DNA of 64,000 nucleotides, from the NCBI RefSeq assembly GCF_011044495.1, contig NZ_CP049143.1, positions 4,402,001 to 4,466,000 of the forward strand, read 5' to 3'. Of this stretch, positions 1 through 64,000 are shown piece by piece. Numbering within the stretch: position 1 is the stretch's first letter; every line of letters begins with the position of its first letter. This DNA is from Roseimicrobium sp. ORNL1. GTDB taxonomy: Bacteria; Verrucomicrobiota; Verrucomicrobiia; Verrucomicrobiales; Verrucomicrobiaceae. The translations under genes and the position numbers were made by a program. The notes under the pieces are model-generated. The model was not told the origin of the DNA and searched no databases. It saw nothing but the letters and a program-made list of their open reading frames with translations.

Positions 1-2
1 GG

Positions 3-509
3 CGTGAGATGAACCGCACTTTCCCGGCATGGACCGGCTACTTTTTTGTGAAGTCCGGCAAGCCCTGGTTCGGTCCGAAGTCGCTTTTCGAGGAAACACC
101 CGGTGTGCTGGAGGAGGCCTCGCAGGGCTACCCCTCCGTCATGAAAAATCACACCGTCTTCAGCTACGTGGATCTCGCCCCGAGCCGCTATTTCGATGGG
201 AACAAAATCACCTACCGCTCCCTCGCAGGCATGCGGAAGGATGGCACCATTGTGTTCATCGTTTCCGGGGATGGCGGCGCCATGAATGTGACGGAGGTGG
301 CCGCGCTCGCCCAGAAGCTCAATGTCCAGCACGCCACGATGCTTGACGGCGGGCGTGCGCTGCAATATTCCCTCCGTCTGGCAGGCCAGACTCATCACTT
401 CACCGCGTTCAACACCACCATGGACTTCGATTCGCCCTCTCTCGATGCAGAGCGCTCGCCTGTGTTCCTCGTGGTCAGGCCCCGCGCGACTGCTGCCTCT
501 GCACCATGA
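3..509 (+). CDS. Phosphodiester glycosidase (NAGPA/DUF2233-like) domain protein, 5'-truncated
   Basis: The reading frame is open to the window edge, so the visible 166 residues from the ATG at 9 are probably the C-terminal part of a longer protein. The block DGGAMNVTEVAALAQ followed by ATMLDGGRALQYSL matches the C-terminal signature of the phosphodiester glycosidase family (related to N-acetylglucosamine-1-phosphodiester alpha-N-acetylglucosaminidase), where an 'N..E.A.....' helix precedes an LDGG loop. The family removes sugar caps or takes part in exopolysaccharide metabolism; the substrate here cannot be told. Its TGA overlaps the ATG of rnhB (ATGA), which indicates translational coupling. 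Confidence 0.7.
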   Translation, partial: REMNRTFPAWTGYFFVKSGKPWFGPKSLFEETPGVLEEASQGYPSVMKNHTVFSYVDLAPSRYFDGNKITYRSLAGMRKDGTIVFIVSGDGGAMNVTEVAALAQKLNVQHATMLDGGRALQYSLRLAGQTHHFTAFNTTMDFDSPSLDAERSPVFLVVRPRATAASAP

Positions 510-1228
510 AACTCGAAGTGCAAAGTGCAGGCGAAGGCCCTGTGAAAGTGGATGTGGTGGTGAAGAAATCCCGTCCGCTGCCCACGCGCCCGGGTAAAAA
601 GCCAACCCTCGCCTATGAACGCTCCTGGATGGAACGTGGCCATGCCCTGGTAGCCGGTGTGGATGAGGCTGGACGTGGACCGCTCGCCGGACCAGTCAGT
701 GTCGCCGCAGTGATCCTGCCGGAGAGGTTCAAGCACAAGAAGCTGAATGACTCCAAGCAACTCAATCACGAGACCCGCGAAGTCATTTACGAGGAACTTA
801 TGCAGTGCACTGGACTAGTGTGGTGCCACGTGCTCATCGAGGTGGAGGAGATTGACCGCATCAACATTCTGCAAGCCACGCATCTCGGCATGCGCCGTGC
901 GACACAGGGTCTCTCCACACAGCCGCACGCGGTGCTCATCGATGGCTCACCCGTGCCGAACTTCCCCTACCCCGGCCAGTCCATCGTGGAGGGAGATGCC
1001 ATCAGTCTGTCGATTGCCGCCGCGAGCATCATTGCGAAGGTGGTGCGCGATCGCCATATGATGGAGGTGGCGCAAGTCTACCCGCAGTATGGCTTCGAGC
1101 GGCACAAGGGCTATGGCACACCGGAGCACCTGAAGGCACTGCGCACGCATGGTCCTTGTCCTTTGCATCGGAAGTCCTTCGCGCCCGTGGCGCAGATGTC
1201 GCTGCCGTTGACGTTTGAAGAATCGTAA
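506..1228 (+). CDS. rnhB: Ribonuclease HII
   Basis: 240 aa. It cleaves the RNA strand of RNA/DNA hybrids and excises misincorporated ribonucleotides. The family signature GVDEAGRGPLAGPV lies at residues 51-64, giving the catalytic pair D53/E54. It is followed by NDSKQL (81-86), LIDG with D146, and EGD with D164, which complete the expected DEDD set; SIAAASIIAKVVRDRHM closes the fold. The roughly 45-residue N-terminal extension before the first motif is longer than in E. coli RnhB and is basic and proline-rich. An internal start is possible, but the ATGA overlap with the upstream gene supports 506. Confidence 0.95.
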   Translation: MKLEVQSAGEGPVKVDVVVKKSRPLPTRPGKKPTLAYERSWMERGHALVAGVDEAGRGPLAGPVSVAAVILPERFKHKKLNDSKQLNHETREVIYEELMQCTGLVWCHVLIEVEEIDRINILQATHLGMRRATQGLSTQPHAVLIDGSPVPNFPYPGQSIVEGDAISLSIAAASIIAKVVRDRHMMEVAQVYPQYGFERHKGYGTPEHLKALRTHGPCPLHRKSFAPVAQMSLPLTFEES

Positions 1229-1253
1229 CCGCGGAGAAGTAGCTGGCTGATAT

Positions 1254-1730
1254 ATGAAGGCGGCAATGCAGTCTCTTGCGACATGGCGGACTGGCCTTCG
1301 AGACTATTTCACCCGCCCCAGCCTGCGCACGCGCATGCGTCTCGCCAAGGCGGACGGCACTCGATTCGACAACGCCACGCTTGGCAACTGGGGAGAGCAT
1401 CTCGCGGCCCAATGGCTGCGCCGTCATGGGCGGAAGGTGCTCTACCGGAACTACCGCGCCGGTGGTGGTGGCGAGGTGGACATCGTGGCGCGCCACGGGA
1501 AGATGCTCACCTTTGTGGAAGTGAAAACCCGCACCTCGACGGAACGCGGACGTCCTGCGGAAGCAGTGAATAAGGCGAAGGAAAAACTCATCCTGCGCGG
1601 CATGCAGGGCTGGCTGCGCATGCTGCAGGATGCGCAGAACATCCCGAGAAGATGCGATATCGTGGAAGTGGTGCTGCGCGAAGGCGAGCGACCGGAGATT
1701 TCCATTCTGGAAGGGGCGCTGAAGGCGTAG
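1254..1730 (+). CDS. YraN/UPF0102 family endonuclease-like protein
   Basis: 158 aa. Residues about 43-90 carry the YraN pattern: GEHLAAQWLRRHG, then YRNYRAGGGGEVDIVARHG and FVEVKTR. The E-D-(E)xK arrangement (GEVDIV...VEVKTR) is the active-site layout of a PD-(D/E)XK, Holliday-junction-resolvase-like nuclease fold. YraN is very often found next to rnhB, as it is here with only a 25-base gap, so co-transcription with rnhB is likely. The N-terminal 40 residues are basic and lie outside the family core. The biochemical role of YraN is not settled. Confidence 0.9.
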   Translation: MKAAMQSLATWRTGLRDYFTRPSLRTRMRLAKADGTRFDNATLGNWGEHLAAQWLRRHGRKVLYRNYRAGGGGEVDIVARHGKMLTFVEVKTRTSTERGRPAEAVNKAKEKLILRGMQGWLRMLQDAQNIPRRCDIVEVVLREGERPEISILEGALKA

Positions 1731-2262
1731 CGGAGTACTGAGGAATGGCCGCAAAAGAACGCAGAGAACGCAAAAGTTTGGGTTGTAGGAGATGGTGCGT
1801 TGGAGGGATCGTTTGAGGGTGGTGTGCAGGGATTGATTCGTTTGTAGAGGCGGGTAGGAAAACCCGCCGGACGCTGTCCGGTCAGGAGACCCGACTTCCT
1901 GGAGTTGCTGCTTTGCGACCAAACCTACCAGCATGTGGCCCCACGCCGCCGTGTCATATCAGCCTGCGCGTCTCTGCCGCCTCTGCTTCGAAGCGCACCA
2001 CTTCACGCAGCCCAAGCCCTCCAAATCCTCTGCGTCCTTTGCCTCTCTGCCCCTTTGCGGTTAACCCGAAACGGCCTCGTAGCGCCACATCTCCCAGCGG
2101 GTCCGCCACACCCAGCACCAAACCCTTTGTGTTCTTTGCGTTCTTTTGCGGCCATTCCCTCAGTTCGCTGCCAGCTCCACGACGCCCAATTCGCGGAGAG
2201 GTTCGCGTCTCACATTGATCCGCTGTTGCGGTTCTAGCTTGCAGTTGCGCGCAGGATTCAGC
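1731..2262. repeat. Repeat-rich intergenic region between yraN and the GMC oxidoreductase
   Basis: 532 bases with no convincing gene. The two ends are inverted copies of one another: about 1739-1776 (beginning TGAGGAATGGCCGCAAAAG) and about 2125-2162 (ending TTTTGCGGCCATTCCCTCA). Between them are three adjacent hairpins at 1849-1901, and at about 2015-2068 a run of CTCTGCGTCC/TTTGCCTCTC-type 9-10-mers ending in GCGGTTAA. This 'GCAGAG/GCAAAG' theme recurs at 45.8 and 57.2 kb. The layout suggests a decayed non-autonomous repeat element or nested repeats. Confidence 0.6.
1849..1901. repeat. Three consecutive short hairpins
   Basis: GGCGGGT (1849-1855) pairs with ACCCGCC (1862-1868). CCGGAC-GCT-GTCCGG spans 1867-1881. 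CAGGA (1883-1887) pairs with TCCTG (1897-1901). All three stems sit back to back inside the repeat-rich gap. No T-tract follows, so this is not a simple terminator. Confidence 0.6.
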
Positions 2263-4059
2263 ATGCTGCGCGTCGCCATGCCCATTCTCACCGAGCGAAA
2301 AACCCAGACCCAGTATGATGCCATTGTTGTAGGTTCCGGAGCCGGAGGCGGCATGGCGGCGCTCATCCTCGCGCTCAATGGGATGAAGGTCCTGATGATG
2401 GAAGCCGGTCGCAACTACGATCCGACTACCGAGACGCCCATGTTCAACACGCCGGAGATGGCGCCGCTGCGTGGGGACAAGACGCCCGATCGCTTTTTCG
2501 GCTACTACGATGCCACGGTGAATGGCGGCTGGACCGTTCCCGGCGAGCCGTATACGAATAAGCCGGGCACCGAGGGCGACTTCTGGTGGTGGCGCGCCCG
2601 CATGCTCGGCGGTCGCACAAATCACTGGGGCCGCATCAGCCTGCGCTTCGGCCCGCGCGACTTCAGATGCGCCTCCACAGACGGCCTCGGCGTCGACTGG
2701 CCCATGACCTATGATGACATGCACCCGTGGTACGATCGGGTGGAAAAGCTCATCGGCGTGTACGGCGAGAATGACGGCATCGAGAATGCGCCGAACTCCT
2801 CCCCGGGCGTGCTCCTTCCCCCGCCCAAGCCGCGCGTAGGCGAACTGCTCGCGAAGAAAGCCGGGAAGAAGGTCGGCGTACCCATCGTGGCCGCGCACCG
2901 CGCCGTGCTTTCCCAGCCGCTCGATGGTCCACGCCTCGCGAAGGAACTCTTCCCCAACAATCCCAAGGCGCAGCAGATCATGGCAAACGACATGAGCCTG
3001 CGCGCCCCGTGCTTCTGGGCCACGAACTGCATCCGCGGCTGCTCCATTCGCGCGAATTTCCAAAGCACCACCGTGCTCATCCCACCGGCACTCGCCACGG
3101 GGAATCTGGATGTCATCACCGATGCCATGGTGCGCGAAGTCATCATCGGCAAGGATGGCAAGGCGACTGGTGTGCACTACATCGACAAGCCGACACGCCG
3201 GGACATGGTGGCGAAGGCGCGGGTGGTGATCATCGCCGGCGGCACCTGTGAAACCGCCCGCATCCTTCTGAACTCCAAGAGCAAGGACAAGGCCGGTCTC
3301 GCGAATAGCTCTGGCCAGGTGGGGAAGAACCTCATGGACAGCGTGGGCGCGAATCTCAGTGCGCACATCCCTGCCATGGAAGACCTGCCTCCTTACAACG
3401 AAGATGGCGCAGGTGGCCTCCACACGTACTCCCCCTGGTGGCTGGTGCGTGAGCATGGCAAGCTCGGATTCCCGCGCGGTTATCACATCGAGATGGGCGG
3501 AGGACGCTCCATGCCGGGCGTGAACAGCTTTGGTATCCTGGACAAGACTTCTCCCGGTGTCTACGGCAGCAAACTCAAGGAGGAAGCCCGCCGTTACTAC
3601 GGTGCCAGCTTCGGCTTCTCCGGCCGCGGCGAAATGGTACCCAACAAGGATTGCTACGCCGAGCTCGATCCGAAGGTCGTGGACCAGTGGGGCATCCCCG
3701 TCCTGCGCTTCCACTGGAAGTGGGCCGACTACGAGATCAAGCAGGCCGAGCACATGCAGAACACCTTTGCGGAACTGCTGGAGCAGATGGGTGGCAAGGC
3801 GAAGCCGCAGAGCGGTCGCGACGCCATCAAGAAGCCTGGCGAAATCATCCACGAAGTGGGTGCCGCCCGCATGGGGGACAAGGCCACCAGCAGCGTGACC
3901 AATCAATACTGCCAGACCTGGGAGGTGAAGAATCTCTTCCTCATGGACGGCGCTGTCATGCCCAGCAATCCCGACAAGAACCCCACCCTCACCATCCTCG
4001 CGCTCGCGTGGCGCAGTTGCGAGTGGATGATGGAGGAGATGAAACGCGGAACGATCTAG
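2263..4059 (+). CDS. GMC-family FAD-dependent sugar/alcohol dehydrogenase, large subunit
   Basis: 598 aa from the ATG at 2263, which has AGGA about 7 bases upstream; a second ATG at 2278 is possible. The frame is open further upstream, but that part lies inside repeat sequence. An N-terminal FAD-binding motif VVGSGAGGGMAA is followed by the GMC region GGRTNHWGR and, near the C-terminus, HEVGAARMG and NLFLMDGAVMPSNPDKNPTL, the GMC C-terminal signature. The protein has no signal peptide. The gene order with a Tat-exported subunit-3 homologue (4589-5248) matches gluconate 2-dehydrogenase-type complexes, in which the flavoprotein is co-exported with subunit 3. The electron acceptor and exact substrate are unknown; no multiheme cytochrome gene is adjacent. 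Confidence 0.88.
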   Translation: MLRVAMPILTERKTQTQYDAIVVGSGAGGGMAALILALNGMKVLMMEAGRNYDPTTETPMFNTPEMAPLRGDKTPDRFFGYYDATVNGGWTVPGEPYTNKPGTEGDFWWWRARMLGGRTNHWGRISLRFGPRDFRCASTDGLGVDWPMTYDDMHPWYDRVEKLIGVYGENDGIENAPNSSPGVLLPPPKPRVGELLAKKAGKKVGVPIVAAHRAVLSQPLDGPRLAKELFPNNPKAQQIMANDMSLRAPCFWATNCIRGCSIRANFQSTTVLIPPALATGNLDVITDAMVREVIIGKDGKATGVHYIDKPTRRDMVAKARVVIIAGGTCETARILLNSKSKDKAGLANSSGQVGKNLMDSVGANLSAHIPAMEDLPPYNEDGAGGLHTYSPWWLVREHGKLGFPRGYHIEMGGGRSMPGVNSFGILDKTSPGVYGSKLKEEARRYYGASFGFSGRGEMVPNKDCYAELDPKVVDQWGIPVLRFHWKWADYEIKQAEHMQNTFAELLEQMGGKAKPQSGRDAIKKPGEIIHEVGAARMGDKATSSVTNQYCQTWEVKNLFLMDGAVMPSNPDKNPTLTILALAWRSCEWMMEEMKRGTI

Positions 4060-4073
4060 TTCTGCTCTTTCAA

Positions 4074-4592
4074 ATGACGCGAAGCTTCAACGATTTCAGA
4101 AACCGACGCCAGCGGGAAACGCTCACCCGCGGGGTGCGCCCGCTCATCGCGTCGCCTCGTGAAGACGTGGATGGCTGGGGTCGGGTGTTCGCCATGATTG
4201 CGGTGGTGCTGTTGGTGCTGGGCATGGTTCTGCGTGTGGTGGGCGCGGTGCTGGCCTATCGAGCCACGCAAGGCATGACCTTCACAGACCTGGGAAACAC
4301 GGACGACATCTTGCAGACCCTGAATCAGGTCAGGTCGTCGGTGGCTGCGGCCACCGACTGGCTGGTCTTTGCCGGAGCATCTTCGTTCGTGGGCTTCGTC
4401 CTCGGCTGGACTGCCATCGTGAAGAAACAGTGCCGTGCGCCGTGGATTCTTCCCACCTTTGCCGCCTTGGCCCTTCTTCATCTCCCGTTTGTCCTGTTTG
4501 GTACAGTGTTTGCCGCCGTCAGCCTTTGGTATCTCTTTCTCCATCGCCACGAGTTCTCTTCTCCCAAGCCCGTCCTCTCAATTTCCCCATGA
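4074..4592 (+). CDS. Small integral membrane protein between the dehydrogenase subunits
   Basis: 172 aa, not recognised. The ATG at 4074 lies 14 bases after the GMC stop, and the TGA overlaps the next ATG (ATGA at 4589). Hydrophobic segments are visible at about residues 41-62 (VFAMIAVVLLVLGMVLRVVG), 98-118 (WLVFAGASSFVGFVLGW) and 126-160 (two helices from ILPTFAALALLH onward), so about four helices are predicted, with a basic N-terminus. Its position between two dehydrogenase subunit genes suggests a membrane anchor or quinone-side partner for that complex. This is inferred only from position: no heme-ligand pattern is evident. Confidence 0.7.
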   Translation: MTRSFNDFRNRRQRETLTRGVRPLIASPREDVDGWGRVFAMIAVVLLVLGMVLRVVGAVLAYRATQGMTFTDLGNTDDILQTLNQVRSSVAAATDWLVFAGASSFVGFVLGWTAIVKKQCRAPWILPTFAALALLHLPFVLFGTVFAAVSLWYLFLHRHEFSSPKPVLSISP

Positions 4593-5248
4593 AGCCCACT
4601 GAACCCACGAATCTCTCCCGTCGCGCTGCGCTCAAATGGCTTGCAGGGTCGGCAGCTGCTGGCGCTGCGGCGCCTGCTGTCGCGGCTCCGCACGAGACCG
4701 AGCCTGCACCCGGGGCCACGGTGGCGCGCAGCCCGCTTTATGATCCAGACTATACGAAGCAGGTCTTCCCCTGGGACAAGCAGCTCTCGCCGGATGAGTT
4801 GAAGACCATCGGTGTGCTCGCAGACATCATCCTGCCCAAGGATGAAAACGGACCCGCTGCCACCGAAGCGGGCGTGCCGGAGTTCATCAATGAATGGTGC
4901 AGCGCTCCGTATGAAGACAACCGCGACGACTGCGAAGTAGTGCGCGGTGGTTTGGGTTGGCTGAACACGGAATCCTTCCGCCGGCATCAGAAGCGCTTCG
5001 ATGAACTCGGCCATGCCGAGCGCATTGGAATCATCGATGACATCTGCGATGCCTCAAAGGCGAAGCCCGAGCACAAGGTGGGAGCCACGTTCTTCGCACT
5101 TTTCCGCCAGCTCTGCCTCGGCGGCTACTACACCCACAGCTCCACATGGAAGCACCTGGGTTACGTGGGGAATGTGAGCATCGGCGGTCCCTATCCCGGC
5201 GTGCCGCAGGCCATCATTGAGAAGCTGGGGTTGCAGGATGTGGTGTGA
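4589..5248 (+). CDS. Gluconate 2-dehydrogenase subunit 3 family protein, Tat-exported
   Basis: 219 aa. The N-terminus has a twin-arginine motif (SRRAALKWLAG, residues 9-19) followed by an Ala-rich hydrophobic stretch ending near AAPAVAAP, a typical Tat signal. The mature part contains LSPDELKTIGVLADIILPKDENGPAATEAGVPEFI, the hallmark of the gluconate 2-dehydrogenase subunit-3 family, and ends with GGYYTHSSTWKHLGYVG-type sequence found in the same family. In characterised systems the small subunit carries the export signal for the partner flavoprotein, here the GMC protein at 2263-4059. Its start overlaps the stop of the preceding membrane-protein gene. Confidence 0.88.
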   Translation: MKPTEPTNLSRRAALKWLAGSAAAGAAAPAVAAPHETEPAPGATVARSPLYDPDYTKQVFPWDKQLSPDELKTIGVLADIILPKDENGPAATEAGVPEFINEWCSAPYEDNRDDCEVVRGGLGWLNTESFRRHQKRFDELGHAERIGIIDDICDASKAKPEHKVGATFFALFRQLCLGGYYTHSSTWKHLGYVGNVSIGGPYPGVPQAIIEKLGLQDVV

Positions 5249-5300
5249 GATAGAACGTGAGTATTCAGCGACCAGTGACGCGGCAACCAGCGCACAAGGT

Positions 5301-5576
5301 ATGGGGCCCTATCGTATTCAGTTGAAGGATGGCGCGATTGCGGAGATTCACACTACCATGAAGTTGATCGGACGTCCGATCATACGTGTCGAGGAGCGAA
5401 GCAAGAGCACGTACTACTTCTACGAGCATTCGAAGCACAAGAGCCAGATCGCGTTTTGGATCGTCTCACGTGACGAAAAATTTTTTTGGTACAGTGGCGT
5501 CTCAGCAGAAACCCGGGCGATAGCAGAGTGCTTCGCAGCAGCGGGATTGTTCGAAGATGATGAACGGAATGGCTGA
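5301..5576 (+). CDS. Hypothetical protein (91 aa)
   Basis: Not recognised. From the ATG at 5301 the product is small, mixed alpha/beta and without signal or membrane segments (MGPYRIQLKDGAIAEIHTTM..., ending FEDDERNG). In-frame ATGs at 5217 and 5238 would overlap the subunit-3 gene. The start at 5301 keeps the part whose composition looks like protein, since the preceding residues (EYSATSDAATSAQG) look non-coding. It lies 52 bases after the dehydrogenase operon and may be co-transcribed by default. Confidence 0.55.
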   Translation: MGPYRIQLKDGAIAEIHTTMKLIGRPIIRVEERSKSTYYFYEHSKHKSQIAFWIVSRDEKFFWYSGVSAETRAIAECFAAAGLFEDDERNG

Positions 5577-5786
5577 CCCTTCGGGCACCATGATTGGCAT
5601 CAATAGTTTTAGCGAGGCCTTCCGGTGTGTTCGAGGATGCTTCCGCGCACCACACGGCGCTGCATGCATCGGGCGGAGTGCTGGACACGTCAGGGGTTCG
5701 GGACTTCGGCGAGTCCCGCTCCTTGAACAGTCGCTCCGTGCACACGCCGACTCGCCTTGAACTCGGCGGCATGATTTGCCCTTCAC
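5577..5786. other. Intergenic region between convergent genes, contains a hairpin
   Basis: 210 bases between convergent stops. It includes the 7-bp hairpin CGGGACT-TCGGCG-AGTCCCG at 5699-5718 without a T-tract. The short frames that run through it have no recognisable protein character. Its composition (mixed GGCG/CGCC blocks) resembles the other intergenic repeats, but no second copy was found in this window. Confidence 0.4.
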
Positions 5787-7214
5787 TTAGAAGATCATAT
5801 CCAAGCCCCAGCACACAAACAGACCCGAGACACCGATGAGCGTCTCCGTCACGGTCCAAGTGCGGAAGGTTTGCGCGACGGTGAGGCCGAGGAGATCCTT
5901 CACGATCCAGAAGCCGGCGTCATTGAGGTGTGAGAGGAAGAGGGAGCCGCAGCCCACGCATACCACGAGGAGTTCAAGGTTCACTCCCGGAGTACTGAGC
6001 GCCATGGGAGCCACCAGGCCACAGGCGGCGGTGATGGCCACGGTGGCGGAGCCGGTGGCCACGCGCACGAGGGCCGCGCAAAGCCAGCCGAAGACCATGG
6101 GAGGCAGATGTGCCGACCGGGCCATGTCTGCAATCGCATTCGCCGATCCGCTATCCTGGAGCATCTGATTGAGACCACCACCGGCCCCCACCACGAGCAA
6201 GGTCATGCCGATGGGACCAAGTGACTTCTCGCCAATCTTGAGCGCATCCGCCCGCGTGAACTTGAAGGCCCAGCCCGCGAAGAGCACGGCGAGTCCCAGG
6301 GCCAGCGTCGGGTTGCCAATCATTGCGGTGATGTTGTACACCATGTTCTGCGTCTCCGAACGAAGCTCAGGCTTCGCAGGAATGAACAACTCCGAAATGG
6401 TGTGTGCCAGAATCAACACCACGGGCAGGGCCAGCGCAGCCACGGTACGGCCCAGCGTGGGCGTGGGGTGCTGCAACGCACTGCTCGCGACGGGTGGCTC
6501 GGGTGCATCCACCTTGACGCGACTCACCGCCCAGCTTGCGAAGATCGGACCCGCGAGTGCGGCCATGGGAATGGCAGCCACCATGCCCCACAGAATGACC
6601 ATGCCGAGATTCGCCTTCAACTGCGCAATGGCCACCAGCGGTCCGGGGTGCGGAGGCATCACGCCGTGCATGATGGAGAGCACCGCGAGCAACGGCAGAG
6701 CGAGCTTCAGGAAGGGCATGCCCGTTTCCTTCGTGAGGTTCAGAAGAATGGGCACCAGCATCACCAGACCCACGGCGAACCAGGTGGTGAAACCCACCGC
6801 GAGCGCCAGCAGCATGAGACACCACTGCACACGCTTGGGTCCCATGAGATCGATAAGACCACGTGCGAGGACCGCCGCGCCTCCAGACGCAGCGAGCAAC
6901 CCGCCCAGCATGGTGCCCAATCCCAGGATGCCGGCTACACCACCCAGCGTTTTGCCCATGCCCGTTTGGAAAGCAGCCGCCACCTTGCTGGGCTCCATGC
7001 CCGAGCCAAGTCCCACCAGCAATGCCGCGAAGAACAGAGCAAGGAACGCATTCATGCGCAGCTTCGCGATGAGAAGGACGATCAGGATGATCGCACCACC
7101 CGTGAGCATGAGCAGGGCGGACGTGCTGGCCGTAGATGCAGGCGCGGTGGCAGCAGCAGGAGCCGCAGCCGCGGCGGCGGAAATGATGAGCGAGGAAAGC
7201 GGGGCAAAAGTCAC
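5787..7214 (-). CDS. GntP-family gluconate:H+ symporter-like permease
   Basis: 475 aa from a GTG at 7214. The frame also permits a TTG at 7277, but that codon lies within a palindromic repeat. The protein is almost entirely hydrophobic, with about 12-13 segments. GntP-family features include the start LTGGAIILIVLLIAKLRMNAFLALF, the glycine-rich LGGVAGILGLGTMLGGLL, HGVMPPHPGPLVA, and the C-terminal NDAGFWIVKDLLGL...TWTVTETLIG block. The family imports gluconate and related sugar acids by proton symport. Convergence with the gluconate-dehydrogenase-like operon makes a sugar-acid role plausible. A signal-like Ala-rich stretch precedes the first helix, which makes the exact start uncertain. Confidence 0.88.
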   Translation of the reverse strand: MTFAPLSSLIISAAAAAAPAAATAPASTASTSALLMLTGGAIILIVLLIAKLRMNAFLALFFAALLVGLGSGMEPSKVAAAFQTGMGKTLGGVAGILGLGTMLGGLLAASGGAAVLARGLIDLMGPKRVQWCLMLLALAVGFTTWFAVGLVMLVPILLNLTKETGMPFLKLALPLLAVLSIMHGVMPPHPGPLVAIAQLKANLGMVILWGMVAAIPMAALAGPIFASWAVSRVKVDAPEPPVASSALQHPTPTLGRTVAALALPVVLILAHTISELFIPAKPELRSETQNMVYNITAMIGNPTLALGLAVLFAGWAFKFTRADALKIGEKSLGPIGMTLLVVGAGGGLNQMLQDSGSANAIADMARSAHLPPMVFGWLCAALVRVATGSATVAITAACGLVAPMALSTPGVNLELLVVCVGCGSLFLSHLNDAGFWIVKDLLGLTVAQTFRTWTVTETLIGVSGLFVCWGLDMIF

Positions 7215-7273
7215 GCGCAGATGAAGGGCAGAAACAGGCGCGTTCGTCAACGCCGATAACGCGGGAAGTTCTT

Positions 7274-7349
7274 CCAACGTAGCCCGCGAGTCCCTTCGCG
7301 AGGTCTCCGTGAGGAATACACTCGCGAAGGGACTCGCGAGCTACGTTGG
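7274..7349. repeat. Long near-perfect palindrome (family C)
   Basis: The left arm 7274-7302 (CCAACGTAGCCCGCGAGTCC...) and right arm 7321-7349 pair over 29 bases with a single mismatch, around an 18-base loop. A shorter relative with the same CGTAGCTCGC/GCGAGCTAC ends lies at 23871-23900. It sits upstream of the GntP gene, in the divergent gap before the NTF2-like gene, so it is not a terminator for either gene in any simple way. Confidence 0.8.
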
Positions 7350-7480
7350 AGGCCGCTTCTCCGTTGTTGCCCCCATACGTCGAGGCAAAACGTATTCCAC
7401 TCGGCAATGCTCCTCATCGAGCCATCAGCCACACTTACCCACTCACCCCTCACTGCACTACTCCTTCCCTCCCCACACCC

Positions 7481-7870
7481 ATGACCAACATCGAACTCAT
7501 CCAGTCCCTCTATCGTGCCTATCGCTCGCAGGACTATGATACCTTCCGCGCGCTCTGCACTCCGGACATTGCCTGGATCCAAAGCGAGGGCTTCCCCGGT
7601 GGCGCAACGTGGGTGGGAGCGGATGCCATCATCAAGGGTGTATTCGAGGGCAACGCCGGCCGGTGGGAGGGATTCGGGTTCGACATCGAACAGTACCTCG
7701 ACGCGGGCACCAGTGTGGTCGTCACAGGCACCTATCGGGGCACGCACCGGGTGTCGGGGAAATCGTTCCATGCCGCCACCGTGCACATCTTCGATCTGCA
7801 GGATGGCCGGGCGGCGAGGTTCCGCCAGTTCACCGACACGAAGGTTATCTGCGATGCCCTTCCGGCCTGA
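7481..7870 (+). CDS. SnoaL/NTF2-like (ketosteroid-isomerase-fold) protein
   Basis: 129 aa from the ATG at 7481. The pattern IELIQSLYRAYRSQDYDTFRALCTPDIAWI at the N-terminus, then GADAIIKGVFEGNAGRWEGF and a C-terminal strand pair (VVVTGTYRGTHRVSGKSFHAATVHIFDLQDGRAARFRQFTDT), is the classic order of the SnoaL-like domain of the NTF2-like superfamily. Members are small soluble enzymes or binding proteins with no common reaction, so no substrate is assigned. The gene is divergent from the GntP permease and stands alone. Confidence 0.85.
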   Translation: MTNIELIQSLYRAYRSQDYDTFRALCTPDIAWIQSEGFPGGATWVGADAIIKGVFEGNAGRWEGFGFDIEQYLDAGTSVVVTGTYRGTHRVSGKSFHAATVHIFDLQDGRAARFRQFTDTKVICDALPA

Positions 7871-8099
7871 ATTTGGCGGGTGAAGGCCGTTTTCAGGTGG
7901 TCAGGGGAAGGCGCTGTTCACCACAAACGGCCTTCAGCAGCAAGGGATTTTCACAACCCGGGAAAAAATTTTCTAGAAAAAGACCTGAGCCCCTGTGTGG
8001 CGCGATTGTCAATATGAACGGGTGAGGTCCCATGTGCTTGCACATCGGATCCCACCAAAACCCACAGGCTGTGCTTGAACCCCCAACCTTACCACTGCC

Positions 8100-8621
8100 A
8101 TGAATACCTCCCTACCGCATCTCAGTGAGGCAAAGCCCTCGCTTCGCAATCTGCATCCGCAAATCATCGGGGATGCCCTGTACTGTTTCTCCAAGTTCGA
8201 TCCGGCCTGTGTGCGCCATCTTCGGGACAACGTGCAGCGCCTCGTGCGGGGCAGCTACTCTGACGGCCGCGGACGCGGCTGCATCTTCGGGATCCTGAGT
8301 GAACTGCTTCCCGCCAACCAGCGGATCCATGACCGCGAGTCCCTGACCACCTACTTCACCGGTGGCCACGGCCCGCTCTTCCGTGAACGCGAATGCTACC
8401 AGCCCGCCCGCTACCTCGTGCGCGTCTGGGATGGCGATCGCGACCCCGGCACCGTGCTCCGGTATGAGAACTGGAACGGCAGCTTCACCGCCGAACAGGT
8501 GCGCGAACTGGCCCAACTCCATCTCGAATTGCTCGAAGCCCAGGAGCAGGAAGAAGCCGAGCAGACGCCCGCCGCCACCCGCGCATCCACCATGACCATG
8601 GCTGCCATGCTCGTGGATTGA
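8100..8621 (+). CDS. Hypothetical protein (173 aa)
   Basis: Not recognised. The product is soluble, has no signal peptide, and ends in an acidic Glu/Gln-rich helix (LHLELLEAQEQEEAEQ) followed by an Ala/Thr tail. The centre (RGRGCIFGILSELLPANQRIHDRESLTTYFTGGHGPLFRERECYQPARYLVRVWDGD) looks like a compact domain with conserved-looking aromatic and charged positions. The 229-base upstream gap holds an AT-rich block (AAAAAATTTTCTAGAAAAA around 7963-7981) that could contain its promoter. A strong terminator follows at 8660-8694, which marks it as a monocistronic unit. Confidence 0.65.
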   Translation: MNTSLPHLSEAKPSLRNLHPQIIGDALYCFSKFDPACVRHLRDNVQRLVRGSYSDGRGRGCIFGILSELLPANQRIHDRESLTTYFTGGHGPLFRERECYQPARYLVRVWDGDRDPGTVLRYENWNGSFTAEQVRELAQLHLELLEAQEQEEAEQTPAATRASTMTMAAMLVD

Positions 8622-8659
8622 GCAGTGCTTGGTTTATTCCAGACTGAGCAAAATTCGTA

Positions 8660-8694
8660 AGCCGCCGCAGGACATCACCTGCGGCGGCTTTTTT
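8660..8694 (+). terminator. Rho-independent terminator
   Basis: An 11-bp GC stem, GCCGCCGCAGG (8661-8671) with CCTGCGGCGGC (8678-8688), with loop ACATCA, is followed by six T (8689-8694). It ends the transcript of the hypothetical gene at 8100-8621, just before the MFS transporter. Confidence 0.92.
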
Positions 8695-8789
8695 GTGACT
8701 TGGCGCAAGGATTTTCTTCCCACGCTGTTTACCTTTCCCTTCAATTCCCGGCTCAACCTTCCGACTCCCGCTCCCCCACACACTCCCGC

Positions 8790-10292
8790 ATGTCTTCACA
8801 CCGCTCCCGCAACATGGCTCTTCTGGCCGCCTTCCTCGGCTGGATGTTCGACGGATTTGAAATGGGCCTGTTCCCGCTGATTGGGAAGCCAGCGCTGAAG
8901 GATCTCCTGGCAGGTGCACACACCGCGGCGGAACTGAACAACCTGGTGGACAACTGGTTCACCGTGATCATTGCCACCTTCCTGGTCGGAGCTGCGACGG
9001 GCGGTGTCTTCTTCGGATGGCTGGGCGATCGCATCGGCCGCGTGAAGGCCATGACCTTCAGCATTTTCACGTATGCCATCTTCACCGGTTTGTGCGGTTT
9101 TGCCACGGAGGCGTGGCAGATCGCGCTGCTGCGCTTCGTGGCCTCCCTGGGCATGGGTGGTGAGTGGGCGCTTGGTGTGGCGCTGGTAAATGAACTCTGG
9201 ACCAAGGGCAGCCGAGCCTGGGTCGCGGGTGCCATCGGTGCCGCGGCGAATGTCGGCTATCTTCTGGTAGCCCTGCTCAGCTTGGGCATGAGCGCCTTCA
9301 TCGGCACCATCACCGGCTGGGCCACTTCTCTGGGGGCATCCCAGCAGCTCAATGACTACTTGTTCGCCCATGGTGCGTGGCGCTTCCTCATGATTTCCGG
9401 CGCCTTCCCCGCGATCCTCATTTTCATCATCCGAATCTTTGTGCCGGAATCAGACAAGTGGGAGGAGGAGAAGAAATCCGGCTCCACCTCGCACTGGAGC
9501 ACTGCCGATCTCAATGGCGTGCTGCTGGGAGCAGCCGTGGCCATGTTCATGATCTATGCTTGGTCGCCCATGGGCTTCAAGCCCGCCCTTGCGACCATCA
9601 TCACGGTAGTCGGCTTCGGTGTGGTCATCTGGGGGTTCCTCCTGCCGGTACGTCGCTATTTGCACCGCTCGGCAACTGCAGGACACATGACTCACGAGAC
9701 CCGGCTCACCATCCGGAAGAATCTGCTCATCGGTGCCACGCTCGCCGGGATTGCCCTGCTGGGCACCTGGGGCGCGGCACAGCATGCCCCGAAGTGGTCC
9801 GACTCCCTGAATCTGCATGGCATGGAACCGGTGAACGTGCGGGCCTACACCCAGCTCGCCACGGCTTTCGGCGCGTGTGTGCTGGCATTGCTCACGCCGG
9901 TAGTGGCGGACCTGCTGAACCGCCGCATCACCTACTTGCTGTGCTGTATCTTTGCCATGGCGTCTTCCATCACGTTCTTCCGCACCAACACGGAGATTAA
10001 TACCTGGTTTTTCATCAGCGCGTTCCTCATGGGGGGCCTCACGGCCTCTTTCTACGGCTTCTTCCCCCTCTACCTGCCGGAACTCTTCCCGACCGCAGTA
10101 CGCGCGACCGGCCAGGGGTTCTGCTTCAATGTCGGCCGCATCATCGCGGCGGTGGGTGGCCTGCAGCTCGCGAACCTCATCGGGTGGTTTGGCACCCCGG
10201 TAAACGCCTACACCATCCTCTGCTCTGTCTATATTGTGGGGATGATTCTGGTCTGGTTCGCCCCGGAGACGAAGGGGAAGAAGCTGGCCTGA
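8790..10292 (+). CDS. MFS transporter, metabolite:H+ symporter type
   Basis: 500 aa from the ATG at 8790; an upstream extension to 8700 would translate the terminator flank. About 12 transmembrane segments. MFS signatures are visible: GWMFDGFEMGLFPL in helix 1 (similar to the D-containing helix of the aromatic-acid and sialic-acid symporters), the loop 2-3 motif GWLGDRIGRVKAM, the motif GMGGEWALGVALVNE in helix 5, and LYLPELFPTAVRATGQGFCFNVGRI near helix 11. This signature group imports organic anions or sugars; the substrate is not deducible. No enzyme gene flanks it to help. Confidence 0.88.
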   Translation: MSSHRSRNMALLAAFLGWMFDGFEMGLFPLIGKPALKDLLAGAHTAAELNNLVDNWFTVIIATFLVGAATGGVFFGWLGDRIGRVKAMTFSIFTYAIFTGLCGFATEAWQIALLRFVASLGMGGEWALGVALVNELWTKGSRAWVAGAIGAAANVGYLLVALLSLGMSAFIGTITGWATSLGASQQLNDYLFAHGAWRFLMISGAFPAILIFIIRIFVPESDKWEEEKKSGSTSHWSTADLNGVLLGAAVAMFMIYAWSPMGFKPALATIITVVGFGVVIWGFLLPVRRYLHRSATAGHMTHETRLTIRKNLLIGATLAGIALLGTWGAAQHAPKWSDSLNLHGMEPVNVRAYTQLATAFGACVLALLTPVVADLLNRRITYLLCCIFAMASSITFFRTNTEINTWFFISAFLMGGLTASFYGFFPLYLPELFPTAVRATGQGFCFNVGRIIAAVGGLQLANLIGWFGTPVNAYTILCSVYIVGMILVWFAPETKGKKLA

Positions 10293-10453
10293 GGAAAGTT
10301 TTCAGAGCTGGGCGCAGCCATGCATCCAGCTCTATATCAGGCACGTATACATGCTTTGCACGCCCCTGTAGAGCGGAAGGTGCCCAATCTGATTGCCCCG
10401 GAAATCCCATTGTGTCTTGACATCCGGCGGACTCGTATGCCTTTGTGCCTTTT

Positions 10454-13048
10454 ATGTCCAAAGCCCTCATCATCGCCGAAAAGCCCAGCGTCGCGGCCGA
10501 TCTTGCCCGCGCGCTCGCCAAGGCTCCCGGCATGACCGCGTTCCACAAGGAGAACGACTATTTCGAAAATGACACCCACGTCATCACCTCCGCCGTGGGT
10601 CACCTGCTGGAGCAGGAAATGCCCATGAAGGATGGCAAGAAGATCGGCTGGGGCTTCACCACCCTGCCCATCCTCCCGGAGAAGTTCGAGCTCAAGCCCA
10701 TCGACAAGACCGCCGACCGCTACCGGGTGGTCTCCCGCCTCATCAAGCGCAAGGACGTGGGCGAAATCATCAACGCCTGCGACGCCGGCCGTGAAGGGGA
10801 GCTGATTTTCCGCAACATCATCGAGGCTACCGGGACGAACAAGCCCATCCGCCGCATGTGGATGCAGTCCATGACGAACAACGCCATCATGGAGGCCTTC
10901 CAGCAGATGCGGTCAGACGAGGACATGCAGCCGCTGGCCGCCGCTGCGAAGTGCCGTAGCGAGAGCGACTGGATCGTTGGTATTAATAGCACACGCGCGC
11001 TCACCGCGTTGAATTCCCGCCACGGCGGTTTCCGCCTCACCCCGGTGGGTCGTGTGCAGACCCCCACGCTGACCATCATGGCCAAGCGCGAGCGGGAGAT
11101 CGCGAACTTCGTCCCACGCACCTACTGGGAAGTGCACGCCCTCTTCGGCGTGAAGGCCGGAGAGTACGCCGGCCGCTGGCTGGATGAAGCGTGGAAGAAG
11201 GACGACACGGACGAACACAGCAAGGCCGAGCGCATCTGGGACAAGGAACTGGCCGACGCCATCCTGGCCCGCTGCAAGGGCAAGGAAGCGATCGTGGAAG
11301 AAACCACGAAGCCGACCCGCCAGATTGCGCCGCTGCTCTACGATCTTACCAGCCTGCAACGCGAGGCCAGCAACCGCTTTGGCTTCAGCGCCCGCCGTAC
11401 CCTGCAGCTCGCCCAGTCGCTCTATGAGCGGCACAAGGCACTCACCTATCCTCGTACCGACTCCCGTTTCCTGCCGAATGACTACATCGGCACGGTGAAG
11501 GGCACCATCAAGAGCTTCTCCCAGCTCACGAGCGCGAAGTCCGGCGCCTTCCCCACGGAACTGCGCCCTTTCTGCGACCGCATCCTGGACAATGACTGGG
11601 TGCGCCCGAACCGGCGTATCTTCGACGGCAGCAAGGTGAGCGACCACTTTGCCATCATCCCCACCGGGCAGATGCCGCCCAAGAGCCTGGATGAGGCGGA
11701 GCAGAAGCTCTACGACATGGTGCTGCGCCGCTTCCTCGCGGTGTTCTTCCCCGCAGCTGAGTTCGACGTGACTACCCGCATCTCACGCATTGGCGAAGAC
11801 GCTTTCAAGTCGGACGGCAAGATCATGCGCGTGCCCGGCTGGCTGGAAGTCTATGGCAAGAAGGCCGCGGACGAGCAGGACGGCGAAGGCGGTGGCAAGG
11901 TCCTCGTGCCGGTGGATCCGAATGAAAAGGCCAAGGTGCACGACATCGAGACCCGCGAAGAGTCGACCAAGCCCCCACCCCGCTACAACGAAGCGACCCT
12001 GCTCTCCACCATGGAAGGCGCGGGCAAGCTGGTGGAGGACGAAGAACTCGCCGAAGCCATGAGCGAGCGTGGCCTGGGCACTCCCGCCACACGTGCCGCC
12101 ATCATCGAAGGCCTGATCTTCGACAAGTACATCGAGCGCGACAAACGCGATCTCATTGTGACCACCAAGGGTCTCGAACTGGTGGACCAGCTCAATGAAA
12201 TCGGCGCGGAGACGCTCTCCTCCCCTGAGCTGACCGGCCAGTGGGAATACAAGCTGCGTGAAATGGAGCACCGCCGTCTCGACCGCGGCAGCTTCATGAA
12301 GGACATCCGCAACCTCGCGGCCGACATCGTGGACAAGAGCAAGGCGTACGTGAAGACCATGAAGGAAAAGGCCTTCCCGGACTTCCACGCCACGTGCCCT
12401 TTCTGCGGCAGCAAATCCTTCAAGCAGACCACCGACTACTACCTGTGCAAGGGTGACAACTGCAAGCTGCGCGTCTTCAAGAACGTGGCGGGCAAGGAGC
12501 TCACTGAGGACCAGGTGCGCACCCTCATCGAGAAACGTTTCCTCGAACCGATGGATGGATTCCGCAGCCGTCTCGGCAAGGAGTTCCGCGCCGGCATCGA
12601 GATCAAGGAGGACAAGAAGGTCAACTTTGTCTTCGAGAAAGGCCAGAGCGATGAGTTGGACTGGAATGAAGCCCCCGTGCTCTGCCCCTGCCCCGTGTGC
12701 GCGAAGGCGGGTCGCAAGTCTGACATTCACGTCCTGCCCAATGCCTACGCGTGCAAGATCGCGATGACCGATGCGAAGAAGTGCAACGCTCGCCTTCCGC
12801 GTGAGCTTTGCAAGAAGGCCATCACCGAAGAGAACGCGAAGAAGTTCTTCACCGAGGGCAAGACCGGCCTCATCGAAGGCATGATCTCCAAGAAGGGTCG
12901 CCCCTTCAGTTCCTTCCTCGTGTGCAACGTGGGTGGCAAGCGCCTGCTGAGCTGGGAGTTTCCGCCTCGGGAGGCCAAACCGAAGGCCGCGAAGAAGACA
13001 GCGACGGCGAGGGAGAAGTTCGGGAAGAAGAAGGCTGTCGAGGAATAG
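10454..13048 (+). CDS. topB: DNA topoisomerase III (type IA)
   Basis: 864 aa from the ATG at 10454 (a GTG at 10445 is also in frame). The TOPRIM domain begins KALIIAEKPSVAADLARAL and contains NACDAGREGELIFR at about residues 108-121, which holds the DxxxE metal site. The catalytic tyrosine lies in the motif LTYPRTDSRFLPND (Tyr about 331). The C-terminal quarter has a CPFCGSKSF...CKGDNC zinc finger, then CPCPVCAKAG and a terminal repeated module ending KKGRPFSSFLVCNVGGKRLLSWEF, as in long TopB proteins. It relaxes negatively supercoiled or decatenates single-strand-linked DNA. Its stop is 9 bases from the convergent Fic gene, with no room for a classical terminator. Confidence 0.95.
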   Translation: MSKALIIAEKPSVAADLARALAKAPGMTAFHKENDYFENDTHVITSAVGHLLEQEMPMKDGKKIGWGFTTLPILPEKFELKPIDKTADRYRVVSRLIKRKDVGEIINACDAGREGELIFRNIIEATGTNKPIRRMWMQSMTNNAIMEAFQQMRSDEDMQPLAAAAKCRSESDWIVGINSTRALTALNSRHGGFRLTPVGRVQTPTLTIMAKREREIANFVPRTYWEVHALFGVKAGEYAGRWLDEAWKKDDTDEHSKAERIWDKELADAILARCKGKEAIVEETTKPTRQIAPLLYDLTSLQREASNRFGFSARRTLQLAQSLYERHKALTYPRTDSRFLPNDYIGTVKGTIKSFSQLTSAKSGAFPTELRPFCDRILDNDWVRPNRRIFDGSKVSDHFAIIPTGQMPPKSLDEAEQKLYDMVLRRFLAVFFPAAEFDVTTRISRIGEDAFKSDGKIMRVPGWLEVYGKKAADEQDGEGGGKVLVPVDPNEKAKVHDIETREESTKPPPRYNEATLLSTMEGAGKLVEDEELAEAMSERGLGTPATRAAIIEGLIFDKYIERDKRDLIVTTKGLELVDQLNEIGAETLSSPELTGQWEYKLREMEHRRLDRGSFMKDIRNLAADIVDKSKAYVKTMKEKAFPDFHATCPFCGSKSFKQTTDYYLCKGDNCKLRVFKNVAGKELTEDQVRTLIEKRFLEPMDGFRSRLGKEFRAGIEIKEDKKVNFVFEKGQSDELDWNEAPVLCPCPVCAKAGRKSDIHVLPNAYACKIAMTDAKKCNARLPRELCKKAITEENAKKFFTEGKTGLIEGMISKKGRPFSSFLVCNVGGKRLLSWEFPPREAKPKAAKKTATAREKFGKKKAVEE

Positions 13049-13057
13049 ACTAGCTCT

Positions 13058-14455
13058 TCATCGCTTGCCCCCATTCTTAGTGAGTCGCTCGTTTTTGCTT
13101 TTTACCTCATCGACAATTTCCCGAACCACAGCTCGCGCCATTTCGCCAATTTCATCCTTGGTCAACTTTTCTTGGTAGAGATGTTGCCAGACCGGTTGAT
13201 TTGGCCGGAATCGCTGCACCGAGTATTTGAGCCTTTCAAAGTGCACATGAAAAGAAGCGCTCACATCGAAGGTCTCAAGTCCTGACCTTCTAAAATTCTT
13301 GAATACGAATCCCACAGTAAGGGATTCAATATCACCCTTCCCATACTCGCGATTGAACATGGGCCACTTTACTGGAGGAGAGGTGGCCTCGCTTAGGTCT
13401 GTGGATGCTTCAAGTGTCTCAGAATGGTAAGTCGATCGATATGTAGATTTCGTTGTGACCTCCGCATTTACAAACCATTCTGAAATCGGCAGCAACATTC
13501 TCTTAATTTCCAAGAAAAGGGGGACAATCGAAGTCTCCATGACTTCATCGAGAGCTTTTATGGAGAAGGGCTCGGCTTCTTCGACGGCTGAGAGTTCCAT
13601 CTTGAGCAACGCAATTTCCTTCTCCAAATCCGTAGGCTCGTGAATATCCTCTCCCTTCACTCCTTTCGTGAAGAGGTCCAAGGAATCCCTGACATGCTCG
13701 GCGACGAGTTGAATCAATTCATTCGCGTTCCCGGCATCCGCTTGCCTGAGCGCATAAAGGTAAGCATCGCGCTCACCGTTCCGAATTACCACTGGAGGAT
13801 ATCCTTCCCGCATCAGCAGCAGATTCATGAGCAGCCTGGCCATGCGCCCATTGCCATCGTCAAAGGGATGAATAGCCGTAAATCGATGATGAAAATATGC
13901 TGCGATTTCAACCACATGTATTGCCCGCTTTTCTGAAGCTTCTCTTTCCCATGTCACCAACTCCCGCATGTTCGCGGGTGTTTCCAAGGGCGTGGAATAG
14001 TAGTGCATTTCCCCCGTTGGAGTCCTTACGTGATTAGGCTGAGTTTTGTACTCGCCAATAGAAACAGTTTTTGACGTAGGCTGCCCGTCCGGAGTGAGCG
14101 CAGGAACGTTGTAAGGCTCGACCAGCAACACCCGATGCATCTCGCGGATCACTACCTCCGTGATCGGCTCTTTGTTCCTTACCAATTGCAGCAGGTAGTT
14201 GATGGCATCGCTGTGCCCTTTGAGATCCAAATGGTCCTTGAGCGGTTTCCCCTTGGCCGTAAGCCCTTCCATCAAGAACATCTCGGTCTCACCCTGCGTG
14301 AGTTTGTTGCCCTCAATCGCATTTGAGTGATAAGTCCACCACAGCCTGAATTTTTGCAAAACCCGCTGCTCAACCTCCCGGTCAAATGGGCGCAAAGCAT
14401 CCAGTTCACCCTTCAGTTTGTCGATTTCCTGGAACAATGATGGAAGGCCAGCCAT
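13058..14455 (-). CDS. Fic-domain protein (predicted AMP-transferase), class II-like
   Basis: 465 aa from the ATG at 14455; a GTG at 14473 is also in frame. The Fic core HPFDDGNGR is at residues 196-204, with the catalytic His196 and the anion-binding GNGR complete. An N-terminal inhibitory motif of the (S/T)xxxE(G/N) type, SNAIEGN (44-50), is present, which in class II Fic proteins keeps the enzyme autoinhibited. A FicN-like segment precedes it, and the C-terminal 200 residues look like a winged-helix/DUF4172-type region. Fic enzymes usually AMPylate Ser, Thr or Tyr of target proteins. The gene looks more AT-rich than its neighbours, which suggests horizontal acquisition. It is convergent with topB. 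Confidence 0.92.
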   Translation of the reverse strand: MAGLPSLFQEIDKLKGELDALRPFDREVEQRVLQKFRLWWTYHSNAIEGNKLTQGETEMFLMEGLTAKGKPLKDHLDLKGHSDAINYLLQLVRNKEPITEVVIREMHRVLLVEPYNVPALTPDGQPTSKTVSIGEYKTQPNHVRTPTGEMHYYSTPLETPANMRELVTWEREASEKRAIHVVEIAAYFHHRFTAIHPFDDGNGRMARLLMNLLLMREGYPPVVIRNGERDAYLYALRQADAGNANELIQLVAEHVRDSLDLFTKGVKGEDIHEPTDLEKEIALLKMELSAVEEAEPFSIKALDEVMETSIVPLFLEIKRMLLPISEWFVNAEVTTKSTYRSTYHSETLEASTDLSEATSPPVKWPMFNREYGKGDIESLTVGFVFKNFRRSGLETFDVSASFHVHFERLKYSVQRFRPNQPVWQHLYQEKLTKDEIGEMARAVVREIVDEVKSKNERLTKNGGKR

Positions 14456-14572
14456 GCGTGATTGTACGAACACCCCATAAGTTTGGCAATGAACATGCAG
14501 CAGAACGCATTGCTCCTTGACTCAATCAGAAAGCCAACTTCCAATCATCACCGGTACCCTTCCTCCGCTCCC

Positions 14573-14917
14573 ATGACCCTCTTCGAAAAGATCATCGCCC
14601 GCGAGATTCCGGCTGACATCATCTATGAAGATGACTTCTGCGTGTCCTTCCGCGACATCAATCCGAAGGCACCGGTGCATGTCTTGATCGTGCCGAAGAA
14701 GGTCATCCCGCGTGTGGGTGATGCGGTGGCGGGAGACCAGGAGACACTGGGTGCCCTGCTGCTGGCCGCGGGGAAAATCGCCACCCAGCTCGGCGTGAAC
14801 TCCACGGACAAAGGATTCCGCCTCGTAATCAATCACGGCAAGGATGCCGGGGAGACCGTGCCGCATATGCACGTGCACCTGCTGGCTGGGCGTGAACTCG
14901 GCTGGCCGCCGGGCTGA
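14573..14917 (+). CDS. HIT-family nucleotide-binding protein (HinT-like)
   Basis: 114 aa from the ATG at 14573, where the family's usual N-terminus TLFEKIIAREIPADIIYEDD begins. The histidine triad HMHVHLL is at about residues 98-104. The block DINPKAPVHVLIVPKK and FRLVINHGKDAGETVPH match purine-nucleoside phosphoramidase (HinT/PKCI) sequences closely. It hydrolyses adenosine phosphoramidates and is cytoplasmic. Its start lies 118 bases from the divergent Fic start, and a T-tailed hairpin about 60 bases after the stop probably ends its transcript. Confidence 0.93.
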   Translation: MTLFEKIIAREIPADIIYEDDFCVSFRDINPKAPVHVLIVPKKVIPRVGDAVAGDQETLGALLLAAGKIATQLGVNSTDKGFRLVINHGKDAGETVPHMHVHLLAGRELGWPPG

Positions 14918-14976
14918 GGCGCCTGAGTGTTGGACTGATTTGATATTTCCCGAGGCTTCAGGCCTCTCCAATGATT

Positions 14977-15000
14977 GGGGGCACTCTTGCCCCCATTTTT
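14977..15000 (+). terminator. Probable terminator of the HIT gene
   Basis: A 7-bp stem GGGGGCA-CTCT-TGCCCCC (14977-14994) is followed by ATTTTT and CTTTCC. The position 60 bases after the HIT stop fits a rho-independent terminator, although the same hairpin form recurs as a repeat. Confidence 0.6.
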
Positions 15001-15265
15001 CTTTCCGCGTATCCAGGCAGAAGGCGATTTCCTCTGCCGATGGGATGGTTGAGGCATGCCGGATGCTGGGAGATGCGACGCTAAACGGGGGCAGGAATGC
15101 CCCCGATCCTTGGGAAGGGCGGCGGCGACGGTTGTCGCTTCACCGGCTCTCCTCCTCATTTGGCGCATCGACACCCCAGCTTGCGGAGAGCCTGGCAGAC
15201 AATTTTGCCCCCCTAGAATGCCATACGTCGGGCGCTTATGCCGTTCGTTCCTCGAAAGGAAAAAC

Positions 15266-15290
15266 TTGCCATTTCCAAATTTTCTGGCAA
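15266..15290. promoter_or_regulatory. Possible operator/promoter of the outer-membrane gene
   Basis: TTGCCA (15266-15271) and TGGCAA (15285-15290) form an interrupted inverted repeat over an AT-rich spacer, 46-70 bases upstream of the ATG at 15336. It could be a regulator site or part of a promoter. No second copy was seen. Confidence 0.3.
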
Positions 15291-15335
15291 ATCTAAGGTA
15301 ACCCTGATTTTCAAGAAACCTTAAGCTGGTAGGCC

Positions 15336-16112
15336 ATGAAACGTTTTCTCCTTCCTCTGGCAGCGCTTGCTTGCAGCGTTACCCCTGGCATTGCGCAGAA
15401 CTACCAGACGCAGTACCCGTACGATCCGTACAACGCGGCACCTACCCCGACGCAGTATCAGGAGTACCAGTCCTCCCCCTCCCAGCCGAACTACAGCTAT
15501 GGCGGCGGTGGCGGAAGCAGTGGCGACTACTCGAAGCAAAGCTACGGAGGCGGCTCGACGAGCAGCGGCTCCGGTTCCCGGTACTCAGACCTCTTGAGCT
15601 GGGGCTACCTGGAAGGTCACTACGCCTACAACGACTTCCGCGGTGACGACAAGCTGGATGGCGACAGCGGATTCGGCGTGAATCTGAGTGTGCAGTTGAT
15701 GAAGATCGGCTTCCTCCACTTTGGCCTAGACCGCATCCTGGCAGAAGGTCCCAGTGCGCAGGATATTGAAGTCACCTCCGTAAAACTGGGTGGTGGCGCA
15801 TTTATCCCCATTGGTGAGCGTTTCCATCTCTACGGTGAAGTCGGCTTCCGCTATGACTGGACCGGCGGTGATCTGGATTACATCTACAAAGATGACATTT
15901 CCCTCTACCTGCGTCCGGGGGTTCGCTTTGCCGTGACGGAGAACTTCGAACTCACCGCAAGCGTCCTCTTCTCCAACACGGACAATTTCAATGAATACGT
16001 CGTCGAAGTGAGCGGCTACTACGCCCTTCTCGACTGGCTGGATGTAGGCGGTGGCGTGGACATCGGCGACGACTACAACACCTACCGTGTGGGTGGCCGC
16101 TGGAGGTGGTAG
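15336..16112 (+). CDS. Outer-membrane beta-barrel protein with a low-complexity N-terminal linker
   Basis: 258 aa. A Sec signal peptide (MKRFLLPLAALACSVTPGIAQ, cleavage after Ala20-Gln21) is followed by about 60 residues rich in Tyr, Gln, Pro, Gly and Ser. From about residue 85 come alternating hydrophobic/polar strands with periodic Gly and aromatic residues (YLEGHYAYNDF, LHFGLDRILAEG, LYGEVGFRYDW, VRFAVTENFELTASVLFS), typical of an outer-membrane protein-like barrel. The protein ends in an aromatic strand (YRVGGRWRW), consistent with BAM-dependent insertion. The function is unknown, and the N-terminal linker could reach peptidoglycan or other periplasmic partners. Confidence 0.82.
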   Translation: MKRFLLPLAALACSVTPGIAQNYQTQYPYDPYNAAPTPTQYQEYQSSPSQPNYSYGGGGGSSGDYSKQSYGGGSTSSGSGSRYSDLLSWGYLEGHYAYNDFRGDDKLDGDSGFGVNLSVQLMKIGFLHFGLDRILAEGPSAQDIEVTSVKLGGGAFIPIGERFHLYGEVGFRYDWTGGDLDYIYKDDISLYLRPGVRFAVTENFELTASVLFSNTDNFNEYVVEVSGYYALLDWLDVGGGVDIGDDYNTYRVGGRWRW

Positions 16113-16114
16113 TA

Positions 16115-16346
16115 GACAATAGTCCGCCGAGCTTCGGCGGCCAGTGGTGGTAGCTGCACGTGGGATCTCTTCCCGAAGGAAGGCGTGAGCGCCCCCTCCA
16201 AGCAATGCAAAATGAGAAGTGATAAATGAAAAGTGCAAAATGGAATGCACCTCAGTCACTTTTCATTTTTCACCTTTCATTTCTCATTTTGCATTTCTTA
16301 GCGCACCACCGCTGAGGGCTCGGCGGACTACCTCCTACTTTCCTTG
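16115..16346. repeat. Composite inverted-repeat element (family D), about 230 bp
   Basis: The outer arms are AGTCCGCCGAGCTTCGGCGG (16121-16140, extended by CCAGTGGTGG) and its inverse CCACCGCTGAGGGCTCGGCGGACT (16305-16328). Inside, ATGCAAAATGAGAAGTG... (16205-16235) pairs with CACTTTTCATTTTTCACC... (16257-16294) as a second, AT-rich stem. So a GC-rich hairpin flanks an AT-rich hairpin. The same AGTCCGCCGAG motif occurs at 18490-18513. There are no coding frames, and the form is consistent with a small non-autonomous repeat unit. Confidence 0.75.
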
Positions 16347-16397
16347 TCCAATCCACCGTGATTGGCGCTCACAGGGTGTACGCATTCCCGCACCCTG

Positions 16398-18476
16398 ATG
16401 AAGTTTACATTTTCCCTTTCTTCCCTTCGCAAGCTCCTGTCAGTGGTTGGACTTGGGTGTCTTACAGTAAGCGGCAGCATAACCCACGGCGCCCCAGCAA
16501 CGTCCCATGACCTCGTGGTGTATGGCGGCACGCCGGGTGGCATTGCCTGCGCGATCGCGGCAGCACGAGAAGGGAAATCCGTGCTGCTGCTGGAGACCAC
16601 GAAACATCTCGGCGGCCTGACGACCGGCGGGCTCTCTCACACAGACGTGGGCCCGCGTCCGGAACTCATCGGCGGCATCGCGAAGGAGTTCTTCACCCAG
16701 GCGGATGCCCTCTACGCCGACCCCAAGCGCACGGCCTCGAAGGATTTTTGGTACCAGGAGCCTCACATCGCGGAGAAGGCCTTCACCACCATGCTGCAGG
16801 AGGCGAAGGTGGAGGTGATCTTCGGCGCGCGCGTGAAGAGTGTGGAGAAGAAGGAGGCTCGCATATCCTCCATCACTACCCTGGACGGCAAGACCTATGC
16901 CGGGCGCATCTTCGTGGATGCCAGCTACGAAGGGGACGTGATGGCGCTCGCCAAGGTGGACTTCTACGTGGGCCGCGAAGGTCGTGAGGCCTTTGATGAA
17001 CCCCTGGCCGGCTTCCGCCCCGCGCCGTTTCGTTTCCGTGAGCAAGAATACATGGCCAGCCCCGACAGGAAATACACGCACGGCACACCAGCCAAGATGT
17101 CCGCCTATGGGAAGGACGGCAAACTGCTGCCCGGCATCAACACCGAGTGGCCGGAACTAGGCGCCGCTGACAACAAGTCCCAAGCCTACAACTTCCGCGT
17201 CATCCTCACGAACAACGCTGCCAATCGCCTGCCCATTCCCAAGCCCGCGAACTACGACCCGCTGAGGTATGAGATTCTAGACCGCATCATCGATGCCTTC
17301 CCCGGCGTGAAGTATGAAAAGCTGGTCTTCCTCGGCGCGCTGCCGAACCAGAAGTTCGACGCGAATGCCAGCGGCCTCGTGCAAGGGACGGACCATGTGG
17401 GCGGCAACGTGGACTACCCGGACGGGGACTACGCCACGCGGGACCGCATCTGGCAGGACCACCGCGAGTATGTGCAGGGCTTCCTCTGGTTCCTCGCGAA
17501 TGACCCACGCGTACCCGCCGACCTGCGCGCCCAGGCCAGCGAGTACGGACTGGCGAAGGACGAGTTCACCGACAACGAGAACTGGCCCTACCAGCTCTAT
17601 GTCCGCGAAGCCCGACGCATGCGCGGCCAGTACGTGATGAGCCAGCGCGATTGCCAGAAGGCCATCACCAAGCCGGACAGCATCGGCATGGGCGCCTTCA
17701 TTCTGGACTCCCACGCCGTGCAGCGGCTCGTGGACAAGGAAGGCTTCGTCATCGACGAGGGAAACTTCGACATTCCCGTTCGTCCCTACCAGATTCCGTA
17801 CCGCAGCGTGACGCCGAAGAAGGAGCAGTGCACGAACCTGCTGGTGCCCGTGGCCCTGTCTGCCACCCATGTGACCTATGGGTCGATTCGCATGGAGCCG
17901 CAGTTCATGATCCTGGGGCACTCCACCGGGGTGGCCGCCGCCATGGCGCTGGAGAAGTACATCCCGGTGCAGGATGTGGATATGGCTGCGCTGCGTGCGA
18001 AGCTGGTGGCTCAGGGGCAAGTGCTGGAACTCGCTTCGCTGGCAAATCTCACACTGGCAGAAAACCTGGAGGGCATTGTGGTCGACGACGAAGCCGCCAC
18101 TTACGAAGGAAGCTGGACGGCCAGCGGCTATGGGGACCCCATCGATGGCACCAGTCACAACGACGGCGACGGCAGCAAAGGCAAGCTCAGCGCCCGTTTC
18201 GAGACCACCCTTCCCGAAAGCGGGACCTACGAGGTACGCCTCGCCTATTCCTCCGCCCCCAACCGCGCCAACAACGTCCCCGTGAAAGTGGAGCACGCCA
18301 AGGGCAGCGACACGGTGGAGGTGAACCAGCAGAAGGCCCCTCCCGTGGAGAAGTACTTCGCCTCACTTGGCCAGTTCGAGTTCACCAAGGACAAGCCCGC
18401 CGTGGTCACGGTGAGCAACGAAGGGACCAAGGGCTTCGTGACGGTGGATGCGGTGCAGTGGGTGCGGGTGAAGTAG
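16398..18476 (+). CDS. Secreted FAD-dependent oxidoreductase (FAD_oxidored/xanthan-lyase-associated family)
   Basis: 692 aa from the ATG at 16398 (an in-frame ATG at 16362 adds 12 residues without a better signal). A Sec signal with a hydrophobic core at residues 12-28 ends near THGA. The FAD-binding motif is DLVVYGGTPGGIACAIAAAREGKSVLLLE at about residues 37-65, followed by HLGGLTTGGLSHTDVG, the typical FAD_oxidored start found in planctomycete and verrucomicrobial exported oxidoreductases. The last 130 residues (from about VDDEAATYEGSWTASG to FVTVDAVQWVRVK) are a golvesin-like/xanthan-lyase CBM-type beta domain. It is likely periplasmic and acts on carbohydrate or an organic substrate, but the reaction is unproven. 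Confidence 0.88.
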   Translation: MKFTFSLSSLRKLLSVVGLGCLTVSGSITHGAPATSHDLVVYGGTPGGIACAIAAAREGKSVLLLETTKHLGGLTTGGLSHTDVGPRPELIGGIAKEFFTQADALYADPKRTASKDFWYQEPHIAEKAFTTMLQEAKVEVIFGARVKSVEKKEARISSITTLDGKTYAGRIFVDASYEGDVMALAKVDFYVGREGREAFDEPLAGFRPAPFRFREQEYMASPDRKYTHGTPAKMSAYGKDGKLLPGINTEWPELGAADNKSQAYNFRVILTNNAANRLPIPKPANYDPLRYEILDRIIDAFPGVKYEKLVFLGALPNQKFDANASGLVQGTDHVGGNVDYPDGDYATRDRIWQDHREYVQGFLWFLANDPRVPADLRAQASEYGLAKDEFTDNENWPYQLYVREARRMRGQYVMSQRDCQKAITKPDSIGMGAFILDSHAVQRLVDKEGFVIDEGNFDIPVRPYQIPYRSVTPKKEQCTNLLVPVALSATHVTYGSIRMEPQFMILGHSTGVAAAMALEKYIPVQDVDMAALRAKLVAQGQVLELASLANLTLAENLEGIVVDDEAATYEGSWTASGYGDPIDGTSHNDGDGSKGKLSARFETTLPESGTYEVRLAYSSAPNRANNVPVKVEHAKGSDTVEVNQQKAPPVEKYFASLGQFEFTKDKPAVVTVSNEGTKGFVTVDAVQWVRVK

Positions 18477-18481
18477 CCGCA

Positions 18482-18518
18482 AGAAAGTAGTCCGCCGAGC
18501 CTCGGCGGACTACTTTCT
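18482..18518. terminator. Perfect 18-bp palindrome between convergent genes (family D hairpin)
   Basis: AGAAAGTAGTCCGCCGAG (18482-18499) and its exact complement CTCGGCGGACTACTTTCT (18501-18518) flank one C. It begins 6 bases after the oxidoreductase stop and ends on the first base of the nth stop codon. Both strands end in CTTTCT, so a bidirectional terminator role is likely. The GC-rich core is shared with the element at 16115-16346. Confidence 0.7.
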
Positions 18519-19171
18519 CACGCCTTCTTCGTCTTCACCGCCTTCACCCGCTCGGGGAACAGCTCGCGGCAGATGGGACAGACGGTGCCATCACAGCCAC
18601 GGGCGGTGCAGTACTCGCGGCCGTAGTAGATGATCTGCAGGTGAAGTTTATTCCACGTCTCTTCCGGAAAAAGGCGCTTCAAATCCCTCTCTGTCTGCGC
18701 CACAGACTTACCGTCACTGAGCTTCCAGCGCTGGGCCAGGCGGTGGATGTGGGTGTCCACGGGGAAGCTTGGAACAGCGAAGGACTGGGCCATGACGACT
18801 TGGGCGGTCTTGTGGCCGACGCCGGGGAGTTCCTCTAGGGCTTCCAGATCTGCGGGCACCTCGCCGTTGTGCTTTTCCACCAAAATGCGTGAAAGGTTGG
18901 AAATTGCCTTGGCTTTCTGGGGACTAAGCCCGCACGGACGGATGATGGCCTGGATTTCGTCCACCGGCACCTTCATCATTTTCTGGGGGGTACGCGCCAC
19001 GGCGAAGAGACTTGGCGTGACCAAGTTCACCCGGACATCCGTGCACTGGGCTGAGAGAAGCACCGCCACTAAGAGGGTGTAGGAATCCGTGTGGTCGAGC
19101 GGGATCGGCGGGTTCGGGTAAAGCTCGGAGAGGCGGGTGAGGACGTGGGCGGCGCGTTCGTTCTTGGTCAC
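18518..19171 (-). CDS. nth: Endonuclease III, unusual Fe-S loop
   Basis: 217 aa. A DNA glycosylase/AP lyase of base-excision repair. The helix-hairpin-helix ELPGVGHKTAQVVM (115-127) contains the catalytic Lys121, and FPVDTHIHRLAQRW carries the catalytic Asp139. The C-terminal cysteine cluster is C188-x4-C193-x4-C198-x2-C201 (YCTARGCDGTVCPIC) instead of the canonical Cx6Cx2Cx5C, so four cysteines are present but spaced differently. It is convergent with the FAD oxidoreductase and shares a palindrome at the junction. Confidence 0.92.
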   Translation of the reverse strand: MTKNERAAHVLTRLSELYPNPPIPLDHTDSYTLLVAVLLSAQCTDVRVNLVTPSLFAVARTPQKMMKVPVDEIQAIIRPCGLSPQKAKAISNLSRILVEKHNGEVPADLEALEELPGVGHKTAQVVMAQSFAVPSFPVDTHIHRLAQRWKLSDGKSVAQTERDLKRLFPEETWNKLHLQIIYYGREYCTARGCDGTVCPICRELFPERVKAVKTKKA

Positions 19172-19257
19172 GGCCTCATGCTAGGTGGATTGGCCCACGG
19201 TGAAACTGGAAAGTCGGACGAGGCGACTTCGCGGGCAGAAAGGACGGTCACGTGCGC

Positions 19258-19629
19258 TTATTTCCGCCGGGGGATTTCGCCATGAAGCTCAAGCTGATAG
19301 GCCAAAACAATGACGAGGGCCAGGCTCAGAAGGTAAAAGACACTCCAGCAGGCAACTCCAAACCAATACCCCAAAGGATCTTTCTCGCGCTCGAACGTGC
19401 CCCAATTGTCCTCATGCCTTCCCTCCCGCAATGACCGGGTCACCACAGCTCCGGGCACAAATCCAAACACCAGCGGGACCAGATACAGCCAAGTGAACTT
19501 CTGGGTGATGATACAAGCCACCAGGATGGCCAATACATGCGGAGCCAGCACCAAAATCATGGTGCGAGGACGACGCCAAAGCTCCCGGATAGGCCGCGCG
19601 GGATCAGAGATGGGCAGGCCCCACCTCAC
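19258..19629 (-). CDS. Small integral membrane protein (123 aa)
   Basis: Not recognised. I chose the GTG at 19629, preceded by GGAG and placed 1 base after the stop of the 3D-lipoprotein gene (19631); a TTG at 19647 is also possible. The segments MILVLAPHVLAILVACIITQ, FTWLYLVPLVFGFVPGAVV and GYWFGVACWSVFYLLSLALVIVLAY are three or four predicted helices, with a charged hydrophilic loop (SLREGRHEDNWGTFEREKD) between them. It is probably translationally coupled to the lipoprotein gene upstream. Confidence 0.6.
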   Translation of the reverse strand: MRWGLPISDPARPIRELWRRPRTMILVLAPHVLAILVACIITQKFTWLYLVPLVFGFVPGAVVTRSLREGRHEDNWGTFEREKDPLGYWFGVACWSVFYLLSLALVIVLAYQLELHGEIPRRK

Positions 19630-19630
19630 T

Positions 19631-20110
19631 CTACGAGCTCCGCTCAATCCGCTTCACCATCTGTTGGATGTGAGGGTACTTCATGCGGGGCTTCATGATT
19701 TCCACGCTCTTGTTGAAGGAGCCCCACTTGAGCACGCTGATGTTCACCTGTTTGGCACCCCACTGGTTCATGGCGGCCTTGCTGGGTTTGTACAGATCGA
19801 TAGTATTGGTGCCAACGAGCGCGGAACCGTAGTCATCCACCTCGTAGAGGTAGGGTTCGCCCTCAATCTTGAAGACCGTCCCGACAGGATACACGGACCA
19901 GTCGGTGGCTGCGCTGCGCACCTTGCCGTACTTCAGGGGTTCACCCGTGGCTGCCTTCGCTCCGTACTTCCGGTGGTCCGATTCGGAATGCGTGTACGCC
20001 GTGGTCTTGACCCCGTTGATACGCTTAGCATTCGCAAGCTTGGTGCTGCTGCAAGAAACGCAGCCCACGCAAAGCGCCGCCAGTCCGAGAAGACGAAGGA
20101 TGTTCAGCAT
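19631..20110 (-). CDS. Lipoprotein with 3D (MltA-type) domain, copy 1
   Basis: 159 aa. The N-terminus MLNILRLLGLAALCVGCVSCSS has a lipobox (CVGC or CVSC) and suggests an acylated lipoprotein. The pattern VKTTAYTHSESDHRKYGAK, WSVYPVGTVFKI, then VDDYGSALVGTNTIDLYKP is a 3D domain (three conserved aspartates) as in MltA-type lytic transglycosylases and related cell-wall proteins. It lacks the other MltA domain, so its activity is uncertain. It is a tandem paralogue of the gene at 20316-20825, and the next gene (19258-19629) follows after 1 base. Confidence 0.85.
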   Translation of the reverse strand: MLNILRLLGLAALCVGCVSCSSTKLANAKRINGVKTTAYTHSESDHRKYGAKAATGEPLKYGKVRSAATDWSVYPVGTVFKIEGEPYLYEVDDYGSALVGTNTIDLYKPSKAAMNQWGAKQVNISVLKWGSFNKSVEIMKPRMKYPHIQQMVKRIERSS

Positions 20111-20315
20111 AGATTAATTAACTTCTCTAAAGTGGTTCCCCATTTTGCCGGAAGCGTCGAAAAGCGTCAACCTTTAAAATCTAAGGGGAAGTTTGGGTTA
20201 GACAAGCGTGCAATACACCAAAAAACAAGCGGGAGAGCAAACTCACATCTGGCTCAGCCAGAGCAAATTATACTCTCCCGCTGAGCGCCGGCGCGGAGGC
20301 GGGCGCAAGGGAGGG

Positions 20316-20825
20316 TTAAGAGTTAGCAGGCGTCGTGCCGCGCTCGATCTTTTCGACCATTTCTCGTACGTGAGAATTGCGTTTTTCGCGGGGCTTCATG
20401 ATGGCCAGACTCTTCGTAAAGGAGCCCCACTTGATCACATTGATGTTCACACGCCGGACGCCCCACTTGTTCATGGTAGCCCGGGTGGGCTTGTAGAGGT
20501 CGATGGTTTCCGTGCCCACAAGCGCGGAACCGTAGTCGTCCACCTCATAAGTGTAGGGCTCGCCCTCGATCTGGAAAACAGTGCCTACCGGGTAAACGGA
20601 CCAGTCGGCAGCGGCGCTGCGGACGGTTCCGAATTTGAGCTTGCTGCCAGCGGCGGTCTTGACGCCATGCACGAGGTGGTCACTCTCGGAATGGGTGTAG
20701 GCGGTGGTCTTGACGTCCTGGAGGCGCTGGGGGCGCGGGGCGGACGGGTTACCGGCTACGGGGCTGGAGCAGGAGGCGGTGCACGCGCTGATTACGATCA
20801 GAGCGGAGAGTCGACTTACGAGCAT
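20316..20825 (-). CDS. Lipoprotein with 3D (MltA-type) domain, copy 2
   Basis: 169 aa from the ATG at 20825. A hydrophobic N-terminus ending ISACTASCSS provides a lipobox. The core has the same VKTTAYTHSESDH...WSVYPVGTVFQI...VDDYGSALVGTETIDLYKP blocks as the gene at 19631-20110, with about 60-70% identity by eye over the domain. The three-Asp (3D) pattern is intact. The C-terminus is a basic helix (KPREKRNSHVREMVEKIERG). It is likely a periplasmic peptidoglycan-related protein. It is divergent from the uracil-DNA glycosylase at 20993, with a 167-base gap that should contain both promoters. Confidence 0.86.
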   Translation of the reverse strand: MLVSRLSALIVISACTASCSSPVAGNPSAPRPQRLQDVKTTAYTHSESDHLVHGVKTAAGSKLKFGTVRSAAADWSVYPVGTVFQIEGEPYTYEVDDYGSALVGTETIDLYKPTRATMNKWGVRRVNINVIKWGSFTKSLAIMKPREKRNSHVREMVEKIERGTTPANS

Positions 20826-20992
20826 CAGTTCATTTCGGGTTGTTAGACTCACTCTGCCGTCTGGCAGGGCGGACGGAGAGCTTCCCACCCCTCCCCCCCC
20901 TGTCAACTGCAAATGGCACGACGGAAACGCTTGACTTAGAGCCAAAACGGGTTCGGGATGAGGCTGGAAAACGCCCTCTTTTTTCTCGATCC

Positions 20993-21970
20993 ATGCCCGT
21001 GTCCTCCCCCCTGCTGCAAGAGTACTTGAACCAGCTCTCCGCCCGAGGAGTGACCCACGTGGCACTCACCGACGAGGCGCGCGCGGTGCTGTCGACGGCA
21101 ACGGCGCGGGGAGCTCGCCAGTCCCCATCCACACCCGCCCCCTCTCCCGCAGTCGGACCGGTCGGGCGAGGCCCGATACCGGGCGGGTCGCCATCACCTT
21201 CCTCCACCGCCTCCCCCCGGTCGGCGGAGGCCATGTCCGCCCAACGTTCTTCCCCGACGGGCACCCCTCTTCGCCCCACCCAGCCGACATCAGCGACCGC
21301 CGACTCCGCCACCGCTCCCACCCGCTCCAAGCGCGAGCTGCTGGATGAGCTGGCCCGCGAGGCGGAAAACAGCCAGCCAGCCCGCGACCTAGGCACCTTG
21401 CGGGATGTCATGGTCTTCGCCGTGGGGAACCCAGACGCGGACATCATGTTCATCGGCGAGGCGCCGGGCGCAGAAGAGGAGAAGCAGCGCGAGCCCTTTG
21501 TGGGACCCGCCGGCCAGCTCCTGACCAAGATCATCCAGGCCATGGGCCTCCGCCGGAGCGAGGTCTACATCAGCAACGTGTGCAAGTTCCGCCCGAAGAT
21601 CGATGACGGCCGGATGCAGGGCAGCAAGAATCGGGCGCCCACCACCGGAGAGATGCTGGCCTGCCAGCCGTACATCATGGCGGAGATCAATATCATCAAG
21701 CCGAGGGCCATCGTCTGTCTCGGCGCCACCGCCTCCACCGGCCTGGGAATCGAGGGCACGGTGGGCAGATTGCGCGGCCGGATTCAGGAATGGCGCGGAC
21801 ATCCGCTGGCGGTCACCTACCACCCCAGCTACCTCCTCCGCCGCGAGGCCGAGGACGGCGGCGGCCTGGCGGAGAAGCGCCTGGTCTGGGAGGACATGAT
21901 GCGCGTGATGGAGACCGTGGGCCTCCCGATTTCCGACAAGCAGCGGGGGTACTTCAGCCGGGCGCGGTAG
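20993..21970 (+). CDS. Uracil-DNA glycosylase, family-4-like, lacking the N-terminal Fe-S cysteines
   Basis: 325 aa from the ATG at 20993. Residues about 30-115 are Pro/Ser/Thr-rich and look disordered. The catalytic domain starts about residue 135 with [38 protein letters not shown], the family-4 motif A, and ends with [12 protein letters not shown] (motif B). Family-4 enzymes coordinate a 4Fe-4S cluster with two Cys before motif A and two after; here the segment before motif A ([14 protein letters not shown]) contains no cysteine, and later ones are only ISNVCKF and LACQPY. The cluster is therefore probably absent or altered. It is likely DNA repair or a nucleic-acid-binding relative. Confidence 0.85.
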
Positions 21971-22012
21971 TGCCCAGATCGTTTCCGAGCAGTTCCGGCT
22001 CCAGCCAGATCA

Positions 22013-22522
22013 CTAAAGCGCGTCCGCCCCAAGAGATTTGCCGGTGGGAAACAATCCCAACCCGTGGCCTATTCTTTGCAGCGCAGTAACTCTCGTTGCC
22101 CGGCATTGCACCAACCCTCCGCGGAGCGATGGCAGGGAGTAGCGTCCGGCATATGCCAGAAGTCCCGGGAAAGATGGTCCGTCAGCCGCAGTCCCGCCTG
22201 TTGAAGCTAGGCACCAGATGTCGAGCTGGGAACCACCCGACGTGGGCCTGATCTCGTACTTCAGGCTTCCACGGTAGGCTGATGTTGCCTCGGCCAAACT
22301 CGTGGCACCAGGCCATCGTTTCTGCACCAGGTGGGAATCAGCAGATTCGAACGTGGCAAATTTGATGAACGCGAGCACATGCTGCTCCTCTTCGGTAGAA
22401 GACAAGGTGTACTGGGCATGCCCGACGAAGTCTGGACATGTCTTGCCGCGATGGTACCCGACCAGAAGCAGGCAACCGGCGAGCGTCAAAACTACGGCTG
22501 AGATTCGCAAGGCGTATTTCAT
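22013..22522 (-). CDS. Hypothetical membrane-anchored protein (169 aa)
   Basis: Not recognised. The N-terminus MKYALRISAVVLTLAGCLLLVGYHRGK is a single hydrophobic anchor or signal (TLAGC could be a lipobox). The next part (FVGHAQYTLSSTEEEQHVLAFIKFATFESADSHLVQ) looks like a folded extracytoplasmic domain; the C-terminal third is less protein-like. It is convergent with the glycosylase gene, 43 bases apart, and could be a singleton. Confidence 0.5.
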   Translation of the reverse strand: MKYALRISAVVLTLAGCLLLVGYHRGKTCPDFVGHAQYTLSSTEEEQHVLAFIKFATFESADSHLVQKRWPGATSLAEATSAYRGSLKYEIRPTSGGSQLDIWCLASTGGTAADGPSFPGLLAYAGRYSLPSLRGGLVQCRATRVTALQRIGHGLGLFPTGKSLGADAL

Positions 22523-22862
22523 CAGTTGTCGCAGCCTGCCGATTGATAGCCAACCTCCGCAACCTTCTTAAAGCCCCTTGTGGACGGACGTGTGCACAAC
22601 CATTGCACTACCACAACAGCAACCCCGTAGCCAAGAGCAACCGCGGCAATTTGGAGAAATGGGCGTGTCACGAAGGTGTCTCACACTTCCCGGGAGCGGT
22701 GGCACTCGCTGACCTGGCCGCCAATGCCCAGGAAGTCTGACATCCAACGATGGCCGGCGCGTCGTGGACGAGCTCGTGTTCCTTCAATGCGGCCATGCCC
22801 CATGTGCCAGACATGTCACATTCCCCCTTTTCCACGCCGCGCTTCCCTGCGCAGACTGCGGC
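22523..22862. other. Gap between the hypothetical gene and ppk2, nothing clear
   Basis: 340 bases between divergent genes. It should carry promoters for both. The frames that cross it give only weak, low-quality translations, and I found no clear hairpin repeat or RNA gene. The last 90 bases before 22863 include a long open extension of the ppk2 frame, which lacks family similarity. Confidence 0.35.
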
Positions 22863-23858
22863 ATGGCGAAGAAGAAAGCGATCCCCGCAAAGGCGAAGAA
22901 GACTCCCTCCAAAAAGAGCGCAGCGAAATCCCCGCCCAAATCCAAAGCCACAAAGGCGGCGGATGACTACTCCGACCTGTACGCCCGCATTCACCAGGAG
23001 GTGATCGATGGCGTGGATGAGGAGCTGGAAATGGAACTGGAGGACCTGAGCGAGGAGCGCCCCAGCACGGACCAGAGCGAGCGGGCTGCATTCCGCCGGC
23101 ACTATTTCAAGGAGCTTCACCGGCTGCAAATCGAGCTGGTGCGCCTGCAGGACTGGGTCTCCAAGACCAAGCACAAGCTGGTGGTCATCTTTGAGGGACG
23201 CGATGCCGCCGGAAAGGGTGGCGCCATCAAGCGTATCACGCAGCGACTCAATCCTCGTGTCGCTCGTGTGGCCGCCCTCCCCGCCCCCACGGAACGCGAA
23301 CGGACGCAGTGGTACTTCCAGCGCTATGTGTCCCACCTGCCCGCGGCCGGCGAGATCGTGCTCTTTGACCGGAGCTGGTACAACCGTGCCGGTGTGGAAA
23401 AGGTGATGGGCTTCTGCACGGACGTGGAACTGGAGGAGTTCTTCCGTTCGGTGCCGGAGTTTGAGAAGATGCTCGTGCGCTCCGGCATCCAGCTCATCAA
23501 ATACTGGTTCTCCGTGCCCGATGACGAGCAGGAGTTCCGCTTTCACTGCCGCATTCATGACCCGCTGAAGCAGTGGAAACTCAGCCCCATGGACCTGGAA
23601 TCCCGCCGCCGCTGGGAGGCCTACACCAAGGCGAAGGAAATCATGCTGTCCCGCACCCACATTCTGGAAGCTCCGTGGTGGGTGGTGCCCTCCGAGGACA
23701 AAAAGAAAGGACGGCTCAACTGCATCAGCCATCTCTTGAGCCAGGTGCCGTATGAGACGGTGGACCACACGCCCATCAAGCTGCCGCCTCGTGTGCATAC
23801 GGATGGCTACAAGCGCCAGCCGGTACCGGCGAGCATGATCGTGCCGGAGAAGTATTGA
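22863..23858 (+). CDS. ppk2: Polyphosphate kinase 2
   Basis: 331 aa from the ATG at 22863 (the frame is open to 22764, but the extra residues do not look like protein). The first 32 residues are Lys/Ala-rich and probably disordered. The Walker A FEGRDAAGKGG (110-120) and Walker B-like DRSWYNR (169-175), the lid arginines in PTERERTQWYFQRYV, and KYWFSVPDDEQEFRF place it in the one-domain PPK2 class. It phosphorylates NDP or NMP with polyphosphate, or the reverse. It stands alone in the cytoplasm and is convergent with a hypothetical gene at the palindrome 23871-23900. Confidence 0.94.
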   Translation: MAKKKAIPAKAKKTPSKKSAAKSPPKSKATKAADDYSDLYARIHQEVIDGVDEELEMELEDLSEERPSTDQSERAAFRRHYFKELHRLQIELVRLQDWVSKTKHKLVVIFEGRDAAGKGGAIKRITQRLNPRVARVAALPAPTERERTQWYFQRYVSHLPAAGEIVLFDRSWYNRAGVEKVMGFCTDVELEEFFRSVPEFEKMLVRSGIQLIKYWFSVPDDEQEFRFHCRIHDPLKQWKLSPMDLESRRRWEAYTKAKEIMLSRTHILEAPWWVVPSEDKKKGRLNCISHLLSQVPYETVDHTPIKLPPRVHTDGYKRQPVPASMIVPEKY

Positions 23859-23870
23859 GAAACGCAGATC

Positions 23871-23900
23871 AACGTAGCTCGCTAACGCGAGCTACCTTGG
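23871..23900. repeat. Short palindrome (family C) between convergent genes
   Basis: AACGTAGCTCGC and GCGAGCTACCTT pair over 12 bases with one mismatch around TAAC, and start 12 bases after the ppk2 stop. The ends match the 29-bp-arm palindrome at 7274-7349. It overlaps the 3' end of the convergent gene (stop at 23892) and has no clear T-tail, so its role as a terminator is uncertain. Confidence 0.65.
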
Positions 23901-24347
23901 AGGTCCAACGGCCAACGCAGTCGAATAGGTGACGATGATGCTACTATGAGCTCCCTTGGGGTCGTACCCGGACCACACCCTCCCCCACTTGTAAGTCCAC
24001 CTCCGCCAAAACAAGCCGAGTGCCTTTCTGAGGAGTGCGTCATGGATCTTCTTCTTCGCCATTTCACGATCCAGGGTCCAGTCATCCCAAGAAGTGCCAT
24101 AGACTGCGTCTGCGCAGCCGATGGAAACCCTATCCAAGGTTCGGCCGTAGAATCCGAGAATACAACCAAAGGTATGGTCACCTAAAGCCACCGGCGGCAG
24201 TCGAAAGGAGCAATAGGGGCCATTCTTCACGACTTCTTCGCCCTGGGTCGCTTGGGCCGATGCCAGATATTCTCCACGAGTAAGGGAGGGGTCAATCCGC
24301 AACCCCTCATACGGAAGCAGCACCTGTCCTGATTTGGGATCAATCAT
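23892..24347 (-). CDS. Hypothetical protein (151 aa), possibly accessory or immunity-like
   Basis: Not recognised. Soluble, no signal, with aromatic-rich blocks (LPPVALGDHTFGCILGFYGRTLDRV, TSWDDWTLDREMAKK, LGLFWRRWTYKWGRVWSGYDPKG). The pattern of a single WD.W cluster and charged linker suggests a compact domain. It is the first of four small genes (23892-25980) on the minus strand that resemble an accessory island of unknown-function or immunity-type genes. Confidence 0.6.
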   Translation of the reverse strand: MIDPKSGQVLLPYEGLRIDPSLTRGEYLASAQATQGEEVVKNGPYCSFRLPPVALGDHTFGCILGFYGRTLDRVSIGCADAVYGTSWDDWTLDREMAKKKIHDALLRKALGLFWRRWTYKWGRVWSGYDPKGAHSSIIVTYSTALAVGPPR

Positions 24348-24365
24348 GACGTCCTCAAGTACTCA

Positions 24366-24728
24366 TCACTGCTTCCTCTTGTGTATCCCCAACCTGTTGC
24401 CATCCGGGTCCTCGATGATGGCAGCACGGCAGATCGGCATCTCGAAGGGCTCCATGGTAAAGGGGACCTGATGCTTCTTGAGGTGTGCGATGGCCTCTTC
24501 GAAGTCCTCCACTTCCAGCACGAGTTGGGCGCCATCGCTGGAGGGTTTCAGGAACGGCTCATTGCCGATACCCAGCGTATGCGGACCGATTTCGTATTCC
24601 ACATAGAACTGGCCACCTTCATTCATGAACATTCCGGGCGTGAGTCCGAGCACGCCTTCATAGAGGGCGCGGGAACGCTCAAGATTTGTAGAAGGGTAGA
24701 CGATGAAGGCGAACTCGAGAATCTTCAT
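24366..24728 (-). CDS. VOC (glyoxalase/bleomycin-resistance) superfamily protein
   Basis: 120 aa, the size of a single VOC subunit (two beta-alpha-beta-beta-beta modules). The start FAFIVYPSTNLERSRALYEGVLGL and the end ICRAAIIEDPDGNRLGIHKRK match the superfamily layout, in which the final E/H metal ligands sit in the second module. The usual first metal His is replaced by an Ala/Phe-rich start, so a metal-dependent activity is uncertain. It acts in the cytoplasm as an isomerase, dioxygenase or resistance protein; the substrate is unknown. Confidence 0.85.
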   Translation of the reverse strand: MKILEFAFIVYPSTNLERSRALYEGVLGLTPGMFMNEGGQFYVEYEIGPHTLGIGNEPFLKPSSDGAQLVLEVEDFEEAIAHLKKHQVPFTMEPFEMPICRAAIIEDPDGNRLGIHKRKQ

Positions 24729-24754
24729 GGCGAGTCATGGTTGAGGATGCCTTA

Positions 24755-25213
24755 TCACGGACCGTTCAAAGAAACGTTCGGCCCTTCGGTCTGATGAGCG
24801 AACCAGTCTTCGATTTGTGGAAGCATACCCGCCACGGAAGATGCCAGCGCTGAGTACTCCGCCAAGTCAGGGCCAAATGCGCCAAACGAAAACCAATCCT
24901 CCTCCATGCTGTTGTATCCGTTCTTGCGCGCCTGCAGGCGCGCGCGCTCGGTGAACAGGACATGCTCCAGCATCAGCTTTTCCTCCGGGACCACTTCACC
25001 CCAGGCCGTGAGTTTCTCCCCACGAGGATGGTGACCAAACTCCAGGAAGAACGCGGTGCCCATCTTGTTCTGGTTGATGGACAGGAAGTGGATACGGCCT
25101 CCTGAAAACCGTTGGAACCTGGGGTGCTTCCCGGCAAATCCTGCGGCACTCAAGGCGGGAATCAACTCCGCTTTGATGGCCTTGTTCATGAGTTTGGCGG
25201 GAGAAGCGACCAT
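24755..25213 (-). CDS. DUF4304 domain protein
   Basis: 152 aa from the ATG at 25213, preceded by a GGAAGG-type site on the minus strand (the frame extends 10 codons upstream to 25243). The pattern MNKAIKAELIPALSAAGFAGKHPRFQRF, HFLSINQNKMGTAFFLEFG and DWFSFG corresponds to DUF4304, a family seen in toxin-immunity loci and near SUKH/immunity proteins. No toxin gene is present in the window. The function is not known experimentally. Confidence 0.75.
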   Translation of the reverse strand: MVASPAKLMNKAIKAELIPALSAAGFAGKHPRFQRFSGGRIHFLSINQNKMGTAFFLEFGHHPRGEKLTAWGEVVPEEKLMLEHVLFTERARLQARKNGYNSMEEDWFSFGAFGPDLAEYSALASSVAGMLPQIEDWFAHQTEGPNVSLNGP

Positions 25214-25302
25214 GGAAAACCTTCCATCAATCCCACCAATCACTCAAACAAATTGAGGTTCAGCACGGAGAAGTTCAACGATCAGATGTGCGCTTCGAAT
25301 CT

Positions 25303-25980
25303 TCAAATATCGTATGTGGCCACGACACCCCACTTTCGGAAACTTGCCTGTTGGGCAACGATACGCCACCCCTCGGACATCTCCGTGTAATACTGGTGCA
25401 GTCGCCCCAAGTCAGTGTCCGCGCCATCGAGCATGTCATGAAAATGCGAGGCACAGCCCGGCAGTGGCGGAGGAAAAGTTTTGAAGGCCAGAGTCTCGTG
25501 CACCAGACGACTGAAAGAGTACCCGAGGTGCGCTTTATACATTTTCGCAGTTCGTTCCGGAGAGATCGCGAGATAGAGACCGCCTACTTCGAGGCGAGAT
25601 TTGAATTCAGCCGGCAGTTCGAAGGGGTGGTCCCTTTGAGCTTCACCTTGCATATAGGGGCCGCAAAACGGAAGGTACAATTCATCATAAACCTCCCTTT
25701 CCTCTTCAGGCAGGAAGGAGCGAATCTCCGAGTATGTAGCAGCGAAGGCACACCAAAGCTTGAAACTGCCAGACGCTCCATGAAATCTCGACATCTCTGA
25801 GAGCGGAGTTGAAAAGTCCGATTCCCACAGACAACCGAGAAAATTTCCGGTCTCTTGGCTCCGTTCGTCGTGGGTAAGCTTCGACCACCTATTTTCGTCC
25901 ATCACCCCAAGCGAGGATGATTTGAAGTGTTTCGCGAAACCTTCCCAATCAACAATGAACAGATGGTAGTCGTTGGCCAT
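25303..25980 (-). CDS. Hypothetical protein (225 aa)
   Basis: Not recognised. A soluble protein with a YHLFIVDWEGFAKHF start, many Trp and Phe residues, and motifs such as FSRLVHETLAFKTF and EMSEGWRIVAQQ. From the ATG at 25980; a GTG one codon upstream (25983) is also in frame. Composition is less GC-rich than in adjacent genes. It may belong to the island of small accessory genes at 23892-25980, although it is larger than those. Confidence 0.6.
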   Translation of the reverse strand: MANDYHLFIVDWEGFAKHFKSSSLGVMDENRWSKLTHDERSQETGNFLGCLWESDFSTPLSEMSRFHGASGSFKLWCAFAATYSEIRSFLPEEEREVYDELYLPFCGPYMQGEAQRDHPFELPAEFKSRLEVGGLYLAISPERTAKMYKAHLGYSFSRLVHETLAFKTFPPPLPGCASHFHDMLDGADTDLGRLHQYYTEMSEGWRIVAQQASFRKWGVVATYDI

Positions 25981-26048
25981 CACTTACAGGCAAAAGATCC
26001 ATTGAAAAACACGAGACAGCCCGAGTCTTTCTACTTCAACGGCAGGTT

Positions 26049-27872
26049 TTACTTCCCCGCATTCTTCGCAATGAAGTTCACAATCGGTGTGCTGTCCTGC
26101 AAGCCATGCGGATGGTGTCCCACGCCGGCCTTCGCGATCAGTTCGATGGTGCCTCCCAGCTTGCGATAGTTCTCCGCGAGCACGAGGGTGTTTTCATCGG
26201 GTGGCACGACATCATCCGCATCACCGTACACATGGAGCAGCGGCACTTTGTTCTTCGCGAGAGGTGCAATCGCATCGACGGGATTGTTCTTGTAAGCGAT
26301 GGCTTCGGCCTCGTCCTTGAAACCCCAGAGCTCCAGCACGCGGGCCCAGTTCTTGGGATCGCCCTTGCCTTTTCCTTTGCCGCCGGGCCAGCTCTTGAAG
26401 TCACACACCGGAGCATCGCCGTAGATGCAGGCGACTTTGGTGGGATTGGCGATGGCCCAGTTGTAGCAGTACAACCCGCCGCGGCTCAGGCCGACGAGTG
26501 CCACCTTTTTGGCGAAGCCATACTCCTTGGTGAGGTGAGCGTAGAGCGCATTCCAACTCTGCACGGCGGGTGGCGAACCGAGCATGTCCGGCACCTTGAG
26601 ATAAACGATGTGAAAACCTTTGCCGAGCAGGGCGATATCTGGATCCGGTTTATGACCAAAGAACTCACCATGCCACACCCACGGTTTTCCGGGAGCAGCC
26701 TGCTTCGGTGCGACGACGGTCGCGGTCTTGCCATCCACCTCGAATTCGTATTTGTCGTAGCCATTCCACACGCTGCGCTTGCCGGGGTAGAGAGCAGGCG
26801 TGCCAGCAGGGACTGCGGGCGCCGTGGCAGGAGCAGCAGGAGTGCCTGCGGCGGGCTTGTCGCTTTTGGCAGATGAAGCTGCGCCGGTGCTGCGCTGGTT
26901 CAGTTGCTCTTCGATCTTCTTGCTGATTTCCGCGGCCTTGGCCTCAGCTTGATCGATGGGTAGCCCCGCCGCGACGCCAGGGCGCTTGTGCCCGCACTCG
27001 CTGAGCCACGCGTTCTTGAGCACACGCTGGCGCTCGCTGACCAGCTTGTAGAGTGCATTCAGATTTCCCTCGGGTTTGATCAAATCATCCAGGGTGACCT
27101 TCGACTCGACTCCCCAGGCCTTGAGAATCTGCTGGGTCATGACCCAGTGGCCCTCGGCATTGGGATGCACGCCGTCCTTGGCGAAGAAGAAGGCGGGATC
27201 CACCACGCGGCGCTCGCGCAGCGCGTCATTCATGGGACCGTGGATGTCGATGACGTTCCAGCCATTCTTGCGTTCGCTGATGAGCCACTCGCTGTAGCGA
27301 TCCAGCACGCGGTTGTATCCTTCGAAGGGCTTCGGATAGGCATCGAGTCCCGCAGGCAGCACCCTGTCCTTGATGGGCACGGGATCGAAGGTGGGCGGGG
27401 TGACATGCACGATGTCTGCACCTGCGGCCTTCGCCTTCTCCCGCAGCTTCTTCATTCCTTCCACGTACTTCTGGAAGCGCTCTTCCTTGAGTGGGAAATA
27501 GATGCCGTCATTCATACCGTAGCACGCCACAACGAGATTTGGCTTGGTCTTCGCCAGCACGCGATCCAGCCGCTCGTGCAGATCCGGTCGCGGAAATTTA
27601 CCATCCGCATGTCCGGGCTCAGAGAGGCCGGAGACGGTCTCGCTGCTCAACCCCACGGCAATCACTTCCGGGCGATAGCTGGTCTCGGTGAGCAGGATGG
27701 TCTCCAGAAACTCCAGGTACTGCCCATTGTGGGTGATGCTGTCCCCGAGGAAGACGATGCGCTTGGCCGTGGGAAGCGCCGCCTTGGGTTCAGCAGCTTC
27801 AGCTTTGGGCGCCTGTGCTACAACCTGGAAAGCTGCGGCAAGAAAAAGTACGGAGGTGCGGAGAAGTTTCAT
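26049..27872 (-). CDS. Secreted SGNH hydrolase fused to an alpha/beta hydrolase
   Basis: 607 aa from the ATG at 27872 (MKLLRTSVLFLAAAFQVVAQA, a Sec signal). The first half is an SGNH/GDSL esterase domain: IVFLGDSITHNGQ (39-51) with nucleophile Ser45, YGMNDGIYF block III, and DGVHPNAEGH with the catalytic Asp and His. A Pro/Ala-rich linker (SAKSDKPAAGTPAAPATAPAVP) separates it from a second domain with nucleophile elbow GLSRGGLY (about residue 462), an Asp in VYGDADDVVPPDE and a His in GVGHHPHGL. Both triads look complete. The likely role is the release of acyl/acetyl groups from polysaccharide in the periplasm, which fits a polysaccharide-degrading lifestyle. Confidence 0.88.
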   Translation of the reverse strand: MKLLRTSVLFLAAAFQVVAQAPKAEAAEPKAALPTAKRIVFLGDSITHNGQYLEFLETILLTETSYRPEVIAVGLSSETVSGLSEPGHADGKFPRPDLHERLDRVLAKTKPNLVVACYGMNDGIYFPLKEERFQKYVEGMKKLREKAKAAGADIVHVTPPTFDPVPIKDRVLPAGLDAYPKPFEGYNRVLDRYSEWLISERKNGWNVIDIHGPMNDALRERRVVDPAFFFAKDGVHPNAEGHWVMTQQILKAWGVESKVTLDDLIKPEGNLNALYKLVSERQRVLKNAWLSECGHKRPGVAAGLPIDQAEAKAAEISKKIEEQLNQRSTGAASSAKSDKPAAGTPAAPATAPAVPAGTPALYPGKRSVWNGYDKYEFEVDGKTATVVAPKQAAPGKPWVWHGEFFGHKPDPDIALLGKGFHIVYLKVPDMLGSPPAVQSWNALYAHLTKEYGFAKKVALVGLSRGGLYCYNWAIANPTKVACIYGDAPVCDFKSWPGGKGKGKGDPKNWARVLELWGFKDEAEAIAYKNNPVDAIAPLAKNKVPLLHVYGDADDVVPPDENTLVLAENYRKLGGTIELIAKAGVGHHPHGLQDSTPIVNFIAKNAGK

Positions 27873-28037
27873 CAAGTGAACGGGAGGCCTGTCGTGCAAT
27901 GGAGCACGCCTTCCAGTCCACCACAAGGCAGCGTGAACCGGCAGCGCGCATCATCCTCCTACGCGACCGCCACGTCCAGACATGCAATCATTTCAGTCAA
28001 AGCGCACTCAGCGTGCCGTCACTGAAGCGCCCAGAGG

Positions 28038-31000
28038 TTACTTCTGCGGCAAGACCACCCGGATGAGCTCGCCCTGATCGGTGGTTAAAAGTGCAGGAGA
28101 GTTCTCATCCGCCATCCAAATCGGAGAGCCTCTGCAGACAAACGGCAGACGATAACCTGCCACCACCTCCCCCGATCTCTGGTCGAGCCTCAAGAGCAGG
28201 CGTGCATCTTTGAGGATAAATCGTGGCTGCCAGAGATGACTGCTGGGCACGGCATCCGCAGGTACTGAATCAAAAGATGCCACACCCGGATCCTGCTTTT
28301 CCACGGTGAGGGCATCTTTTGTGACCCTCAGGTGAAACATGCGGCCACCTTCCGCAACTCCCAGGGAGCCATCCTTCCCCCACCAGGCCACCGTTGCCTC
28401 CGAGGGACCTTCCATTGACGGCCGCTCTGCGGTCGTGTCCAGCAGCCTGCCATCCGAGCTCAACCACAGTGCGCGAAACTTGGTACGGAAGGCCCCTTCA
28501 CTTGGCACGGTGAAGATGACCCCAGACTCATCCACCGCCACCTCTGAGCTTCGCGGATTCACGGGCAGCACCTGTCGAGGAAGCTCTTCATAGGGAAGAT
28601 TGGTATCCAGCGGCACCACACGCAACGCGGAATCTGGACGTCCATCGCGTGGCCACTCCAGACAAAGAATCTGGCGGTCATCAAACATGAACACACTTTC
28701 GTGCCCTTTCAAAACGGGGCTTTCAAAGGAGCGGATGAGTTCCCAGGGAACCTTCGAAGTGTCATACACGCGGATACCTCCCTGTCCACCCATCACAGCA
28801 CGTGGACGAGCATTGGAGATGAACCAGGTGGCGGCTTCCATTCCAAAATTCCCCATGAACTCCACGTCGGCCTCCGGCAGAATCTGCGGCATGGCTTCTT
28901 CCTCATACCGGCGGAACTTTTGCAGGCGCACTGCGGGCGCGCCGGCATCCAACGTCCCACTCGCGGTAAAAACAAGGTAGTGCGCTCTGGACACGTCCGG
29001 CCGCAAGATGGATCCGTCTGGTTCGAAGATATCTCCAAATTCCACCGCCCAGCCCCCTGGACGCAACAGTCGCATGGATGGCTGGAGATCGTCCGACACA
29101 CCCCGAGTATCAAACCCTGCCATTTTGGCGATGGGTTTCTGCTTTTCATCCATCACCACGAGGTTCAGCCCTTGGGGAAGACGCCCACTCCAGAGGGGGA
29201 GTGAATCACTTTCTTCGAGATCCACACGGAGGAGGTACTCCATACCCTTTTCGACCGGAATCACTTCCGACAATGGGGTGCCAAACTCATCGCGGACTTC
29301 CGGTGGCCATACCGGCGCAGGACCTTGAGGCACCCGCTTGCTGTGCAATTCCGCACGAGTGATGCAATATGGGTTCGCCGAACCTATCGCCATGAGTCCA
29401 TTGCGAGGATTCTTCACCAGCATTCTCACCCATCCGCTTGGTGGCAGATCTTGAATGGTCATTTCTCCCTGAGCCGGCACAGCCTCCGCACCCGCGATCT
29501 TTCGCATGGCATCTGGAGACGCACCCACGTGGATCTCCAAGTCGTATTTTCCCGACAACACGTGCAGTGCAGGAGCCTTGTAAGGCGCCCCAAAGTTTTC
29601 ACCGTCCATCACCATGGTCTGAATGCGTGCCTTATCGCTCAGCTCGATCGGTATCTCCATAGCCCAGCGCACACGCGGTGGACCACCCTCTGGCGCCGCA
29701 TCGTGGACTTCGATGGCCACTGCGGGAAACTTTTGCTCGCCATGCCCCAGGCAATCACGACAAGCTCGCAACCGGCTCAAGGTCGTGCGGAACTGAACCG
29801 ACCCGTATTCGCTGAACGTGTTGAGCATCTGCTTTTCGAAAGTGGCGAGCTCGTCCGTGAGGTTGGCAGAAAGGAGACAATCCAGCACCACGACAGCGGT
29901 GAGCTCGTCTGCATCGCCTTCCTTCAATGAACGGGTCCAGGCAGCACTCCATGATTCAAATGCCAGCCGCGCAAGGTCCCGACCACGCTCCGGGGATGCA
30001 GTCACCATGGCATCCACCACGCTGCGCACCATGCGCCGGCACTCCATCCACTCCTCTTTGATGTCAAGGCGGCGACGATGGCCGCTTTCACGCCATGCCT
30101 TGAGACAGGCCTCACGCTCCTCTGCATTGCCATGCACCATCGCGAGCGCCAGAAACTGTGGCCAGAGGTCTGCGCTCGACTGGGAGTCACCAGAAAGGTT
30201 CTGCTTCACAAGCTTTTCCCGCAAGAGAGGAAGCAACGTTGGCAGCAGCGACGCCTTCGTGGTCTCGTCCAGCAAGGGAAGCAGTTGCAGGGATTGCCGG
30301 AGATTAGAACCCCGGCTTACTCCGCCCTCCTGTAGCTTGAGCAGGGCTGGTATGCCTTCCGCAATCCACGGAGCGAGTAGCTGTTCGTCCACGCTCCCTG
30401 GTGGTGACAGCACACGGAGCCGCCATGCCACACGCAGTCGGGACGCCGCGTCCAGTCCTTTCGCACCGGCCAGGGCCTCAGGATTCAACGGAGAAACCAT
30501 GGAACGCGCCAGCAGGACACACGATACGAGGTGGCAATCATCCTGATGTCTTCCGACAGCAGCCTCCGCTTCCTGAAAGAAATCCCCGTGCGGTTCCCTC
30601 AACGCTGTTTTCATGAGGGAGGGAATCATTCCCCGGACATCCACCGTCCAGGGTTTGTCTCCCCAGAAGGCAGTTGCGGCAAAAGGTTCCGCTATTTCCT
30701 GATGCGCGGGGATCTCCACCTGCATGTCATCTCCCATCGGCGTGAGGAGGATGGCGCGAGCAAGTGCAGTCGAAGCCTCATGGTGCCCTGCCTGGTCCCA
30801 ATCGTCGATTCTCTTGAGGAGTTGCGCCACGTGCGACACCAGGAGATGCTGCTGGTGCTCGCGAACGGACTTCAGCAGGAGCGCCAGTCTCTGCGGCTGT
30901 AGTGGTGTATCGTCCACATCCAGCACTGCTTGAAGCATGGCAAAGGCCATGGACTGGGCGGTGCCGGATTTGGTTTTGGAAAAGGAGTCCGCCAGCGCCG

Positions 31001-31586
31001 AGTTCAACTCGTCTGTGCGCTTCGCCCGGGCAATGCGCGCCACCCAGCCCGCTGTCGGAGGAGCAAGTGCCGTAAAAAACTCCGGCGGTCTGGCAAAGTC
31101 CGTGCGGCGCAGCGCCTCCAGAAACATGTCTGCTGCATATTTCTCCTCCTTCATCCGGGCATAGCTGATGCCCCGGCGCAACCAGGCGTCCGGCTGCTCT
31201 GGATTCAGCACAAGGTCGAGTTGCTCAGCTTCGGCCACATCGGTGGTGCGCTGACGGCTGGCGCGCGCGAGTGCGGCGAGCACGCGGGCCTTCACCGCAT
31301 GGTCCGGCTGTTGTTTCACCTCCGGTTTGAGCTTCTGATAGACCCGCTGGAGCAGATCATATTTCTTCACTCCGGGGAAAGCATCCGGCAAGGCGGCCAC
31401 CACCCTGTCTGCTTCGCCATTGGTGATGCGAACGCACTGGCCGGGATCTGAGAACAGTGTAGCAACGGCCTTTGCGGCCATCTCTGGCAGCTCTCTCGCC
31501 CCGTCCTTCTCCTGGGCATGCACCGTGGAAGAGACGATACCAACCAGCAGGACAGCCGTGCCCATGATCCGTTTTGCGCATCTCAT
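28038..31586 (-). CDS. Large secreted protein of unknown function (1182 aa)
   Basis: Not recognised. A short N-terminal signal (RIMGTAVLLVGIVSSTVHAQ) is followed by about 550 residues of helical TPR/HEAT-like composition (for example PEQPDAWLRRGISYARMKEEKYAADMFLEALRR). The second half (about residues 590-1182) is beta-rich with repeated Asp, Gly and Trp blocks (GGWAVEFGD, FMFDDRQILCLEWP, VDESGVIFTVPSEG, TVAWWGKDGSLGVAEGG), like a propeller or lectin-like module. It is the downstream neighbour, on the same strand, of the 1338-aa dehydrogenase/cytochrome gene, with 226 bases between. Confidence 0.72.
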   Translation of the reverse strand: MRCAKRIMGTAVLLVGIVSSTVHAQEKDGARELPEMAAKAVATLFSDPGQCVRITNGEADRVVAALPDAFPGVKKYDLLQRVYQKLKPEVKQQPDHAVKARVLAALARASRQRTTDVAEAEQLDLVLNPEQPDAWLRRGISYARMKEEKYAADMFLEALRRTDFARPPEFFTALAPPTAGWVARIARAKRTDELNSALADSFSKTKSGTAQSMAFAMLQAVLDVDDTPLQPQRLALLLKSVREHQQHLLVSHVAQLLKRIDDWDQAGHHEASTALARAILLTPMGDDMQVEIPAHQEIAEPFAATAFWGDKPWTVDVRGMIPSLMKTALREPHGDFFQEAEAAVGRHQDDCHLVSCVLLARSMVSPLNPEALAGAKGLDAASRLRVAWRLRVLSPPGSVDEQLLAPWIAEGIPALLKLQEGGVSRGSNLRQSLQLLPLLDETTKASLLPTLLPLLREKLVKQNLSGDSQSSADLWPQFLALAMVHGNAEEREACLKAWRESGHRRRLDIKEEWMECRRMVRSVVDAMVTASPERGRDLARLAFESWSAAWTRSLKEGDADELTAVVVLDCLLSANLTDELATFEKQMLNTFSEYGSVQFRTTLSRLRACRDCLGHGEQKFPAVAIEVHDAAPEGGPPRVRWAMEIPIELSDKARIQTMVMDGENFGAPYKAPALHVLSGKYDLEIHVGASPDAMRKIAGAEAVPAQGEMTIQDLPPSGWVRMLVKNPRNGLMAIGSANPYCITRAELHSKRVPQGPAPVWPPEVRDEFGTPLSEVIPVEKGMEYLLRVDLEESDSLPLWSGRLPQGLNLVVMDEKQKPIAKMAGFDTRGVSDDLQPSMRLLRPGGWAVEFGDIFEPDGSILRPDVSRAHYLVFTASGTLDAGAPAVRLQKFRRYEEEAMPQILPEADVEFMGNFGMEAATWFISNARPRAVMGGQGGIRVYDTSKVPWELIRSFESPVLKGHESVFMFDDRQILCLEWPRDGRPDSALRVVPLDTNLPYEELPRQVLPVNPRSSEVAVDESGVIFTVPSEGAFRTKFRALWLSSDGRLLDTTAERPSMEGPSEATVAWWGKDGSLGVAEGGRMFHLRVTKDALTVEKQDPGVASFDSVPADAVPSSHLWQPRFILKDARLLLRLDQRSGEVVAGYRLPFVCRGSPIWMADENSPALLTTDQGELIRVVLPQK

Positions 31587-31636
31587 GCGGAGAGGTGATA
31601 GCAGGTGAGCCTCGTGAGCGTCAACGGCCGTGTAGC

Positions 31637-31669
31637 CCGTTTTTGCTCAGCAGTCCTGCTGAGACGGGG
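31637..31669. repeat. Hairpin in the gap between two large secreted-protein genes
   Basis: CTCAGCAG (31646-31653) pairs with CTGCTGAG (31656-31663), and the outer CCCGT/ACGGG extends the stem. It lies between the start of the 1182-aa gene (31586) and the stop of the 1338-aa gene (31813). No T-tail on the minus strand, so a terminator role is not supported. A second weak inverted repeat TTATCA...TGATAA is at 31719-31740. Confidence 0.55.
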
Positions 31670-31812
31670 TCGCATGGAGGATTATTCGATGAGAAAGTAA
31701 AGCGCCCCGGGGAGGCATTTATCAGCCTATTGCGTGATAAGACGCCTAAAGGACAGCAACATCTGGCAACCGCCGTCTAACTGTTGCTGTGCCTTCCCCT
31801 GGACCCGGGCGG

Positions 31813-34800
31813 CTACTCTCCCTTCAAGAACGCGAGCAGGTCGGCCATCTGTTCCTTGGTGATGCCGCCCTCCAGTCCCACGGGCATGAGGCTGGCATCA
31901 AGACTCTTCATCTTGGCGATGTTGGCACGGGGCACGACTTCCGTGATGCCACCGGCCATCTTCACCGTGACTTCCGTGGAAGTTTCCCCGGCAATCAGTC
32001 CGGCGACGACACGGCCATCCTTGGTGTCGATTTGATAGGCCATCCAGCGGGCCTCCACCATGCGGTTGGGATCGAGGATGTCACTGAGGAGGGCTTCCTT
32101 CTCCTTGATGCGCACATCCGTGATGTCCGGGCCAACGTCCACGCCAAGGCCTTTCACCTTGTGGCAGGTGATGCAGATGGTTGAGAAGACCTGCTGACCC
32201 TTCGCTGAGTCGCCCTTGGTTTTGATGGCGTCGTGATAAGCGGTGATCACTGCGGCACGATCCCCGCTTGGGCTGCCGAAGATCTTGGTGGCCAGGTCGA
32301 ACATGGGATTGCCGGGGCGGAGATAACGCCAGCGCGTTTCGGCATCGACGAAGGCCTTCGGAAGCTCGCCGCGATCGATGCGTTCAAAGAAGTCCTTCAC
32401 TGTCTTGCCGTTGCTCGTGAGCAACTTCACGACTTCAAGACGCTGCGTGGGTCCGAGCTTGGGCAGAAGTTCGTAGAGCAGCGTAGCGGTCTTGTCCGCA
32501 CCGAATTTCTTCAGCAACGCGAAGGCTGCCGTGGAGATTTCCAGTGGCTGGCTGTCATCCAGCAGCGTGCGCATCACAGGCTCCGCCTTGTCCCACGAAC
32601 GTTGGGCGAGCAGCGGGATGCAGGCGAGGCGTTGCTCCGCGGGGGCTTTGGCATCCACCATGACTTTGTCTACGAGGCCAAGCAGTGCGGTGATCTCGGC
32701 GGCGGCAGCTTTGTATTGCTCGGGAGGAGTCGCGGTAAATTGAGCGAGCGACTTCACGCCGAGCTTGCCACCGGATTTGGGCAGGCCTTCCGAGAGGCCT
32801 TGGAGAAGGGCGGGTTTCCACCAGGCGAGTTTACCTTCACCATTCTTGAGGCTGGAAAGTGCGGCGCTGAAATCATCCGCATCCGCGTCCGTGGCACAAC
32901 TGGCAGCGAGGGCGCGCACGAAATCTGACTTCTTCACAGTGTAGCCCTCTGAAACTGCCTTGTTCTCGAGCAGCTTTGAAAGAACAGTTCCCGCTCGCTG
33001 CGACGTTGCTGCCAGTACAGCGCGTTGAATCCAAGGATCTTCGGCAAATCGAGTTGCTCCTGTAACGACAACGGAACCATCTTGCGGACGATTCTTGAAA
33101 TCGGTGCCAAGGATACCCAGCATGACACGCCTGCCGTCGCTGCTTTGCACTGCGTCTGTGCTGTCGCTCATGATATGATCATTTGCGAGAGGCAGCTCCG
33201 TCCGGAAAAGGACATTGCCAGCGTTCACGTCCTTCAATGCCTTGTCGATGGAACCTTGAATTCTCGCATTGAGATTCAGCTCTCCCGAATTCTTGGGAAC
33301 CAAAGCTCGCATCACGCATGTGATATGAAGGCCGGCCAGCGGCGTCAGACTTCCAGGCTTCACTGCATTAAACACATCGGTATACTTTGCTTTTTGCTCC
33401 ACCAGCAACCGCTGCGCCGTCTCACGCTGCCAGGCGTTTGGATGCCCCAGCCACCTCACAAGCCCTTCCACTGTGCGGGGAGCGCGAAAGCGATCCGCAC
33501 TGGGTGCGGGAACCGGAACAGCGGAGTCCTCATCGGAAATGGATGAGAACTTGATATTATCCACTCCAGCCTGAGCAACGCTCTTCATCAATTCCTGAAT
33601 CTCCACTGCAGCAAGGCCTTTTCCTCCTCGTACCACCAAACCTTCCTTGGCAATTCTCGATTTCAGTGCTGCGATCTCAGCAGGAAGTGAAGCGCGACTG
33701 ACGATTCTGCCCTCCAGCACAAAGCCATCCGCTGCGGACTTGTAGGTCAGCGTGACCTGCCCTCCTTTGGGTGAGGCGGGTGCCGCCTGAGACTCCTTGG
33801 CCTTCTTCGGCACGATGCGCCAGATACGCCCTTCATTCTCACCCTGGCGGATGTCATGGGTCTTCACAAAGGACTCCGGGAAGAAGCGGGCGTGGTCGAT
33901 GTAGCGGCGATACATGTCGCAGACGTAGAGAGCGCCATCGGGACCGGTGGTGATGTTCACCGGGCGGCACCATTCATCGTGGCTGCCGAAGAACTCCTTG
34001 TGGTCCCCTACGCGTGTAGCCTTCAGGCTGGCGCCATTCGGTTCCACGATGTAGCGCGTGATGAGCTGACCGGTGGGATCCGGCACGAAGATGTTTCCCT
34101 TCAGTTCCGGCATGAGGTCACCACGATAGACGCCGAGACCGCAGGCTGCGGTGTTCGTGCCGGCATGGGCATCGGCTGTAGTATGAGTTAATTGAAGTGG
34201 ATACACCCGGGTCTCCGCTCCGAAGGCGGCAATGTCCTCCCAGCCCTGCGTGATGCCGGCATTGGGGTTGCGAATCACCGCTTCATACGGCATCACGGCG
34301 AACATCACCGGATTGCGATTCGAACTGAAGAAGTGGCGCCCCCAGTCATCGAAGCAGCCGCCGAACTGACCAAAGCCGGTGGTGGGCTCGAGCTTTCCCG
34401 TGGCAGGGTCATAACGCAGATTGCAGCGAGTGAAGTTCGACTTCGCGTCCGGCGAGCCCGCAGGATAGATCTCCTTCGTATCAAGGCCATTGTTGAAGTA
34501 GATGCAGTTGTCCAGGCCCCAGCGAGGCGCAGAGACCTGGAGCTGGGAGTGATTCGGATTGAAGCCGTCCACGAGCGGCTTCCTTTCATCTGCGACCCCA
34601 TCTCCGTTGGTGTCGCGGATGAAAAGAATCTGCGTGCGTGTGGTGGCCACAAGGCCGTCACGGAAGGGCAAAAGCCCCTGCACATGATCGACCTTATCGG
34701 CAAACGTGATGGCACGGTCATACTGGCCATCACCATTGTCATCGATGAGCTGCTGGATGCGGGACAGCGGCGGCTTTCCCGGGCCTCCACCCAGGGGATA

Positions 34801-35829
34801 GTCGATCATGTCCGCCACATAGCAGCGGCCCTGCGCGTCCCAGGTCATTTCGACCGGGTCACGCACGAGAGGTTCCGCTGCGACAAGCTGGACCTCATAG
34901 GGACCGTCCAGCTCAATGGACTTCTGCGTCTGCTCCGGAGTCCACGAGGTCTCGCGGCTTGCCTTCACGTCGATGTCTGAGCCACCGGAGGCCTGCACGG
35001 GATCCCACTTCTCCTTGAACTCACCGAGAGGATACAGCTCAAAGCGCTTCACCACCATCTCCGCGCCCTCGGTCTGCAGGCAGATCTTGCCAGAGCTGGG
35101 CTTGCAGTCGAAGGCCTCATTCACCAGCACCCCGTTCACGAAGTACTGGAGCGTATCGCCCTTCGCGATGACTTCGAGGCGGGTCCACTCCTTCACGCGG
35201 GATTCCACGTCATCCTTGCCACGGAAGCCAGCCACGTCCTTCCAATCGACGTCGCGCTTTTCCCAGTTGATGCGGCCCTTGGTGACGGTCTGGCGGGGCT
35301 CGCCCTTCTTCCAGATCTTCTCCTTGTCGCGATCCAGCGTGAGCTCGGAGGACAGGCTGGTCACGACTTCCGTGCCGTCTTCCAGCTTCGGAGAGAGCAC
35401 GAGGATGTCCCCCACCCCGCCTTCGATGATCTGGGCTTCGATGCTGGCCATCCACGTGCCACCGTACGCGCCATCCGGTCCGTGGCTGTGCACCAGGAGG
35501 CCGTTGTCACGAGCCTTGCCTTCACGCGAGCCCATGGTGGGACCGGTGAACATGAAGTCGATGACCAGGTGGTAGTCCTGGTAGTCTTCATTCGTGCGCA
35601 CGTAGCCGAAGCCGTTGCCGCTCACCTTGAGCTGGCCCTTGGGATCCAAGGTGAAAATCTTATCAGGTGGATCGTGGAGGGTCTGTTTTTGATTGATGTT
35701 ATACGTGACCTTTCCGGCTTTGATCGCCTGGAGGACATCGATCTTTTGCTTCACCACCTCAGCGGCGGGAAGCGCACCCGCGAGGGCGCCAGATGCGATC
35801 AGAGTGATGAACTTGCGTAGTGCTGACAT
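31813..35829 (-). CDS. Secreted DUF1080/dehydrogenase/HEAT/c-type heme-binding protein
   Basis: 1338 aa from the ATG at 35829. A Sec signal (MSALRKFITLIASGALAGALPAAE) is followed by a DUF1080/3-keto-disaccharide-hydrolase-like domain (about 30-280, with LVHSHGPDGAYGGTWMASIEAQIIEGG). Next is a propeller of the 'putative membrane-bound dehydrogenase' type (about 310-650, with PVEMTWDAQGRCYVADMIDYP and NGLDTKEIYP), a HEAT-like helical region, and a C-terminal heme-binding domain with CITCH at about residues 1217-1221, of the Pirellula/Verrucomicrobium type. Such proteins are typical of the PVC group and of polysaccharide degraders. Probably periplasmic; heme acts in electron transfer from a sugar-related oxidation, which is an inference. 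Confidence 0.88.
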   Translation of the reverse strand: MSALRKFITLIASGALAGALPAAEVVKQKIDVLQAIKAGKVTYNINQKQTLHDPPDKIFTLDPKGQLKVSGNGFGYVRTNEDYQDYHLVIDFMFTGPTMGSREGKARDNGLLVHSHGPDGAYGGTWMASIEAQIIEGGVGDILVLSPKLEDGTEVVTSLSSELTLDRDKEKIWKKGEPRQTVTKGRINWEKRDVDWKDVAGFRGKDDVESRVKEWTRLEVIAKGDTLQYFVNGVLVNEAFDCKPSSGKICLQTEGAEMVVKRFELYPLGEFKEKWDPVQASGGSDIDVKASRETSWTPEQTQKSIELDGPYEVQLVAAEPLVRDPVEMTWDAQGRCYVADMIDYPLGGGPGKPPLSRIQQLIDDNGDGQYDRAITFADKVDHVQGLLPFRDGLVATTRTQILFIRDTNGDGVADERKPLVDGFNPNHSQLQVSAPRWGLDNCIYFNNGLDTKEIYPAGSPDAKSNFTRCNLRYDPATGKLEPTTGFGQFGGCFDDWGRHFFSSNRNPVMFAVMPYEAVIRNPNAGITQGWEDIAAFGAETRVYPLQLTHTTADAHAGTNTAACGLGVYRGDLMPELKGNIFVPDPTGQLITRYIVEPNGASLKATRVGDHKEFFGSHDEWCRPVNITTGPDGALYVCDMYRRYIDHARFFPESFVKTHDIRQGENEGRIWRIVPKKAKESQAAPASPKGGQVTLTYKSAADGFVLEGRIVSRASLPAEIAALKSRIAKEGLVVRGGKGLAAVEIQELMKSVAQAGVDNIKFSSISDEDSAVPVPAPSADRFRAPRTVEGLVRWLGHPNAWQRETAQRLLVEQKAKYTDVFNAVKPGSLTPLAGLHITCVMRALVPKNSGELNLNARIQGSIDKALKDVNAGNVLFRTELPLANDHIMSDSTDAVQSSDGRRVMLGILGTDFKNRPQDGSVVVTGATRFAEDPWIQRAVLAATSQRAGTVLSKLLENKAVSEGYTVKKSDFVRALAASCATDADADDFSAALSSLKNGEGKLAWWKPALLQGLSEGLPKSGGKLGVKSLAQFTATPPEQYKAAAAEITALLGLVDKVMVDAKAPAEQRLACIPLLAQRSWDKAEPVMRTLLDDSQPLEISTAAFALLKKFGADKTATLLYELLPKLGPTQRLEVVKLLTSNGKTVKDFFERIDRGELPKAFVDAETRWRYLRPGNPMFDLATKIFGSPSGDRAAVITAYHDAIKTKGDSAKGQQVFSTICITCHKVKGLGVDVGPDITDVRIKEKEALLSDILDPNRMVEARWMAYQIDTKDGRVVAGLIAGETSTEVTVKMAGGITEVVPRANIAKMKSLDASLMPVGLEGGITKEQMADLLAFLKGE

Positions 35830-35966
35830 GCGAAATCTTACGACCATCATCCACGCTTTTTACCTCTTGGGAAGGGCTCTGGCACAGAAGCGTGCAAACT
35901 ACGCACTTTCCGCGCAGTTGAACTTGTGCCATGCTTTTTCCATAATTCCGCTGCCTACCAACTGCC

Positions 35967-36515
35967 ATGAAAGCCATCCTCGCCGCCTTCTTCCTGCTCT
36001 TCGCCGTCACCACGCTTTCCGCGCAGAACCAGCCGCAGACACCCCAGCAACCCCAGCAGCCCACCAATCCGAATGAGACGGACAGCAATCCGCGCTTCTG
36101 GCAGGCTACCTTTGCCAATGGCGGGCATTATCTTGTGAAGCTGGACCGCATCAGCTTTGCCTCCAAGCATGAGTACGTGGGCAATGGCGCTGCACGCGTG
36201 GTGGAGGTCACCATTGGTAGCGACACCTCCGTGGTGGCTCGCTTCTACTGGCTGGAGCCTCTTGGCAAGGACACACCCATCGCCGCCGGGAACATCGTCA
36301 TCAGTCGCGCAGAGCAAATACAAAAGGATGTCGCGAATCGCGTGTCCCCCTCGCTGGGAAAAATTCAAGTCATCAAGGATTACCCCACCACGACGCATAC
36401 GCACACCGTGGAATATGCCCTACAGACACCCGACGCCCTGAACTCTCTCTACAGCAGTCTGATGGCGGCCATCAACACCGGCCGCGGTCGCACGTGGAAG
36501 GAACCCTCCAACTAA
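35967..36515 (+). CDS. Small secreted protein of unknown function (182 aa)
   Basis: A Sec signal (MKAILAAFFLLFAVTTLSAQN, cleavage near Ala19) is followed by a Gln/Pro/Asn-rich linker and then about 120 residues of mixed strands (QATFANGGHYLVKLDRISFASKHEYVGNGAARVVEVTIGSD). No family is recognised. The gene is divergent from the large dehydrogenase gene at 35829, with a 137-base gap. The C-terminus is helical (NSLYSSLMAAINTGRGRTWKE). Confidence 0.65.
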   Translation: MKAILAAFFLLFAVTTLSAQNQPQTPQQPQQPTNPNETDSNPRFWQATFANGGHYLVKLDRISFASKHEYVGNGAARVVEVTIGSDTSVVARFYWLEPLGKDTPIAAGNIVISRAEQIQKDVANRVSPSLGKIQVIKDYPTTTHTHTVEYALQTPDALNSLYSSLMAAINTGRGRTWKEPSN

Positions 36516-36580
36516 GCTGAAGAACGCGAACGCCCACGCGATTCTTCTTTATCACCCGCGCCATACGCCATCTCCATCTC

Positions 36581-37261
36581 ATGGGATACCTGCGGTACCG
36601 TGTCCTGAAGCAGGAAATGCTGGACACGTTGCCGCATGACGATCCGGATGCTCTTGCCAGCAGGCAGGACATCGAGGTCATCAACCACATCATGGGGACG
36701 CTCCGCTGGTTCCAGCGGCAGCTTCGGGACTACGTCCCGAGTCATGGGCACATCGTAGAGCTGGGCGCAGGAGACGGCACGCTGATACACCATATTGCCC
36801 AAACGTCCCCGGAGCTCGTTGCACGATGGACAGGGCTGGATCTCGCGCCGCGCCCCAGCCATCTCCCCTTGGGGGTACAGTGGGTGCAGGGAGATTTTCT
36901 CCAATCAGAGGCGTCGCAAAAGGCTCTAGCGGAAGCGGAGGTGGTAGTCGCAAACCTTATCCTGCACCATTTCACGGAGGAGCAATTGCGAAGACTGGCT
37001 CCCCGCCTCCAGCAGGCACGAGTCATTCTGGTAAGCGAACCCGCCCGCCACTTGCGCCACTACGTGGAAAGCAGGGTGCTCAATCTCATCGGTGAATTCA
37101 ACCACGTGACCTCATATGACATGAAGTGCAGCATCGAAGCCGGCTTCCGTGTGGGAGAGCTTCCTCGCGCGCTGATGCTCGATCGCGAACAATGGGATAT
37201 CGAGGAGAGCCACTCGCTCTTTGGCGCGTGCCGGATGGTGGCCATCAATTCGCGGCGGTAG
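36581..37261 (+). CDS. Class I SAM-dependent methyltransferase-like protein
   Basis: 226 aa. Motif I IVELGAGDGTLIHHIA (about 58-73) is a SAM-binding loop, followed by motif II-like WTGLDLA, and the post-motif GVQWVQGDFLQS and VVVANLILHHFTEEQLRRLAP, as in Rossmann-type methyltransferases of the Methyltransf_25/31 type. The acceptor substrate is not known. The 65-base upstream gap is short, so transcription may continue from the secreted-protein gene. Confidence 0.83.
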   Translation: MGYLRYRVLKQEMLDTLPHDDPDALASRQDIEVINHIMGTLRWFQRQLRDYVPSHGHIVELGAGDGTLIHHIAQTSPELVARWTGLDLAPRPSHLPLGVQWVQGDFLQSEASQKALAEAEVVVANLILHHFTEEQLRRLAPRLQQARVILVSEPARHLRHYVESRVLNLIGEFNHVTSYDMKCSIEAGFRVGELPRALMLDREQWDIEESHSLFGACRMVAINSRR

Positions 37262-37272
37262 CGGCCCACCCG

Positions 37273-37569
37273 TCATTGAATCCCATACAAGAAACCTGCA
37301 ATGAACATCTCAGCTTCTCGCAGAGTTCTACCACTCATTGCGTAGCCACCGTTCGGCATGCCATTTACTTCAAGTGTAAATGGCAGCATTCCATCCCCGG
37401 AACTACCCACGTCCGGCTCTACCTGCACAGCTCCAGACAGACCTTCAAGACCAAGCCACCAGATTTGGTCAGATCCACCCAAGCCACGGGCGCCGGGCGG
37501 GCATTTTTCCACGTCGAGCGCAGGGAATCGGGCGCGCAGCACCTCTATCAATAAGTCGATGTCGGTCAT
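37273..37569 (-). CDS. Hypothetical protein (98 aa)
   Basis: Not recognised. From the ATG at 37569 (MTDIDLLIEVLRARFPAL); the frame is open to 37614 but the extension is not convincing. It shows an ordered alpha/beta pattern: WWLGLEGLSGAVQVEPDVGSS and a terminal helix SGRTLREAEMFIAGFLYG. It may be an immunity-type small protein. It lies between the convergent methyltransferase and the kinase gene. Confidence 0.5.
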   Translation of the reverse strand: MTDIDLLIEVLRARFPALDVEKCPPGARGLGGSDQIWWLGLEGLSGAVQVEPDVGSSGDGMLPFTLEVNGMPNGGYAMSGRTLREAEMFIAGFLYGIQ

Positions 37570-37623
37570 GCATGGATAGTCTGTCACGAAGTGGCACTCG
37601 TGCAAGCCCTCCACCCAAGCACA

Positions 37624-40038
37624 TCACATCCCACTCTGCTCCACCCTCGCCCACCGTTGGCGGAAGGCGCGGTTCTCTTCCATGAGCTGTGAAGCCACCG
37701 GCGAGACGATGTGATAGAGTCCCTGCATCTTCGCAAAGACCACAATCAATTCCTGGCGGCGATAGTACTCGGTGGAGTCTGTCACGGTCTCCAGGGTGCT
37801 CTGCGCAATAGCCACCAGCAGATCTGGTGTAAGCGCATCCGTCTCGATGCTCACCTGACCACGCTCCAGCGAGACCACACTGGTGTCGTAGCCGAGATGC
37901 GTGAGGCGTCCCTGCAGAGGAATGCCCGTGCGGCGGGGCAGTGTGCCTGCATAACCACGCGCCGTAATATCCGCCATGAGCGTGGTCATGAATTCCTTGG
38001 CCTTGGACCAGAGATAGAGGCGATCCGCGATGGCGTTCTGCACCTCCGGAGTCTGGAAGTTCATGCTCTCCAGCAGTTCCACGCCCTGGCTGTAGTCGAA
38101 CCCACGCACCAATGAAGGCAGCGATTCATTCAGCTCTTTGAGCTGCACCAGTTCCCGCTGGCGTAGGGCATTGATACGGGCGCGCTCCGCTTCCTCCGCC
38201 ACGCGGCGCAGACGGGCCAGTTCCTGCTGGGCAAACTTCGAGCGATCCTCCAGCTTGTGGCGCAGGGCGCCGGGAAGCTTGATGTCACCCAGCACCTCCT
38301 TCACCTGCACAAAAGCAAGGCGGGCATTCTCGATGCTGCCGAAGGGCGTGTTGCTAAGGTCTCCCAGCTTGCCCGCCAGATCATACTCCGCGAAGTACGG
38401 GGCGATGAGCTTCTGGTAGGAAGGAAGCCACTCTGTCATACGGCCAGGGGTGCAGGCCTGAAACTCACGCAGCCAAGCGATGGCGACATCCGGATCCTTG
38501 CCGAAGTGCCACTGGGCCACGCCATGCGCAAGAAACCCGAGCGCTGCCTCCGTGGCGCCGTCATAGGTCACATCCTTGCGTGGCAGCTCAAGCGCCAGGT
38601 CCTTTGCCATGCGATCGGCGATGGCTGAGAAGAACTCCGAGGACTCCGCCGTCGCCGGCATGGTGCCTTCATCGGAATCCTTCTTGATGGCGCGGAAGTA
38701 GCGCTGGGCCGCCTCCTTCTTTCCATCAAAGATGGCGCAGAGTGCCGCGTTGAACCGCGTCTTGTTCAGCGTGGGCTGCTTCACGCGGCCACCTTCGCGA
38801 TCGTTGAGCGCGATGATTTCATCAAAGAGCTTCCGAGCCTCCGCGAACTTCCCTTCGAAGAGCATGTTGCGCGCGTTGGTGAAGACATCCGCAATGGGAG
38901 TAGATCCTGACGAGAGCGTGCGGCCCACCGAGGATAGTTCCTCCTCACCGGCACCCTGGGTGATCTCCACCGACTTCATCTCCACCTGAGGACGCGGACG
39001 CAGCAGCAGACCGAGCAAGATGGTCACCACCGCCGCGCCACCCACGGCGTACACCAGCCGCTGGCGGCGTGAGCGACGGCCAATCACGGAATAGCCCAGG
39101 AGGCTCTCAGCATCACGGAAGGCATCTACAAGCGCGTCGTAGGTCTGGTGACGATCGGACGGCTTGAGCGCCAACATGCGATTCACCAGCTCACAGGTTC
39201 GCTGGGAAAACTTGAATCCGCTGTCCTCCAGACGCACCGGCTTGCTCTTGATGATCTTGAGCTCGGCGATGGAGTTCGTGTTCGCCTGGTGAGGCGGTTT
39301 GCCCACCAGCGCGTGGTAGAGCGTCGCGCCGAGGCTGTACATGTCACTGCGGAAGTCCTCGGTATCGTCGCGCACCTTCTCCGGGGCCACATAGAAGGGC
39401 GTGGCCCAGATTTCGCCGGAGTCGTCCTTGTCGCGCTCATGGAAGAGAGCGAGACCGAAGTCCACGATCTTGGGCGTACCCTCATCAGTGAAGAGGATGT
39501 TCGCCGGCTTCACGTCGCGGTGGATGAGACCTTCGCGGTAGGCGGCGCGGAGACCTTCCGCCACCATGCGGCCCACGTGCAGGGCATCCGCCTCGGAAAG
39601 GCGTCCCTGATCCGCGATGCGGCCCTCCAGGCTGCCACCGCCCACGAGTTCCATGGCGATGTAGAAGTTCCCCTGGTCGCGGCCCACGGAGTAGAGCTTC
39701 ACCACGTTCGGGTGGGTCACGGCGGCGGTGAGCTGGGCTTCGCGCTCGAAGCTCGCCATGCGCACGCTGTCCTTGCTGTAGTGGCGGTTCAGGATCTTCA
39801 GCGCCACATGCCGCCCGAGGGTGGCATCCTCGGCGCCAAACACGCGGCTCATGCCGCCTTCGCCGAGTTGCTTGAGGATGGAAAAGTGGTCGAATTTGCG
39901 CCTTACGCGCACGGCCTGCCCGCAGTGGGGGCAGGTCACCTTGCTGTACGGCTCGAAGGGTGTGACATCGAGCACGCCCTCGCAAGCCGGGCAGGTACTA
40001 AGGTAAGTTTGAGGAGTTTCTGACTGGGGAGGTGTCAC
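37624..40038 (-). CDS. Membrane Ser/Thr protein kinase with zinc ribbon and extracytoplasmic C-terminus
   Basis: 804 aa from a GTG at 40038. The N-terminus has two CxxC pairs (CPAC 16-19, CPHC 36-39) that fit a zinc ribbon. The kinase domain spans about residues 50-310: GEGGMS (59-64), VALK with Lys81, HRDVKPAN (173-180), DFG (193-195) and APE (218-220), all intact, so an active Hanks-type kinase is expected. A transmembrane helix follows (about 329-347), then about 450 residues of helical, TPR-like composition with Lys/Glu-rich stretches, placed outside. This is a typical receptor-kinase layout for the PVC group; the ligand is unknown. Confidence 0.9.
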   Translation of the reverse strand: MTPPQSETPQTYLSTCPACEGVLDVTPFEPYSKVTCPHCGQAVRVRRKFDHFSILKQLGEGGMSRVFGAEDATLGRHVALKILNRHYSKDSVRMASFEREAQLTAAVTHPNVVKLYSVGRDQGNFYIAMELVGGGSLEGRIADQGRLSEADALHVGRMVAEGLRAAYREGLIHRDVKPANILFTDEGTPKIVDFGLALFHERDKDDSGEIWATPFYVAPEKVRDDTEDFRSDMYSLGATLYHALVGKPPHQANTNSIAELKIIKSKPVRLEDSGFKFSQRTCELVNRMLALKPSDRHQTYDALVDAFRDAESLLGYSVIGRRSRRQRLVYAVGGAAVVTILLGLLLRPRPQVEMKSVEITQGAGEEELSSVGRTLSSGSTPIADVFTNARNMLFEGKFAEARKLFDEIIALNDREGGRVKQPTLNKTRFNAALCAIFDGKKEAAQRYFRAIKKDSDEGTMPATAESSEFFSAIADRMAKDLALELPRKDVTYDGATEAALGFLAHGVAQWHFGKDPDVAIAWLREFQACTPGRMTEWLPSYQKLIAPYFAEYDLAGKLGDLSNTPFGSIENARLAFVQVKEVLGDIKLPGALRHKLEDRSKFAQQELARLRRVAEEAERARINALRQRELVQLKELNESLPSLVRGFDYSQGVELLESMNFQTPEVQNAIADRLYLWSKAKEFMTTLMADITARGYAGTLPRRTGIPLQGRLTHLGYDTSVVSLERGQVSIETDALTPDLLVAIAQSTLETVTDSTEYYRRQELIVVFAKMQGLYHIVSPVASQLMEENRAFRQRWARVEQSGM

Positions 40039-40121
40039 GGGACGCGGAAGGTAGCTTCGAACGCAGGGCCCTCAAAGGTGAAACTTCGGGGCAAGTTTGT
40101 TGCAGTCGGTGCATTGGAAGC

Positions 40122-40153
40122 ATGTAAGAAAAAATAGTTCGAACTTCTTACAT
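40122..40153. promoter_or_regulatory. AT-rich palindrome between kinase and pseudouridine synthase genes
   Basis: ATGTAAGAA (40122-40130) and TTCTTACAT (40145-40153) form a 9-bp inverted repeat, with the 8-bp palindrome GTTCGAAC (40137-40144) inside it. It lies in the 263-base AT-rich gap between the divergent genes at 40038 and 40302. A regulator-binding site is possible. It lacks a GC stem, so a terminator is less likely. Confidence 0.45.
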
Positions 40154-40301
40154 AAAACAATAAGCATCGGGCGCGCCAGATTTTCATTCAGTGCGAAAAT
40201 TAAACCGTCATTGGCGGGGCTGGTCGCTAAAGAATTCATTATTGTGGGCTTTCCAGTCGCTGTGAATGTATGGTGACCCCGCCCTTCCATCCCCTAGACA
40301 C

Positions 40302-41207
40302 ATGGAGTTCACCGTCAACGATCCTCAATGGACGAAGCAAAGACTGGATCACTTCCTCCAGAGCCAGTTGACGGACATGTCCCGGACCCGGTTACAAGGG
40401 CTCATCAAGGACGGGAATATTTTGTTGAATGGGAAGCCCACGAAGGCAAATACCGCCCTGAAACAGGGGGATACCATCCAAATGGAGGTCCCCGAGGCGG
40501 TGCCGACCGAAGTGGTGGCGCAGGACATCCCGTTGGATATTCTCTTTGAGGATGAACACCTTATCGTGGTGAACAAGGCAGAGGGAATGGTCGTCCACCC
40601 CGCGGCAGGGAATCCGGACGGCACCTTGGTGAACGCCCTGCTCTTCCACTGCAAGAACCTCAGTGGCATCGGTGGGGAACTGCGCCCGGGCATTGTCCAT
40701 CGCTTGGACAAGGAAACCAGCGGCTGCCTCGTGGCCGCGAAGCACGACCTCGCCCACACCCGCCTGAGTGAAGCCTTCAGCGGTCGTTCCCTGACCAAGC
40801 TCTACCTTGCCGCCGTGAACGGCGTGCCTAAGGAGTCGAAGGGCCGCATCGAGAACCGCATCGGCCGCCATCCTGTGGACCGCAAGCGCATGGCCGTGAC
40901 CGACCGTGCAGACATCGGTAAGGAAGCTGTGACGGAATGGGAAAAGCTCTCCGTCCACCAGGGCTGCGCCCTCATCCTCTGCCGCCTCCTCACCGGCCGC
41001 ACCCATCAAATCCGCGTGCACATGCGCGAGAGCCTGGGCATGGCGATTCTGGGAGACACGATCTATGCGCAGCCACAGCGGCAATTGATCAAGATGCCGC
41101 GCCTCATGCTGCACGCCTGGAAGCTGGAGTTCACGCATCCCATCACGAAGCAGGAGATGAAGTTCGAAGCACCGGTGCCGGGGGAGTTTGGGGTGTGGAT
41201 GGGGTAG
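40302..41207 (+). CDS. RluA-family pseudouridine synthase (RluD-like)
   Basis: 301 aa from the ATG at 40302. An S4-like RNA-binding domain at the N-terminus (RLDHFLQSQLTDMSRTRLQGLIKDGNILLNGKPTKANTALKQGD) precedes the catalytic domain with GIVHRLDKETSGCLVAAK at about residues 134-152, in which the Asp of HRLD is the catalytic nucleophile. LLTGRTHQIRVHM closes the family signature. It converts uridines to pseudouridine in rRNA or tRNA; the RNA target is not determined. The upstream gene is divergent. Confidence 0.93.
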   Translation: MEFTVNDPQWTKQRLDHFLQSQLTDMSRTRLQGLIKDGNILLNGKPTKANTALKQGDTIQMEVPEAVPTEVVAQDIPLDILFEDEHLIVVNKAEGMVVHPAAGNPDGTLVNALLFHCKNLSGIGGELRPGIVHRLDKETSGCLVAAKHDLAHTRLSEAFSGRSLTKLYLAAVNGVPKESKGRIENRIGRHPVDRKRMAVTDRADIGKEAVTEWEKLSVHQGCALILCRLLTGRTHQIRVHMRESLGMAILGDTIYAQPQRQLIKMPRLMLHAWKLEFTHPITKQEMKFEAPVPGEFGVWMG

Positions 41208-41244
41208 TCCATAGCTGCCTTTCTCGCTGCCCAACCTCTTTTCA

Positions 41245-41670
41245 ATGGAACCCGAGACGCTCGACACCCTAACCGCCTACTGGAACTCTCGCGTCGGCCC
41301 GTCGCTAGAGGTGGACGAAGATGCCCTTGACCGAAAAATCGATCCATTCATCGCCTACTTGGAGGACAAGGTCTTCCCAGACAAACTCGTGAGGGCTGAT
41401 GATTCCTGGTGGGCGCTTGAAAGCTCATTGTACCGGGAATATTTTCTCCTCGAAGACGAGGCGACTTGGGTCATCCTGATCAGCCGTTGCCAGTTTTTCG
41501 TAACCTCGCTCCTTCAGGATGACGTGCGAACACTGGATCATGCTTCCGTCGTTGCCTGTAGCATCGAGAATGGCTTTCGTTACGTGCCCAATGTCCTTTT
41601 GTCAGGCCAAACTCCTGGCACCCTACCAAACAGTTGGAGTTGGCGAACCGCACTCTTTTCGGAAGCATAG
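41245..41670 (+). CDS. Hypothetical protein (141 aa)
   Basis: Not recognised. Soluble, acidic N-terminal half with Trp (WWALESSLYREYFLLEDEATWVILISRCQFFVTSLLQDDVRTLDHAS). The first of a run of small, apparently lower-GC genes (41245-43359), 37 bases after the pseudouridine synthase stop. It could be an immunity-type gene. Confidence 0.55.
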   Translation: MEPETLDTLTAYWNSRVGPSLEVDEDALDRKIDPFIAYLEDKVFPDKLVRADDSWWALESSLYREYFLLEDEATWVILISRCQFFVTSLLQDDVRTLDHASVVACSIENGFRYVPNVLLSGQTPGTLPNSWSWRTALFSEA

Positions 41671-41830
41671 CAACAGCACGGACCAACGCACGTTTGCAAA
41701 ATTCAGCGTCCCCGACCACGACCAGACAGATGTAAAAATGGTGAATCTGTCAGTTGTCCTATAAACTGTGGCGTCCTCATAACGCCTCTGCCACTTCGCC
41801 AAAACAATCCCGCCAGGTTCTGCCACCACC

Positions 41831-42205
41831 ATGTCATGCACTATCAGCGTTTCGGACAGGCCGCGGGACATCTGGATGATCCGCAGTGATCTTTTCAGAA
41901 GGTTTGTCATTCTGGTGGAACAGATGGAGCCCACTACCACGGCCGTGCATGAACTACTCAAGAATGCGGTCATGGTGAATGGCATTTCTCTGGATGCGGT
42001 TTGGGCGGAGACACCAGCGATCGCACTTCAATGCCGGGATGTGCTGTGCCGCGTGGCCCGGGCCGTGTGCGAATCGACGGCCCATCTCGATCCATCAGAT
42101 GAGCCTCCCTCTGCAGGGCGACCGACGTATCGCACCCTGTTTTGTGAGCTCGCCAGTATCCTGGGAGCTTGGAAGCCTGAAGACTCCTCCCAACTGACTG
42201 CTTGA
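41831..42205 (+). CDS. Hypothetical protein (124 aa)
   Basis: Not recognised. A soluble protein with helical character (SDLFRRFVILVEQMEPTTTAVHELLKNAVMVNG). It is followed after 47 bases by the SUKH-type gene. The 160-base gap upstream contains no convincing gene, and an opposing frame (41623-41985) overlaps it and was rejected. Confidence 0.5.
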   Translation: MSCTISVSDRPRDIWMIRSDLFRRFVILVEQMEPTTTAVHELLKNAVMVNGISLDAVWAETPAIALQCRDVLCRVARAVCESTAHLDPSDEPPSAGRPTYRTLFCELASILGAWKPEDSSQLTA

Positions 42206-42252
42206 ACGTCGCTTCAAGCGCAAGTGCAGGACGTTCCCACCACCCTTTTGAC

Positions 42253-42672
42253 ATGAACTTCATTGATGAACTGCAAGCCTATGTCGCCACTCAGGACCAC
42301 CGGGGTTGCGACGAAAGTGAATTGGCAGAAGTCCAGTCACGCTCCCCCATCCCCCTTCCTCAGGACTACATCGATTTCCTCAAAGTGATGGGGAGAGGAG
42401 CAGAGGAATTTCTCGTGGGAACAGACTACTACTTTCCGGAGATTCTAGAGTTCCAGGATGCGGCGAGGGAATTGTTGCAGGAGGGCCCATCGCCCGTGGC
42501 ACTGCCTCCGTGGTTTGCGATTGCCATGCATCAGGGCTATCAATTCTGGGCGCTGACAGAGGAAGGCGTTTGGTGGTATACGGAGAATAAAGAAACAGCG
42601 ACATTGAGACATGCAAACTTTCGCGAATGGTTTCGCACCATGATGCGCATACCACCCCCGCGCTGGGGCTGA
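42253..42672 (+). CDS. SMI1/KNR4 (SUKH) family protein
   Basis: 139 aa from the ATG at 42253. The pattern of the SUKH superfamily is visible: an N-terminal helix, LPQDYIDFLKVMGRGAEEFLVGTDYYFPEILEF, and WFAIAMHQGYQFWALTEEGVWWYTENKE near the C-terminus. The SUKH superfamily is widespread as immunity proteins of polymorphic toxins; standalone genes are also common. No toxin gene was recognised next to it, so this is a candidate orphan immunity gene. Confidence 0.82.
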   Translation: MNFIDELQAYVATQDHRGCDESELAEVQSRSPIPLPQDYIDFLKVMGRGAEEFLVGTDYYFPEILEFQDAARELLQEGPSPVALPPWFAIAMHQGYQFWALTEEGVWWYTENKETATLRHANFREWFRTMMRIPPPRWG

Positions 42673-42750
42673 TGTACGATTATGCGTCTTTCGCAATGCA
42701 TGCCTCGCGCCGCCGCCGGTTCTGATTGGCAAAGCTCCTCCGCTCCACCA

Positions 42751-43359
42751 ATGAAGTCCCCGAACAAAAAACTCCCAGGCATGCTGCTGCTGGTGCCGGT
42801 GGTTCTTGGGATCGTGGCGGTGTGGCTGATGACGATGGAATACCAGCGCCGTGAAAGTCTGGCGGTGCTGGAAAAGAATTACGCTGTCTGCGAAAGATGG
42901 TGGACTCCCCCATTCTCAAAGCCCGTAGGTGGAAAAGACGTGGAGGCGGCCATGGAATCATGGTTCTCCCACCCCAAGGTCATCTGCACCGAGCCATCCC
43001 ACTTGGTGAGCCCCCACGAATTGGGCCTGGCCATACGCCGGCTCAAGCCTGAGGAACTTCTCATGAACGGGGCTGGGCGCTTTGAGGCGGAGTTTCTTGA
43101 GCAACTGGCCCGCACCTCCTCCATCAAGATACTCGAAATCGCCGACTCAACTGTACGTGACGATTCGATGCCTTACCTTGCGCGCATGAAAAGTCTGGAG
43201 CAACTTTCTCTCGAAGAGACAGAAATAACAGGGAAGGCGTTGGATTGGCTGGGCAAATGCCCCTCCCTAAAAGTGCTCCTTATTGGCAATACCGCCATCA
43301 CGGATGCTGAGGCACAAGCGTTTGCGAAAAAGCATCCCCATCTGCGGGTGATATGGTAG
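42751..43359 (+). CDS. Membrane-anchored leucine-rich-repeat-like protein (202 aa)
   Basis: From the ATG at 42751 (MKSPNKKLPG). An N-terminal anchor (MLLLVPVVLGIVAVWLMTM) is followed by a soluble part with LRR-like repeats (SIKILEIADSTVRDDSMPYLARMKSLEQLSLEETEITGKALDWLGKCPSLKVLLIGNTAITD), each of about 24 residues with L..L.L spacing. The rest is unassigned. The frame is open upstream to 42682, but the earlier residues look non-coding. Extracytoplasmic interaction protein is the best guess. Confidence 0.65.
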   Translation: MKSPNKKLPGMLLLVPVVLGIVAVWLMTMEYQRRESLAVLEKNYAVCERWWTPPFSKPVGGKDVEAAMESWFSHPKVICTEPSHLVSPHELGLAIRRLKPEELLMNGAGRFEAEFLEQLARTSSIKILEIADSTVRDDSMPYLARMKSLEQLSLEETEITGKALDWLGKCPSLKVLLIGNTAITDAEAQAFAKKHPHLRVIW

Positions 43360-43361
43360 TT

Positions 43362-43386
43362 GGTGGAGCGGCGTTCACGCCACCAT
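43362..43386. repeat. GGTGGAGCGGCGTTCACGCCACC-type inverted repeat
   Basis: TGGTGG (43362-43367) and CCACCA (43380-43385) form an inverted repeat with AGCGGCGTTCACG between them. It is 3 bases after the LRR gene stop, in the 142-base gap before the convergent squalene synthase gene. It may serve as a terminator hairpin or be a dispersed repeat; no T-tract was seen. Confidence 0.5.
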
Positions 43387-43501
43387 GTCATTTTATAAAA
43401 TGCTCTACATGTATCAAGGCCTGACTACCTTGCCAGCGCCGCTGTCCGTCAGCTTGCGGTAGAGCGTGGAGTCTTTCGTCGGAGATGGACGACCAAAACT
43501 C

Positions 43502-44518
43502 TCACATCAGCTTCTCCGCTATCTTGCGAAGACCGCCCTGCCGGAGATTCGCGATCCCAGTCTCCAACAAAATTTTCGCCACCTCCCCACGAGACACCTT
43601 CACTCCTTGCACCAGTGCCGGGGCATCGGCTTGGTTGATCAACGCGAGAGTTCGAATGCCGAGGAGCAGCGGCAAAGCGGTGGCAAATCGAAGACGTTTG
43701 TGCTGGAGGGCGTCCAAATACTGAATCCCGCATTCCAGATGCTCACGGCAACGCACGCGCCAGGAGGTGGTCACGGGGACAAGCTTCGCAGGGTCGGCCT
43801 GCACCATGTCCAGGGTGAGGCCGTGGGCGGCGAGTTCTTCCGCAGGGAAGTAGCAGCGGCCCATGCGGACGTCCTTGGCGATGTCGCGCAGGATGTTCAC
43901 GAGTTGGAGGCCTTTGCCGTAGCGGATGCCCCAGACGAGCATGTCGTCGAAGGATACCTTGGGGTCGATGGCGCCTTCCAGTTCGGAAGCGCAGAGCTTG
44001 GTCCAGAAGCCACCGACGCATCCGGCGACGAGGTAGGTGTACTCATCCAGTTCGTCTTCCGTGGTGAGGGAGCGCAGCTGGCCATCCACGGGGAAACGCT
44101 GGATGTCCATGAGCTGGCCTTTCACAATAGGATCTAATACACCACGTGTGGCCTCCACGAGACGGGGTGCAGATTTCCGATAGGCATCGAAAGCCTCCGG
44201 CAGTCGCTCCAGCAGGCGGGCTTCGCTGGCATCCTCCTGCAGGGGCACAAACTCCTGCCGCAGGCGCTCGCACAGGGCACGTTCGCCAGCTTCATCGCGA
44301 GTCTCCGCCTGCACGAGCCGGTCAAATTCCGCGAGGCACTCCTGCTTGATGGACTCGGTGATGTTCGGCGTGTCTGCCAGAGTATCCGCCGCTCGTGCCA
44401 GGAGGTAGGCCAGGGAAATGGGTTCCCGCAGGCCCTGTGGCAGGGCCTTCAGGGTCAGGTAGAAGGACCGTGAGACGCCTTCTAGCAGCTTTCCTCCGAG
44501 ATGTTCCTCGCCCGTCAT
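43502..44518 (-). CDS. Squalene/phytoene synthase family protein
   Basis: 338 aa. The two Asp-rich motifs for prenyl-diphosphate binding are visible: ARAADTLAD with D45/D49 and NILRDIAKD with D212/D216, preceded by an N-terminal SFYLTLKALP motif (the SRSF start). The length and the YFP following the second motif fit the family. It condenses two prenyl diphosphates (farnesyl to squalene, or geranylgeranyl to phytoene); which one cannot be decided. It may feed hopanoid or carotenoid synthesis, but neighbouring genes do not help. It is divergent from hemW with only 41 bases between. Confidence 0.9.
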   Translation of the reverse strand: MTGEEHLGGKLLEGVSRSFYLTLKALPQGLREPISLAYLLARAADTLADTPNITESIKQECLAEFDRLVQAETRDEAGERALCERLRQEFVPLQEDASEARLLERLPEAFDAYRKSAPRLVEATRGVLDPIVKGQLMDIQRFPVDGQLRSLTTEDELDEYTYLVAGCVGGFWTKLCASELEGAIDPKVSFDDMLVWGIRYGKGLQLVNILRDIAKDVRMGRCYFPAEELAAHGLTLDMVQADPAKLVPVTTSWRVRCREHLECGIQYLDALQHKRLRFATALPLLLGIRTLALINQADAPALVQGVKVSRGEVAKILLETGIANLRQGGLRKIAEKLM

Positions 44519-44559
44519 GACTTCATTTCACCATTAATATTTCCTGTCTGGAGGCATGG

Positions 44560-45723
44560 TTGGACGTATCTTCCTTCCCTCGCAACTCAGAACTCGCAAT
44601 CCGCTCCTTGTCGCCGCTCCACCACCTCTACCTGCACATCCCCTTCTGCCACCGCGTCTGCCCCTATTGCAGCTTCTACAAGCACACCCCGGGCGGCACG
44701 GATATGGGGGCCTTTGTGCAGGCGGTCCTGCGGGAGCTGGAGCTGCATCAGCAGCGGCTGGAGATTCGGCCGAAGACCATCTACTTCGGCGGCGGCACGC
44801 CCACGGCGCTGAGCGAGACCCATCTGGGCACGCTACTGACCGGTCTGCGGGAGCGGCTGGACTGCTCGGGGCTGGAGGAGTTCGGCATGGAGGCGAATCC
44901 GAAAACGGTGGGGGCGAGCAAGGCGCGGCTGCTGCGTGATCTGGGCGTCACCCGCATCAGCCTCGGCGTGCAGGCCTGGGACGAGCCCACGCTGAAGTTG
45001 CTGGGCCGCGACCACGCGCCGGATGAGGCAAAGGAAACCTATGCCATCCTCCGTGACGCGGGCATCCCGGCGGTGAATGTGGACCTCATGTTCTCCATTC
45101 CGGGGCAGAGCCTGGCGGTGTGGGAGGAAGGGCTGCGACAGACCATCGGGCTGCAATCCGACCATGTCTCCTGCTACAACCTCACCTATGAGGAGGACAC
45201 CGAGTTCCTGAACAAGCTGAAGAGCGGCATGCTGGACACCGACACGGATCGCGATGCCGACCACTTCCGTTCCACCATGGACCTGCTGGAGGCGGCGGGA
45301 TTCGAGCACTACGAAATCTCCAACTACGCGAAGCCCGGCAAGCGCTCCATCCACAACCAAGCCTACTGGCGCGGCGCGGACTACCTTGGCCTGGGGCCCT
45401 CCGCCACCAGCACGCACGAGCGGGTGCGGTGGAAGAATGTTTCCGACACGGCACGCTACATCGAACTCGCGAAGGAAGGGCGGCTGCCCGCGGTGGAATC
45501 GGAGGAGTTGGATGATCGCGCGTGGCTCATCGAGCGCATCGCGCTGGAACTCCGACTGGTGGAAGGCATGGCCGAGGACCGCGTGGCAGACTCACAGAAG
45601 CGGGAGCTCGAAATGCTGCAAGGCGAAGGCCTTTTGCTGGTAGAAGGCGGACGAGTACGCCTGACTCGTGAAGGCAAGGCTGTGTCGGATCGCATCGCGG
45701 AGATGTTGATTCCCGACGCGTGA
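44560..45723 (+). CDS. hemW: Radical SAM HemW-type protein
   Basis: 387 aa starting with a TTG at 44560, supported by GGAGG at 44550-44554 five bases upstream. The iron-sulphur motif is C30-x3-C34-x2-C37 (FCHRVCPYCSF), followed by TIYFGGGTPTAL (GGGTP, residues about 70-80) and SLGVQAWDEPTLKLLGRDHAPDEA, the HemW/HemN-like features. The C-terminus (LRLVEGMAEDRVADSQKRELEMLQGEGLL) is a winged-helix tail. HemW is a heme chaperone; earlier called an oxygen-independent coproporphyrinogen III oxidase. It lies divergent from the squalene synthase gene. Confidence 0.9.
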   Translation: MDVSSFPRNSELAIRSLSPLHHLYLHIPFCHRVCPYCSFYKHTPGGTDMGAFVQAVLRELELHQQRLEIRPKTIYFGGGTPTALSETHLGTLLTGLRERLDCSGLEEFGMEANPKTVGASKARLLRDLGVTRISLGVQAWDEPTLKLLGRDHAPDEAKETYAILRDAGIPAVNVDLMFSIPGQSLAVWEEGLRQTIGLQSDHVSCYNLTYEEDTEFLNKLKSGMLDTDTDRDADHFRSTMDLLEAAGFEHYEISNYAKPGKRSIHNQAYWRGADYLGLGPSATSTHERVRWKNVSDTARYIELAKEGRLPAVESEELDDRAWLIERIALELRLVEGMAEDRVADSQKRELEMLQGEGLLLVEGGRVRLTREGKAVSDRIAEMLIPDA

Positions 45724-45825
45724 GGGAACTGGGTGTGCTCAGGTGCAGTGAGTTCAACGCAGCGCCGAGCGGAGCGAGACGACTGCGAAGCAGCCCGAAG
45801 GGTGAGGACGGCAGGACGAATCAAA

Positions 45826-45857
45826 CACAGAGACGCAGGGGAACTTCGGAGACTGAA
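45826..45857. repeat. Dispersed GCAGAG-type repeat, copy 1 (family A)
   Basis: This 32-base stretch (CACAGAGACGCAGGGGAACT then TCGGAGACTGAA) matches 57169-57200 at all but one base. It lies in the 267-base gap between hemW and the isomerase gene. Related CGCAGAG/GCAAAG runs occur at about 1755-1776, 2020-2065 and 2125-2162. Confidence 0.75.
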
Positions 45858-45990
45858 ACTGAAGTGAGCTTTCCTTCAGCGCCACAGATATCGGCACTGC
45901 ATTCCTCCAACATTCCACTCATCCACGCTTGCCCACTCCCCTCCTCTGAGCATCCTATAACTCCCGCTTTCCCACGCCTCCCCTTCCTTC

Positions 45991-46914
45991 ATGCTCTCCC
46001 TTTCCTCCTGCTGGAACAGTCACCGTCATGAAGATGGGAAGCACATCGCGCATGAGGCGAAGTCCCTTGGGTTCAAATACATCGAACTGAGCCACGGGTT
46101 GAAGATCTCCCATCTGCCCGGCATCATCCAGGTAGTGGCCGAGAGCGGCATCAAGATCTCCAGCGTGCACAATTTCTGCCCTCCGCCGGTGGAGGTGATG
46201 ATGGATGCGCCGGATGCCTTTGAGTTTACCTCACACAAAGAGGAGGAGCGACTGCGAGCCCTGACCCTCACAGAACAGACCATGGAGACTGCTTCGCGGC
46301 TCGGAGCGCAGCGCGTGGTGCTGCACCTCGGCAGCATCCCGATAAGTCCCCTGACGCGGAAACTTGAGGAACTGACGCTCGCCGGAAAAATCTACTCACG
46401 TGAGTACACCAAAGTGAAGCTGGAACTGGTGGCAAAGAGGGCCAAACACGCCCAGGTCCACTTCGACCGCGCGCGACATGCCATCGACCGGCTTCTGCCC
46501 CTTTGCGAGCAGTACCGGGTGGCTCTGGGCATCGAAACTCGCAGCCATTTTGAGGAGGTACCCACCGCAGCGGAAATGCTGCAACTGGTCGACCAATATC
46601 GTGGGAGCCCCTGGGTCGGCTTCTGGCATGACTTCGGGCATGTGCAGAGGCAGGCAAACTTGGGCCTGCTGGACCACGCCCAGTTCCTCTCAGAAATCGC
46701 CCCGAGGCTGCTCGGCTGCCATGTGCACGATGTCGACTGGCCAGCCAAGGACCACCGGGTGCCGCTGAGCACCGGCGGCGTGGACTTCGCCAAGCTCATG
46801 CCGCTCATTCCCAAGGGCATACCACTTGTTTGGGAGATGCACCGCACCCAACGCCGCTCCCATGTGCGGGAGCGTCTTGCGGAGTGGAGGGAGAAATTTG
46901 GTGAGTGGGGTTGA
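45991..46914 (+). CDS. TIM-barrel sugar-phosphate isomerase/epimerase-like protein
   Basis: 307 aa from the ATG at 45991. AP-endonuclease-2-like (xylose isomerase-type TIM barrel) features: FKYIELSHGLKISHLPGI, IKISSVHNFCPPPVEV, LGAQRVVLHLGSIP, VALGIETRSHFEEVPTAAEM, VGFWHDFGHVQRQANLGLLDHA, LGCHVHDVD, and IPLVWEMH. The conserved Glu, Asp and His of these strands are probable metal ligands. Cytoplasmic sugar or inositol-phosphate isomerase; the substrate is unknown. Confidence 0.85.
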   Translation: MLSLSSCWNSHRHEDGKHIAHEAKSLGFKYIELSHGLKISHLPGIIQVVAESGIKISSVHNFCPPPVEVMMDAPDAFEFTSHKEEERLRALTLTEQTMETASRLGAQRVVLHLGSIPISPLTRKLEELTLAGKIYSREYTKVKLELVAKRAKHAQVHFDRARHAIDRLLPLCEQYRVALGIETRSHFEEVPTAAEMLQLVDQYRGSPWVGFWHDFGHVQRQANLGLLDHAQFLSEIAPRLLGCHVHDVDWPAKDHRVPLSTGGVDFAKLMPLIPKGIPLVWEMHRTQRRSHVRERLAEWREKFGEWG

Positions 46915-46990
46915 GGGTAATGTGTCCTGTCTGACCGTTGCTTTTTTGCGAAGTGCTGCTCCCTTGCCGCCCCCATTCGAGCATCTTCAC

Positions 46991-47524
46991 ATGATTTCAT
47001 CTCTTGGCTCCGCCATCCGGGACTTCTTCGACTTTTTTAAGCAGAACAATGTCCCCACCATTTGGGCGCGCATTCGAAAGCAGGATGTCCCGTGGCTGGT
47101 GCAGTTCTCGGTCTACGGGTTCTGCGGAGCCATGGCGACGGTGGTTTCGGTAGGCCAGGTGGTACTCCTCTCCTTGTACGTCATTCCTGCCTACGAAAAC
47201 ATGATCGTGGATGGCGCTTTGATCACCGATCAGTTGCGCGCAAGACACCTGCTCTACAACAACACCATCGCCTTTGTCACCACCAACGTGTTCGTGTATT
47301 ACATGAACGTGCTGCTGGTCTTCAAGCGGGGCAGGCACCACCCCTGGATGGAGTTCTTCTATTTCACGCTGGTGAATTTTGTGTGCTTCGCTATCAGCCA
47401 GATCGCGGGCCCATGGCTCGTGAAGCACTTTGGCATCCCTACCAACGTCGCCATTCTGACCAACGCCGTCGTTGCCGCGTTCATCAACTTTGTGGCGCGG
47501 AAGTTTTTCGTATTCAAAGGCTGA
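46991..47524 (+). CDS. GtrA-family membrane protein
   Basis: 177 aa from the ATG at 46991. The GtrA layout of four helices is visible: QFSVYGFCGAMATVVSVGQVVLLSLYVIP, NNTIAFVTTNVFVYYMNVLLVFKRGRHH, FFYFTLVNFVCFAISQIAGPWLV and NVAILTNAVVAAFINFVARKFFVFKG; the last ends in the family's typical RKFFVF. GtrA proteins move prenyl-phosphate-linked sugars across the membrane. The TGA is 3 bases before the FabF-like gene, so these two are probably co-transcribed. Confidence 0.85.
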   Translation: MISSLGSAIRDFFDFFKQNNVPTIWARIRKQDVPWLVQFSVYGFCGAMATVVSVGQVVLLSLYVIPAYENMIVDGALITDQLRARHLLYNNTIAFVTTNVFVYYMNVLLVFKRGRHHPWMEFFYFTLVNFVCFAISQIAGPWLVKHFGIPTNVAILTNAVVAAFINFVARKFFVFKG

Positions 47525-47527
47525 GCC

Positions 47528-48796
47528 GTGCCGGCAAACGCATCCGCATCTCTACAGAAATCTCCGGAGCGCCGGGCGGTGATAACCGGCATGGGCCCCG
47601 TCACGCCCATCGGCATCGGAAAGGCGGGACTGTGGGCAGGCCTGCAGGCGGAACGCAGTGGCATCGGAAAGCGCACACGCTTCGAAGCGACCGGCACAAA
47701 GGCCCAATGTGCGGCGGAGATACGGGACTTTGAAGTGGCCCGGTGGTTTCCCGCGCATCTTACGAAACGCTGGGACCGCTGTACGCAATTCGCCATGGTG
47801 AGCACACAGCTCGCACTGGAGGATGCGAATCTGACCTTGGCCCAAGACGCGCTGCACACACGCATCGGCGTGAGTTTCGGCAGTGCCCTGGGTGGCATCG
47901 CGGATGCAGAGATGCACCACGCGAAGTTCGTCAAGGAAGGCGTGAAGACCGTGCCACGCGCGCTGGCGCTGCAGATCTACGGTGGGTCCACGCACAGCAA
48001 TATCAGCATCCACTACGGATTGCAGGGACCGGCAACCACGCATTCGAACAGTTGTGCGAGTGGCAACGTGGCGCTGGGTGAAGCACTGCGCATCATTCGT
48101 GATGGCCTCGCGGATGTGGTCATCGCCGGCGCGTCTGAGTCACCCCTGAGTCCGCTCACGTACACCGCCTTCGATCTCGTGCATACCATGAGCCGCTGGC
48201 AGGGTGACCCGCTCAGTCATTCATGCCGGCCCTTTGATCACGCCCGCGATGGATTTGTGATGGGTGAAGGCGCAGCCACCTTCATTGTGGAGAGTCTGGC
48301 GCACGCCCAAGCACGCGGTGCGCGCATCTATGCGGAACTCGCAGGCTACAGCCTGGTGAGTGAAGCCCATCACATGACCATCCCCCGCCCCGATGGTGAA
48401 CCGCTGCGCCGCGCGATGCGCATGGCGCTGGAAGATGCGGGCGCGGTTCCCAGGGATGTGGATTACATCAGCGCGCACGCCAGCAGCACGCCGCAGAATG
48501 ATGTGAACGAAGCGGCGCAGATTGCAGCGGTCTTCGGCAAGGATGCACCACCCGTCTCCGGTACCAAGGCCTATACCGGCCATGCGCTCGGCGCTGCCGG
48601 AGCCATGGAGTGCGCCATTTCACTTCTGGCCATGGAGCGTGGCTGGCTGCCACCTTCCCTGCACTTTGAGAAGACGGACTGCGCGGAGCTCGACTATGTG
48701 CCGAACCATGGCCGCAGTGCCAGGGTCGATGTCGTGCTGAGTAATTCCTTCGGCTTTGGTGGTGTGGATGCGTGCCTCGTGCTGCGAAAGATCTGA
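47528..48796 (+). CDS. Beta-ketoacyl-ACP synthase II-like protein
   Basis: 422 aa from a GTG at 47528, three bases after gtrA. The family core AVITGMGPVTPIG opens the fold; the active-site cysteine is C176 in NSCASGN (the more common form is TACA[ST]G). The other catalytic residues are H317 in SAHASSTPQND and H352 in GHALGAAGAMECA, with K347 in GTKAYTGH. The catalytic triad Cys-His-His is complete. It condenses acyl chains with malonyl-ACP; the modified motif and the location next to GtrA, outside the usual fab cluster, suggest a special lipid or secondary metabolite role. Confidence 0.9.
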   Translation: MPANASASLQKSPERRAVITGMGPVTPIGIGKAGLWAGLQAERSGIGKRTRFEATGTKAQCAAEIRDFEVARWFPAHLTKRWDRCTQFAMVSTQLALEDANLTLAQDALHTRIGVSFGSALGGIADAEMHHAKFVKEGVKTVPRALALQIYGGSTHSNISIHYGLQGPATTHSNSCASGNVALGEALRIIRDGLADVVIAGASESPLSPLTYTAFDLVHTMSRWQGDPLSHSCRPFDHARDGFVMGEGAATFIVESLAHAQARGARIYAELAGYSLVSEAHHMTIPRPDGEPLRRAMRMALEDAGAVPRDVDYISAHASSTPQNDVNEAAQIAAVFGKDAPPVSGTKAYTGHALGAAGAMECAISLLAMERGWLPPSLHFEKTDCAELDYVPNHGRSARVDVVLSNSFGFGGVDACLVLRKI

Positions 48797-48925
48797 CACC
48801 GGTCGGGGAACATCTTTTCGCGACTATCGCAGTAGCATTCGTTCAGGGATCGCCCTGACACGTGACAAGATCGTTTGCAATTCAGGGCCATCCATAGCGC
48901 AGGCGCTATTCGATACCTTTGATAA

Positions 48926-50188
48926 ATGCGCCCTCCAAGATATCTCGCCGTCCTTCTGCTTGCGATTGGTTTCCCCTTGCTCCAATCAGGCTGTGTTCTC
49001 GTAAAGATCGCCGATGGGGAAAAACTGAATCCCGTGCGCCACAAAGAGGCCACCGGAGTGAGCGAGTCCACGAAGCAATTTCACCGCACCCTGATGGTGG
49101 CGGATCTGCATGCGGATACGCTGATGCTCGATCGCGGCGGCAAGAGGGGCATCCAGAAACGGCACGACTATGGCCACGCCGATGTGCCCCGCTGGCGCGA
49201 GGGCAATGTGGGTTTTCAAATGCTCACGGTCGCCACCATCACGCCAAAACCCTACAGCCAGAAACTCAATGGTGGGTGGATCCTGCCGAATGCCCAGTGG
49301 GTGCTCGCGTCTTTCCAGGGATGGCCTCCACGCACCTGGACCAATGCACGCGAGCACGGCCTTCACCAGGCGAAGAAGTGGAGGGTCAATGGCGATGGCA
49401 AGGCGCTGGTCCCCATTCGCACCAGGGGCGATCTCCAGCGATTCATGGCCCAGTACTATCAGCAGACCTCACTGGGGTGGGTGCCGCTCGATCCGCAGAA
49501 CCAACCCGTGGCCAGTGTCCTGGGATTGGAAGGATGCCATGCGCTGCAGTTGAAGGATGCTGACACGGATGAGCAAATCGCCGCACGCGTGAAGGAATTT
49601 CGCGATGCGGGATTCCGCGTGCTCGCCCCGACGCACCATTTTGACAATGAAATCGGCGGGGGCTCTGAAGGCAGCGAGCAGGGAGGGCTGACGCCTCTGG
49701 GTCATCGCCTGTTTCGCGAGATGGAGCGGCAGCAGATGATCTGCGACCTCTCCCACGCCTCGAACAAGACCATCAATGATGTGTTGAAATACCATCCCCG
49801 CATCCCTGTGCTCATCTCACATACCGGCGTGGCCTTCCATCCGCTCGTGGGCAAGCAGGAAGAGGCGCGGTTGAACACCCGCAGGCAAGTCCGCCAAATC
49901 GCCCAGCGTGGCGGCATCATCGGCATCGGACTCTGGCCCGAAGCAGTCGGTGACGCTGAACCGGAGTACGCCGCGAGCATCATCCGGCAATGCATCGACG
50001 ATCCCGCCATCGGCCCCAAGCATGTGGTGCTGGGCTCCGACATGGACGGCTCCGTGGAAGCCGCCTTTGCCGCGAACAACTGGTGCATGATCACTGAGGA
50101 ACTGCGCATCCTGCCCGAAAGCACGCTGCGCGACGTCATGGGCGGAAATATCATCCGATTCTTCCTGAAGCATCTGCCGGAGGAGTAA
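48926..50188 (+). CDS. Membrane dipeptidase (peptidase M19) lipoprotein
   Basis: 420 aa. The N-terminus MRPPRYLAVLLLAIGFPLLQSGC has a lipobox with Cys23. The M19 motifs are visible: VADLHADTLML (HxD, first metal pair), LEGCHALQLK, LTPLGHRLFREMERQQMICDLSHASNKTI (DLSH metal site), LISHTGVAFHPL, and VLGSDMDGS near the C-terminus. This is the renal-dipeptidase/membrane-dipeptidase family, which hydrolyses dipeptides at the membrane. The gap of 129 bases upstream includes no evident gene. Confidence 0.9.
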   Translation: MRPPRYLAVLLLAIGFPLLQSGCVLVKIADGEKLNPVRHKEATGVSESTKQFHRTLMVADLHADTLMLDRGGKRGIQKRHDYGHADVPRWREGNVGFQMLTVATITPKPYSQKLNGGWILPNAQWVLASFQGWPPRTWTNAREHGLHQAKKWRVNGDGKALVPIRTRGDLQRFMAQYYQQTSLGWVPLDPQNQPVASVLGLEGCHALQLKDADTDEQIAARVKEFRDAGFRVLAPTHHFDNEIGGGSEGSEQGGLTPLGHRLFREMERQQMICDLSHASNKTINDVLKYHPRIPVLISHTGVAFHPLVGKQEEARLNTRRQVRQIAQRGGIIGIGLWPEAVGDAEPEYAASIIRQCIDDPAIGPKHVVLGSDMDGSVEAAFAANNWCMITEELRILPESTLRDVMGGNIIRFFLKHLPEE

Positions 50189-50215
50189 GGCGTGCACCCT
50201 CATTTTTGAAAGTGC

Positions 50216-51166
50216 TCAGTCTGCCGACCGAGTCTCCAAGGCACGGAGCATTGCCACCAGATCTTCCGAGCCGAAGCCTTGCTCCACGGCTTCTTCAAGG
50301 AGTTGATGGCAGGTATCGAGAAGCGGCGTGGAGATGTGCGCCTGCCGTGCCGCGGCGCTGATGAGATGTGTATTCTCCAGCACGACTTCGGCAGCGGCCT
50401 GCACGGAGAAGTCGCGCTCGACGAGCTTTGACGCCTTGATACGCGACAAGGGGCTGGCCATGGGGCCAGCATCGAGAATCGCCATGAACTGGGCAAGGTC
50501 CACGCCATGACGCGCTGCGAAGTGAACGGACTCCACGAGCCCCGCCACCATGGCGATCATGTACAGATTGATCGCCAGCTTCATGTGAAGGGCCTTAGGC
50601 ACAGCGCCACAATAGAAAGAACGATGGCACATGGGCGAGAGCAAGGGACGCACACGATCCACAACGTCATGCTCGCCTGCCAGAATACCCACGAGCCTTC
50701 CAGCTTCCGCGGGAGCGCGTGAGCCAGATACCGGTGCTTCCACGAAACTCCCGCCGGCAGCGCGGATCTCCGCTTCGAGTGACTTGGAGTACTCCGGAGG
50801 AGGCGTCCCCAGGATGACGATGGTGTGCCCGCGCACGCGCGCGGGAAACTCGCGCTCTCCACGCTTCAGGACCGCATCGATCGCTTCCGGCGTTCCCATC
50901 ATCAGAAAGATGATCTCGCACCGGACAAACACTTCATCCGAATCACCCACCACGGTTGCACCAGCACTCGCGAGGCCTCTTGCCTTATTCGAAGAGCGGT
51001 TCCACACAATCAATGGTGTCCCCGCTTTCACGAGGTTCATTGCCATGGGTTCGCCCATGGTGCCCGTGCCGATGAAGCCAACTGGCGCGGTAGCGGATCT
51101 CTTTTGCTCCACCCACTCCAAGTCATCCAGAGCCTCCACGGCGGATGGTTCGCTTTCCGTATTCAT
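50216..51166 (-). CDS. NAD(P)-dependent beta-hydroxyacid dehydrogenase
   Basis: 316 aa from the ATG at 51166 (the frame is open to 51247). The Rossmann motif GFIGTGTMGEPMAMNLVKAG is at about residues 26-45, followed by IIFLMMGTPEAIDAVL, VEAPVSGSRAPAEAGRLVGILAG (substrate-binding VSGS) and HMKLAINLYMI with the catalytic lysine in the MK..IN site. It is the 3-hydroxyisobutyrate dehydrogenase/glyoxylate reductase type. The substrate is unknown. It is convergent with the M19 gene. Confidence 0.9.
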   Translation of the reverse strand: MNTESEPSAVEALDDLEWVEQKRSATAPVGFIGTGTMGEPMAMNLVKAGTPLIVWNRSSNKARGLASAGATVVGDSDEVFVRCEIIFLMMGTPEAIDAVLKRGEREFPARVRGHTIVILGTPPPEYSKSLEAEIRAAGGSFVEAPVSGSRAPAEAGRLVGILAGEHDVVDRVRPLLSPMCHRSFYCGAVPKALHMKLAINLYMIAMVAGLVESVHFAARHGVDLAQFMAILDAGPMASPLSRIKASKLVERDFSVQAAAEVVLENTHLISAAARQAHISTPLLDTCHQLLEEAVEQGFGSEDLVAMLRALETRSAD

Positions 51167-51250
51167 GGGGATGCATAGGCGGTTCACCCCATGGCTGTGA
51201 AATGCGATTATCTGATGAAGATCATCAGAAAAGGTGATGAACGACAACTG

Positions 51251-51748
51251 TCACTTCCGCCCACCTACCACACAAAGCACCGCGCCCACTGCCGCAGCCG
51301 CGAGAGCAAGCCAGAAGCCATACGTAAATGACATGACCACAAAAGGCGGCGCCTCCTGCATGTGCTTGTTCATTTCGTTCTGGGCGTAGAGCAACCACAC
51401 GCATGCGGCAACGCCCCCGACCAGCCCTGCGGGCCGGAAGAAAAATGCCGCCAATCCACCGAGGACTGCGCAGAAGAAGGCGGTGATAAGCTTCCAATCA
51501 GGATCCACGCGCTTCGTGTTCTTGATGGTGAGATTGAAGCTGCTCTCGCGTTCTCGATCGCGGGACCTGCCTTCCTGCTCCTCAATCCATTTGCTGATGG
51601 GCAGATCCGCACTCACCTCGCTGCCAAAGGCGGCGTCATAGCCTGTGAGGGTCACGACTTTCTTGCCCTGGCAGGAAAACTCCACAAAAGGCAGCAGAAA
51701 AAGCACCAGCGTGGAGAGCAGAGTCAGTGGACCGAGCGAGGGGCGCAT
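51251..51748 (-). CDS. Integral membrane protein of unknown function (165 aa)
   Basis: Not recognised. An N-terminal helix (LGPLTLLSTLVLFLLPFVEFSC) is followed by a hydrophilic periplasmic loop of about 60 residues with an Arg/Glu-rich stretch (EEQEGRSRDRERESS), and three further helices (LITAFFCAVLGGLAAFFF, GLVGGVAACVWLLY, YGFWLALAAAAVGAVLCVVGG). Probably four membrane spans. It is on the same strand as the oxidoreductase and upstream of it by 84 bases, so an operon is possible. Confidence 0.6.
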   Translation of the reverse strand: MRPSLGPLTLLSTLVLFLLPFVEFSCQGKKVVTLTGYDAAFGSEVSADLPISKWIEEQEGRSRDRERESSFNLTIKNTKRVDPDWKLITAFFCAVLGGLAAFFFRPAGLVGGVAACVWLLYAQNEMNKHMQEAPPFVVMSFTYGFWLALAAAAVGAVLCVVGGRK

Positions 51749-51866
51749 CGTTCATGAGGTTACGACACCCAAGCAAACTGTCCAGGCTGCAGTGTTCCTT
51801 GCTCTTGAAAGGAGGCGCGTACTAGGGCGTTCCCTTGACAGCCCCCTCTTGCCTCACCCTCCACTC

Positions 51867-52589
51867 ATGCACCTTCGTCTTCCCCTCCTGTTCCTTTTGA
51901 CGCTTGCCGCGTGGCCCGCTGCCGCGGAAATGCGCTCCTTCACAGACCTCGCCGGCCGCACCATGAAAGGGGAAGTGGTCTCGGTGAAGGGCGATACTGT
52001 CACCATCAAGCGGGAAGAGGGCCAGACCGTCACGGTAAAAGCTTCCAACTTCTGCCAGGCGGATATCGAGTATCTCAAGGGTCATGGCCTGCAGGCGGCA
52101 CCGGCGCCGCTGGGCAGCGACAAGGGTGAGGGAAGGAAACTGCTCTCGAAGGAAGAAGAGAAGAAGTGGACCATCATCTCCGGCACCTGGAAGTTCGAGG
52201 ATGGCCTTCTCAGTGGAGAGGGTGAGAGCATCATCGAATATGAGAGGACGCTGAACCCGCCCTTCACGCTGAACTTCGAGATCAAGGTGGTGAAGGGCAT
52301 GAGGCCGCGCATCACGCTCGGCCCGATCGGCTGCTTCAATGAGGGCTATGAAAAGACGCTCGCCCTTTATCCGCCCGGACGGGATGCGGGCTTCTTCCCC
52401 TACGAGCACAATAAGGCCTACAAGGTTTCCCTCGCAGCGAGTCGCAAGGAAGTGGTGATGTCTGTGGACGGCAAGGAGATTGCCAAAGGTCCCGGCATCA
52501 AGGACGCCCTGAAGAAAATCCGGTTCTCCGCTGGAGACGGCTGGTCAAAGGGTGCGGTGGAATACCGCGACATCACGGTCGTGAAATAG
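51867..52589 (+). CDS. Secreted protein with an SHD1-like N-terminal module and a LamG/DUF1080-like fold
   Basis: 240 aa from the ATG at 51867. A Sec signal (MHLRLPLLFLLTLAAWPAAAE) is followed by RSFTDLAGRTMKGEVVSVKGDTVTIKREEGQTVTVKASNFCQADIEYLKGHG, which matches the SHD1 (SLA1 homology domain 1) pattern seen in many planctomycete/verrucomicrobial exported proteins. Residues about 100-240 form a concanavalin-like beta domain (WTIISGTWKFEDGLLSGEGESIIEYERTL...). The function is unknown; a carbohydrate-binding or lyase role is a guess. Confidence 0.72.
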   Translation: MHLRLPLLFLLTLAAWPAAAEMRSFTDLAGRTMKGEVVSVKGDTVTIKREEGQTVTVKASNFCQADIEYLKGHGLQAAPAPLGSDKGEGRKLLSKEEEKKWTIISGTWKFEDGLLSGEGESIIEYERTLNPPFTLNFEIKVVKGMRPRITLGPIGCFNEGYEKTLALYPPGRDAGFFPYEHNKAYKVSLAASRKEVVMSVDGKEIAKGPGIKDALKKIRFSAGDGWSKGAVEYRDITVVK

Positions 52590-52639
52590 CTCCTTCAACC
52601 GTTGGAAAAGGTCCTTGTGCAGGGAGCCTGGGACAAGGC

Positions 52640-52806
52640 AAAGGAGCGTGGACACTCTCTTGTCCGCCGTTCTATTGCGAAGCGACTTCCAGCATGCAGA
52701 AGCTACTGGTGACGCCTCTGGAGCAGCTGGCGGAAGGCGGCCTTGCCTGCCAGATGAAAGAGGGTAGTGCGTCAGGGATGGCGGACAAGAGTGTCCGCGC
52801 TCCCTT
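52640..52806. repeat. Paired hairpin element (family F)
   Basis: The left arm 52640-52668 (AAAGGAGCGTGGACACTCTC...) and right arm 52780-52806 (GGCGGACAAGAGTGTCCGCG...) are inverted to each other over about 25 bases, and each arm is itself a small hairpin (GGACA...TGTCC). About 110 bases lie between them. The core GGACACTCTTGTCC is a variant of GGGGCACTCTTGCCCC in the element at 14977-14994. No coding content. Confidence 0.7.
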
Positions 52807-52867
52807 GAACTGCCCGGCTGGTCAACAAACTAGAGTGCTACTCGTTGGTAGCGGCAGCGGCGGCAAC

Positions 52868-53101
52868 TTAGTGCGCCTCTTTCTTTTCGCCGTGGGCTGC
52901 TTCAGCACCGTGGGCGTCCGCCTTCTTCTCAGCGCCATGACCGTGGTCACCTTCGGCCTTGCCGTGTTCATCGTGCTCGCCTGCACCATGGTGTTCATGG
53001 CTCTCGAAAAGCTTGCTCGTGACCTCCCACCGGTGCTGTTCGCAGGCAGGGGTGAGCATGATGGCTACGGCAAAGATTGCGGCGGCAATACGGGTCTTCA
53101 T
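52868..53101 (-). CDS. His-rich mini-lipoprotein (77 aa)
   Basis: The N-terminus MKTRIAAAIFAVAIMLTPAC has a Sec signal and a lipobox with Cys20. The mature peptide of 58 residues contains 11 histidines, mostly as HEHHGAGEHDEHG, GDHGHG, AHG and KEAH, plus many Glu, Lys, Asp and Gly. A metal-binding function (zinc, nickel or copper) at the outer membrane or periplasm is likely by composition. The zinc-type substrate-binding lipoprotein at 56016-56978, 3 kb away, could be a functional partner. The opposing + frame at 52694-53119 was rejected. Confidence 0.7.
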   Translation of the reverse strand: MKTRIAAAIFAVAIMLTPACEQHRWEVTSKLFESHEHHGAGEHDEHGKAEGDHGHGAEKKADAHGAEAAHGEKKEAH

Positions 53102-53161
53102 GTGGGGCCTTCACCGTAGCGAGGAGAAAGGAGCGTGCAAGGCGAAGCTTTCGCCTCGTCC

Positions 53162-54388
53162 TCAGGGCTTCTCTCCCAGCATGCGAGCCAGAGCCAGGGC
53201 GGTGAGGGTCGCCTTGGGGATGAAGGAGGGAACATCCACGTATTCAGGGACCTTGGTGCCATCGGCACTGCGCTCGGAGCAGTGCGCATTCCCCCCACTG
53301 GGGCCCAGGCCATCGAGGGTAGGGCCGAGCTGGCAGAGGTAGTTGGCATCGCTGAGCCCGCCACGGGATACGGACTTCATAGGCATCCCCAGCAGATCCG
53401 CCGCCCCCTCCCACTGCTGGTACAGCGCCTGGGTGGAGGCGTCATTGGGCCAGGCGGGGGTGGTCCCCAGGCAGGAAATGGAAATGGCGGTGCCGTTCGC
53501 GGTCTTCGCAGCAGCCAGGGCCTCGATTGCCTCCCCGGCCCGGCTGAGGACGTCCGGCTCAAAAGCGCGCATTTCGAGCTCCGCCGCGGCCTCATGCGGC
53601 ACGCGGTTGGTCACGGTGCCTCCGTGAATGGTACCTACGTTGACCGTGAGATTGGCGGCATAGTTTGTGAGGGCGGCGGCCTTGCTCACGGCCTCGCCCA
53701 AACCCACGATGGCATTCACCCCGCTGGCGTGCGAACTGCCCGCATGCGCCGCATTTCCCTCGGCGCTGATGCGGTACTCGGCACGTCCCTTCCGCGAAGT
53801 GACGAGGTGCCACTCTGCGCCATCCCGTGGCCCCCCCTCGAAGACGAGCACCGCATCCACCCCTTGGGGACAGCGTTCCGCAGTGCGCTGGGCGAAGTCA
53901 CCGCTCAAGACCTCCTCACTCGCGTTCGCCGCTACGATCCACTGCGTGTTCTCAAAAATCTCCGGGGTGCATTCGCGCAGCGCCTGGAGCACCAGCCAGA
54001 TAAGTACGGTGCCGCCTTTGATATCCACCGTGCCGGGGCCGTAGATGCGCTCCTCAGCGGGTGACTCGTGCCAGTGGAAGTGATTGCGCTGCTCCTCCTC
54101 GGCGGGGAAAACGGTATCGAGATGCGTGACGAGAAGAATCTTCCGCTTCGCAGCTTCGCCGCGGGTGAGGAAGAGGTGCGCGCCGTAGGTGGCATCCGTG
54201 GAGGGCACGCTCTCCGCGCGAAACCCGAGGTCCGCGAAACAGACGGTAGTGAGAGCTCCCACCTGATTCACCCCCGCTGGGTGCGAGGAGAAGCTGTTCA
54301 CCCCGACCATGCGCTCCAGCCAATAAAGGGCGTCCGGTAGACGGCGGGACAGGGAGTCCTTGAGACGCGGAATGAGGTCGTCGGCCAT
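53162..54388 (-). CDS. M20-family peptidase (carboxypeptidase G2-like)
   Basis: 408 aa. The M20 motifs are complete: VTHLDTVFP with H89 and D91, GPGTVDIKGG with D122, the catalytic Glu in NASEEV, FEGG, and the final LGPSGGNAHC with the metal-binding His in the C-terminal part. A dimerisation lid (TSRKGRAEYRISAEGNAAHAGSSH) lies in the middle. It hydrolyses peptides or N-acyl amino acids and shows a Glu-preferring (CPDG2) type. The gene is on the same strand as the His-rich lipoprotein that follows by 60 bases. Confidence 0.92.
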   Translation of the reverse strand: MADDLIPRLKDSLSRRLPDALYWLERMVGVNSFSSHPAGVNQVGALTTVCFADLGFRAESVPSTDATYGAHLFLTRGEAAKRKILLVTHLDTVFPAEEEQRNHFHWHESPAEERIYGPGTVDIKGGTVLIWLVLQALRECTPEIFENTQWIVAANASEEVLSGDFAQRTAERCPQGVDAVLVFEGGPRDGAEWHLVTSRKGRAEYRISAEGNAAHAGSSHASGVNAIVGLGEAVSKAAALTNYAANLTVNVGTIHGGTVTNRVPHEAAAELEMRAFEPDVLSRAGEAIEALAAAKTANGTAISISCLGTTPAWPNDASTQALYQQWEGAADLLGMPMKSVSRGGLSDANYLCQLGPTLDGLGPSGGNAHCSERSADGTKVPEYVDVPSFIPKATLTALALARMLGEKP

Positions 54389-54581
54389 GGGGGCTTGTTT
54401 GCCTTTAAAGGACGGCCCTTAGATGCAGATGGTCAATGCGAAAGTGAGCTCCGCAAAACTCCTCATTAGAAACGACCTATAACGCTGATTGCTTGCCACG
54501 ATGAGAGGCGGGCGCTAAGTTTCGCCCTAAGGTGATCGGCGCTCTCCCCGCTGGCCATCGCCCGACCGACATCAACCACGC

Positions 54582-55913
54582 ATGAACGAAACCACGCCCA
54601 AACGCATTCTCATCGCGGAGGATGTCCGAGCCATCTCTCTCCGACTGGCTCACTCTCTCCAGAGTCGTGGCTATGAAGTGGAAAGCGTGCAGGACGGCGA
54701 AGCCTGCCTGAACCGCGTGACCCGGTTCCAGCCGGACCTCCTCGTGCTGGACCTCATGATGCCGAAGGTCAATGGCATGGAAGTACTGCGCGCGCTGCGG
54801 GCCATGCCAGACACGGCGGCGCTTCCCATCATCATCAGCACGGCGAAAGATTTTTCGACCGAGTTGAAACAGGTGCGTGCGCACGGAGTGCTGGATGTGA
54901 TCATCAAGCCCTTCGACCCAGAACTGCTGGCGCGGAAGGTAGACGCTTTCTTCAGCGGAAACTGGGCAGGACCGGAGGGTGAAGCCCTGGGCACACCACC
55001 GCAAACAGGTCCCCACTACTCCCCTGCCCTCGATACCAGCCGCCCGCACATCCGTCTCTGGGGCACGCGTGGTTCCATTCCCGTGTCCGGTCCGCGCTAT
55101 GCACAACATGGCGGGAACACCTCCTGCATGGAGTATGCGTTTGGAAATGAGCGACTGCTCTTCGATGCCGGCTCTGGACTCCGCGAGGCAGGACTCTCAC
55201 TGCTGCCGGGTGGACCGCGGCACATTCATCTCTTCATCACGCACACGCACTGGGATCACATCCAGGGCTTTCCATTCTTCCTGCCGATCTACGTGCCGGG
55301 ATTTGAAATCACGGTTTACGGCGAACGCGGCTTCGGAAAGAACATCGAAGCGCTGCTCTGCGGACAGCTCGACCGGGACTACTTCCCCGTGGAGCGCGAA
55401 GATCTGAAGGCGAAGATCAACTTCGTCTTCCTGGATGACAATCCCGTCGAGGTGAACGGAGCTAAAATCACGCGTGAGTTCACCCACCATCCGGGAGCCA
55501 CGGTGGCCTTCAAGATCGAGCACAACAACAAAAAGATTGCGTATGTGCCGGACAATGAGTTTCTCCAAGGTTACCTGGGAGATCCCGCGGACGTGGCACG
55601 CAACAGCCACATGGTGTCCCCTCACGAACCGCTGCTGAGCTTCCTGCACGAAGTGGACGTGCTGATGCATGAGGCGCAGTACCGCCCGGATGAATACCCC
55701 AAACGCATCGGCTGGGGGCATTCAAACCTGGCCAGCGCCTGCGCACTCGCCCGCCTTACGGGTGCCGCGAAGTGGATCGTGCTGCATCACGATCCCAACC
55801 ACGACGACGCCACACTTCACACGAAGCTGAACCTCACGTGGCAGATCCTCAGCGACATGGGGCACTTCGTTCCCGTCATGCACGGGTATGACGGCATGAT
55901 GGATTTTGTGTAG
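54582..55913 (+). CDS. Response-regulator receiver fused to a metallo-beta-lactamase-fold hydrolase
   Basis: 443 aa. Residues 1-125 are a receiver domain: IAEDVRA with the acidic pair E13/D14, LVLDLMMP with phosphoacceptor D57, T87 in ISTAKD, and K109 in IKPF. A 25-residue linker follows. From about residue 155 the MBL fold is seen: LWGTRGSIPVSGPRYAQHGGNTSC, FDAGSGLRE, and THTHWDHIQGF (H221, H223, D225, H226), then TREFTHHPGATVAF, YVPDNE, MHEAQY and HHDP. The metal ligands look complete. A phosphorylation-controlled hydrolase or second-messenger phosphodiesterase is possible. No histidine kinase gene is nearby. Confidence 0.88.
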   Translation: MNETTPKRILIAEDVRAISLRLAHSLQSRGYEVESVQDGEACLNRVTRFQPDLLVLDLMMPKVNGMEVLRALRAMPDTAALPIIISTAKDFSTELKQVRAHGVLDVIIKPFDPELLARKVDAFFSGNWAGPEGEALGTPPQTGPHYSPALDTSRPHIRLWGTRGSIPVSGPRYAQHGGNTSCMEYAFGNERLLFDAGSGLREAGLSLLPGGPRHIHLFITHTHWDHIQGFPFFLPIYVPGFEITVYGERGFGKNIEALLCGQLDRDYFPVEREDLKAKINFVFLDDNPVEVNGAKITREFTHHPGATVAFKIEHNNKKIAYVPDNEFLQGYLGDPADVARNSHMVSPHEPLLSFLHEVDVLMHEAQYRPDEYPKRIGWGHSNLASACALARLTGAAKWIVLHHDPNHDDATLHTKLNLTWQILSDMGHFVPVMHGYDGMMDFV

Positions 55914-56011
55914 AGGTCGATGGTCTATAGTTGATGGTTGATAGCCTGAGAGAGGCTCATTTGACCGGAGGCATCTCAGGCTATCAACCATCAACTATAG
56001 ACCATCAACCG
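55914..56011. terminator. Long palindrome (family B, copy 1) between convergent genes
   Basis: The left arm 55915-55952 (GGTCGATGGTCTATAGTTGA...) and right arm 55975-56010 pair over 36 bases with one mismatch. It begins 2 bases after the REC-MBL stop and ends 5 bases before the ZnuA-like stop. It fits a bidirectional terminator, though without long T-tracts, and it is a second copy of the palindrome at 57211-57305. Confidence 0.75.
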
Positions 56012-56015
56012 CTCC

Positions 56016-56978
56016 CTACTCCCCTGCCACCTTCTTCATCTCGGCGAGGTTGGCTTTCATGACGTCAAGCCAGTTGCCGGATTCAGGTTTGTTGCCGCAG
56101 GGGTCAAACACCACGCTTTGCACGCCGATCGCCTTGAGCTTTTCCACGGATTCTTTGGCGGGTTCGCCTTCCCAGATCATCCACTTCGCGGGATGGCCAG
56201 TGAGGAGCTTTTGCAGGTCTGCCATGGCGGCATCGTCCGGCACGGTCTCAGGTTCCCAGTGCACGGCCTGCAAATTGAGTGCATAACGACGGGCCAGGTA
56301 CTGATAAACAGGATGCGAGGCCACGAGGGGTTGCGAACCAATCTTTTTGGCGATGGCTCCAAGTTCGGAATCAAGGGCCATGAGATCCGTCTTCAAAAGA
56401 TCGAAGTTGAGGGCGAAGAGTTCGATCTGTTCCGGGCGGATCCGCTGAAGCTCCTCACGGATGGCATCCGCCTGCTGCAGTGCCTGCTTGAAATCGATCC
56501 ACGTGGTAAAGGCGATGCCCGCATGCGAGTGTTCACCGGTCTTGCCATGGCTGTGCGTGGTGGCTTCCTTCACCTCGATGTAGGCGCTCTTGAAGCCAGA
56601 GGAAGTATCGAGCGTCTTTGACTCGGGAAGCGTGACCTTGTCCAGCCACTTCGAATAGGTGGCTCCGTTGAGTACGATGAGGTTTGCCTTTTGCAACGCA
56701 GCAATGTCCGCTTCTGAGGGTTGCCAGAAGGCGGGGTCTTCATCGGCAGGCGCAAGAAAGTGCACCTTCACTTCCGCACCGCCGATGCGATCCGCGAAGT
56801 ACGCGAGCGGATAGTTCGCGGCCTGGATCTGAATCAGTCCTGTGGTGGCCTCGTGAGACTTCGCCTCGGGCTTTGGAATTGATGCTTCATCCGTTCCCGG
56901 AGGCGTGGGTTTGCACGCAGGGGCGAGCGCCACGGCCGTGATGGCAAGCGGAAGCAAGAGGAAGGAAGCGGGCTTCAT
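56016..56978 (-). CDS. Zinc/manganese-type ABC transporter substrate-binding lipoprotein (ZnuA-like)
   Basis: 320 aa from the ATG at 56978. A lipobox is visible (ALAPAC). Typical family features: IQIQAANYPLAYFADRIGGAEVKVHFLAPADEDPAFWQPSEADIAALQKANLIVLNGATYSKWL, and a central His-rich loop (TTHSHGKTGEHSHAG), then QPLVASHPVYQYLARRYALN and VVFDPCGNKPESGNWLDVMKANL. It binds Zn2+ or Mn2+ in the periplasm. No permease or ATPase gene is adjacent, so it may be an orphan that shares a transporter elsewhere. It lies between the two copies of the family B palindrome. Confidence 0.88.
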   Translation of the reverse strand: MKPASFLLLPLAITAVALAPACKPTPPGTDEASIPKPEAKSHEATTGLIQIQAANYPLAYFADRIGGAEVKVHFLAPADEDPAFWQPSEADIAALQKANLIVLNGATYSKWLDKVTLPESKTLDTSSGFKSAYIEVKEATTHSHGKTGEHSHAGIAFTTWIDFKQALQQADAIREELQRIRPEQIELFALNFDLLKTDLMALDSELGAIAKKIGSQPLVASHPVYQYLARRYALNLQAVHWEPETVPDDAAMADLQKLLTGHPAKWMIWEGEPAKESVEKLKAIGVQSVVFDPCGNKPESGNWLDVMKANLAEMKKVAGE

Positions 56979-57168
56979 GGGGCGGATGCTATCGTGATGA
57001 TGGAGTACGCGCAAGTGGGGGCGGGATCTTGTGGGGAATGTGGGTGCATTTGTGTGCAATTCGGGATCCATTTCTGCGCAGGCACTCACGTGTGATGAGT
57101 TCAGCCGGCGGGAGGTGTTAACACGAAGGAAGTGGGTGTGGTCACCTGCATGGGATTCAACGCAGAGA

Positions 57169-57200
57169 CACAGAGACGCAGAGGAACTTCGGAGACTGAA
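57169..57200. repeat. Dispersed GCAGAG-type repeat, copy 2 (family A)
   Basis: Matches the copy at 45826-45857 in 31 of 32 bases. It is preceded by AACGCAGAGA and lies next to the family B palindrome. Confidence 0.75.
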
Positions 57201-57210
57201 GACTGAGAAA

Positions 57211-57305
57211 GGTCGATGGTCTTTAGTTGATGGTCGATAGTCTGAGAGAGGCTCACTCGACCCAATCCCCTCAGGCTATCAACTATCAACCATAGACTAT
57301 CGACC
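57211..57305. repeat. Long palindrome (family B, copy 2)
   Basis: The left arm 57211-57246 (GGTCGATGGTCTTTAGTTGA...) and right arm 57270-57305 (CTCAGGCTATCAACTATCAA...) pair over 36 bases with several mismatches. It is about 80% identical to copy 1, and the central CTGAGAGAGGCTCA motif is shared. The region between the two copies holds the ZnuA-like gene. Confidence 0.75.
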
Positions 57306-57322
57306 CCTCCCGCTAGCGGCAC

Positions 57323-57354
57323 AAAAAAAGCCGGGCCATTGCTGGCCCGGCTTT
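57323..57354 (-). terminator. Rho-independent terminator of the Do protease gene
   Basis: A 12-bp stem, AAAGCCGGGCCA (57327-57338) with TGGCCCGGCTTT (57343-57354) and loop TTGC, is followed on the minus strand by seven T (57323-57329 as A on the plus strand). It is placed 17 bases after the degP-like stop. Confidence 0.93.
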
Positions 57355-57371
57355 GAATGAGTTGGATAAAC

Positions 57372-59033
57372 TTAGTTACGAATCACGATGTGCTTCGTCT
57401 GTCCGTCGCGCTGGATCTTCAGCACCACAGGGGCGCCGTCTTCGTCACCGCGATTGGAGCGGGCTTCAGCCGTGGTCTTCACATTCTGGCGATTCACCTG
57501 AACGATGACGTCACCTTCCTGGAGACCCACCTTGGCGGCGGGGCTGTCGTCCTTCACCGAAGTCACCACCACACCCTGGACCTTTTCGTCCAGGCCGTAG
57601 TCCTTGCGGAGTTCATCGTTGAGGTTTTCGATTTTCACGCCTTCGAGGAAGGAACCACCCTTTTCAGGAGCAGCCTTGCCGCCGGGGCGCTGGCCCACGT
57701 TGGCAAACTTGTCAGCATCGAGCTTCTCAAGGGTCGCGGTGAGTTGCAGGTTCTCGGGCTTCTTCGTCTTTTCGTTGAAGCGGATCACACCGAACTTCAC
57801 GGCTTCACCAGGATGCTTGCCGCTGATCATGAGGCGCAGCTTGGAGGGCTGTTCGACCTTTTCGCCGTCGGCGCTCACGATGACGTCACCGCCGAGCAGG
57901 CCGGCCTTTTCCGCAGGGGAATCAGTCACCACTTCGGACACGGTCACACCACGGGAATCATTCAGGCCATAGAAGTCGGCCATGCTGGGATCCACATCGG
58001 ACATGACAACGCCGAGGAAGCCACGGTCCACCTTGCCGTCATCGAGCAGGTCGGTGACGATGGAGAGGGCCATGTTCGACGGGATGGCGAGGCCGATGCC
58101 GGAGAACATGCCGCTACGGGTTTCGATGGCGGTATTGATACCGATGACGCGGCCGAGACCGTCCACCAGCGGACCACCGGAGTTGCCGGGGTTGATGGCG
58201 GCATCAGTCTGGATGAAGTTTTCATAACCGGACTGCTGCTTGTGGCGGATGATGCCCACGTCGCTACGGCCAAGGGCACTGACAATGCCCTGGGTCACGG
58301 ACTGGTCGAGGCCCATCGGAGAACCGATGGCAAGCACCACGTCACCCACGCGCAGCTTGGCGCTGTCACCGAAGGTGGCCTTGGGCAGATCCTTCGCATC
58401 GATCTTGATGAGAGCGATGTCAGTCGAAGGGTCGGTACCGATCACCTTGGCGATGTATTCCTTGTTCTGGCCACCGATGCGCACCTTGAGCTGGTCGGCA
58501 TTTTCCACGACGTGATTGTTCGTCATGATGTAGCCGTCGCTGGTGAGCAGCACGCCGGAACCGAGACCGGTCTGGCGGGGGCCCTGAGGACGCTGACGGC
58601 GGGGGCTGTTGCCGCCGCGCGGAGACGGGGCGTTGCCTTCCTCACCATGGCGTTCCATCCAGTCCTTGAAGAACTCACGGAACATGGGTGGAAGCTGCTC
58701 CATGTCATCTTCGCTCATGTCGGGGCCTGCGTGACCGCCACCACCACCGGCGGCAAGGCTTTTGGTGGAGTAGGTGCCGATGCTGACGACGGTGGGAAGC
58801 GTACGCTCCACCACGTCTGCATAGCTGAGGGTCACCTGACCGGCATTGCGGACTTCAGCGCTGTCGCGCGCAATCTGCGAAAGGAACTCCGCGGGTTTGA
58901 GCTTGGGCACCACCTGGGGTGCCGGCTTGATTTCGGTGGGCTGCTTGTTTTCTTCCTGGGCGATCACGATGGCCGCCGCTCCGAGCATGGCCACACCGGC
59001 AATGGCAAGGGATTTTGATTTAGGTATATTCAT
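57372..59033 (-). CDS. Do/HtrA family serine endoprotease
   Basis: 553 aa. A Sec signal (MNIPKSKSLAIAGVAMLGAAAIVIAQ) starts a periplasmic HtrA-type protease. The catalytic triad is H174 in TNNHVV, D205 in STDIAL and S285 in GNSGGP. A Gly/Pro/Arg-rich loop (residues about 95-155) lies before the protease core, where DegP-type proteins have the LA loop. Two PDZ domains follow (RGFLGVVMSDVDPSMADFYGL... and EGVKIENLNDELRKDYGLDEKV). It degrades or refolds misfolded periplasmic proteins. The upstream gap (59034-59325) contains a direct repeat GATGTATTG twice. Confidence 0.94.
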   Translation of the reverse strand: MNIPKSKSLAIAGVAMLGAAAIVIAQEENKQPTEIKPAPQVVPKLKPAEFLSQIARDSAEVRNAGQVTLSYADVVERTLPTVVSIGTYSTKSLAAGGGGGHAGPDMSEDDMEQLPPMFREFFKDWMERHGEEGNAPSPRGGNSPRRQRPQGPRQTGLGSGVLLTSDGYIMTNNHVVENADQLKVRIGGQNKEYIAKVIGTDPSTDIALIKIDAKDLPKATFGDSAKLRVGDVVLAIGSPMGLDQSVTQGIVSALGRSDVGIIRHKQQSGYENFIQTDAAINPGNSGGPLVDGLGRVIGINTAIETRSGMFSGIGLAIPSNMALSIVTDLLDDGKVDRGFLGVVMSDVDPSMADFYGLNDSRGVTVSEVVTDSPAEKAGLLGGDVIVSADGEKVEQPSKLRLMISGKHPGEAVKFGVIRFNEKTKKPENLQLTATLEKLDADKFANVGQRPGGKAAPEKGGSFLEGVKIENLNDELRKDYGLDEKVQGVVVTSVKDDSPAAKVGLQEGDVIVQVNRQNVKTTAEARSNRGDEDGAPVVLKIQRDGQTKHIVIRN

Positions 59034-59325
59034 TGGGGATGTATTGGCGATGTATTGATCTATCGTGCATTAGAGACGACGCTGCAGGGCCAAGTGTTGA
59101 ACCTATTTCTAGATTTTTATTTGAACGGATGGCGAGGCATTATGTTAGCGGCTTCATGAGGTTGAAACCGAAGGGTCTCCTTCGAGACCTCGTCGGGCCA
59201 CTGAGAAAACGCTGCGCGGACGGCGCATTTCGCCGCCAATAATATACGCCCTGCAGAGGGGGACGGATGACTTTACTGGGGAGCCCTTGAGGGCGGGCAG
59301 GCAGGCGAATTCACCCTATCCCACC
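59034..59325. other. Upstream region of the Do protease gene
   Basis: 292 bases between two genes on the minus strand. Features: a tandem GATGTATTG (59038-59046 and 59049-59057) just before the protease start, and the hairpin GGTCTC-CTTC-GAGACC (59174-59189). Probable promoter and leader of the protease gene. A 69-aa frame on the plus strand has no protein character. Confidence 0.4.
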
Positions 59326-62300
59326 TTAATACACCACACCCTTTTCGCGGCACCATGCCGCAGCCTCGGCATTGCCCTGCGCGGCGGCTTTTTGATACCA
59401 CTGGGTGGCCTGCGTCCTGTCTGCAGGAATTCCGGTGCCATACTCCAGAGCATGGGCGTACTGCTGCATGCTCTCCGCGTGCCCACGGCGGGCTCCCTCT
59501 GCGAAGAGTTGCACGGCAAGAGACGGATCTTCCGCAACACCCTGCCCGCGCAAATAGAGGGCGCCAAGATTCCCACAGGCGGAGACCACCCCTGCACGAT
59601 ACGCCTCACTGCACAGCGCAAATGCACGGGCATCATCGCGAGGCACGCCCTTGCCGAGTCGATAGCAGACGCCGAGGAGATCCTTCGCGTGGCCATCCCC
59701 CGCGGCGACGGCATTGCCCAGTAGTTCCACCGCTTTCATCGGGTCTGTCGGGGTGCCCCAGCCCTGAAGATGACATTCCGCCAGCGGTACATTGGCAGCC
59801 ACACTGCCAGCCTGCGCCGCCTTCTCAAACCAGATGAACGCCGCGCGCTCGTCCACCGCACCCACATCCCCGCGCAAGCTGGAGCGTCCAAGAGCAAGCA
59901 TGGCCTCGGCATCGCCACGAGAAGCGGCGCGTTCCGTATCCGCACGGAGAGCGGCAGGGAGCTTCCCTCCGGTGATGCGGAGTTCAGCGAGCTTCGTTTT
60001 GAGAGAAGCATCCGTTGCTCCTCCAGCCGTCTCGAACGGTGCTGGCGATACCGAAGGCGCGGGCATTGGTGAGAGCGCTGCGGTCGGCGGTGGCGTCGGG
60101 GCTATGACGGGAGCTGGTGGCGAAGGCTTGGGCGCAGCAACGGGAGAAGCGGGCTTGACCGATGAAGGGGCTACCGAGCCGGCAGCCGCAGTCTGTCTGG
60201 GAGGAGTAGCCTTGGGTTCGATGTTTACGTCCTTGAAAGTGGATCCGGCGGGCGCAGGAAGCGTTGGCGTTCCTGCTGGCTGCTTTTTCGGAGCCACGGG
60301 CAGGTCGATCACCGGTGCCTTCAAGACATCACGATCGTCCACCAACACGGCCTTCGGCGCTTCAATATCCTGCCAGAGTGCGCGGCCGGAAAGATGGGCA
60401 AGCAGCGCACCCAACACCAAGGACCCGATCAGCAGCAGAGCCAGACGGATCCAAAAGGAAGTCTCCTCATGCATGGGGCGCCATGAACTCTCACTCTCTG
60501 GCAGTGCGTGCATTCTGCCTCGAAGCGGCCGGAGCCCCCCCTCATCCTCGTGCCCAGCATGGTCGTGGTCGTGCACCTGGGTCTGGCGGATGAGGGCCTC
60601 CGCAAAGCCGATGGTCGGCTTCGGTGGTGGCTGGTGCGGATGCGGAGAGGTAAGCGGAGGTGTGGCCGCCTTCTTTTCCGGCAGGCGTGTGAGAGGTCGC
60701 AGCCCTTCGGCTGGAGCCGGGCCTGCCACCTTGGGCTGGTACACGGGGGCCTCTTGCGCTTGCGCGCCGGCAATGGCCGCGGGTTCCGGTGACAATTGAG
60801 CACCGCTGACCTCTGTCCACGCTGGGGTCGGCCGGGCGGCAGTCCTAGGCACATCAAACTGCTGGATCACGCGGGCGTACTTGGCGAGGAAGGCCGCACG
60901 TTTCACAGGCGCCCCCTCCCGGGCATGATGCACTTCTTCGGCCAGGAGACGGCGCACACTGTCCGTTTCCGCAATGCCCGCCTCGTGCTTGGCAGCATCT
61001 GCATCCGGCATGCCGGCCAGGAAACAACCCAAGGCCGCCATCCAGCCGCCATGCCAGACGGGCTCGACGTCCTCAGCAGTGCTGGGCGCGACAGGAAGCA
61101 AGATTGCGGGATCCGTTCCTCTCCCTGAGACTGCGTGGAGGCAGGGATGCGCGCGAATGACGACGGAGAAGCCGGACCACTCATTCAGCCTGCGGGAGAG
61201 CAGGCCACTGTCGCGGGGTGATTCTTTGCCCACACCGGTGAAGAGAAAGACATCCTCCAAGCGCAGACGACGCGCGGGCAGGCCAGCTTTTTCCAACTGG
61301 GAAAGTGCGGTATCCACCCCGGCCAGCACGAGGTAGATCTCCTGCACACCGAGGGTGCCTCGAGCCTCCAGCACCTCCTGCAGCGTCACGCCCTCCACTG
61401 CGGTCTCAGCCACGGTCTGAATGCCGTCGTACTCCTCGACGAAAAGCACGGGGACGAGGTTGGGGAATTTGCCAGCCTTGGGGAGATTCTGCACCTGCCG
61501 GAAAAGCTCCGCAGGAATCGTGCCTGCCAGCCGGGCGGGCGGCACTTGCTCCACCACGACGGACTGGCCCAGCTTCAGCATGGTGCCGCGCAATGAGTAG
61601 GGGTGATAGGGATCCAGCTTCTGACTCTGGATGCGTACCGTGGAGGCAAGACTGCGGGCCACCTCGGTGAAACTGGCGAGCAGGAGGCCAAGGTAGGGGC
61701 GCGGCTTGCACGCGGAGGGCAGCTCCGCAGAGGGCACCTGCGGCAGGAGTGCAGCTATCTCGTTGAGCAGGGTGGAGATGCCCTCGGCTTTCTCCGGACC
61801 ACAGGCGCCCAGGAGATTCTGCAGCATTTCGACGAAGTCCGCCGCTTGCAGGGTCGCTGCCCCAGGGGACACACCGTTTTCCAAGCGCTCCTGAAAGAAG
61901 GCCATGAGGAACTGGCTCTGCTTCTCCAAGGAAGTGCGTGCCTGCCGTGCCTTTGCGGCCTTCGAAGCAGGGTCCTCCGCGAGGCGGTAGTCCGCCACGG
62001 AGACCTGCAGGGTCTGGGCACCTGTCTGGATAATGCGCAGTCCATCCAGAGGCTGGGTGGGAACGAAGTCGCCGACCTCGACAAGCGCCTGCATCGCCTC
62101 CAGGGCGGAATGCGTGACCTGCATGGCAAGCCAGACGGGCAGGGTATCTGTGCGCTCCAGATAGGTGCGCAGCGTCTCACCATCCACATTGGCGGTGATG
62201 TAGAAGGGACTGCCGTCGTCCTCGCCATAGTCCAGCAAGCGGGCGAGGCGCGTGTGGCCGTGGTTCTGCATTTGCCTGGCTCGCTCCTCAAAGGCCGGAC

Positions 62301-62463
62301 GATCCTTCAAGGGCTCCAGAAGCACATGGAAATGCACGAAGACATGGCGCTCCGAATCGAAGGCGAGAACGCCCACCTGCTCTGCGGACCGTACCACCTC
62401 GATGTTTTTTCCCCCGGCTTCCTGAGCGATGAGGTAATGTCGGAATTGCGTCGGACCCGGCAT
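59326..62463 (-). CDS. Tandem pseudokinase-like protein with membrane segment and Sel1 repeats
   Basis: 1045 aa from the ATG at 62463 (the frame opens at a TTG at 62508). Residues about 1-220 show a kinase-like fold (VFVHFHVLLEPLK, FYITANVDGETLRTYLERTDTLPVWLAMQV) but the HRD-like site is TQPLDGLRI and the DFG position is VADYRLAE, so no active residues are seen. Residues about 270-480 are a second kinase-like block (VLFVEEYDGIQTVAETAVEGVTLQEVLEARGTL, RRLRLEDVFLF), also without a catalytic triad. A proline-rich linker, a transmembrane helix (about 670-690), a Pro/Ala-rich stretch and Sel1-like repeats (about 834-1045) follow. Confidence 0.8.
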   Translation of the reverse strand: MPGPTQFRHYLIAQEAGGKNIEVVRSAEQVGVLAFDSERHVFVHFHVLLEPLKDRPAFEERARQMQNHGHTRLARLLDYGEDDGSPFYITANVDGETLRTYLERTDTLPVWLAMQVTHSALEAMQALVEVGDFVPTQPLDGLRIIQTGAQTLQVSVADYRLAEDPASKAAKARQARTSLEKQSQFLMAFFQERLENGVSPGAATLQAADFVEMLQNLLGACGPEKAEGISTLLNEIAALLPQVPSAELPSACKPRPYLGLLLASFTEVARSLASTVRIQSQKLDPYHPYSLRGTMLKLGQSVVVEQVPPARLAGTIPAELFRQVQNLPKAGKFPNLVPVLFVEEYDGIQTVAETAVEGVTLQEVLEARGTLGVQEIYLVLAGVDTALSQLEKAGLPARRLRLEDVFLFTGVGKESPRDSGLLSRRLNEWSGFSVVIRAHPCLHAVSGRGTDPAILLPVAPSTAEDVEPVWHGGWMAALGCFLAGMPDADAAKHEAGIAETDSVRRLLAEEVHHAREGAPVKRAAFLAKYARVIQQFDVPRTAARPTPAWTEVSGAQLSPEPAAIAGAQAQEAPVYQPKVAGPAPAEGLRPLTRLPEKKAATPPLTSPHPHQPPPKPTIGFAEALIRQTQVHDHDHAGHEDEGGLRPLRGRMHALPESESSWRPMHEETSFWIRLALLLIGSLVLGALLAHLSGRALWQDIEAPKAVLVDDRDVLKAPVIDLPVAPKKQPAGTPTLPAPAGSTFKDVNIEPKATPPRQTAAAGSVAPSSVKPASPVAAPKPSPPAPVIAPTPPPTAALSPMPAPSVSPAPFETAGGATDASLKTKLAELRITGGKLPAALRADTERAASRGDAEAMLALGRSSLRGDVGAVDERAAFIWFEKAAQAGSVAANVPLAECHLQGWGTPTDPMKAVELLGNAVAAGDGHAKDLLGVCYRLGKGVPRDDARAFALCSEAYRAGVVSACGNLGALYLRGQGVAEDPSLAVQLFAEGARRGHAESMQQYAHALEYGTGIPADRTQATQWYQKAAAQGNAEAAAWCREKGVVY

Positions 62464-62681
62464 GCTTTCGATTACCCTGACAATCGGCAACCTTGAGGGA
62501 ATTTGCAAGAAGCGAGTATGCGATCAAGGGCAATATGAAAGCCACGATGGTGAACCGTCCTTCACCCGCAACGACCGCCTGACAGCACTTTCCCTGCTAT
62601 CGAAGTCTATCGATGAGCCTTGAGGACATGTCTTGCCCAGTCTGCGCATGCGGATTGCGAACAACACCGTCCTACGACACT
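62464..62681. other. Gap between the pseudokinase and zeta-toxin genes
   Basis: 218 bases. It should carry the promoter of the pseudokinase gene. The plus-strand frame that covers it is antisense to the zeta gene and does not look coding. I saw no repeat or RNA gene in it. Confidence 0.35.
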
Positions 62682-63785
62682 TTAGGCAGTGGCTTCGGTT
62701 CGCCGTTCTCCTTTTCGTATACGGTCAGCTCCTTCTTCCAATTTTCGAAGGCTTTCCTCACCAACTGCGGACCATCCAGAGGCAAGGGTTTCAACGGTTG
62801 TGAGGTTGCCCCTGAGCCATTCGCGGATGACATGCTCCCGGAAGCGTTGTGCGAGGAGTTGTTTGCTTCCATTTTCACCTTGGGAAGCGTAGGACCGTTC
62901 GCGAAGGAACTCAAGGGACTTCTCCTCGATCTCTTCCGGTTTTCCTTCGTTCACAAAGACCAGGAAATCCGCCCTGTCGCGGTACATTTGCTCGAGCTTC
63001 AGGAAGGTCACCTGGGCCTCGTGGTGATTGTCTGCCAAAGTGTTCGCCGAGATGGGCCGCCCATTCTTCCGAAGTCGGCGCAATACGAATCTCTCCACCA
63101 AGTACATGGGCGAATAAATGAAGATCACCTGCGGACGGAGCCCCTGTTCAATCGCAGCGCTGATCAGTTCTATGCCTCTCGCCATGGTGGCGAGATTGGA
63201 GTCCACGATGATGGAAGTAACATCCAACAAGGTCTTCAGAGCACCCTTCGACACGGTGGTTTTTCCCGACGACGGACCGCCAGCCAGAAGCAACCCCAAT
63301 GGGCGGCCCTTTCTGTCCCGGCGCAGAATCTGAGGAATCGCCAACCGGCGGGTCAGATGGCTCACCGGCGCATAGGTGGCACGATGGAAAATGGTGCGGA
63401 ACTCGTGATCTCGTGCGTATTCAGGAAACAACGAGAGGGCAAGGTCCGCATTCACATAACAATCAGAGCCAAAATCCTCGCGTGCGAGAGCGAGATACTG
63501 CTCCACGGCTCCTTTCAAATCCACGGCGATGAGTTGAGCAAACCGCGCCTCCACCACTCGCTCCATGCGCGTGAGACTCGCAGCAGGAACCAATCCCGGC
63601 AACCCGGAGTAGCCATGCATGGCGTCTTCGTCTACCGCACGCAAAAATTCAGGATGGAGCTCACTAGCCAGGCGTGCAGCAGTCTCTTCTGACCTGGAAA
63701 GGGCGTCTTCCAATTGCTTCCACGCACACGCGACCAATTTTCGCTGGTTCTCCAGATTGATCGGCGCGGCGTCGGAACTATCCAT
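62682..63785 (-). CDS. Zeta-toxin-like P-loop kinase
   Basis: 367 aa. The Walker A LLLAGGPSSGKTTVSKG at about residues 161-177 is typical of the zeta toxin family, followed by VTSIIVDSN, PQVIFIYSP, and an ISANTLADNHHEAQVTFLKLEQMYRDRADFLVFVNEG block. The N-terminal 150 residues (LEDALSRSEETAARLASELHPEFLRAVDEDAMHGYSGLPGLVPAASLTRMERVVEARFAQLI) are a helical extension not found in classical zeta. Known zeta toxins phosphorylate UDP-GlcNAc; its role here may be a toxin or an unrelated kinase. No epsilon antitoxin was found in the window. Confidence 0.8.
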   Translation of the reverse strand: MDSSDAAPINLENQRKLVACAWKQLEDALSRSEETAARLASELHPEFLRAVDEDAMHGYSGLPGLVPAASLTRMERVVEARFAQLIAVDLKGAVEQYLALAREDFGSDCYVNADLALSLFPEYARDHEFRTIFHRATYAPVSHLTRRLAIPQILRRDRKGRPLGLLLAGGPSSGKTTVSKGALKTLLDVTSIIVDSNLATMARGIELISAAIEQGLRPQVIFIYSPMYLVERFVLRRLRKNGRPISANTLADNHHEAQVTFLKLEQMYRDRADFLVFVNEGKPEEIEEKSLEFLRERSYASQGENGSKQLLAQRFREHVIREWLRGNLTTVETLASGWSAVGEESLRKLEEGADRIRKGERRTEATA

Positions 63786-64000
63786 GATTTACTTCGTCAC
63801 GCGGCACGAACACGCGGACATGCAACGTCCATACACCTCCAACATCATGGACAAAAGGAAAAAAGCGCTTTCCACACACATTCCGACCGACAATTTCCCC
63901 GCTTGCGATTCCCAGGACAAAACGCCATCATGCCCCGTCGGACGTTCACGCAACAACACATGAGGAAGCCGTGGTCATGGTCATGAATCTGTCCCCGCAT
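63786..64000. other. Window-end region, no clear gene
   Basis: 215 bases upstream of the zeta gene. A 59-aa frame on the plus strand begins at 63784, but has no recognisable features; an antitoxin could also lie just outside the window. The sequence is somewhat AT-richer (63841-63900). Confidence 0.35.

Follow-up and report, generated by a model that had tools for sequence, protein, structure and literature searches.

A double pseudokinase membrane protein in Verrucomicrobiota

The locus and the layout of the protein

The window, a stretch of 64,000 nucleotides from Roseimicrobium sp. ORNL1 (contig NZ_CP049143.1, positions 4,402,001 to 4,466,000), carries on its minus strand a gene for a double pseudokinase - membrane helix - Sel1 protein, here abbreviated DPK. 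Its open reading frame covers 59326-62508 from a TTG start or 59326-62463 from an ATG at 62463; orthologues share the ATG start, which gives 1045 amino acids. Read on the plus strand, 59326-62463 is interrupted by stops. The features of the locus are as follows, with counts referring to 47 orthologues.

57372..59033, minus strand: HtrA/Deg-like serine protease with PDZ domains, the next gene downstream of DPK (Pfam)
59326..62463, minus strand: DPK, double pseudokinase - membrane helix - Sel1 protein, 1045 amino acids (open reading frame, Pfam, common orthologue start)
61714..62463, minus strand: domain 1 (D1, residues 1-250), pseudokinase with a reduced C-lobe (AlphaFold2, VIA)
62326..62328, minus strand: H46, beta3 (VAIK) lysine position of D1 (His in 47/47; aligned with the Lys of VALK in the intact kinase L228)
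61990..61992, minus strand: D158, Asp of the D1 DFG position, mostly D-F/Y-R (Asp in 47/47)
60850..61695, minus strand: domain 2 (D2, residues 257-538), pseudokinase (AlphaFold2, VIA)
61549..61551, minus strand: E305, beta3 lysine position of D2 (Glu in 47/47; hhalign column)
61252..61269, minus strand: R399-L-R401-L-E-D404, catalytic-loop positions of D2 (orthologue counts, hhalign columns)
61147..61155, minus strand: R437-A-H439, DFG position of D2 (R in 47/47, H in 47/47)
60457..60849, minus strand: linker (residues 539-669) ahead of the membrane helix, weakly conserved (orthologue comparison)
60400..60456, minus strand: predicted membrane helix, residues 670-688 (hydropathy 2.26)
60373..60399, minus strand: AHLSGRALW block (residues 689-697), the end of the membrane helix (motif counts in orthologues)
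59329..59934, minus strand: Sel1 repeats, residues 844-1045, presumed periplasmic (PF08238, E 9.8e-31)

DPK has a membrane helix and Sel1 repeats, as the first-pass annotation had read from the sequence. The helix is the hydropathy peak of a scan that covered residues after 540, and PF08238 scores 105.5 bits over five stretches (cut-off 30.7), which places DPK among the Sel1-repeat proteins. The tail is missing in many orthologues and thus cannot be essential to the core function. A strict form of the helix end, A[HE]x[ST]Gx[AG]xW, occurs in 39 of the 47 orthologues and in 7 of 18 relatives with two dead domains, all seven from two other families; it is found in none of nine relatives that still have a living kinase domain (the living tandem proteins treated below) and in none of 12 single kinases.

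DPK is retained throughout its family. Of the 68 genomes of the family, 63 contain an orthologue-level match, partial in five cases; the five without a match are only 52-88% complete, and all 50 genomes at least 90% complete carry an orthologue. A scan of genome contigs with a single sequence returned no relative, and an alignment-based scan returned 51 named loci. Against a genus mate, dN/dS is 0.09 for D1, 0.07 for D2 and 0.03 for the Sel1 part, rough values given a dS of 0.94-1.7; it stays below 0.1 for every part where it could be computed.

Two kinase folds and their catalytic positions

Both halves of the region ahead of the membrane adopt, on predicted models, the bilobal Hanks-type kinase fold. 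The AlphaFold2 model of residues 1-538 reaches a pLDDT of 87.4 and a pTM of 0.89, and that of residues 1-256 alone a pLDDT of 90.3 and a pTM of 0.88. In VIA comparisons with solved structures, the D1 model matches PknA (4x3f; Z 13.0, 187 residues aligned, 3.9 A) and MviN/Rv3910 (3otv; Z 12.4, 196 aligned, 4.2 A), several active kinases reaching the same score as MviN/Rv3910; the D2 model (267-534) matches PknB (1o6y; Z 16.5, 223 aligned, 3.2 A). Two successive kinase folds had been proposed for residues 1-500, and the models agree on the folds but extend the second to about residue 537. The two-domain pTM of 0.89 further suggests a fixed packing of D1 against D2 in the model.

Standard annotation overlooks these folds. 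Pfam reports Sel1 alone for DPK, with kinase models below cut-off, and the gene is absent from the 29 PF00069 matches of its own genome. Three orthologues without the Sel1 tail (L103, L109 and L120) give no Pfam match at all, and a relative from another family, L081, lies above the cut-off for PK_Tyr_Ser-Thr (31.4 bits vs 23.1). Weak matches of independent profiles sit where the two domains were expected. With the N-terminal half as query, NCBIfam gives weak matches to PknB_PASTA_kin (best stretch 58-126, E 4.9e-8) and TOMM_kin_cyc (348-407, E 0.015), and the PADLOC Ser/Thr kinase models match weakly, with best stretches at 57-127 and 334-407. Profiles of D1 and D2, each built from 47 sequences, were aligned by hhalign to 25 kinases of the same genome, each picked by its H[RG]DxKxxN motif, and reach 97.3% (E 1.9e-11) and 94.0% (E 1.4e-7), respectively. 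In the structure comparisons, each half gives kinase-fold matches and lacks catalytic residues, as had been expected.

The beta3 lysine is replaced in both domains, and neither has a conserved HRD aspartate. In D1, a pairwise alignment places H46 on the Lys of VALK in L228, and a further orthologue outside the 47 (L032) has Arg there. No Asp is conserved at the D1 HRD position, which falls on residue 135 (P/T/S) in one alignment and on residue 136 in another; residue 136 is Asp in 9 and Glu in 17 of the 47. The glycine-loop residues of D1 are also lost in an alignment with a living kinase. The catalytic loop of D2 has Lys (28 of 47) or Arg (19) for the HRD Asp, an invariant Arg for the loop Lys (R401) and an invariant Asp for the Asn (D404). 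At the DFG position of D2 stands R437, assigned by its place after model strand 433-436, the hhalign alignment ending ahead of it; in the alignment behind the domain tree described below, an insert shifts the DFG columns of second domains, and these columns were not used for D2. Judged from its aligned and placed residues, the D2 pocket is charge-inverted: Lys to Glu, HRD Asp to Lys/Arg and DFG Asp to Arg.

A complete loss of catalytic residues, as first described, holds for the beta3 position and, as regards conserved residues, for the HRD position, but not for the DFG position, where D1 retains its Asp. A conserved catalytic set at a shifted position was looked for and not seen: none of the Lys residues is invariant among the 47 orthologues, and K253, the only one to come close, sits between D1 and D2. 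The retention of D158 was counted against our best explanation, as were the acidic residues at position 136.

Taken together, DPK is almost certainly a membrane protein in which two Hanks-type kinase folds in tandem, neither with the full set of residues that catalysis requires, are joined to one membrane helix and a Sel1-repeat tail. The family keeps the gene although both domains seem to have lost catalysis, which suggests that DPK serves in signalling or as a scaffold without enzyme activity.

Known pseudokinases and neighbouring genes

We found no published report of the DPK family in the open-access literature searched. Bacterial pseudokinases are described as largely unexplored experimentally in a 2025 review, whose available text has no mention of Verrucomicrob-, Sel1, tandem, dual or “two pseudokinase” (PMC12599244). 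Two of the families it treats, GLW (reported from proteobacteria) and DYD (from actinobacteria and firmicutes), have, like DPK, lost their catalytic motifs and are associated with membranes (O'Boyle et al. 2025, PMC12599244); unlike them, DPK lacks GLW at the HRD place, the DYD motif and a beta3 Arg, and has His/Glu at beta3 and D-F/Y-R and R-A-H at DFG. The MviN/Rv3910 pseudokinase domain (ActPs3 family), matched by the D1 model at Z 12.4, is likewise a bacterial pseudokinase in a membrane protein, although the part of the review that describes it mentions no tandem (PMC12599244). Membrane Ser/Thr kinases of Planctomycetota share with DPK a cytoplasmic kinase domain, membrane spans and a periplasmic repeat array, but they are described as kinases with C-terminal TPR or WD40 arrays, and the words “pseudokinase”, “two kinase” and “Sel1” are absent from the available text (PMC11032199).

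The closest parallel in overall layout is a component of type VII secretion. EssB/YukC of Firmicutes combines, like DPK, a cytoplasmic pseudokinase with degraded motifs, one helix and a helical outer part (PMC9600267, PMC12599244); in YukC these are a pseudokinase at 3-206, a transmembrane segment at 220-243 and an extracellular all-helical domain at 244-384 (PMC9600267). It differs in having one kinase fold and a different outer domain and in being part of a secretion apparatus, a comparison made by description. DPK could be imagined as a structural scaffold for some envelope machine that has nothing to do with kinase signalling, given an order of parts like that of YukC (PMC9600267), a conserved end of the membrane helix and an HtrA-like protease gene that adjoins the DPK gene downstream in five genera. 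We consider this unlikely: DPK has two kinase folds, not one, and its closest homologues among those detected are receptor-like kinases that are still living. Neighbour clustering over 21 loci also argues against it: HtrA (8 loci) and GuaA (6) are the only neighbours that recur at more than four of them, although a machine gene may be among the smaller recurring clusters, which are unannotated.

The identified recurring neighbours of DPK are HtrA and GuaA/GuaB. The HtrA-like gene keeps its place beside DPK in part of the family and lies on the same strand at a distance of 292 bases; given this gap, and promoter and terminator pattern scans that say little, we do not claim one operon. HtrA and GuaA are housekeeping genes, and their linkage may mark only an old gene order.

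Living relatives, origin and possible role

Nine related proteins join an intact kinase to a degenerate second domain. The K, D and N residues are intact in the first domain of all nine and occur together in the second domain of none; some of these second domains are only partly dead, with the beta3 Lys kept in 2/9 and the HRD Asp in 4/9. A membrane helix is predicted in seven, and some also have the Sel1 tail: L228, from another order, runs from a kinase through a D2-like domain and a membrane helix to Sel1 repeats within 1042 amino acids, and Sel1 is also present in L231. Two of the nine, L095 and L182, are encoded in the Roseimicrobium sp. ORNL1 genome. DPK itself is no tandem of one living and one dead domain, since both of its domains lack the K, D, N set. 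Among 18 double-dead relatives, D2 still has the HRD Asp and Asn in nine.

JAK and GCN2 are eukaryotic kinase-pseudokinase tandems. Such tandems resemble L095, L182 and L228 in having two kinase domains per chain, one of them dead, but differ from DPK, in which both are dead, and we claim no common origin of the tandems. Tandem kinase-pseudokinase proteins are also described from plants (PMC6170490).

Profile comparisons and a domain tree connect DPK to these living proteins. With the D1 profile, the best E-values (3.7e-20, 5.1e-15 and 2.8e-13) go to the first domains of three living tandem proteins, compared with 1.6e-9 for the best single kinase; with the D2 profile, they go to the second domains of six (2.1e-10 to 6.6e-7), compared with 5.2e-6. 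The D1 scores of L182 and L229 (7.8e-7 and 1.6e-4) and the D2 scores of L230, L231 and L095 are not above those of single kinases. A tree of 88 domains, in which long branches may have an influence, places all 38 second domains on one side (SH-aLRT 97).

Alternatively, a single pseudokinase may have duplicated internally at a late stage to give both dead domains, independently of any living kinase-pseudokinase protein. A clade of D1 and D2 of the dead proteins survives the AU test (p 0.091), and the D2 profile weakly matches D1 of some paralogues. Even so, the free tree groups the second domains of the dead proteins with those of the living tandem proteins and is better by 27 log units; the profiles of D1 and D2 pick out the first and second domains, respectively, of most living proteins; and a W directly ahead of the DFG place occurs in 8/9 living second domains (W-P in 7/9) as in the dead ones. 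A late duplication is thus improbable. Given its living tandem relatives, some of which share the membrane helix and the Sel1 tail, DPK appears to derive from a kinase-pseudokinase receptor and to have died twice, an origin that the tree favours.

For topology, partner, signal, direction of regulation and order of loss, we infer the following scheme. The cytoplasmic double pseudokinase would be packed into a single unit without catalysis, which would bind other proteins and steer them; living Hanks kinases of its own receptor-like class are the most likely targets. The periplasmic part and the membrane helix, which has the conserved AHxSGxAxW at its end, would tether this unit or relay envelope signals to it. 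In the ancestral kinase-pseudokinase protein, activity would have disappeared from the second domain before it did from the first, and the dead receptor may have been retained for allosteric or scaffold work. Taken alone, the mechanism of a non-catalytic membrane scaffold or allosteric partner is offered tentatively, with somewhat less than even confidence; the explanation as a whole (identity, such a mechanism and descent from a kinase-pseudokinase protein) appears reasonably probable to us.

Retained nucleotide binding by D1 would give DPK a different role, as a protein of unusual chemistry or as a nucleotide sensor, with an old guaB-guaA (GMP synthesis) linkage pointing to a purine signal. 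D158 is invariant in the 47 orthologues, and guaA lies upstream of DPK in genera g11, g8 and g10 (in the last as a partial match with two open reading frames between), at two g9 loci (L137, L151 at a contig edge) and in two genera of family f3. We regard this as very unlikely, because the beta3 Lys is His throughout, no Lys is invariant, the glycine loop is degraded and, of the 43 named loci that extend over 1.5 kb in the upstream direction, only 4 have guaA.

The first-pass annotation had also named the intact kinase at 37624-40038 as a possible partner and looked to conserved synteny with active kinases; although this kinase lies 19 kb from DPK with a strong PF00069 match (E 1.3e-50), the pairing can be set aside as extremely improbable, since the kinase is not near DPK in a genus mate, where its non-kinase part is unmatched in 20 kb that carry 6/7 of the further genes used as queries from the same flank, since that part is also unmatched in 78 other loci (many reaching only 6-10 kb, some genomes present twice), and since 28 PF00069 places over cut-off in 7.96 Mb would, evenly spaced, give an expected number of about 0.14 in the 20 kb to each side of a gene. 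This being the one kinase tried, no active kinase was found at a conserved place near DPK. On sequence relationships, better candidates for the partner of the proposed non-catalytic scaffold would be the living kinase-pseudokinase proteins that its own genome encodes.

Dead partners that act on living ones are familiar from HER3 and the JAK pseudokinase domain. A broader and decidedly speculative reading, which we hold to be doubtful, would see a Verrucomicrobiota class of tandem kinase-pseudokinase receptors of which, in one order, a branch died twice and became a fixed, family-wide regulator with a charge-inverted pocket, pairing with living membrane paralogues and setting their output as a bacterial counterpart of this logic. 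Within one phylum, there is a natural series of single living kinases, living kinases with a dead domain and proteins with two dead domains, which makes the retention of dead kinases by evolution a testable question in a bacterium.

A phylum-level search with second domains matched 252/383 genomes but drifted to ordinary kinases, many rows covering columns 36-152 only, and was rejected as a measure of family distribution. The second domain of L182, used as query, matched two genomes of its genus and, weakly, one more (3/50 genomes).

Kinase relationship and predicted folds of DPK

DPK, the double-pseudokinase protein with a membrane helix and Sel1 repeats, comprises domain 1 (D1, residues 1-250), domain 2 (D2, residues 257-538), the helix and the tail. 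Its gene and the downstream neighbor are:

62463 to 59326, minus strand: DPK gene, 1045 aa counted from the ATG
57372-59033, minus strand: HtrA-like protease ORF, 553 aa

Sel1 is the sole Pfam family detected in DPK. Weak kinase matches from NCBIfam and PADLOC cover residues 57-127 and 334-407. Compared with solved structures, a profile of 21 orthologues matches StkP (E 2.2e-4, residues 56-131), PknA (E 0.0013, residues 42-125) and, weakly, STK33 (E 0.04, residues 313-407). Against kinases, hhalign gives E 1.9e-11 for the D1 half and 1.4e-7 for the D2 half. Judged by sequence, the kinase relationship of both halves exceeds chance.

AlphaFold2 models were obtained for residues 1-538 (47 sequences; pLDDT 87.4, pTM 0.89) and for residues 1-256 alone (pLDDT 90.3, pTM 0.88). 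The Foldseek matches listed for both models (50 each) are kinases or kinase-homology domains throughout. In VIA-align, where Z differences below 1 count as ties, D2 (residues 267-534) superimposes on PknB (Z 16.5, 223 residues, 3.2 Å). D1, whose C-lobe is reduced in the predicted model, superimposes on CDK2 (Z 13.4, 165 residues, 2.5 Å), PknA (Z 13.0, 187 residues, 3.9 Å) and the MviN pseudokinase (Z 12.4, 196 residues, 4.2 Å).

Loss of catalytic residues under sequence constraint

We show that DPK has lost catalytic residues and that its sequence is under constraint. We aligned the window protein with 46 of the 51 named loci. In D1, position 46, aligned to the beta3 lysine, is His in 47/47; L032, an orthologue outside this alignment, has Arg. 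No conserved Asp occupies the D1 HRD place among the 47 sequences; residue 136, set there by one alignment, is Asp in 9 and Glu in 17. The first-pass annotation's two tandem pseudokinases hold up in the main point, as both halves are kinase-related with predicted kinase folds and lost catalytic residues. Its claimed loss of DFG in D1 does not, since the Asp (D158) is retained in 47/47.

By hhalign columns, D2 has E305 for the beta3 lysine, R401 for the catalytic-loop Lys and D404 for the Asn (each 47/47), with Lys (28) or Arg (19) for the HRD Asp. The DFG place, assigned by position, reads R437-x-H439, each residue in 47/47. All three charged catalytic places (beta3 Lys, HRD Asp and DFG) are therefore charge-inverted, and E305 and R437 may pair with each other.

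An orthologue (at least 41% identity, E at most 1e-80, judged from match rows) is present in 63/68 family genomes, including all 50 of at least 90% completeness. The gene is incomplete or fragmented at contig ends in five of the 63, and one of these five has an internal stop. The five genomes without an orthologue are 52-88% complete, and three give weak paralogue-level matches. The 51 named loci have record titles that mention Prosthecobacter, Verrucomicrobium, Brevifollis, Phragmitibacter and many Verrucomicrobia MAGs; one fragment carries an Akkermansia label. Against one genus mate, dN/dS is 0.09 (D1), 0.07 (D2) and 0.03 (Sel1), rough values because dS is 0.94-1.7.

Tail and gene neighborhood

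Sel1 exceeds the Pfam cut-off in genera g1 (window, L061), g8 (L070) and g11 (L064, L105); Pfam did not find it in orthologues L103, L109 and L120 or in L081, a relative from family f5. The membrane helix ends in A[HE]x[ST]Gx[AG]xW in 39/47 orthologues; of the remaining eight, seven have similar versions of it and one, L142, has no Trp. Past this block, 324-348 residues follow in three of the 39 (window, L105, L145) and 38-115 in 36. Seven f5 and f3 relatives also carry the block and stop 2-3 residues later, a likeness to tail-anchored proteins. It was not found in 11 other relatives with both domains degenerate ("double-dead"), nine living tandem proteins (intact kinase plus degenerate second domain) or 12 single kinases.

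An HtrA-like protease gene lies downstream, co-directional with the DPK gene, in the window and in 8/20 loci examined (L061, L063, where a contig edge cuts it, L064, L065, L067, L068, L070 and L080), which together represent genera g1, g4, g7, g8 and g11; it does so too in 5 of the 51 named loci, whose genomes partly overlap with the 20. Upstream lies guaA in g11 and g8, guaA with guaB in two f3 genera (L087, L088; separated by 46 and 109 bases) and, 0.7 kb distant, in L137; L062/L104 and L151 have partial guaA matches (L137 and L151 assigned to g9 from contig coordinates). This neighborhood looks like an old gene order, and the shared order supports orthology across families.

A 553-aa ORF (57357-59018, plus strand) lies antisense over nearly the whole protease ORF. 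Upstream of the DPK gene is a Zeta-toxin-like gene (62682-63785, minus strand; PF06414, E 2.4e-11), matched in the genus mate's 20 kb by 45 C-terminal residues only.

Relatives and possible role

Eighteen further proteins (f1, f3, f5) lack the beta3 Lys in both domains. For D1 and D2 alike, these double-dead relatives cluster with DPK (SH-aLRT 100 and 99); nine retain the D2 HRD Asp and Asn, so death is less complete there. The nine living tandem proteins, two encoded in the host genome, have a D2-like second domain. The 1042-aa L228, which belongs to a different order within the class, combines a kinase with a D2-like domain, a membrane helix and Sel1 repeats; it has 37% identity to DPK over 208 Sel1 residues and 25% over 172 D1 residues. 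In an outside order, living kinase-pseudokinase proteins end in an FGE-sulfatase domain (L227:2749-5850) or TPR arrays (L230:3470-7507); the tandem is thus combined with outer parts of several types. A domain tree (quick method, long branches) places all 38 second domains on one side (SH-aLRT 97); a tree constrained to group the two dead domains loses 27 log units but is not rejected (p 0.091).

DPK is best read as a non-catalytic protein that would act at the membrane as a scaffold for living kinases or as their allosteric partner. The host genome has 28 places above cut-off for PF00069, the Pfam kinase family, so potential partners are at hand; the kinase at 37624-40038, suggested earlier as partner, is unsupported.

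The host genome also encodes a kinase-like protein without an HRD motif (L185:1972-4080; G000:C1 near 6506053), with receiver (E 0.0044) and Pkinase (195-320, E 4.5e-4) matches, both under cut-off, and an FGE-sulfatase domain (E 1.4e-37). Elsewhere in the window, a 1182-aa ORF (28038-31586, minus strand) has no Pfam family above cut-off, and a 1345-aa protein (31813-35850, minus strand) joins 3-keto-disaccharide hydrolase, DUF7133 and cytochrome c domains in a single chain.
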